The notes under the pieces were generated by a model. That model searched no databases, was not told the DNA's origin, and saw only the letters and a program-made list of their open reading frames with translations. Of a stretch of DNA of 24,992 bases, positions 1-24,992 are shown piece by piece; position 1 is the stretch's first letter; each line of letters starts with the position of its first letter. Location of the stretch: positions 1 to 24,992 of IMG/VR virus record IMGVR_UViG_3300032011_002015; one strand, 5' to 3'. Both the position numbers and the translations under genes were made by a program. This stretch comes from a virus.

Positions 1-1323
1 CAGAAGCAGGGAATCCTCCAGATTGAGAAGTTCAAAGGGCGTGCCCTTTTGGCAGATGAGATGGGTCTTGGTAAGACTATTCAAGCCCTGTATTATCATA
101 AGAGAAATAAGAAAAGAACGACCGTAGTTGTATGCCCAGCATCGCTCAAATATAATTGGGCTAGGGAAGCATCAGTTCATATTGGAGAACACGCAGAGAT
201 CATAGAAGGCAGAAAGCCGCCAAGCTCCATGGGATTCAATCAGAATAGGTTTATCATCATTAACTATGAAGTCTTAGGGGCTTGGGTTAAACACCTTAGA
301 AAGATGAAGCCGAGTTTGGTTATTCTAGATGAATGTCACTACATTAAGAATCGAGCAGCCAAAAGAACCAAAGCAGTTAAAGCACTCTGCAAAGGAGTCA
401 AGGAGATTATCGCCATTAGCGGAACTCCACTGACAAATAGACCAGCTGAATTATTTCCGATTCTGAACCTTCTGAAGCCGAGTAAATTCAAAGCCTTCAT
501 GCCGTACGCATTGCGATACTGTAACGCCAGAAAGACCCCATGGGGATGGGACTTCAAAGGTTCGCAGAATCTTAATGAACTACATGAGAATCTGACCGAA
601 CTCATGATGGTCAGACGACGAAAGAAAGATGTCTTGAAAGACCTGCCGGAGAAGTCCCGTCATGTTATTACAGTCCCTATAAGTGACCGAAAAGAATATG
701 ACGAAGCGGAGGAAGACTTAATCGCATGGCTTGCTAAACACTCAGCAGGAAAAGCAAGACGTGCTCAGTCGGCCGAAAGATTAGTCAAGATGGGTTATCT
801 CAAAAGATTAGCAGCTGAACTAAAAATCGAAGCCGTGGTGGAATGGATCAAGAACTTTTTGGAAGAGACGGATGGGAAGTTAGTCGTGTTCGGAATCCAT
901 AAGAAGATTATTGACCGAATCAAATCAGAGTTTAAGAACTCTGTATTCCTAACAGGAGAAACCAAGTCAAAAGAACGGCAGATGGTCGTCGATAAATTCC
1001 AGAATGATCCGTCAACTCGATTATTTATAGGGAACCTACAGGCAGCAGGAGTGGGTCTGACGTTAACAGCTTCAAGTACAGTCCTGTTTGCCGAACTCGG
1101 TTGGACTCCCTCAGAGCATACTCAAGGTGAGGATAGAATTCACAGAATTGGACAGCGTAATGCAGCAGCGTGCTATTACATGATTGCTGATAATACCATC
1201 GAAGAAAAGCTGTCACAGATAATCCAAAACAAGCAGAGTATTTTAACCGCTACATTGGATGGAGGTGAGACCAAAGAGGAGCTCACGATATTCGATGAAC
1301 TTCAGAAGGAACTTATATCATGA
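1..1323 (+). CDS. SNF2-family DNA helicase/translocase, 5' end cut by window
   Basis: Superfamily 2 ATPase of the SNF2 type, expected to translocate on duplex DNA and remodel replication forks or recombination intermediates, as UvsW-type and SMARCAL1-type proteins do. The open frame runs from base 1 with no start codon, so the N-terminus lies upstream. Visible motifs in order are motif I DEMGLGKT (visible residues 19-26), motif Ia VVVCPASLKYNW, motif II DECH (110-113), motif III SGTPLTNR, and the C-terminal helicase motifs V/VI, GVGLTLTASS and the HTQGEDRIHRIGQ box typical of SNF2 proteins. Both RecA-like lobes are present. The stop overlaps the next start (ATGA), so it is translationally coupled to the ribbon-helix-helix gene and then the primase. 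The family call is firm; the exact role in the phage is inferred from its neighbours. Confidence 0.93.
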   Translation, partial: QKQGILQIEKFKGRALLADEMGLGKTIQALYYHKRNKKRTTVVVCPASLKYNWAREASVHIGEHAEIIEGRKPPSSMGFNQNRFIIINYEVLGAWVKHLRKMKPSLVILDECHYIKNRAAKRTKAVKALCKGVKEIIAISGTPLTNRPAELFPILNLLKPSKFKAFMPYALRYCNARKTPWGWDFKGSQNLNELHENLTELMMVRRRKKDVLKDLPEKSRHVITVPISDRKEYDEAEEDLIAWLAKHSAGKARRAQSAERLVKMGYLKRLAAELKIEAVVEWIKNFLEETDGKLVVFGIHKKIIDRIKSEFKNSVFLTGETKSKERQMVVDKFQNDPSTRLFIGNLQAAGVGLTLTASSTVLFAELGWTPSEHTQGEDRIHRIGQRNAAACYYMIADNTIEEKLSQIIQNKQSILTATLDGGETKEELTIFDELQKELIS

Positions 1324-1478
1324 AACCAAAAGCAACTTTATTCCTCCGAGGCATCTCGATGGATGTTAAAAATCATTTCAAGGCACACTGCGCCAAACGC
1401 GGGAAGACCATGACTGAAAAGATTGAGGAGATGATGAGGGAAGCCGTCAAGAAGGATTCAAAACTTGAGACTCGATAA
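1320..1478 (+). CDS. Ribbon-helix-helix (Arc/CopG-like) mini-protein
   Basis: A 52-residue protein whose ATG overlaps the helicase stop as ATGA. The pattern is that of a ribbon-helix-helix DNA-binding protein: a short N-terminal strand KATLFLRGIS, helix A MDVKNHFKAHCAKRG, then helix B TMTEKIEEMMREAVKK. Such proteins dimerise through the N-terminal strand and usually repress transcription from operators near their own operon. It is basic, of usual length for the fold, and lies between a helicase and the primase, with its last 14 bases overlapping the primase start. The assignment rests on pattern only, without a search. It may be an operon autoregulator or an anti-host factor. Confidence 0.6.
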   Translation: MKPKATLFLRGISMDVKNHFKAHCAKRGKTMTEKIEEMMREAVKKDSKLETR

Positions 1479-2337
1479 CTTGCTGCGAAGATTAAATGTC
1501 CCCTTTGTCAGCGAAGGACATAATCATTGCAAAGCAGGTTGGCTACAATCAGACTGCCCATTCTGTGGACGAAACACAAACAAGTATCATATGGGTTGGA
1601 ATCTGCGAAACAATTATGTCCATTGCTGGAAGTGCGGTCATCATAAATTGAACGCCACTTTGGTTGAGTTTAGTGGTCTGTCATATTCAGAAATTAACTC
1701 ACTCGTCAAAGAACTTTCAAATTCAAATTATCTTCAGAACGATATTAAGACAACAGGGAAGTTGGAGCTTCCGTCTGGTTTAACTGAATTACAAAAACCC
1801 CATCGCAAGTATCTAATGAAAAGAGGATACGACCCCGACAAGTTGATTAACGATTGGGGGATCCAAGGGATAGGGCTTCACTCTTATCTTGCTTGGCGGA
1901 TATTTATTCCGATAGATTACAAGCAGAGAACAATCAGCTGGACCAGTCGAAGCATCAAGAATAAAGTCAAAGTCCGCTATATGTCAGCAAACGCAAAGCA
2001 AGAAGCCATGAACCATAAACATGTTCTATACGGAGAGGACTATTGTGGCCACGCCATCATAGTTCACGAGGGTGCTTTCGATGCTTGGAGAACTGGTCAT
2101 GGTGCGGTTGCTACTTGTGGTATTGGTTTCACAAGACCTCAAGTTCTAAAATTATCCAAGTTTCCTATTCGCGTGATATGTTTCGATAACGACACAGCTG
2201 CTCAGACCAGAGCAGATGATTTATGTTCCCTCTTGGAGCCTTTCCAAGGTGAGACGTATAACGTGCAGCTATCATCCAAAGATGCATCCGAAGCATCAGA
2301 CAAAGAGATAAAACAACTTCGGAGATTCTTGGCATGA
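1465..2337 (+). CDS. DNA primase, zinc-finger plus Toprim
   Basis: Makes RNA primers for lagging-strand synthesis. A TTG start is chosen because an AAGGA Shine-Dalgarno lies about 8 bases upstream and the zinc finger begins soon after. The zinc ribbon is C31-x2-C34 with C54-x2-C57. The Toprim domain shows the catalytic Glu in HEGAFDA (E202) and the metal-binding acidic pair FDND (D241, D243). At 290 residues it is a primase only, with no fused helicase as in T7 gp4; the helicase is encoded two genes downstream. The stop overlaps the ATG of the following winged-helix gene. Family call is confident; no separate loader-interaction domain can be seen. Confidence 0.88.
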   Translation: MRLDNLLRRLNVPFVSEGHNHCKAGWLQSDCPFCGRNTNKYHMGWNLRNNYVHCWKCGHHKLNATLVEFSGLSYSEINSLVKELSNSNYLQNDIKTTGKLELPSGLTELQKPHRKYLMKRGYDPDKLINDWGIQGIGLHSYLAWRIFIPIDYKQRTISWTSRSIKNKVKVRYMSANAKQEAMNHKHVLYGEDYCGHAIIVHEGAFDAWRTGHGAVATCGIGFTRPQVLKLSKFPIRVICFDNDTAAQTRADDLCSLLEPFQGETYNVQLSSKDASEASDKEIKQLRRFLA

Positions 2338-3524
2338 GTAAATTCAAAGGCGTATGGATACCAGCTGAGATTTGGAATCTGATGGTCTCTGGAGACCTAT
2401 CAGTTAGAGAGGTCCAACTGCTATCAATTATCAGAAATCTGGAAGAATCCAAAAATGGGTGCTTCGCCTCCAATGAATACTTTGCTAAAGTTTTAGCCGT
2501 CAGTCAAGTTTATATTTCAAGGATGATTAAAAATCTAAAGCAGCGTGGGTTCATCGAGCAAGTAAAGTTCGATGGCAGGAGGCGGCACATAAGAACCCTA
2601 TCAGTGGTGCCGGACATGAACAGAACCAGTCATGTCAATAATCAACCAGTCTTAAACAATCAGTTTAACTCTGAGTTAAACTCCAGTGCTACCCTCTCTT
2701 CCCCTACGGGGAAGATAAATAAAAAAGCATATGCGGCAACTCCGTCGTTTGGTTTTGATTTCTGTGAAATTCCAGATGAAGTTTATCCTTTCGACTACGA
2801 ATGTTGCCAAAGACTTCTTGAGTATCTGCCTGCAAAAAAACGAAAGAGGTCTGTTCCAAAAAGTTGGCCAAATCAAATCAGATTGATGAGAGAATCTGAC
2901 CAGATTGAAGAAGACCAAATCACAATGGCATTGGATTGGTACGCTAAAAATCATACTGACCAATGGACACCAAAATGTCATACGGCCAAATCCTTCAGAG
3001 ATAAATTCCATAGGCTACTGGATGCTATTGATCGGACAAAATCAGATAGTAAACCAGACGTTGTCATATCCGAAGAAGCCAAAAAGATAACCGAAAGACT
3101 CCTCACGAAGAATTGGCCCGGTGACTGTGACGATAATCTTATAGGATACGTCCAGATTAGCTTAGATGCTTACGACTTGTTTCGGAGTAAAGTCCATAAC
3201 CTATTCAAAGAAGTATCGTCAGATGAGCTGTCCGAGCGTGTAGAAAGAATGAAGAATGACCGATTCAAGAGTCTTTTGAATCATGTTATCGAATCCCTGC
3301 CACAGACCAGCCACTTTGTGGAGAAATGGTTTGAGTCAGTATGGTCCAGAATAGTCAACTGGCCGGATTGGAGTGGGAAGCTCCAGCCGTTTGTATTCAG
3401 AATTGACTCACCTGTTTTTACTAAACAGCTAGGTCAGATATTTTCTGATTACGGCAGACAGTCCACGGAAGTACACAAATTCATACGGAGATTACACGAG
3501 TCAGATGAAAGTAACAAAACGTGA
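2334..3524 (+). CDS. Winged-helix replication initiator / helicase-loading-type protein
   Basis: A 396-residue protein beginning with a winged-helix region (about residues 1-90: VSGDLSVREVQLLSIIRNL, then LAVSQVYISRMIKNLKQRG as recognition helix and a wing FDGRRRHI). This is the usual N-terminus of phage replisome organisers that bind an origin. The middle and C-terminal parts are not recognised. Its position between primase and DnaB-like helicase, with ATGA overlap upstream and a 20-base overlap downstream, supports a role in origin binding or helicase loading. That role is an inference from context; it could also be a transcription regulator. No iterated origin-like repeats were seen inside the gene. 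Confidence 0.6.
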   Translation: MSKFKGVWIPAEIWNLMVSGDLSVREVQLLSIIRNLEESKNGCFASNEYFAKVLAVSQVYISRMIKNLKQRGFIEQVKFDGRRRHIRTLSVVPDMNRTSHVNNQPVLNNQFNSELNSSATLSSPTGKINKKAYAATPSFGFDFCEIPDEVYPFDYECCQRLLEYLPAKKRKRSVPKSWPNQIRLMRESDQIEEDQITMALDWYAKNHTDQWTPKCHTAKSFRDKFHRLLDAIDRTKSDSKPDVVISEEAKKITERLLTKNWPGDCDDNLIGYVQISLDAYDLFRSKVHNLFKEVSSDELSERVERMKNDRFKSLLNHVIESLPQTSHFVEKWFESVWSRIVNWPDWSGKLQPFVFRIDSPVFTKQLGQIFSDYGRQSTEVHKFIRRLHESDESNKT

Positions 3525-4902
3525 TGGCAGTGAGGAACGTAAAATTCTAATCGGCATGATTGTCGATACTCACGTCCTAGGAAGAATCGCATCCAAATGG
3601 GAACACAATCTATTCAAATCAGTATGGGGTAATCTGGTCGCCACTTGGTGTATTGATTTCTACAATGAATATGAGACAGCCCCTAAGCAAGAGATAGAAT
3701 CCCTTTTTGAATCTTGGGTATCTAAGTCAGCCCAGGACGAAGAAACAGTTGAGCTTGTCGATAAGTTTCTGTCTGGATTATCTGATGAATATGAAGCAAG
3801 AGCTGAAGCATCTAATTCAAATTACATAATCGACCAAGCGTCAGCCTATTTCAATAAGGTAAAACTTTCGTCACTTAGTGAGTCGATTAAAGGCGACTTA
3901 GTAAATGAAGATATTGATACCGCCCTTGATCGAATCAATACATATGGTCAAGTAGAAATGGGTACGGGAGCGGGCATCGATGTTCTTACCGACGACGATG
4001 CTATGAAAGAGGCCTTTCAAGAGCAGCAAGAAGCCATCGTCAAATATCCAGGAGACCTAGGCAAGTTCTTTAAGGGGGCACTTCAGCGTGATGCTTTTAT
4101 CGCCTTCATGGGGGCTGAGAAAAGAGGCAAGACATGGTGGCTCATTGACGTTGCTTGGCGTGCTATGTGTCAGCGTCGAAGGGTTGCCTTCTTTGAAGTT
4201 GGCGATATGAGTCAGAATCAAATCATGCGGCGATTTATGACTCGTGCTGTTCGAAGGCCTCTCAAGCCTAGATCCTATGATTACCCAACCCATATTGAAC
4301 GTGAGCCAGGAGTTCCTATTGCTCTGATAGAACACGAGAATAGGAATCAGCAGAAGGAGATTGGTTGGCAATCGGCACGTAAAGCCTGCCAGAAGATAAT
4401 AGCCTCCAAAATCAAATCACAGGATTCGATGCTTAGATTGTCTTGTCATCCTAACTCTACTCTTACTGTCTCTGGAATGAAATCTATTCTGGCCTCTTGG
4501 GAGCGTGACGGTTGGGTGCCTGATGTTATCGTTATTGACTATGCGGATATTCTTGCCGCTCCTCATGGGTACAAAGAGACACGGGACCAAATTAACGCCA
4601 ACTGGAAGCAGCTTCGTGCCCTGTCTCAATCGCATCATTGCTTACTGGTAACCGCTACTCAAGCCGACGCAAGTTCATATAACACCAATACGATTGGTCG
4701 GTCTAACTTCAGTGAAGACAAACGAAAGTTTGCTCACGTCACTGGTATGGTTGGGCTTAATGCGACAGCGGAAGAAAAGGAGAATGGGATCACACGGTTA
4801 AATTGGATCGTCCTACGTGAGTCAGCCTTCTCAGAGAATCAATGTATCCATGTCGCAGGCTGTTTAGATGTCGGGAATCCAGCCATCAGAAGTACCTTCT
4901 AA
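3505..4902 (+). CDS. DnaB-like replicative DNA helicase
   Basis: Hexameric RecA-fold helicase that would unwind DNA 5'-3' ahead of the phage polymerase. The 465-residue length fits DnaB, with an N-terminal helical region (1-150), a linker and a C-terminal ATPase. Visible motifs are Walker A GAEKRGKT (203-210), the H1a glutamate in FFEVGDMSQNQIMRR (E231), Walker B VIVIDYADIL (D345), and sensor LVTATQADA with Q387. The Walker A has charged residues where most DnaB proteins have small ones. It is the last gene of the first operon and is followed by regulatory cassette 1. The ATG sits 20 bases inside the upstream gene. Confidence 0.88.
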   Translation: MKVTKRDGSEERKILIGMIVDTHVLGRIASKWEHNLFKSVWGNLVATWCIDFYNEYETAPKQEIESLFESWVSKSAQDEETVELVDKFLSGLSDEYEARAEASNSNYIIDQASAYFNKVKLSSLSESIKGDLVNEDIDTALDRINTYGQVEMGTGAGIDVLTDDDAMKEAFQEQQEAIVKYPGDLGKFFKGALQRDAFIAFMGAEKRGKTWWLIDVAWRAMCQRRRVAFFEVGDMSQNQIMRRFMTRAVRRPLKPRSYDYPTHIEREPGVPIALIEHENRNQQKEIGWQSARKACQKIIASKIKSQDSMLRLSCHPNSTLTVSGMKSILASWERDGWVPDVIVIDYADILAAPHGYKETRDQINANWKQLRALSQSHHCLLVTATQADASSYNTNTIGRSNFSEDKRKFAHVTGMVGLNATAEEKENGITRLNWIVLRESAFSENQCIHVAGCLDVGNPAIRSTF

Positions 4903-4950
4903 GGTCAATCTTCATTTTATCTTCAGAAAGTTTCATGGTTTTAATACTTC

Positions 4951-5061
4951 ATACATAGTGTTAAACATCTACTTTCTTTTTATTTTGAAAAAGTGAAGAG
5001 AAAGTGATTCCTGACGACGATAATTATGATAGGATTAAAGAGTCAAGTTAATACTTCTTAC
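4951..5061 (+). promoter_or_regulatory. Intergenic regulatory cassette, copy 1 of 5
   Basis: Non-coding block after the helicase gene, shared with copies near 11013, 16724, 19055 and 21755. It has an A/T hairpin (CTTTCTTTTT, ATTTTG, AAAAAGTGAAG) and a conserved 3' core, GACGATAA then TTAAAGAGTCAAGTTAATA and TTCTTAC. This copy has TATGAT in the variable centre, a plausible -10, but no -35 is conserved across copies. The placement at operon boundaries, about 27 bases before a start codon, supports a promoter role. The exact promoter hexamers are undecided. Confidence 0.7.
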
Positions 5062-5088
5062 AAATTAAAAACTTAAGGATCAAATCAA

Positions 5089-5343
5089 ATGTCAAACGAA
5101 CTTCAAAATCTGGTACAAGAATCCAACCTATACGATTTTGCACGCAAAGGTCGAGCATCTCAATTTTCAAATGAATTCAATCGTCGATTGGTTCACGCTC
5201 TGAGTGCAAGAGCACCGAAGGTTGTTGAATTTCTACAAGCTGTTTTAGATAATCGTGAAGTCAAGGAAGTTTGGCCTCCACAAGTTCTTTCGGTCTACGA
5301 AAACTTACTTGAGCACGCCAAATCAGAATTACTTTTTGCTTAA
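5089..5343 (+). CDS. Small hypothetical protein (84 aa), first gene after cassette 1
   Basis: Not recognised. Mostly helical composition with several hydrophobic positions (VVEFLQAVLDN, VLSVYENLLEHAKSELLF), no membrane segment, no cysteines and no signal peptide. It follows cassette 1 with leader TTAAGGATCAA, so it should be the first and probably most strongly translated product of the operon. Tiny proteins in this position recur after every cassette, which is typical of phage early genes that act on host functions. That role is inferred only from position. The reading frame is closed by TAA and followed by a TTCAAAATC-type leader. Confidence 0.7.
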   Translation: MSNELQNLVQESNLYDFARKGRASQFSNEFNRRLVHALSARAPKVVEFLQAVLDNREVKEVWPPQVLSVYENLLEHAKSELLFA

Positions 5344-5359
5344 TTACAAAAATCATCAT

Positions 5360-5385
5360 TTCAAAATCTTAATCACAAGGATCAA
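5360..5385 (+). promoter_or_regulatory. TTCAAAATC / ACAAGGATCAA leader before the SprT-like gene
   Basis: The leader TTCAAAATCTTAATC followed by ACAAGGATCAA is identical over 26 bases to those at 11354 and 19383. It contains the Shine-Dalgarno AAGGA, and ACAAGGAT equals the ACARGGAU core of the CsrA binding consensus. Confidence 0.65.
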
Positions 5386-5389
5386 TAAG

Positions 5390-5932
5390 ATGAAATTATG
5401 GGAAAAAGAACAAAAGGTCAAATCGTGGGTCAAAGAAGCCTTCGATGCCAACGGAATCGAGCAAAGATGTTACAGCGTCTTGATTAGATTCTCAAAGAAG
5501 ATGACCAGATGTGCTGGTACTGCGGAATGGCGACCGGCAAATTGGTATATCAATCCAGACGATGGTGATTATTTTATCACAATGTCCGATCCACTATGGG
5601 ATAGGTGTGACGATGCCGAACGGCGAAACACAGCAATCCATGAAGCGTGTCATGTCCTTGATCATATCATCAATGGCGATATGGATGGGCACGGTGAGGG
5701 ATGGCAAGCTTGTATGCGAGCTGTTGGTCTGCGTCCAATACGGACTCACAAGATTGACCGCACTGGATTAAAAAGAGTTGTCGCAGCCCACTGCCCATGC
5801 GGAGCCGTCAAAGAGATTGGTAAAATCCGAGCACAGAGAATGGGAGTCAAAAACTATTTTTGCAAAAAGTGCAACGGGGACATCAAACTCGGTGAATGTG
5901 TAAGTCAAAAGAACCATCCAATCTGGGGATAA
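5390..5932 (+). CDS. SprT-like zinc metalloprotein
   Basis: A 180-residue protein with a zincin motif H84-E-A-C-H88 and a downstream HGEGW at 101-105 that can give the third zinc ligand, as in SprT/Spartan-type domains. A C-terminal zinc ribbon follows: CPCG (C135, C137) and CKKC (C158, C161). SprT-like proteins in cells cut proteins crosslinked to DNA; in phages the function is unknown and the domain is common. The start at 5390 is chosen over a longer frame because it directly follows a conserved leader with AAGGATCAA, and the longer frame would run through the preceding gene. The third residue of the core motif, C rather than L or F, is unremarkable. Confidence 0.8.
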   Translation: MKLWEKEQKVKSWVKEAFDANGIEQRCYSVLIRFSKKMTRCAGTAEWRPANWYINPDDGDYFITMSDPLWDRCDDAERRNTAIHEACHVLDHIINGDMDGHGEGWQACMRAVGLRPIRTHKIDRTGLKRVVAAHCPCGAVKEIGKIRAQRMGVKNYFCKKCNGDIKLGECVSQKNHPIWG

Positions 5933-5934
5933 AA

Positions 5935-6123
5935 ATGGAACGTCAAAAGAAAACAATACTCGTGTCCAAGTCAGGAAGATTTGAATTATCCAGAGTGACA
6001 GAATCATATCGCAACTCAAAAGAGTGGTACGGAATATTCGATGGAGAGAATGTGATTCACATGGCGGATAGCCCAGAGTTTATTGACACGATATGGACAC
6101 GCTATCAGTACCAAGATAAATAG
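5935..6123 (+). CDS. Small hypothetical protein (62 aa)
   Basis: Not recognised. It starts 2 bases after the SprT-like gene stop, with GGGGAT as a possible Shine-Dalgarno. The sequence alternates strand-like and polar segments (KKTILVSKSGRFELSR, EWYGIFDGENVIHM), suggesting a small beta-rich fold. No membrane span or cysteine motif is visible. Tight spacing places it in the same transcript as its neighbours. A longer frame opening at 5896 overlaps the SprT-like gene and lacks support. Confidence 0.6.
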   Translation: MERQKKTILVSKSGRFELSRVTESYRNSKEWYGIFDGENVIHMADSPEFIDTIWTRYQYQDK

Positions 6124-6132
6124 GAGACAATC

Positions 6133-6258
6133 ATGCACCCGTTATTAACGCCAGATGAGATCACCGCTTTCAAAGCACTAGGATTATTAATAGCAATCGC
6201 ATTTATATTTGCATTGCGACATCATGTCAAATCAAATTCAGTTCACTACGATAATTAA
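6133..6258 (+). CDS. Tiny single-span membrane protein (41 aa)
   Basis: The start is preceded by TAGGAGAC, a strong Shine-Dalgarno that overlaps the previous stop. The product has a short polar N-terminus, one hydrophobic span (ALGLLIAIAFIFAL, about residues 15-28) followed by RHHVK, predicting an N-out, C-in inner-membrane peptide. No family is recognised. Its 3' end contains the sequence CACTACGATAATTAATCGGAAGGA, which resembles the second leader family seen before other genes and may serve the csrA gene downstream. It could be a superinfection or lysis-related peptide, without evidence either way. Confidence 0.55.
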   Translation: MHPLLTPDEITAFKALGLLIAIAFIFALRHHVKSNSVHYDN

Positions 6259-6292
6259 TCGGAAGGATTCTGAAGAAGTCAAGGAGGACTTT

Positions 6293-6484
6293 ATGCTTAC
6301 ACTATCCAGAAAAGAACGTGAAGGAGTAGTCATCGAAGTAGATGGCGTGAAGATTGCGGAGGTTTTTATCTCCAAGATCAAATTCCCAAACAGGGTTTTG
6401 CTATCTTTTGATGCAGACAAGGAAGTCAATTTTATTAGGAAAGAAATCCATGAAGATAACCGATCAAAACTTACGAACAGCTAA
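6293..6484 (+). CDS. csrA: CsrA-like RNA-binding translational regulator
   Basis: CsrA is a dimeric RNA-binding protein that blocks or activates translation by binding GGA motifs at ribosome-binding sites. This 63-residue protein starts MLTLSRKEREGVVIEVDG and matches CsrA in length and pattern: L4 and R6 of the first strand are kept, and FIRKEI (R49) corresponds to VHREEI with the key R44 of the E. coli protein. The start is fixed by AAGGAGG five bases upstream and by the canonical ML start; a longer frame from 6224 would add residues absent in the family. It overlaps the lipoprotein gene by 35 bases. Its likely targets are phage leaders with ACAAGGAT, host mRNAs, or both. Confidence 0.85.
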   Translation: MLTLSRKEREGVVIEVDGVKIAEVFISKIKFPNRVLLSFDADKEVNFIRKEIHEDNRSKLTNS

Positions 6485-6638
6485 TGCGACAATGCTCTGC
6501 ATCATCGCCTTTACCGTCGGCCTAATTTGCGCCTTTACAGGTTGTGCTACCACCTTCCGAATGGAGACGACCACCAAATCAATTAATCCCGGATACGAGA
6601 CATTGTCAAATGATAATTACCTTACCACAAGCCATTAA
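6450..6638 (+). CDS. Small lipoprotein
   Basis: A 62-residue product with a basic N-region, a hydrophobic stretch (MLCIIAFTVGLICAF, about residues 15-29) and a lipobox-like AFTGC with the cysteine at residue 32. After it comes a short polar tail rich in Thr, Ser and Asn. The pattern suggests a lipid-anchored envelope peptide. The start lies inside csrA with AGGAAAG upstream. Phage lipoproteins often block superinfection or act in lysis; nothing in the sequence tells which. The first 14 residues before the hydrophobic part are long for a signal peptide, so a later start is possible. Confidence 0.6.
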   Translation: MKITDQNLRTANATMLCIIAFTVGLICAFTGCATTFRMETTTKSINPGYETLSNDNYLTTSH

Positions 6639-7146
6639 GCTATTACGTGATCTTGAACTTCCTGTTTCAGACAAATGGTCGGTCGATAGAATCGCACAGA
6701 AGTTAGATTGGATTCCATACTGTGTTAATGAGCAGACAGACGCTAAAGAATCCCAAGAACTCTTGAATGAATTACTTATTGCAATCGCAGATGACAACGA
6801 TATAATCATTCAGAGTGATCAGGGAGATGCGATGATTGAGCCGGTACTCGCCGAGGAGAGTTTCTTTAACAAGTTGGTACAGAAGCACTTCTTAAACAAA
6901 GACGGTACTCGCAGAAAAGCCGGTGTGATTCAGTCGATAGTTGAATTCCTTTGCGGTGCCTCAGAAGAATCTCCCATCAATAAACAAGATTTAGTCAAAA
7001 AGATAATCGCTAGGTTCCCAAGAAAGACAGAGCGGTCTATCATGTCCAGTATCAACTCACAAGTACCGACTCAGCTCAGAGTTATGAGACAAATCAAAGT
7101 CAGTACAAGCAGAGAAGGATACTGGATAGCAGAGGAGAATCAATAA
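6610..7146 (+). CDS. Hypothetical protein with C-terminal winged-helix-like region (178 aa)
   Basis: Not assigned to a family. The N-terminal half is helical and acidic. The C-terminal 75 residues (RKAGVIQSIVEFLCGA, INKQDLVKKIIARF, ERSIMSSINSQVPTQLRVMRQI, ending GYWIAEENQ) look like a winged-helix domain with a final wing strand. The start is uncertain: ATG at 6610 avoids deep overlap with the lipoprotein gene, while GTG at 6544 would add 22 residues that are unlike a normal N-terminus. Its stop overlaps the following glycosyltransferase start (TAATG). A DNA-binding regulator or a partner of the glycosyltransferase are both possible. Confidence 0.6.
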   Translation: MIITLPQAIKLLRDLELPVSDKWSVDRIAQKLDWIPYCVNEQTDAKESQELLNELLIAIADDNDIIIQSDQGDAMIEPVLAEESFFNKLVQKHFLNKDGTRRKAGVIQSIVEFLCGASEESPINKQDLVKKIIARFPRKTERSIMSSINSQVPTQLRVMRQIKVSTSREGYWIAEENQ

Positions 7147-8288
7147 TGGATCCGATAGATGATTTGGCTTCACGACGACCGACTCGTGAGAAGAAAAGTG
7201 GACTGTTCGATATAGAACCAGACTGGCGTGAGCACTGGTGGGGAATGCCCGACTATACGATGAATGATGCCCAGCCGTCGCAAAGAATTACTATGAACTT
7301 TATGACGTATGAAGATGTCCTAGAGTTTGCTGAAAAGATAGGAGCAAAGGTAACCAACAGGACCAACTCACTATTCTATCCTCCACAGGATCAACTAAGG
7401 GGTGAGTTCCAATACGAAGGTCCGAAAATAGATAGCCGATACCCTATCTGTATCCCATCCAAAGGACGACACGATGTCCAGACAACTGGTAAAGTTCTTG
7501 ACTCATTGGGAGTCAACTATAAGTTCTTTGTTGAGGAGACAGAAGGTGATTTATACAAAGAGCATCTCGGAGAAGATAAAGTTGAAGTCATGCCCTTTCA
7601 CGACTTAGGAGAAGGCTCTATCCCAGCAAGAAACTTTATCTGGGAATGGGCGAAAGAAAGAGGGCATAAACGACATTGGATAGTGGACGATAATATCACC
7701 GACTTTTCCCGAACTCATATGAATCGAAGATTGATTGTGAGAGGTGGGGGATTCTTTAATGCGATGGAGGACTTTGCTGATCGTTATGAAAACATTGCTT
7801 TGGCCGGACCTCATAGTCGAGGCTTTGTCGCAGACCGAGACCCAAGAAAAGCAGCCTTCATATTCAACAGCCGAGTTTACTCCTGCATCCTAATCGATAC
7901 AGACCTAGATTATAGGTGGCGAGGGCGATACAATGAGGACACAGACCTATCTTTGCGTATGCTAAAGGATGGATTGTGCACTGCTTTATTCGCAGCCTTT
8001 ACGATGCAGAAGTTCACGACCCATAAGGGGACTGGAAAAGATAACGGCGGCATGAAGGGAGGCAATACGGATCACGTATACAATGATGAGGACTACCGAA
8101 TGTCCTTTGCCAAGTCCCTACAGGAGCAGCATCCTGATGTCGTTAATATTATCTGGAGATGGGGTCGATGGCACCACCACGTGGATTATACTCCGTTCAA
8201 GAAAAACAAGCCGGTACTGCGTGCTGGAGTGACTAAAACGAAGGAAACAAATAACTACGGAATGGAATTGGTAAGGAAGAATGGATAA
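7146..8288 (+). CDS. TET-associated-type glycosyltransferase, copy 1
   Basis: A GT-A type glycosyltransferase resembling the family found beside TET/JBP or hydroxymethyl-base systems in phages, where it adds sugars to modified DNA bases. Residues 98-310 carry YPICIPSKGR, then IPARNFIWEW, the metal-binding stretch WIVDDNI (178-184), VYSCILIDTD, YNEDTDLSLRML (262-272) and a final GGNTD. A separate N-terminal part (about 25-85, DWREHWWGMPDYT and LEFAEKIGAKVTNRTNSLFYPP) looks like an additional small domain. A second, shorter copy lies at 24377 without this part. The acceptor could be DNA; no base-hydroxylating enzyme is visible in the window. Confidence 0.75.
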   Translation: MDPIDDLASRRPTREKKSGLFDIEPDWREHWWGMPDYTMNDAQPSQRITMNFMTYEDVLEFAEKIGAKVTNRTNSLFYPPQDQLRGEFQYEGPKIDSRYPICIPSKGRHDVQTTGKVLDSLGVNYKFFVEETEGDLYKEHLGEDKVEVMPFHDLGEGSIPARNFIWEWAKERGHKRHWIVDDNITDFSRTHMNRRLIVRGGGFFNAMEDFADRYENIALAGPHSRGFVADRDPRKAAFIFNSRVYSCILIDTDLDYRWRGRYNEDTDLSLRMLKDGLCTALFAAFTMQKFTTHKGTGKDNGGMKGGNTDHVYNDEDYRMSFAKSLQEQHPDVVNIIWRWGRWHHHVDYTPFKKNKPVLRAGVTKTKETNNYGMELVRKNG

Positions 8289-8748
8289 GAATCGAACCAT
8301 CAGAAAAAACACAGTTGCGTTTGCTCCCATCTCGATAATGATAAGGGAGTTTGACAGCGTCGAAAACAAATACGGCAAACTATCAGCAATGCAATTAAGA
8401 ACAAAGCTAAAAATCGTAGGCAACTATGATGAGCTGACACATAAGCTGCTGCATTTATTTGAGAAGGACTATATTCAAGATGAGTTCATTAAGAATTATG
8501 ATAACAAAGTATTCATAGAATATGATGACGAAACCCTAGAGGAGTTTATCCATCTCGGAGGCAGAGATGTTTGTGATGTCATATCAACAGAAAAAGCCAA
8601 TGGCGATTCTATTGTTCGTGAGATGTTTATATTCTTGAATCAAAAAATCAGAACGGTAACCAACTCAAGGTGCCAGCTGGAGACGTTAAAAATATCAGGG
8701 CATGAATTTGCCTTTTACCACACACATGAAGTTATAGGTGCAAAATGA
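8281..8748 (+). CDS. Hypothetical protein (155 aa)
   Basis: Not recognised. The start overlaps the end of the glycosyltransferase gene and its stop overlaps the clamp gene start (AATGA), so it is translated between them. The product is mixed helix and strand with acidic patches (IEYDDETLEEFIHL) and no cysteine motif or membrane segment. Lower GC than its neighbours is visible by eye, mainly in third positions. It may have a role tied to the clamp, but there is no direct evidence. Confidence 0.6.
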   Translation: MDKNRTIRKNTVAFAPISIMIREFDSVENKYGKLSAMQLRTKLKIVGNYDELTHKLLHLFEKDYIQDEFIKNYDNKVFIEYDDETLEEFIHLGGRDVCDVISTEKANGDSIVREMFIFLNQKIRTVTNSRCQLETLKISGHEFAFYHTHEVIGAK

Positions 8749-9764
8749 AAGTAAATAAAAATGATTTGTTATCTCAGTTGGAGATGGCCAGCTCTGGACT
8801 TAGCAAGCGTGAAATGATTAAGCAATCAGATTGTTTCGTATTCATAGATGGAAGACTTCACACATACAACGAAGAAGTTAGTTGCTCTTGCGATTCTGTT
8901 CTTGAGAACTTTACTGCCGCTGTTAAAGCAGAGCCTTTGTTATCCGTTTTAAGAAAGATGACGGAAGAAAACATCGAGATAAAATTCACCGATAGTGAAT
9001 TCATCATCAGAGGGAAGAGGCGTGAAGCCGGCATCCGATTGGAGAAAGAAATAGAACTCCCTCTTGAGACGGTAGAAAAACCAGAAGACTGGAAAAGTTT
9101 ATCGTCGGAGTTTGATCAAGCCGTTCAGCTTGTTTCTCAATGCACGAGTACAGATGAAACTCAATTCAGATTAACGTGCGTCCATATTACTCCCAATGAG
9201 CTGGAGGCATCAGATAGATTTCAGGCATCCCGATATAAGCTGAATACGGAGATAGAATCAAAAGCACTGATCCGTAAAGATACTTTGAAAAGCATTGTTG
9301 ATTTAGGCATGAATGAGATATCTGAGACGGACGATTGGTTGCATTTTAGGAACCCCGCTGGTCTAGTTATCTCGTGTCGAAGATACTCCACCGAAGAAAA
9401 TGAATTCCCAGACCTTGAGAGCATCTATGATTTTGAGGGACAGAAAACCAAACTACCCGCTGGCATAACAGAAGCTGTGGAGAAGGCAGAAATATTCTCA
9501 TCTGATAACCTAGACTCGGACATGATTATGGTCCAGCTAAAGCCTGGTAAGTTGCAGATTAAAGGTGAGGGGAATCTTGGATGGTTTACTGAGTTTCACG
9601 ATGTGAACTATACAGGTTCTGACCTAAGGTTTAGAATCGCACCAAAGATGCTCATAGAAATATCCAATCAACATGATGAATGTGAATTAAATGAAAGTTT
9701 AATCAAAGTTGAGAACGATAATTTTGTATATGTAACTTTACTGAGTATTGCGGAAGATGAGTAA
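8745..9764 (+). CDS. dnaN: DnaN-like beta sliding clamp
   Basis: Ring-shaped processivity factor that tethers the polymerase to DNA. The 339-residue length is slightly shorter than the usual 365-380 of bacterial DnaN. Clamp-like features are the repeated three-domain pattern, the central segment around LTCVHITPNELEASDRFQASRYKL, which matches the DnaN pattern of domain 2 (T.GI.l...EATDRYRLA), and RRYSTEENEFPDLESIY, which matches the RLIEGEFPNY-type motif. The loader is encoded downstream at 13176 and the family A polymerase at 11797. The assignment rests on these motifs and context; domains 1 and 3 are more divergent. Confidence 0.75.
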   Translation: MKVNKNDLLSQLEMASSGLSKREMIKQSDCFVFIDGRLHTYNEEVSCSCDSVLENFTAAVKAEPLLSVLRKMTEENIEIKFTDSEFIIRGKRREAGIRLEKEIELPLETVEKPEDWKSLSSEFDQAVQLVSQCTSTDETQFRLTCVHITPNELEASDRFQASRYKLNTEIESKALIRKDTLKSIVDLGMNEISETDDWLHFRNPAGLVISCRRYSTEENEFPDLESIYDFEGQKTKLPAGITEAVEKAEIFSSDNLDSDMIMVQLKPGKLQIKGEGNLGWFTEFHDVNYTGSDLRFRIAPKMLIEISNQHDECELNESLIKVENDNFVYVTLLSIAEDE

Positions 9765-10983
9765 CGGATTCTTCAATAGTTCCTTAACGGAATCTAAAAA
9801 GCCTCCAAGTCTCCTTCCTAAATGCGGAGCCTGTAAACTTGATCTGAAATGTAATTCACCAAAACTGAATTATATTGGAGAAGGCAAAAAGAAGATTCTC
9901 ATCATTTCGGAATCGCCATCCAAAAGTGATGATGAGAATGGGAGACTTTACTCCACCCCACGCCCTTCTTTGCCTCTTGAATCAGCATTAAGAAAATCAG
10001 GTGTCAGATTAGAACGTGACTGCTGGCTTACTACCTCGCTGATATGTTACAGCGGTAAAGAGCCAACGTCGGATCAGATAAGCCACTGCCGACCCAATCT
10101 GATTAAGACAATCAAGCAGTTAAAGCCAGACGTTATCATCCCTATGGGTAGGTCTGGCATAGCTTCTCTGATACCGCATTTATGGAAGGAGCAAATTGGA
10201 GCTGCTTCAAGATGGTATGGTTTTCAGATACCATCGCAGAAGATAAACGCATGGGTCTGTCCGACTTATTCGCCAATCTATGTTTATCAATTAAGCAAGT
10301 CCAACGATGCCAAAAAAGAAGTTCTCAAGATTCACTTTGAGAAGCAAATCAAAGCAGCTCTTGCTCTAAAGGGAAAGCCGTACGATGAGGTCCCTGATTA
10401 CAACAAAGACATCGAAATCATAGACAAGCCATCGCAAGCAGCTAGGATTATCCGTAAGATGATCCAGAAGGGCGGTACAGTGGCTTTTGATTATGAGACG
10501 GATAGAATAAAGCCAGACAGCGACAGCTCTAGGATCGTCTCCTGTGGCATCTGCTGGAATGATAAGAAGACTATTGCCTATGACTGGAAGGGTGAAGCTA
10601 TCGAAGCCACCCGTGAGCTTCTTCATTCTCCGCTTCCTAAGATTGCGTGCAACTTAAAGTTTGAAGATAGATGGACAAGAAAGCATCTCGGCAAGCGTGT
10701 TCGGAATTGGTACTGGGACACGATGCTCGCCGCTCATGTTATCGACCAAAGACCTAGGGTATCCAGTATCAAGTTCCAGTCGTTTGTTCTGCTCGGAGCT
10801 CCGAGTTATGACGAACACATTGGCAAGTATCTTGCTGGCGATAAAGACAAAGAGTCCAACAACATCCATCTCATAGACCGTAAAGAGTTGCTGACCTATA
10901 ATGCTATGGATGCTATTCTGGAATACAAGGTTGCTATGAAACAGATGGACATTCTGGGTTATCCTAAACCCAATTCTCAATAA
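9757..10983 (+). CDS. Uracil-glycosylase-like domain fused to DEDDy 3'-5' exonuclease (Pol I proofreading domain)
   Basis: Two domains are seen. Residues 20-180 resemble family 4 uracil-DNA glycosylases: C23-x2-C26, C97 and C111 match the iron-sulphur ligands, with core TTSLICYSG and IIPMGRSG. The catalytic GEAPG motif reads SESPS (51-55) and the HPS-type motif reads CPTYSP (168-173), so glycosylase activity is doubtful. Residues 240-400 are a Pol I type exonuclease: FDYET (D245, E247), NLKFED (D304) and YNAMDA (Y381, D385), all catalytic positions kept. The polymerase domain is a separate gene at 11797. ATG at 9757 overlaps the clamp stop by 8 bases. Exonuclease role firm, glycosylase fold probable. 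Confidence 0.82.
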   Translation: MSNGFFNSSLTESKKPPSLLPKCGACKLDLKCNSPKLNYIGEGKKKILIISESPSKSDDENGRLYSTPRPSLPLESALRKSGVRLERDCWLTTSLICYSGKEPTSDQISHCRPNLIKTIKQLKPDVIIPMGRSGIASLIPHLWKEQIGAASRWYGFQIPSQKINAWVCPTYSPIYVYQLSKSNDAKKEVLKIHFEKQIKAALALKGKPYDEVPDYNKDIEIIDKPSQAARIIRKMIQKGGTVAFDYETDRIKPDSDSSRIVSCGICWNDKKTIAYDWKGEAIEATRELLHSPLPKIACNLKFEDRWTRKHLGKRVRNWYWDTMLAAHVIDQRPRVSSIKFQSFVLLGAPSYDEHIGKYLAGDKDKESNNIHLIDRKELLTYNAMDAILEYKVAMKQMDILGYPKPNSQ

Positions 10984-10988
10984 TCGCC

Positions 10989-11012
10989 AAAAAACCTTCT
11001 GCGGTTTTATTC
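10989..11012 (+). terminator. Terminator-like hairpin after the exonuclease gene
   Basis: AAAACC, loop TTCTGC, GGTTTT, followed by ATTCT. It is A/T-rich and short, but the same loop with a compensating wobble recurs near 16701, just before cassette 3. It may end the upstream transcript together with the cassette hairpin that follows. Confidence 0.45.
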
Positions 11013-11126
11013 TACATACATAGCATATATCTCATACTTTCTTTTTATTTTGAAAAAGTGAAGAGAAAGTGGTTCCTGACGACGATAACTATGTTAGGAT
11101 TAAAGAGTCAAGTTAATAGTTCTTAC
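11013..11126 (+). promoter_or_regulatory. Intergenic regulatory cassette, copy 2 of 5
   Basis: Nearly identical to copy 1 from the A/T hairpin through GACGACGATAACTATGTTAGG and the conserved TTAAAGAGTCAAGTTAATA core. TATGTT is the likeliest -10. It separates the exonuclease gene from the small gene at 11144, whose ATG follows 17 bases later with an ACAAGGATCAA leader. Confidence 0.7.
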
Positions 11127-11143
11127 CAACAAGGATCAATCAG

Positions 11144-11350
11144 ATGTCTTTCAACGAAACAAAAAGCCGAGTTTACGAAGTCAAAACTACCAACGGAAAT
11201 TTCCGATTTTTCGCAGACGATAAAGAACTTGCAGAAGATCACATTTGGACAATGGAAAGTTTCCCAAACTTCAAAGCAACTTCAAAAGTTAAATTCATCG
11301 GATGGGCTTTTGAAAGTGACGACCTAGACAAAATGTTCATGTCAGTCTAA
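11144..11350 (+). CDS. Small hypothetical protein (68 aa), first gene after cassette 2
   Basis: Not recognised. Strand-rich pattern (RVYEVKTTNGNFRFFADD, KVKFIGWAFESDDLDKMF), no membrane segment and no cysteines. The start is set by leader ACAAGGATCAATCAG directly after cassette 2, an arrangement shared with the genes at 16856 and 21895. A longer frame that opens at 11058 lies within the cassette and is rejected. The product should be made early and strongly if the cassette is a promoter. Confidence 0.7.
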   Translation: MSFNETKSRVYEVKTTNGNFRFFADDKELAEDHIWTMESFPNFKATSKVKFIGWAFESDDLDKMFMSV

Positions 11351-11353
11351 TAA

Positions 11354-11379
11354 TTCAAAATCTTAATCACAAGGATCAA
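11354..11379 (+). promoter_or_regulatory. TTCAAAATC / ACAAGGATCAA leader before the 66-aa gene
   Basis: Identical over 26 bases to the leader at 5360: TTCAAAATCTTAATC followed by ACAAGGATCAA. It supplies the ribosome-binding site for the gene at 11384 and carries a candidate CsrA site. Confidence 0.65.
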
Positions 11380-11383
11380 ATCA

Positions 11384-11584
11384 ATGTACGTTTCATTCAG
11401 CCTAAAAAAGACAGACGACGGCAACTTTATGCGACTGATAGATATGGACGATAATGTCCTAGTGAGTCGCAAGCTCAGCGAGCCAAAACGATTATCTGGC
11501 AGCCGAATGAACTACGGAAATATTTCACGGATTCGGGCCGAGTTGGCAAGAATCGCCAAGAACAAAAACTGGACCATCTTGTAA
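11384..11584 (+). CDS. Small hypothetical protein (66 aa)
   Basis: Not recognised. Starts with a strand pair (MYVSFSLKKTDDGNFMRLIDMDDNVLVSRKL, given here in pieces: YVSFSLKKT, FMRLIDMDD, VLVSRKL) and ends with a basic helix (RIRAELARIAKNKNW). No cysteine or membrane segment. The last codon is followed almost at once by the structured RNA region that precedes DNA polymerase. The basic helix may bind nucleic acid, an inference only. Confidence 0.65.
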   Translation: MYVSFSLKKTDDGNFMRLIDMDDNVLVSRKLSEPKRLSGSRMNYGNISRIRAELARIAKNKNWTIL

Positions 11585-11605
11585 CAATAATTGAAATCAA
11601 ACAAT

Positions 11606-11786
11606 CCTCGGAACGATAATAATTCGATCCGTGTGGCACCTGAGCAAGTGTAAAAACTGCGTACCGCGATTGCGGGCGGGCGAAAGCCAGCTGATCCCAT
11701 GTTCCTTGATCCTTTCATGGTCGATTAGAGTTGCTGCTGAATTAACTTGACAGTATGCACAGCAATGCCCGCAATCGCATTTTTTA
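11606..11786 (+). ncRNA. Multi-branched structured RNA ending in an intrinsic-terminator stem, before DNA polymerase
   Basis: A 12-bp stem, GCGATTGCGGGC (11666-11677) with GCCCGCAATCGC (11767-11778), is followed by six T, the form of an intrinsic terminator. It encloses three further hairpins: GGC-GAAA-GCC (11679-11688, GNRA loop), CCATG/CATGG (11697-11720) and TTGCTG/CAGCAA (11731-11765). Upstream lies an imperfect hairpin CGGA/TCCG (11609-11631) and the 16-mer GGCACCTGAGCAAGTG, which recurs at 16656. The polymerase ATG is 11 bases after the T-run. Either an independent small RNA or an attenuator; stems were found by eye. Confidence 0.6.
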
Positions 11787-11796
11787 TGAGACAATT

Positions 11797-13179
11797 ATGA
11801 AGCCAGCAACTCCAGACGCATATCGACTTCTCCATCACGGCTGTATCGCACTCAGCAATGTCGAGACCAACGGAATGAGAATTGACGTTGAGTATCTTGA
11901 GAAGACATCCAAACAGCTCTACTCCAGAATCAAAGATATGGAGGAGGATCTCAAGTCAGATAAGGTATTCAAAATCTGGCGACGACAGTACGGAGAAAGA
12001 ACCAATCTAGGAAGTCGTGAGCAACTAGGTAAAATCCTATTTGATGTATTAGGTCACGAGTGTCTTCACAGAACTCCCACCGGCAGACCCAAGATGGATG
12101 CGACAACTATGGGGGCTATTGACGAACCGTTTGTGAAAACATTCGTTGAGATGGAGCAACTCAAGAAGATTAAAAACACATTCCTTTCTGGGATACAGAA
12201 GCAGACTTGCGATGGGTTTATTCACCCGTCATTTAATCTTCATACGGTCCAAACTTATAGGAGTTCTTCCGACTCTCCTAACTTCCAGAACTTTCCTATT
12301 CGTGACCGTAAAGCTGGAGAGCTGATTCGGAGATGTTTCATCCCTCGTGATGGGCATCGAATAGTGGAGATTGACTACACCGGTCTTGAGGTTCGCATAG
12401 CTGCGTGCTACCATAAGGACCCCACTATGCTTGAGTATATTAAAGATGAATCCAAAGATATGCACAGAGACATGGCAGCTGAATGTTTTAAGTGTGAGCC
12501 AGAGCAAGTCTCCAAGGAGCTTCGGTATTGTGGCAAGAACATGTTTGTGTTCCCTCAGTTCTACGGCGATTTTTATGTGAACAATGCCAGAGCATTATGG
12601 GAATCCATAGATGCTATGAATCACGAAGTAGATGGCGTGCCTATGAAGGAGCATCTACAGCAGAACGGAATACACGAGTTAGGTCTTTGCGAACCTCAGG
12701 AGAAGCCACGACCAGGAACTTTTGAGAAGCATCTACAGCAAGTTGAGAAAAGATTTTGGAATGAGAGATTCCCGACCTACGATAAATGGAAGAAAGAGTG
12801 GTACAGAAAATATCTAAAGCAAGGTGGATTCAATACGCTGACTGGCTTTAAGATTGAAGGACTGCTAGGACGTAATGACGTAATAAATTATCCAGTCCAA
12901 GGATCTGCTTTTCACTGCCTCCTGTGGTCTTTAATCCAGTTAAATAAGTGGCTGGTAAAGAATAAGAAAAGGACCAAGATAGTTGGGCAGATTCATGACT
13001 CAATCGTATCTGACGTTCACGAGGATGAGCTTGATGAATTTCTACAAGTTGCTAAAACGATAATGACTCAGAAGATAAGAAATAAATTCAAATGGATAAA
13101 CGTACCGCTTGACGTTGAAGCCGAGATAACTCCAATCAACGGTTCGTGGTTTGAGAAAAAGGAAGTTGAAATTAAATGA
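11797..13179 (+). CDS. polA: Family A DNA polymerase, polymerase domain only
   Basis: Replicative phage polymerase of the Pol I family, 460 residues, lacking the exonuclease domain, which is fused to a glycosylase-like domain upstream. Motif A is EIDYTGLEVR (D193), motif B runs R243...K247...Y256-G257 with an extra residue compared with E. coli, QGSA at 368-371 is kept, and motif C is QIHDS (D401). Usual residues are Q or S in motif A where G stands here and HDE where HDS stands. Both metal-binding aspartates remain. ATG at 11797 is chosen because 11755 lies inside the terminator stem; GAGAC supplies a weak Shine-Dalgarno. The stop overlaps the clamp-loader ATG. Confidence 0.9.
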   Translation: MKPATPDAYRLLHHGCIALSNVETNGMRIDVEYLEKTSKQLYSRIKDMEEDLKSDKVFKIWRRQYGERTNLGSREQLGKILFDVLGHECLHRTPTGRPKMDATTMGAIDEPFVKTFVEMEQLKKIKNTFLSGIQKQTCDGFIHPSFNLHTVQTYRSSSDSPNFQNFPIRDRKAGELIRRCFIPRDGHRIVEIDYTGLEVRIAACYHKDPTMLEYIKDESKDMHRDMAAECFKCEPEQVSKELRYCGKNMFVFPQFYGDFYVNNARALWESIDAMNHEVDGVPMKEHLQQNGIHELGLCEPQEKPRPGTFEKHLQQVEKRFWNERFPTYDKWKKEWYRKYLKQGGFNTLTGFKIEGLLGRNDVINYPVQGSAFHCLLWSLIQLNKWLVKNKKRTKIVGQIHDSIVSDVHEDELDEFLQVAKTIMTQKIRNKFKWINVPLDVEAEITPINGSWFEKKEVEIK

Positions 13180-14108
13180 CCGAAGAACTCTACAAAAAAT
13201 ACCGACCAAAGAAATTCAAAGAACTTAAAGGGCAGCCAGTTACCTCCCAAATATATAAGCTGATTAAAAATAAGAAGTTCCCTCACGCAACCTTATTCGC
13301 TGGCCCATCTGGCTGTGGGAAAACAACTCTGGCACGAATCATCCGAGATAAGCTAGGCTGTAGTGATTCAGATTTTAATGAAGTGAATTGTGCTGACTTT
13401 CGTGGAATAGATATGGTCCGCGAGATACGAGGTGTAATGAATCTTGCGCCGATGGGCGGTGGAGTTCGTGTCTGGCTTATTGATGAAGCCCATCAACTAT
13501 CTTCAGCTGCTCAGAATGCTATCCTAAAGATACTTGAAGACACACCGTCACATGTTTACTTCATACTGGCGACGACAGAGCCTCAGAAGCTACTGAAAAC
13601 GATACGAACAAGATGTACAACATTTACAGTAAACGGTCTGAACTATGAAGATTCACAGAGTCTGATAACGTCCGTATGTGAACAAGAGCAGGTTGAGCTT
13701 ACTGAAGATGTCGTAGATGCTCTTGTTAAATATGGCGACGGATCGCCGAGACAGATTCTTGTCCTCCTAGATTCAATCATTAATATCGAAGATGAGGAGG
13801 AGCAGTTACACGCCATCTATAAAAGTGAAACAAAAAGAGAGGCGATTGAAATATGCCGTGCTTTGTTTCAGCCAAATCCCAGTTGGTCGCAGATAGCATC
13901 TATCATCAACTCACTTACCGAAGAGCCAGAGTCATTACGCTGGATGATTATCGGTTACGCCAAGAGCCTACTTTTGAAACAGAAAGTCCTCAATGCCAAA
14001 TCAATGAGAGCATATAGAATTATTGAGGCATTCAAAGTAAACTTTTACGACTCCAAATTGGCAGGATTAACCGCTGCTTGTTTTGAAGTTTGTTTCGATG
14101 ATGAGTAA
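13176..14108 (+). CDS. Clamp-loader AAA+ ATPase (DnaX/gp44-like)
   Basis: Opens and loads the sliding clamp onto primed DNA. The 310-residue protein has the Pol III gamma/RFC pattern: YKKYRPKKFKELKGQ at the N-terminus, Walker A GPSGCGKT (43-50), Walker B LIDEAH (101-106), sensor 1 LATTEP, and TRC (145-147) in place of the SRC motif with its arginine finger. The DnaX zinc cysteines are absent, as in T4 gp44 and RFC small subunits. No second loader subunit is recognised in the window, so it may work as a homo-oligomer or with a subunit elsewhere. It overlaps the polymerase stop by four bases. Confidence 0.9.
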   Translation: MTEELYKKYRPKKFKELKGQPVTSQIYKLIKNKKFPHATLFAGPSGCGKTTLARIIRDKLGCSDSDFNEVNCADFRGIDMVREIRGVMNLAPMGGGVRVWLIDEAHQLSSAAQNAILKILEDTPSHVYFILATTEPQKLLKTIRTRCTTFTVNGLNYEDSQSLITSVCEQEQVELTEDVVDALVKYGDGSPRQILVLLDSIINIEDEEEQLHAIYKSETKREAIEICRALFQPNPSWSQIASIINSLTEEPESLRWMIIGYAKSLLLKQKVLNAKSMRAYRIIEAFKVNFYDSKLAGLTAACFEVCFDDE

Positions 14109-14109
14109 A

Positions 14110-14146
14110 TCAAAATCAACTCACTACGATAATAATAAAAAAGGAG
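14110..14146 (+). promoter_or_regulatory. CGATAATAATAAAAAAGGAG leader before the UvsY-like gene
   Basis: TCAAAATCAACTCACTACGATAAT continues into AATAAAAAAGGAG. Close relatives precede genes at 17641, 20134 and 22409. It holds a strong Shine-Dalgarno AAGGAG, and GATAAT is a possible -10, but no -35 is seen. Confidence 0.5.
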
Positions 14147-14152
14147 AATCAA

Positions 14153-14617
14153 ATGGAATCAAGCATACTTGACATCGATGAATACAATTTAGACCTGGAG
14201 TGGAAACGACAGCCAACGCTGTATCTTGAAATGGCGACTGAACTTGCCGACGCTAAAGGCGACCACGATGCCGCCAAGAGTGAGCTTGAGATTGTTAAAG
14301 CAAAACTCAGTATGAAGATTAGAACGAACCCAGATGTTTTCGGTCTGGATAAGGTCACAGAATCTACTGTCAATCATGCTCTTGTTACCCAAAAGGAATA
14401 CGCTATCGCACAGGCAGAAGTGATTAAAGCAAAACATAAGGTAGATTTACTTCAAGCTGTCGTAGTTGCTCTTGAGCATCGTAAGAGGGCACTAGAAAGT
14501 TTAGTCAGTCTCCACGGACAGAAATACTTTTCAGAGCCTTTGACCAGAACAGAAACTGATCAAGAAGCCCTTGAAGATGCAACCAAAACTAGAATTAGAA
14601 CAATGAGAAATTCTTAA
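14153..14617 (+). CDS. Candidate UvsY-like recombination mediator
   Basis: A 154-residue, highly helical protein. The region LEWKRQPTLYLEMATELADAKGDHDAAKSEL... is followed by DKVTESTVNHALVTQKEY and two long amphipathic helices to LVSLHGQKYF. This layout, a helical core with a basic KAKLSMKIR segment, resembles UvsY-type mediators that load the recombinase onto SSB-coated DNA. Its place directly before a gp32-like SSB and a UvsX/RecA-like recombinase strongly supports this. The sequence match is only by pattern, so another coiled-coil accessory protein is possible. A strong AAGGAG precedes the start. Confidence 0.5.
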   Translation: MESSILDIDEYNLDLEWKRQPTLYLEMATELADAKGDHDAAKSELEIVKAKLSMKIRTNPDVFGLDKVTESTVNHALVTQKEYAIAQAEVIKAKHKVDLLQAVVVALEHRKRALESLVSLHGQKYFSEPLTRTETDQEALEDATKTRIRTMRNS

Positions 14618-14632
14618 TCAAAGGAACCTAGA

Positions 14633-15484
14633 ATGATAAAGAAGAAGAAGAAACTGAAACTTGGATCGGCTAGAAAGAAAGCTCTATCACAATCTCAGCC
14701 ATTTGAAAGAACATCTTTCAGAGTCCCTGAGGGAATGGATGTTTTTAAGCTGAAAGAAGCGGGCAGGAAGAAGATTGAAATCCTCCCAGTCTTAGCGACC
14801 GCAAATAACAAGCACGGGGTGGATGGGACGTATCACTTTGAGGCGACCTATTGGGTTAATCGAATAGGAGCAGACAATCAATCTTACGTCAGTCCTAAAA
14901 GAACTTTTAATGAACGCTGTCCTATTCACGAAGAATACTCTCGGCTTAATAATGATCCTAATGCTGATGAAGAACATATCAAAAGTCTGAGAGCAAAGCA
15001 ACGACAATTGTTCTACGTCTTGGATCATGATGAACCTGAAAAAGGTGTTCAGCTTTGGGATATGTCGTACTGGTTATTCGGTAAACAGCTTGATGAAAAA
15101 ATCATGCTGGCGGAAGAAGAAGATGGGTATGATCAGTTCTTTGATCCTTACGATGGACTAACTATCAAACTTGGGGTCACAGAAGATCAGTTTGCCGGTA
15201 ACAAGTTCTACAAAGTTGCAGCTATTGATTTTGTCAAACGAAAGGATGAGATTGAGGAAGAACTTTGGTCTGACTTAGAACCTCTTGAGGACTTACTAAA
15301 GGTCCTTTCCTACAGTGAACTGAAAGCTATCTTGTTCATGGAGGATCCAGAAGAATCTGAAGAAGAAGATGAAGAAGAAACTGAAGAGGTAGCACCGTTT
15401 GAAGCTGACGAGGATAAAACTGAATCAGAAGAAGATAGTGACGACGATGACTGGGAAGAAGACCTAGATGATTTTGATGATTAG
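14633..15484 (+). CDS. gp32-like single-stranded DNA-binding protein
   Basis: Coats single-stranded DNA and recruits replication and recombination enzymes. The 283-residue protein has a lysine-rich N-terminus (KKKKKLKLGSARKKAL), an OB-type core (about 25-215, with FRVPEGMDVFKL and IEILPV, then CPIHEEY, LWDMSYWLF and DGLTIKLGV) and an acidic C-terminal tail from about residue 237 ending DDFDD, the hallmark of SSB partner-binding tails. The four-ligand zinc site of T4 gp32 is not seen; only one nearby cysteine remains. It follows the UvsY-like gene by 15 bases and is followed by a strong terminator hairpin. Confidence 0.82.
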   Translation: MIKKKKKLKLGSARKKALSQSQPFERTSFRVPEGMDVFKLKEAGRKKIEILPVLATANNKHGVDGTYHFEATYWVNRIGADNQSYVSPKRTFNERCPIHEEYSRLNNDPNADEEHIKSLRAKQRQLFYVLDHDEPEKGVQLWDMSYWLFGKQLDEKIMLAEEEDGYDQFFDPYDGLTIKLGVTEDQFAGNKFYKVAAIDFVKRKDEIEEELWSDLEPLEDLLKVLSYSELKAILFMEDPEESEEEDEEETEEVAPFEADEDKTESEEDSDDDDWEEDLDDFDD

Positions 15485-15504
15485 AATTATTTAGGAGACC
15501 AGTA

Positions 15505-15545
15505 ACACCATGCAGGGCAACGGAATGCCTTGCGTGGTGTTTTTA
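15505..15545 (+). terminator. Strong intrinsic-terminator hairpin between SSB and recombinase genes
   Basis: A 15-bp stem, ACACCATGCAGGGCA (15505-15519) with TGCCTTGCGTGGTGT (15526-15540), two of the pairs being G-T, loop ACGGAA, then a run of T. It is one of the best terminators in the window, yet the recombinase ATG follows only 17 bases after it, leaving no room for a promoter. Confidence 0.85.
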
Positions 15546-15562
15546 CTTCAAGGATATAAACT

Positions 15563-16642
15563 ATGAATAATGAAGAGATTGAAAACCTACTAAAGCCTAA
15601 AGACAAAGAACCACCTGTCAAATCTTCCGACTGGCTCTCCTCAGGCTCCACTATTCTTAACCTAGCTTGCTCTGGTTTAGCTAAAGGCGGATTCGCCAAA
15701 GGCAAGTACCATTTTATTGTCGGAGATTCTGCTAGTGGTAAGACTTGGTTGAGTTTGACTTGTCTCGCAGAAGCGGCAATGAATCCAGAGTTCGATGATT
15801 ACCGATTCATATATGACAACGTCGAGGATGGCGCCCTAATGGACATAGAAAGGTTCTTTGGGACGAAAGTCGCCGAACGAATGGAAACGCCTACAGCAGA
15901 CTCTGATGGCACTCCCATGTGTTCTGCTACCGTAGAGGATTTCTATTACAATGTGGACGATGCTATTCTGGAAGGGAAGCCGTTCATCTATATTCTTGAC
16001 TCTATGGATTCTCTGAGTTCAAAAGCAGAGCAAGACAAGTTTGACGAACAGAAGACAGCAGCCAGAAAAGGCAAGACTACAGCTGGATCATATGGCGATG
16101 GTAAAGCCAAGACCAACTCAAGTCACCTGCGTAAAATCTTACCTCATCTCCGAGATTCCAAATCCATCTTGATCATCATAAATCAGACTCGTGATAATAT
16201 CGGCTTTGGTTTTGAAAAGAAAACAAGAAGCGGTGGACACGCACTAAGATTCTATGCCACTCTGGAGATATGGTCCAGTAAAGCTGGCCAGCTAAAGAGG
16301 GGTGTTAGAGGAAAGGACCGAGAGATAGGTATCAATGCCAAAATCAAAGTCAAGAAGAATCGGTTCACTGGCAGACTTCGGGAGATTTCAATCCCCCTCT
16401 ACCACTCCTTCGGGATAGATGACGTAGGCTCTTGCGTTGATTATCTTGTCGCGGAGAAGTATTGGACAAAGACCAAGCAGACCATCAACGCTGATGATAT
16501 TAAAATCAAGGCGACTCGTGAGAAGTTGATCAAAGAGATTCAGAAGAAAGACCTACAGGGCAAAGTATCTTCTTTGGTTGAAAAGGTGTGGAATGAGATA
16601 GAGGCTGAATGTGCGATAGACCGTCAGTCAAAGTATAACTAG
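15563..16642 (+). CDS. RecA/UvsX-like recombinase
   Basis: Forms filaments on single-stranded DNA and performs strand exchange for recombination-dependent replication. The 359-residue protein shows Walker A GDSASGKT (54-61), the catalytic glutamate in YDNVEDG (E88), Walker B YILDSMDSL (D146), and the L2-type region IIINQTRDNIGFG (N207, Q208), followed by RSGGHALRFYAT. It ends with a basic, helical C-terminus. It lacks the full-length N-terminal domain of bacterial RecA, as in phage UvsX proteins. AAGGAT precedes the ATG. It follows the terminator at 15505 and needs read-through or a promoter inside the upstream gene. Confidence 0.9.
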   Translation: MNNEEIENLLKPKDKEPPVKSSDWLSSGSTILNLACSGLAKGGFAKGKYHFIVGDSASGKTWLSLTCLAEAAMNPEFDDYRFIYDNVEDGALMDIERFFGTKVAERMETPTADSDGTPMCSATVEDFYYNVDDAILEGKPFIYILDSMDSLSSKAEQDKFDEQKTAARKGKTTAGSYGDGKAKTNSSHLRKILPHLRDSKSILIIINQTRDNIGFGFEKKTRSGGHALRFYATLEIWSSKAGQLKRGVRGKDREIGINAKIKVKKNRFTGRLREISIPLYHSFGIDDVGSCVDYLVAEKYWTKTKQTINADDIKIKATREKLIKEIQKKDLQGKVSSLVEKVWNEIEAECAIDRQSKYN

Positions 16643-16700
16643 GACCTTCCTCCGAGGCACCTGAGCAAGTGCATAAAAGGCTCAATCTTAAATTATCTTC

Positions 16701-16723
16701 AAAAATCTTCTGCGGTTTTATTC
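16701..16723 (+). terminator. Terminator-like A/T hairpin before cassette 3
   Basis: AAAATC (one T-G wobble), loop TTCTGC, then GGTTTT, followed by ATTC. It shares the loop and 3' arm with the hairpin at 10989. The compensating wobble suggests the pairing is kept, but the stem is weak. Confidence 0.4.
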
Positions 16724-16838
16724 TATACATATAGTGGTTAAATAACCACTTTCTTTTTATTTTGAAAAAGTGAAGATTTACTTCTGTACATTGACGATAA
16801 GTCTGTTAGGCTTAAAGAGTCAAGTTAATAGTTCTTAA
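16724..16838 (+). promoter_or_regulatory. Intergenic regulatory cassette, copy 3 of 5
   Basis: Contains AGTGGTTA-AA-TAACCACT (16733-16750), an inverted repeat, then the A/T hairpin and the core TTGACGATAAGTCTGTTAGG leading to TTAAAGAGTCAAGTTAATA. TTGACG is followed after 16 bases by TAAAGA, a weak promoter-like pair. The 213-base gap from 16643 to 16855 holds this cassette, the 16-mer GGCACCTGAGCAAGTG at 16656 and no gene. Confidence 0.7.
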
Positions 16839-16855
16839 CAACAAGGATCAATCAG

Positions 16856-17182
16856 ATGTCAAACGCAACAATCAAATCAGAGCAACTCACTAAAGCAGAT
16901 TTCAAAGTCATCTTAGATGTACTGAACGTATTCGATACAGAAACTGCTCCCATCGCAGAAATGAAAACGGATGAATTTGAAAGTGAAGTCCTAGTTGCTT
17001 TCAAAAAGGTTCTGGACATCTGCAATGACAAAGAATCTGAACTTACTGAAGAAGATTTCAAAGTCATCTTAGATGTACTGAACGTGTTCTACCCCGAAGA
17101 CTGCAGCCACCCTAAGATGAAGGATGATGAGTTCTTTGAACAAGTTAGCGTTGCTTTCAGAAAGGTTCTGGAAGTAGTTTAA
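16856..17182 (+). CDS. Duplicated-repeat small acidic protein (108 aa), first gene after cassette 3
   Basis: Not recognised, but made of two tandem copies of a roughly 50-residue unit: DFKVILDVLNVF occurs at residues 15-26 and again at 67-78, each followed by an acidic loop and a helix (VLVAFKKVLDI and VSVAFRKVLEV). The DNA of the repeated block differs at only one base over 36, showing a recent duplication with a period of 156 bases. It is all helical and acidic. The start follows the ACAAGGATCAATCAG leader. Possibly a small host-inhibitor, as inferred from position after the cassette. Confidence 0.7.
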   Translation: MSNATIKSEQLTKADFKVILDVLNVFDTETAPIAEMKTDEFESEVLVAFKKVLDICNDKESELTEEDFKVILDVLNVFYPEDCSHPKMKDDEFFEQVSVAFRKVLEVV

Positions 17183-17212
17183 TTCCCTTTACTTTTTCAC
17201 ACGGAGATAAAA

Positions 17213-17353
17213 ATGAAAGAGTATTCACTATTGAGCGGCGGCAAAGAAGTCGCCACCACGGAAGCCCAATCCGTGGAAGACGCTGAGAGAAATTTCAGCA
17301 CCATGGTTTGGGCTTACGGTTTGACCGAAGTTGAGGTCAAGGCGAAGTCCTAA
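17213..17353 (+). CDS. Mini-protein (46 aa) in a highly structured segment
   Basis: ATG preceded by ACGGAGAT. The peptide reads MKEYSLLSGGKEVATTEAQS, continuing with a helix and ending EVEVKAKS, and is not recognised. The DNA contains hairpins: GGCG/CGCC (17237-17254), CCACGGA/TCCGTGG (17256-17276, seven perfect pairs) and the terminator downstream. A coding function is supported by the good ribosome-binding site, but the segment could also be a structured RNA. Confidence 0.5.
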   Translation: MKEYSLLSGGKEVATTEAQSVEDAERNFSTMVWAYGLTEVEVKAKS

Positions 17354-17360
17354 CCGGGCG

Positions 17361-17388
17361 GGCTGGCATCCCAAACTGCCACCTTTTT
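17361..17388 (+). terminator. Intrinsic-terminator hairpin before the cysteine-rich small gene
   Basis: Stem GG-TGGCA (one bulged C) with TGCCA-CC, loop TCCCAAAC, followed by TTTTT. It ends 27 bases before the next ATG, with a ribosome-binding leader in between and no room for a full promoter. Confidence 0.7.
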
Positions 17389-17390
17389 AA

Positions 17391-17410
17391 TTCCCAATCA
17401 CAAGGATCAA
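17391..17410 (+). promoter_or_regulatory. ACAAGGATCAA leader before the CxxC gene
   Basis: Short form of the leader, CAATC followed by ACAAGGATCAA, right after the terminator at 17361. It holds the Shine-Dalgarno and a candidate CsrA site. Confidence 0.6.
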
Positions 17411-17415
17411 ATCAA

Positions 17416-17598
17416 ATGTACGGCATCTGCAATTCATGCGGCGAAGTATCGCCAATCATCACAATCGAAGAAACGGAAGACCACTACGGACTTTGCTCAG
17501 AGAGAGGGCCATATCACGCTTGTACAACATCAGCTGAAGTCGAAGTTACAGAGTGTTGCGAGGACTCCGACTTTGAGTCCCACGACCCAGAGGAATAA
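17416..17598 (+). CDS. Small cysteine-rich, zinc-ribbon-like protein (60 aa)
   Basis: The N-terminal CNSC (C5, C8) pairs with later cysteines (C27, C36 and the CC at 47-48), enough for a small zinc site, with H23 and H34 as extra candidates. The C-terminus is acidic (CCEDSDFESHDPEE). No family is assigned. The start is placed by an ACAAGGATCAAATCAA leader. It stands directly after a terminator, so expression may depend on read-through. Confidence 0.6.
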   Translation: MYGICNSCGEVSPIITIEETEDHYGLCSERGPYHACTTSAEVEVTECCEDSDFESHDPEE

Positions 17599-17635
17599 TT
17601 CAAAATCATTTCAACTCGATAATAATAAAAAGGAT
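17599..17635 (+). promoter_or_regulatory. CTCGATAATAATAAAAAGGAT leader
   Basis: TTCAAAATCATTTCAACTCGATAATAATAAAAAGGAT, given here as a joined description of TTCAAAATCATT, CAACTCGATAAT and AATAAAAAGGAT, is shared almost exactly with 20090. It provides the ribosome-binding site for the gene at 17641. Confidence 0.5.
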
Positions 17636-17640
17636 GAAAT

Positions 17641-17877
17641 ATGGATCAGCCAAAATTCAATATTATCAAAGTCACTAAACAACATATCAACGAACAAATC
17701 GCAAGCACAGAATACACCGAGGAGGATTATATCTTAGGTGAGTTTGACATCGAGGTCGTTCACGTCGACGGGACCAAGTCCTATTACGGCAGCTATCGAA
17801 CCAAGTCAGAGGCTTATGAAGCAACCAAAGGTATGAGAAAAGCAAAAAATCTTTTTAGATACGGAGATCAATCGTGA
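17641..17877 (+). CDS. Small hypothetical protein (78 aa)
   Basis: Not recognised. A strand-helix mix with FDIEVVHVDGTKSYYGSYRT in the middle and a basic C-terminal helix AYEATKGMRKAKNLF. No cysteine or membrane segment. The stop overlaps the next ATG by one base (TGATG), so the two are coupled translationally. Confidence 0.65.
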   Translation: MDQPKFNIIKVTKQHINEQIASTEYTEEDYILGEFDIEVVHVDGTKSYYGSYRTKSEAYEATKGMRKAKNLFRYGDQS

Positions 17878-18461
17878 TGAATATATTTGTACTAGATGAA
17901 AATCCAAAGATAGCGGCCCAGATGCACTGCGACAAGCACGTGGTCAAGATGGTCGTAGAATTATACCAGCAACTCGGATCGGCATTACGACGACACGAAG
18001 TCACAGATGACCAGATGCCCTTAACGAAAAAAGGCACTCCTCTCAAAGGAGGCTATAAGGACCATCCGTGTACCCGATGGACTGGCGATACTCGTGAGAA
18101 CTTCCTGTGGGCTTGTCATCACGCCTTGTCTTTATCCGATGAGTACACATACCGATATGGTAAGGACCATTTCTGCCATGACGGCATTCTTCAGATGACT
18201 ACGATGTATTGGGCAATCCCTAGCGGCAATCGTACCCCGTTTGCTCAGGCCATGCCAGATGAGTTTAAGAATCAAGATGCGGTCCAAGCCTACCGAGATT
18301 ATTACAATGTCAATAAGCGTGAGACGATTACTTGCGAGTGGGTCAAGGGACGACCAGAGCCTACTTGGTGGACAGAGTGGACTCAACCCATATATCAAAA
18401 CCTAAAGTTTGAAGATATGGATCAAGACGATTACAATCAACTTCTATCTGTGATGGGATAA
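17877..18461 (+). CDS. Conserved phage protein of unknown function (194 aa)
   Basis: Belongs to a widespread phage group beginning with MNIFVLDxNPxxAA and containing HCDKHVVKM (18-25), DHPCTRW (62-68), SDEYTYRYGK (87-96), TPFAQAMPDEF (120-130) and YRDYYN. I recall this pattern from many phage genomes, where it stays hypothetical. The conserved His, Cys and Asp residues suggest an enzyme, but no reaction is known to me. The start ATG at 17877 is chosen over a GTG one codon upstream because family members begin MNIF. The nuclease gene follows 4 bases after its stop. Confidence 0.7.
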   Translation: MNIFVLDENPKIAAQMHCDKHVVKMVVELYQQLGSALRRHEVTDDQMPLTKKGTPLKGGYKDHPCTRWTGDTRENFLWACHHALSLSDEYTYRYGKDHFCHDGILQMTTMYWAIPSGNRTPFAQAMPDEFKNQDAVQAYRDYYNVNKRETITCEWVKGRPEPTWWTEWTQPIYQNLKFEDMDQDDYNQLLSVMG

Positions 18462-18465
18462 CACG

Positions 18466-19047
18466 ATGGCTAAAGGCTCTCAGTTTGAACGTGACTTTTG
18501 TAAGCAGTTATCCCTTTGGTGGACTGAAGGGGAGACGGACGAAATGTTCTGGAGGTCTTCCAACTCAGGAGGTCGAGCCACAGTGAGAGCCAAGTCCGGC
18601 AAGTCCACTAAGGGGCAATGTGGTGACGTGGCTGCGATTCATCCAGACGGCGTTGCTCTTATCGACTTAATCACATTTGAACTCAAACGCGGCTACTCAA
18701 GATCAACTATTCACGACGTGTTCGATAAGCCCAAAACAGCGGCGACTCAAACGTGGGAATCTTGGTATGAGCAGGCCACGACATCTGCTTTAATCAATGA
18801 ATCCTTCTCATGGGCAATCGTCCATAAGAGAGATAGGCGGGATGTGATGATTTATATTCCAGAGTTCCTATTCGATGCTCTTTCTATGTCAGAGTGTAAG
18901 CCTATCATACGGTTCTCCACAGACCTTGTAGTAGACAAGCAAGTCGTATCCGATACGATAGTCATGTTGAGATGGGATAGCTTTATGCAGCTTGTGGAGC
19001 CGTGTAAGGTAAAAGCACTTCGGGATAATCTCCAGAATACTTTGTAG
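18466..19047 (+). CDS. PD-(D/E)XK nuclease, resolvase-like
   Basis: Putative endonuclease that may cut branched replication or recombination intermediates. The 193-residue protein carries FER (E8), a SSNSGGRAT segment (31-39), the metal-binding D54 in CGDVAAI, and E72-L-K74 in FELKRGY, the order of a PD-(D/E)XK core as in archaeal Hjc-like and phage resolvase-like nucleases. Neighbouring replication and recombination genes fit a resolvase, but a nickase or host-DNA degradation role is possible. It follows the previous gene by four bases and ends the operon before cassette 4. Confidence 0.72.
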   Translation: MAKGSQFERDFCKQLSLWWTEGETDEMFWRSSNSGGRATVRAKSGKSTKGQCGDVAAIHPDGVALIDLITFELKRGYSRSTIHDVFDKPKTAATQTWESWYEQATTSALINESFSWAIVHKRDRRDVMIYIPEFLFDALSMSECKPIIRFSTDLVVDKQVVSDTIVMLRWDSFMQLVEPCKVKALRDNLQNTL

Positions 19048-19052
19048 GCTTT

Positions 19053-19070
19053 ATGCTACATACATAGCAT
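19053..19070 (+). terminator. Short hairpin after the nuclease gene
   Basis: ATGCTA, loop CATACA, TAGCAT, six perfect pairs, at the 5' edge of cassette 4 and without a T-run. The loop carries the ATACATA-type sequence also present in copies 1-3. Confidence 0.35.
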
Positions 19071-19170
19071 AGAATAACTACTTTCTTTTTATTTCTAAAA
19101 AATGAAGATTTACTTCTGTACATTGACGATAACTGTGTTAGGCTTAAAGAGTCAAGTTAATACTTCTTAC
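19055..19170 (+). promoter_or_regulatory. Intergenic regulatory cassette, copy 4 of 5
   Basis: Has the A/T hairpin (CTTTCTTTTT with a changed 3' arm AAAAAATGAAG), then TTGACGATAACTGTGTTAGG and the conserved TTAAAGAGTCAAGTTAATA core. It is close to copy 3 for 45 bases 3' of the hairpin. The downstream gene starts with GTG at 19188. Confidence 0.7.
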
Positions 19171-19187
19171 GAACAAGGAACAAACAA

Positions 19188-19370
19188 GTGACCAACGACC
19201 TAATCAAAACTCGAAAACGCCTAAACCGACTTCAAGCTGAAAAGAACTTAATGAAGTCAAACGGAATGAACATCGAGCAGGTCAGTTCCGAAATCAAAAC
19301 CCTATGGAATAAACTTGACCGAATGGTCTCAAATCGCAGAACAGCCAATCGTATCGGCCGTTCAATCTAA
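19188..19370 (+). CDS. Small basic helical protein (60 aa), GTG start, after cassette 4
   Basis: Not recognised. Lysine- and arginine-rich helices (TRKRLNRLQAEKNLMKSNG, then IEQVSSEIKTLWNKLDRMVSNRRTANRIGRS) suggest a coiled coil or a nucleic-acid contact. The start is GTG, with the leader ACAAGGAACAA differing at one base from the usual form. No cysteine or membrane segment. Confidence 0.6.
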   Translation: MTNDLIKTRKRLNRLQAEKNLMKSNGMNIEQVSSEIKTLWNKLDRMVSNRRTANRIGRSI

Positions 19371-19382
19371 GTAAAATCACTT

Positions 19383-19408
19383 TTCAAAATCTTAATCACA
19401 AGGATCAA
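19383..19408 (+). promoter_or_regulatory. TTCAAAATC / ACAAGGATCAA leader
   Basis: Identical over 26 bases to those at 5360 and 11354. It lies directly upstream of the gene at 19413 and contains the Shine-Dalgarno AAGGA and a candidate CsrA site. Confidence 0.65.
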
Positions 19409-19412
19409 AATT

Positions 19413-20045
19413 ATGAGTTACGGCGAATGGAAAACACGAGGAAAAAATTGGGCTCACCTAGAAATCGACAGCCCTTGGAATTGGACTTTCGACAAATGGG
19501 AGCATCACGAATATGACTCGGCTGAAAAAGCAGGACGGGCGATGAACTCTTTGCTACGACAGTGGCGAACATTCGACCTCCATCACATTGACGGTCTCAG
19601 CTGGGAATCAAATCCAACAGCTGCCAAATTCATAGCTTATCAAGCAGGTGTCAAAGGCAGAATGATTGTCATGATTCCAAACGGAGAACATCAAGAATAC
19701 TTTGCCTTTGACAAAGAGTATTACCAGTCGGCTATGAATGACTTTGCCGAACGCCGACTCAAGGAGCACAAAGAATCCTACAAGGTTCTTAATCACGAGC
19801 CTACGGAAGATCAGAATCCACAGCTTGACTTGAAGCATGAGTTGATCAGAATGTTTGAAGCTATGATGAAGACCGACTCCTTCATTGACTTTGACTATAC
19901 AAAGACTGCTTGGCACTCATGGGTCCTGGCGATGAACCACGGCGAGACCCACAGGGCTGATTACTTTATGAACCTGGCGCAAGGCACCCCGAGTTCAGTC
20001 GAAGTTAGGAATCCAGTCGAAGTTAGGAATCACCCAATCTGGTAA
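19413..20045 (+). CDS. Hypothetical protein (210 aa) with a duplicated C-terminus
   Basis: Not recognised. Tryptophan-rich N-terminus (GEWKTRGKNWAHLEIDSPWNW), a central strand segment (GRMIVMIPNGEHQEYFAF) and a helical C-terminal half. The last residues contain VEVRNPVEVRNHPIW, caused by a perfect tandem 18-bp repeat CAGTCGAAGTTAGGAATC at 19996-20031. The final NHPIW also ends the SprT-like protein (KNHPIWG). It is likely part of the same transcript as the 60-aa gene. Confidence 0.6.
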   Translation: MSYGEWKTRGKNWAHLEIDSPWNWTFDKWEHHEYDSAEKAGRAMNSLLRQWRTFDLHHIDGLSWESNPTAAKFIAYQAGVKGRMIVMIPNGEHQEYFAFDKEYYQSAMNDFAERRLKEHKESYKVLNHEPTEDQNPQLDLKHELIRMFEAMMKTDSFIDFDYTKTAWHSWVLAMNHGETHRADYFMNLAQGTPSSVEVRNPVEVRNHPIW

Positions 20046-20089
20046 GAACCTGTTGACATCCTGAGCATGATGAGAAACTGCTCTTTCAT

Positions 20090-20126
20090 TTCAAAATCAT
20101 CTCAACTCGATAATAATAAAAAGGAT
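20090..20126 (+). promoter_or_regulatory. CTCGATAATAATAAAAAGGAT leader before the 87-aa gene
   Basis: Nearly the same as the element at 17599: TTCAAAATCAT, CTCAACTCGATAAT and AATAAAAAGGATCAA. It follows a short intergenic stretch with a weak hairpin GAGCA/TGCTC (20063-20082). Confidence 0.5.
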
Positions 20127-20133
20127 CAATCCG

Positions 20134-20397
20134 ATGAAATATAAAAAAGAGCAATTTGAAAAAGACTACAAGCAAGCCTTAAATCTCATATCAGAATTAG
20201 ACTACCTTCTGGACACTATCATCATTGATGTCCAATACGACCATATCCCAAACGGAGATGTGGCGGAGGAGATACGACCTCTACAGATGCGACTTCTTCA
20301 GAAACTCGCCAACAAGGCACCGAACTCTTTTCAAAGGACTCTTGATGAGGTTGTTTTTAACCTAAAAGAAATCAAGGAAAAGAAATGCGAAGTTTAA
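20134..20397 (+). CDS. Small hypothetical helical protein (87 aa)
   Basis: Not recognised. Charged helices at both ends (KKEQFEKDYKQALNLISEL; DEVVFNLKEIKEKK) around IIIDVQYDHIPNGDVAEEIRPL. No membrane span. Its last 13 bases overlap the start of the exported nuclease-like gene, so the two are coupled. Confidence 0.6.
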   Translation: MKYKKEQFEKDYKQALNLISELDYLLDTIIIDVQYDHIPNGDVAEEIRPLQMRLLQKLANKAPNSFQRTLDEVVFNLKEIKEKKCEV

Positions 20398-20738
20398 TCC
20401 TTGTCTCGGTCTTTCTCTGCTCCGCCACATTCGCTGGCGAAGTGGAGGAGACCATGAGACTGGCTCCCAAATATGAAGCTAAAGCTGAAGTTGTCTTATG
20501 GGATATGACTCGTGTCGACTTGCTCAATGATGAGTATGCGATAGAGGTCGAGTGGCCGAAGAAATGGGCAGAAGCTATTGGTCAATCCCTTTACTACTCC
20601 ATTGTGACGAACAAGAAGCCTGCCATCATCTTATTGATTAAAGATAAGAAATCAGAATCAAGATACATTTACAGACTGCAAACTGTAGCAGCTAAACACG
20701 GAATCAAAGTTTACTTGGAGGAAGTATCCGATGAATAA
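20385..20738 (+). CDS. Exported PD-(D/E)XK nuclease-like small protein
   Basis: The N-terminus MRSLILVSVFLCSATFAGE is a typical signal peptide with an A-x-A cleavage site near residue 17, so the mature protein should leave the cytoplasm. The mature part has VDLLND (D45), AIEVEW (E54, E56), KKW (K59, K60) and GQSLYY (Q67-x3-Y71), matching a compact PD-(D/E)XK fold with the RecB-type QxxxY motif. Small exported proteins of this kind occur in bacteria; the activity is untested as far as I know. It follows a small gene by overlap and precedes an epimerase-like gene by overlap, with GGAGGAAG as Shine-Dalgarno for the latter. Confidence 0.6.
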   Translation: MRSLILVSVFLCSATFAGEVEETMRLAPKYEAKAEVVLWDMTRVDLLNDEYAIEVEWPKKWAEAIGQSLYYSIVTNKKPAIILLIKDKKSESRYIYRLQTVAAKHGIKVYLEEVSDE

Positions 20739-21753
20739 GAATATTATAGTGACAGGAGGAGCAGGGTTTCTCGGCTCTCATCTTTGTGAAGTCTTAGTGA
20801 ATAACGGAGACAATGTTATTTGTGTCGACAACTGTGTGTCTGGAAGCAAGTATAATGTGGAGCATCTTTTTAGCAGCGGTCGTTTTAACTTCATCAAACA
20901 TGATATTCAAAAACCTTTACACAGTCAACTTCAGGAGTTGATTCCCAATAAGAGAGGTGTTAAAGCAGAGGACCGAAAGATTAGACAGATACACGAAATC
21001 TATAATCTTGCCTGTCCAGCATCTCCTCCTGCCTATCAACGCAAGCCGGTTGATACTATGAAGACATCGGTCCAAGGTTCGATAAACATGCTTGAACTTG
21101 CTTACAAGTACGGAGCTAAAATCCTACAAGCATCCACAAGTGAGATATATGGAGAGCCTTTGAATCACCCGCAGCAAGAAGAGGACTGGGGAAACGTAAA
21201 CCCTATAGGAATCCGATCATGCTATGACGTAGGGAAGCGGGCCGCTGAATGCCTATTCAACGATTACTACAGATTGTACCAGATAGAATCCAAGATTGTC
21301 CGAATCTTCAACACGTACGGACCTAGAATGGATCAGTTTGACGGTCGAGTTATTTCCACGTTCATTCGACAAGCACTTCTCGGAGAGGACATTACGATAT
21401 TCGGAGATGGTACGCAGACTAGGTCTTTCTGTTACCGAGATGACCTAATCAAGGGCATGATTAAAGTGATGGACCAAGTAAAGCATCCGCAGTGGCCGGT
21501 AAACTTAGGGAATCCGAAAGAGATCACAATCAAAAAAGCAGCGGAGCTGATTATCGAAATGACGGACAGTAAAAGCTCCATTGTGTATCGAGACCTCCCA
21601 GAGGATGATCCGACAAGAAGAAAGCCGAACATTGGCCGTGCGAAGGAGTTGGGATGGGAACCTTGCGTGGACATCAGAGAAGGTCTTAGAAAGACCATCC
21701 GTTACTTTGAGACCATAGGTTTATTCAGAGAACATGTCCCATATGCATTATGA
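20731..21753 (+). CDS. UDP-glucuronate decarboxylase-like NAD-dependent sugar enzyme
   Basis: Extended short-chain dehydrogenase acting on a nucleotide sugar. Visible are the NAD motif GGAGFLG (9-15), STSEIYG (135-141) and the catalytic Y165-x3-K169. ACPASPPAYQ, PVDTMKTS, NTYGPRM, DGRVISTFI and GDGTQTRSFCY are closer to UDP-xylose synthases (UXS) than to GalE-type epimerases. If so it converts UDP-glucuronate to UDP-xylose, a possible donor for the two glycosyltransferases. An insert of about 20 residues lies at 65-87 (ELIPNKRGVKAEDRK). Overlap with the upstream gene places it in the same operon; the substrate is inferred. Confidence 0.8.
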   Translation: MNKNIIVTGGAGFLGSHLCEVLVNNGDNVICVDNCVSGSKYNVEHLFSSGRFNFIKHDIQKPLHSQLQELIPNKRGVKAEDRKIRQIHEIYNLACPASPPAYQRKPVDTMKTSVQGSINMLELAYKYGAKILQASTSEIYGEPLNHPQQEEDWGNVNPIGIRSCYDVGKRAAECLFNDYYRLYQIESKIVRIFNTYGPRMDQFDGRVISTFIRQALLGEDITIFGDGTQTRSFCYRDDLIKGMIKVMDQVKHPQWPVNLGNPKEITIKKAAELIIEMTDSKSSIVYRDLPEDDPTRRKPNIGRAKELGWEPCVDIREGLRKTIRYFETIGLFREHVPYAL

Positions 21754-21754
21754 T

Positions 21755-21767
21755 GCGGCGAAGCCGC
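21755..21767 (+). terminator. GC hairpin after the epimerase-like gene
   Basis: GCGGC, loop GAA, GCCGC, two bases after the stop codon. It is not followed by a T-run, so terminator function is doubtful alone. It is followed by the A/T stem of cassette 5. Confidence 0.4.
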
Positions 21768-21774
21768 TCAGAAA

Positions 21775-21878
21775 ATAGCTTCATTTATTTCTTTATTATT
21801 TTAATAAAATGAAGATTTAGGGGTTACTTGTGACGATAAACCTGTTAGGCTTAAAGAGTCAAGTTAATAGTTCTTACC
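21775..21878 (+). promoter_or_regulatory. Intergenic regulatory cassette, copy 5 of 5
   Basis: The A/T stem is here CTTCATTTATT with AATAAAATGAAG, which differs from the other copies yet still pairs, supporting a selected hairpin. Then follow GTGACGATAAACCTGTTAGG and the TTAAAGAGTCAAGTTAATA core. The next ATG is 17 bases downstream. Confidence 0.7.
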
Positions 21879-21894
21879 AACAAGGATCAATCAG

Positions 21895-22050
21895 ATGGCT
21901 CGCACAGTAGAAATCAAAAAGACTTCCACCAACGAAGCAAACATCAGCGACCGTACAATCAGCTACGACATCTATGTTGACGGAGCATACAAGGTGACAG
22001 TCAACGACATCATCGAAGCACTTCAGTTACAAGACAAATACCTAGCATAA
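21895..22050 (+). CDS. Mini-protein (51 aa), first gene after cassette 5
   Basis: ATG after an ACAAGGATCAATCAG leader identical to those at 11129 and 16841. The product, MARTVEIKKTSTNEANISDR followed by TISYDIYVDGAYKVTVNDII and a short helix, is strand-rich and unrecognised, with no cysteine or membrane segment. Both the leader and the position after a cassette support it as a gene even though it is short. Confidence 0.6.
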   Translation: MARTVEIKKTSTNEANISDRTISYDIYVDGAYKVTVNDIIEALQLQDKYLA

Positions 22051-22078
22051 ATAAATCATCATCATAAGGATCAATCAG

Positions 22079-22300
22079 ATGATCACTAAAACACAACCAC
22101 AGTTTATCCGAGAACGACACGGAAGCCTATACGACAGAGGAATGGCTGACAGCTGGTACAGCCGACCGGAGAACCCACACTGGTATCCAAACGGGTCTTA
22201 TAACGGCGAGCCCGTCACAGACTTAACAGTTGAAGAGCAGCTAGAATATTATAAGGGCTATGTTCACAACGAACGGTCTGGTGGTAAGAAACAATGGTAA
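22079..22300 (+). CDS. Conserved small phage protein (73 aa)
   Basis: Pattern RHGSLYDRGMADSWYSRPENPHWYPNG, quoted here as RHGSLYDRGMADSWY then SRPENPHWYPNG, with LTVEEQLEYYKGY toward the C-terminus. This resembles a small family common in phages (HGxPYDRGxADxYYGRP...PHYY), of unknown function. The start is preceded by a variant leader, ATAAGGATCAATCAG. It is followed immediately by a structured RNA and terminator stem. Confidence 0.65.
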   Translation: MITKTQPQFIRERHGSLYDRGMADSWYSRPENPHWYPNGSYNGEPVTDLTVEEQLEYYKGYVHNERSGGKKQW

Positions 22301-22382
22301 CTGGGTAGCCGTCCGCCTTCACCTTAGACTCGATGGTGGTGATAGGTCTGGGGAGACCGATAAGGCGGGCGGTGCTTTTTCT
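22301..22382 (+). ncRNA. Three-way-junction RNA with terminator stem
   Basis: A 12-pair closing stem, GCCGTCCGCCTT (22308-22319) with AAGGCGGGCGGT (22362-22373, two G-T pairs), followed by GCTTTTT. Inside are two hairpins: CACC/GGTG (22320-22338) and GGTCT-GGGG-AGACC (22345-22358). It could be an elaborate terminator or a small structured RNA. The half-SMC gene starts 28 bases after the T-run. Confidence 0.6.
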
Positions 22383-22383
22383 A

Positions 22384-22408
22384 ATTCATCTCAACTCGAT
22401 AATACTAT
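22384..22408 (+). promoter_or_regulatory. CTCGATAATACTAT element before the half-SMC gene
   Basis: TTCATCTCAACTCGATAATACTAT runs directly into ATG, with no Shine-Dalgarno. It matches the CTCGATAAT family at 17599 and 20090 but lacks the AAAAAGGA segment, so it could be a promoter -10 giving a nearly leaderless mRNA. Confidence 0.4.
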
Positions 22409-23284
22409 ATGTTGAAAAGAATTAGAATTAGGAACTTCCAGAAACATAAGAAGCTGGATGTTGATTTCTCTCCGAACGTCACGACGATTATAGGCTCCAG
22501 TGACTCTGGCAAGTCGGCTATCGTTCGTGCACTCAAGTGGGTGTGTCTCAATAAGCCCAATGGGAATAGTTTCATACGGAACGGACACAAGTCCTGTAAG
22601 GTTCGGATAACGGTCGATGGTTCTAAGATCACCAGAACTAAAGGCAAGTCTAATACTTATGAAGTGAACGGTGAGAAGTTCCACGCATTCGGTACTTCGG
22701 TACCCGATGAGATATCCAATCTCCTTAAGCTAGATGAAATCAACTTTCAATCTCAGCACGACTCGCCTTTTTGGTTCTCTGAATCAGCTGGACAAGTATC
22801 TAAGAACCTAAATCAAATCATCGACCTATCTATCATTGATAGAACTCTATCTGGCGTTGCTTCCCTTGTTCGCAAATCTAAGGCGGACGTAGATGCTTCT
22901 GAGCGGTCTCTATCGGCTAGTCAAGAGCAGCTTAATGGTTTGAAATGGGTACAAGAAGCCGCTAAAGAATTCAAAGACATCGAACAACTTACTGACAGCA
23001 TAGAATCGAACGATAAAAAAATAAAAGACATCCAAGAACTTATCTCACAAATATCTAAAGCAAATAAAAAGACTGCTATCAAAGAAGACTTTGAAAACGA
23101 TTTGAACGCCATCATGATTCTTTCCCAGTCCATGGATGATACGAGGATAGCTGAGCTGTCTGAGATTATTCTGGAGCGTAAAGAGTTATCGGTTGAAATC
23201 GAATCCTATTCCACACGGCTCAGTGTTTTAGAATCAGAACTTGATGAGATAAAAATATGTCCGACCTGCCAAAGACCCCTGTAG
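22409..23284 (+). CDS. Half-SMC ATPase (SbcC/gp46-like N-terminal half ending at the zinc hook)
   Basis: SbcC/Rad50-type proteins pair with an SbcD nuclease to process DNA ends. This 291-residue protein has Walker A GSSDSGKS (29-36), the Q-loop region FQSQHDSPFWF (113-123) and a coiled coil from about 145 to 280, then CPTC (284-287), and ends with QRPL. The C-terminal coil, signature motif and Walker B of a full protein are missing here, and the phosphoesterase gene begins inside its last 28 bases. The second half might be another gene outside the window, or the protein may act as a one-lobed form. There is no clear Shine-Dalgarno. Confidence 0.82.
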   Translation: MLKRIRIRNFQKHKKLDVDFSPNVTTIIGSSDSGKSAIVRALKWVCLNKPNGNSFIRNGHKSCKVRITVDGSKITRTKGKSNTYEVNGEKFHAFGTSVPDEISNLLKLDEINFQSQHDSPFWFSESAGQVSKNLNQIIDLSIIDRTLSGVASLVRKSKADVDASERSLSASQEQLNGLKWVQEAAKEFKDIEQLTDSIESNDKKIKDIQELISQISKANKKTAIKEDFENDLNAIMILSQSMDDTRIAELSEIILERKELSVEIESYSTRLSVLESELDEIKICPTCQRPL

Positions 23285-24165
23285 CGGTTCTGGTATCCGA
23301 TATTCATCTATCCGATAAACCACCGACGTTTCGTAGCACAGAGCCGGATTGGTTCGCTGCCATGGCTAGACCGTTAAAGCAGCTTAGATATAGGGCCCTT
23401 GAACTCAACGTTCCTATAGTGTGTGGTGGCGATGTGTTCGACCGTTGGAACAGCTCTCCTCAGCTTATTAATTTTGCTATGGATAACCTACCTGAGATGT
23501 ACTCGGTAGCGGGCCAGCACGACTTACCGCACCACCAGTATTCATTAATACAAAAATCTGCTTATTGGACACTCTGTAAAACTGGGAATATCATAGACCT
23601 AAAACCAGAGCCTACTCGGATAGGTGATTTGATTCTCTATGGCTTCGGCTGGAATATCGACATTAGCCCACAGACTCGCAGAGACGATTGTATTCATTTG
23701 GCTGTGATTCATAAGTATATTTGGTCTACACGCAGTACCGGCTATCATGGAGTCCCTAGGCTTAATCATATAAAGGTGCTCTCAGATAGCTTAAAGGGGT
23801 ATGATGTAGCCCTCTTTGGGGATAATCACAAGGGGTTCTTAGCTAGAACAGACAAAGGAACTATCGTATTGAATAACGGGGGATTCATGAGAAGGGCTAA
23901 AGATCAGTTGGATTATATCCCGTCAATAGGAATCCTGTACTCGGACGGCACGGTAAAAAGGGAGAAGTTGGACTGCTCCAAGGACTCCACTTTAATTACG
24001 GAACATCACGGATCAATAAAACCTGAGATTGATTTCCAACAATTCATGGATGAATTAAATCAACTCAGTTCTGATTCTTTGGATTTTGAGAACTCTATTC
24101 GGCTCTATTGCGAGAATAAAGAAATCAAAGATGAAGTTTATTCATTGATTACGGAGTTACTATAG
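23257..24165 (+). CDS. SbcD/gp47-like metallophosphoesterase nuclease subunit
   Basis: Two-metal phosphoesterase expected to act as the nuclease partner of the half-SMC protein. Its 302 residues carry the family motifs in order: SDIH (D15, H17), GGDVFD (D59), GQHD (Q87, H88, D89, with Q where GNHD usually stands), the histidine in AVIHKY (H152) and GDNHKGF (D189, H191, in place of GHxH). The start overlaps the end of the ATPase gene by 28 bases, which supports a paired product. GAGATAAAAAT before ATG is a modest ribosome-binding site. The Q87 substitution may affect metal binding or catalysis. Confidence 0.85.
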   Translation: MSDLPKTPVAVLVSDIHLSDKPPTFRSTEPDWFAAMARPLKQLRYRALELNVPIVCGGDVFDRWNSSPQLINFAMDNLPEMYSVAGQHDLPHHQYSLIQKSAYWTLCKTGNIIDLKPEPTRIGDLILYGFGWNIDISPQTRRDDCIHLAVIHKYIWSTRSTGYHGVPRLNHIKVLSDSLKGYDVALFGDNHKGFLARTDKGTIVLNNGGFMRRAKDQLDYIPSIGILYSDGTVKREKLDCSKDSTLITEHHGSIKPEIDFQQFMDELNQLSSDSLDFENSIRLYCENKEIKDEVYSLITELL

Positions 24166-24380
24166 TGCCTAGGAAACAACCAACCTATCTTCCGAGCAAA
24201 GAAGAAATCGAAGAAAGAATCAAGCAGCTTGTTTTTCTTCGTGACTCTGGTCTCGCAGATAAGATTATCGAATCAGTAATGCACCACAATAAGCCTAGCT
24301 TTGAAGAGGTCGTGGATGAGCTTAACTCCAATATGTTCTCCATAGCCCAAGAGAACCTATTTCAAAAGGTGGAGTCATGA
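24165..24380 (+). CDS. Small hypothetical protein (71 aa), GTG start
   Basis: Not recognised. Charged and helical: KEEIEERIKQLVFLRDSGLADKI (quoted in parts KEEIEERIKQ, LVFLRDSGLADKI) and FEEVVDELNSNMF. GTG overlaps the stop TAG of the phosphoesterase gene by one base, with CGGAG upstream. Its stop overlaps the next start as ATGA. Possibly a small accessory subunit of its neighbours. Confidence 0.6.
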   Translation: MPRKQPTYLPSKEEIEERIKQLVFLRDSGLADKIIESVMHHNKPSFEEVVDELNSNMFSIAQENLFQKVES

Positions 24381-24992
24381 GCTTATACCCGATTTATATT
24401 CCTACAAAAGGGCGACCAGATAAATGTCATACGGCTCAGAATCTTCAGAAACATCAGATACCCTTTAAGCTAGTGGTTGAGCCTCAGGACCTAGAATCTT
24501 ACAAAGAACATTATTCCGATTTCTGCCTAGTGTCTCTGGATAAAAACGACCAAGGGATTGCATACGCTAGGAACTTCATAAAGAAATTATCTCAGAGCAA
24601 TAAAGATGCTTATCATTGGCAGATAGATGACAACATCCGACATATCAAAGAGCAGATAGATGGCAAGTACATCTCGATTGATCCAGCTATAGGATTTGAG
24701 AAGATACAATCACATGTCGAACAGTTCACGAATATCGGAGCCGCTGGCATGTCTCATCTCGCATTTGCCTTTTCTAAGGAAGAAGATATTCAAATCAATC
24801 AGCAAGTTTATAGTTGCGTCCTTTTCAAAAACGATAATACTTTGGAGTGGAGAAAAGACTGCGTGGAGGATACCGATTACAGCGTACAGCTTTTGATGGC
24901 TGGCTTCTGTACTTTGCTATTCACAAGAATAGGAATTGATAAGGTACATTCACTATCCATGTCGGGAGGAAATACAAACAGCGAATATGCAG
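24377..24992 (+). CDS. TET-associated-type glycosyltransferase, copy 2, 3' end cut by window
   Basis: About 205 residues are visible and run off the window. They match the conserved part of copy 1 at 7146: YPIYIPTKGRPDK versus YPICIPSKGRHDV, AYARNFIKK versus PARNFIWEW, WQIDDNI versus WIVDDNI, VYSCVLF versus VYSCILI, VEDTDYSVQLL versus NEDTDLSLRML, and SGGNT versus KGGNT. The N-terminal extra domain of copy 1 is absent. The start is ATG with GTGGAG upstream and an ATGA overlap. Two diverged copies may act on different acceptors or add successive sugars. Confidence 0.75.
   Translation, partial: MSLYPIYIPTKGRPDKCHTAQNLQKHQIPFKLVVEPQDLESYKEHYSDFCLVSLDKNDQGIAYARNFIKKLSQSNKDAYHWQIDDNIRHIKEQIDGKYISIDPAIGFEKIQSHVEQFTNIGAAGMSHLAFAFSKEEDIQINQQVYSCVLFKNDNTLEWRKDCVEDTDYSVQLLMAGFCTLLFTRIGIDKVHSLSMSGGNTNSEYA

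Follow-up and report, generated by a model that had tools for sequence, protein, structure and literature searches.

The window, by which we mean the whole 24,992-nucleotide stretch of viral DNA analysed here, carries all of its identified genes on the plus strand. Within it, a SNF2 helicase, a primase, a replication initiator, a DnaB-like helicase and a SprT-like metallopeptidase lie 5′ of a small cassette comprising, in order, a 41-residue membrane-like ORF, csrA, a lipoprotein-like ORF and a 178-residue ORF. The cassette is followed by a TET-associated glycosyltransferase, a sliding clamp, a UDG with exonuclease, a DNA polymerase and a clamp loader, and then by RecA, a PDDEXK nuclease, an NAD-dependent epimerase and SbcC- and SbcD-like proteins. 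The predicted products mark this neighbourhood as a cassette for phage replication and DNA modification. The csrA frame (6293–6484, +) encodes 63 residues, MLTLSRKEREGVVIEVDGVKIAEVFISKIKFPNRVLLSFDADKEVNFIRKEIHEDNRSKLTNS, and is preceded by AAGGAGG, which ends 5 bases 5′ of the ATG. The membrane-like ORF (6133–6258, +), recognized from its translation, sits just 5′ of csrA, is kept in a relative described below and belongs to the same small cassette. The preliminary description had proposed the 63-residue frame, its preceding AAGGAGG and a position within a phage replication region; re-reading of the sequence bore out the first two, and the neighbouring replication and DNA-modification genes support the third.

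The csrA product matched the Pfam profile PF02599 at 32.3 bits (E 9.9e-8), above the curated cut-off of 27, and the 25-kb virus record as a whole contains a single place that this profile matches. Scores against the NCBIfam profiles TIGR00202 (27.5 bits; equivalog cut-off 70.1) and NF002469 (23.4 bits; cut-off 73) fell below their thresholds, a phmmer search of PDB sequences returned no match at E ≤ 0.001, and PHROGs held no family for the product. On these profile scores, the protein is placed in the CsrA/RsmA family and is not classed as a CsrA equivalog, that is, as a protein with the same function as cellular CsrA. Since there was no phmmer match in the PDB and the NCBIfam scores were only weak, the window csrA is a divergent family member and was not copied recently from a familiar host csrA.

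Alignment with E. coli CsrA (33% identity) indicated that the RNA-contact residues L4, R6 and R49 are kept in the window protein, R49 standing where E. coli CsrA has R44; the numbering shifts on account of a β2–β3 turn that is four residues longer than in E. coli CsrA, and H43 is replaced by isoleucine. L4 and R44 are particularly critical for RNA binding by CsrA (PMC7652899). In a set of 24 viral CsrAs, L2, L4, R6, A41, R49 and E51 did not vary. AlphaFold2, run on the viral CsrA alignment, modelled the window monomer as three strands and a C-terminal helix (pLDDT 92.2, pTM 0.67). The top Foldseek matches of this model in the PDB were RsmE (2mfc, 2jpp), RsmA (7yr6) and CsrA (1y00), with TM scores of 0.46–0.63, a probability of 1.00 for 2mfc and 2jpp and a best E of 0.014, a modest value that we attribute to the small chain; of its five best matches in a viral library, four carried the name of a phage CsrA protein. 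The prediction thus recovered the CsrA monomer fold, and the protein presumably forms a homodimer. E. coli CsrA and Pseudomonas RsmA/RsmE have this fold, L4, R6, the R44 equivalent and small size in common with the window CsrA. The homology to CsrA previously suggested from the letters was therefore sustained by the profile search, and of the residues then singled out, L4 and R6 are present and the arginine of FIRKEI is residue 49, aligned with E. coli R44. A 63-residue frame could by itself arise randomly, but chance does not account for the match to the profile, for the predicted fold or for a 61% identical relative on a different contig.

In the csrA leader, GGA occurs at positions −32, −28, −10 and −7. 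The Shine-Dalgarno GGA is displayed in the hexaloop of a predicted hairpin, GAAGUC-AAGGAG-GACUUU (6275–6292, +; 5–6 bp stem, loop AAGGAG), which constitutes a candidate CsrA site; folded as an isolated 24-mer it reached −5.4 kcal/mol, and 5 of 200 shuffles were as stable. An AAGGA further upstream (6263–6267, +), whose GGA lies 18 nt 5′ of the Shine-Dalgarno GGA, is predicted to form a bridged pair with the latter, and its counterpart in the related contig L003, ATACAAGGAAGT, agrees with the CsrA consensus at 11 of 12 positions. The consensus of known CsrA sites is RUACARGGAUGU; in most of them a short hairpin carries the GGA in its loop, and a single dimer can span two sites separated by 10 to 63 nt (PMC7652899). 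In E. coli, CsrA acts as a repressor of the csrA mRNA via four leader sites, one of them over the Shine-Dalgarno sequence (PMC7652899), a placement that recurs in the window leader. Hexaloops of the form C-ARGGAN-G with at least three pairs, a pattern picked after viewing the sequence though in line with the published consensus, numbered three on the plus strand of the window against 0.54 expected from dinucleotide shuffles, two of the three being at csrA; L003 likewise held three, all at csrA, and the minus strands of both held none. Two observations count against reading the leader in this manner: GGA is present in any AGGAGG Shine-Dalgarno, and when full leader contexts are folded, the predicted minimum for L003 is not this hairpin. 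Longer leader stretches folded no more stably than shuffles. The exact leader string was found in no contig of the viral collection beyond the two that carry csrA, and Rfam and tRNA searches gave no match.

A second GGA pair, 17 nt apart, is located in the 3′ end of csrA, over the start of the overlapping lipoprotein-like ORF. Its first half is GAC-AAGGAA-GUC (6416–6427, +), a predicted CsrA site in the last third of csrA that is identical in L003, and its second half is AGGA (6437–6440, +), the putative Shine-Dalgarno sequence of the downstream ORF. This 62-residue ORF (6450–6638, +) overlaps the end of csrA, is about 50% identical in L003 and is predicted to be co-regulated; it encodes a hydrophobic segment followed by FTGC, from which a lipoprotein nature was judged by eye, and the part searched matched no Pfam family.

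We compared the window with its relatives. The csrA gene is identical in a second contig, L002, whereas L003, the only divergent csrA-carrying relative found and hence the one on which conservation of the GGA sites is based, retains both GGA pairs and the window's gene order from the 41-residue ORF through the clamp and polymerase. Its csrA is a 61% identical relative of the window gene, with just 55% identity over the whole protein, yet AGTCAAGGAGGACTTTATG and GATGCAGACAAGGAAGTCAATTTTAT are identical between the two, as are the loop and inner four pairs of the leader hairpin. In the 3′ half of csrA, the same codon is used at 16 of 18 shared residues, whereas the fraction for the full set of genes common to the pair is about 0.56 (binomial p 0.003), although other genes of this pair also hold similarly conserved 30-nt patches, which counts against a special status for this one.

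To compare viral csrA leaders at large, the 50 nt before viral csrA genes were set against leaders of other ORFs from the same loci, both sets being limited to leaders with a GGA no more than 20 nt from the start. Because the features had been chosen after seeing the window and L003, the fair and main version of this comparison omitted that pair, with thinning at 95% identity. Two GGAs 10–24 nt apart occurred in 29 of 71 csrA leaders and 91 of 448 others (p 0.0002), CARGGA in 15 of 71 and 30 of 448 (p 0.0003), and a GGA hexaloop in 6 of 71 and 10 of 448 (p 0.014), the contigs of these viral csrA loci including some that may be prophage or host DNA. With thinning at 80% and the pair still omitted, the corresponding p values were 0.024, 0.012 and 0.034; at 65%, with the pair included, the paired-GGA signal was no longer significant (p 0.11). 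Viral csrA leaders are thus modestly enriched for paired GGA, CARGGA and GGA hexaloops.

The best explanation of the locus, to which we assign an even chance, is a phage translational repressor of the CsrA/RsmA family that covers GGA-containing ribosome-binding sites and so limits itself and the overlapping ORF. According to this model, CsrA would bind the hairpin displaying its own Shine-Dalgarno sequence and bridge from there to the GGA 18 nt upstream, which would restrain its own level; bridging of the second GGA pair would block the overlapping lipoprotein-like ORF. An analogous case is iraD, which CsrA represses by translational coupling, its sites covering the start of one ORF that in turn overlaps the following ORF (PMC5574718); in contrast, the window case is predicted from sequence only, and its upstream ORF is csrA itself. 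The preliminary description had suggested that the phage redirects host or own translation; of these, the placement of GGA sites on the csrA ribosome-binding site and the downstream ORF start, together with their retention in L003, favours a role on the phage's own transcript. These conserved predicted sites speak against the foremost alternative, that CsrA acts mainly by reprogramming the host. It would then supplement the host's own CsrA, or compete with it, on host mRNAs or CsrB-type RNAs and tilt metabolism, motility or defence towards the infection. That scenario is possible, if clearly less probable, and may coexist with self-regulation: with the contact residues kept, host GGA sites could be bound, csrA is widespread in phages, and host Rsm controls CRISPR-Cas systems in Serratia (PMC8450108). 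We also propose, tentatively and with more doubt than for the repressor model, that viral CsrAs could act as self-contained circuits combining repression of their own mRNA, by way of a conserved Shine-Dalgarno displayed in a loop, with timing of a downstream membrane-associated phage protein from GGA sites within the end of the csrA coding sequence, the gene being kept for phage-internal timing and not for host control.

CsrA could further be imagined to regulate many phage genes via their leaders, given that ACAAGGATC, close to the CsrA core ACARGGAU, occurs in the leaders of at least seven window genes. In most of those leaders that were folded, however, the GGA lay in the stem of a hairpin covering the Shine-Dalgarno sequence and not in its loop, and the exact ACAAGGATC motif is absent from the csrA-carrying L003; for these two reasons we do not accept them as CsrA sites for now and regard such a phage-wide regulon as improbable.

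Among 50 records searched, most of them found through the glycosyltransferase, csrA was present only in L002, L003 and an unrelated huge phage (LR756511), and none was seen in a third polymerase relative (55%). Absence from the other relatives would suit a passenger ("moron") gene that plays no role in this phage, but it is weak evidence because many records are fragmentary, and the contact residues and sites were kept though the protein diverged between the window and L003, making that account very unlikely. Searches of bacterial and archaeal genome contigs with the CsrA alignment and with the DNA polymerase found no relative.

CsrA genes in phages are not new in themselves, and the part that goes further here is the predicted self-regulatory RNA anatomy. 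Thirty csrA-carrying phages were tabulated in 2020 (PMC7366521); we found matches to E. coli CsrA in 85 records of a GenBank phage collection, one of them labelled a Salmonella assembly, and in the viral collection 175 stretches code for a protein related to a huge-phage CsrA. As in the window, the csrA genes described in phages lie in tailed-phage genomes and are of unproven function (PMC7366521, PMC9144972). The csrA of Burkholderia phage JC1 has been described as a moron gene (PMC9144972); the window csrA differs from it in its predicted self-binding sites. A virion-carried CsrA delivered into the host, for which JC1 offers a precedent in that one peptide of its CsrA was detected in virions, is scarcely credible here, as the JC1 authors do not consider this evidence definitive (PMC9144972) and the JC1 gene belongs to a structural module, between portal and capsid genes, whereas the window csrA lies among replication and DNA-modification genes.

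Similar in form are the long-turn CsrAs that huge phages encode (LR756511, L109 to L138). These are only 27–39% identical to the window CsrA; like it, they have a longer β2–β3 turn and no longer carry the HREE motif at the R44 strand. Paired GGA is also found in several of their leaders, but their gene context differs. Five records of 79–527 kb (L109, L118, L119, L125 and L135) contain two or three csrA genes each, usually one canonical and one long-turn copy, 6–13 kb apart and facing each other. Whether plasmids and phages need their CsrA proteins is a question that calls for loss-of-function tests (PMC7366521), and no functional test of a phage CsrA was found in the literature searched. With a conserved target predicted on the transcript of the phage itself, the role of phage CsrA can be tested without knowing the host.

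The window also contains several families of repeated leaders. An intergenic module of 136 nt is present in five copies (4964–5099, 11029–11164, 16741–16876, 19073–19208 and 21780–21915), 64–86% identical to the reference copy and each 5′ of a small ORF; its end, TTAAAGAGTCAAGTTAATA.TTCTTA.CAACAAGGATCAATCAG-ATG, is nearly invariant and can be folded over the Shine-Dalgarno sequence, and the module resembles a promoter or leader that the phage carries in several copies. Two further leader types precede other genes, one containing TTCAAAATCTTAATCACAAGGATCAA (5349–5396, 11343–11390, 17380–17411 and 19372–19419) and one containing TCAACTCGATAATAATAAAAAGGATCAA (14110–14159, 17600–17649, 20091–20140 and 22378–22407), and a block related to them, CACTACGATAATTAA, precedes csrA. 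In the window, separate ORFs encode the UDG/exonuclease part and the polymerase part (9748–10983 and 11755–13179), with a repeat module and small ORFs between them, unlike in the related contig L198, where the two ORFs overlap by 4 nt (7784–10416). The glycosyltransferase (7146–8288; PF20691, 139 bits) suggests that the phage DNA is glycosylated and modified. Finally, the 340-residue NAD-dependent sugar epimerase/dehydratase among the replication genes (20731–21753; PF01370, 171 bits) is a possible auxiliary metabolic gene.
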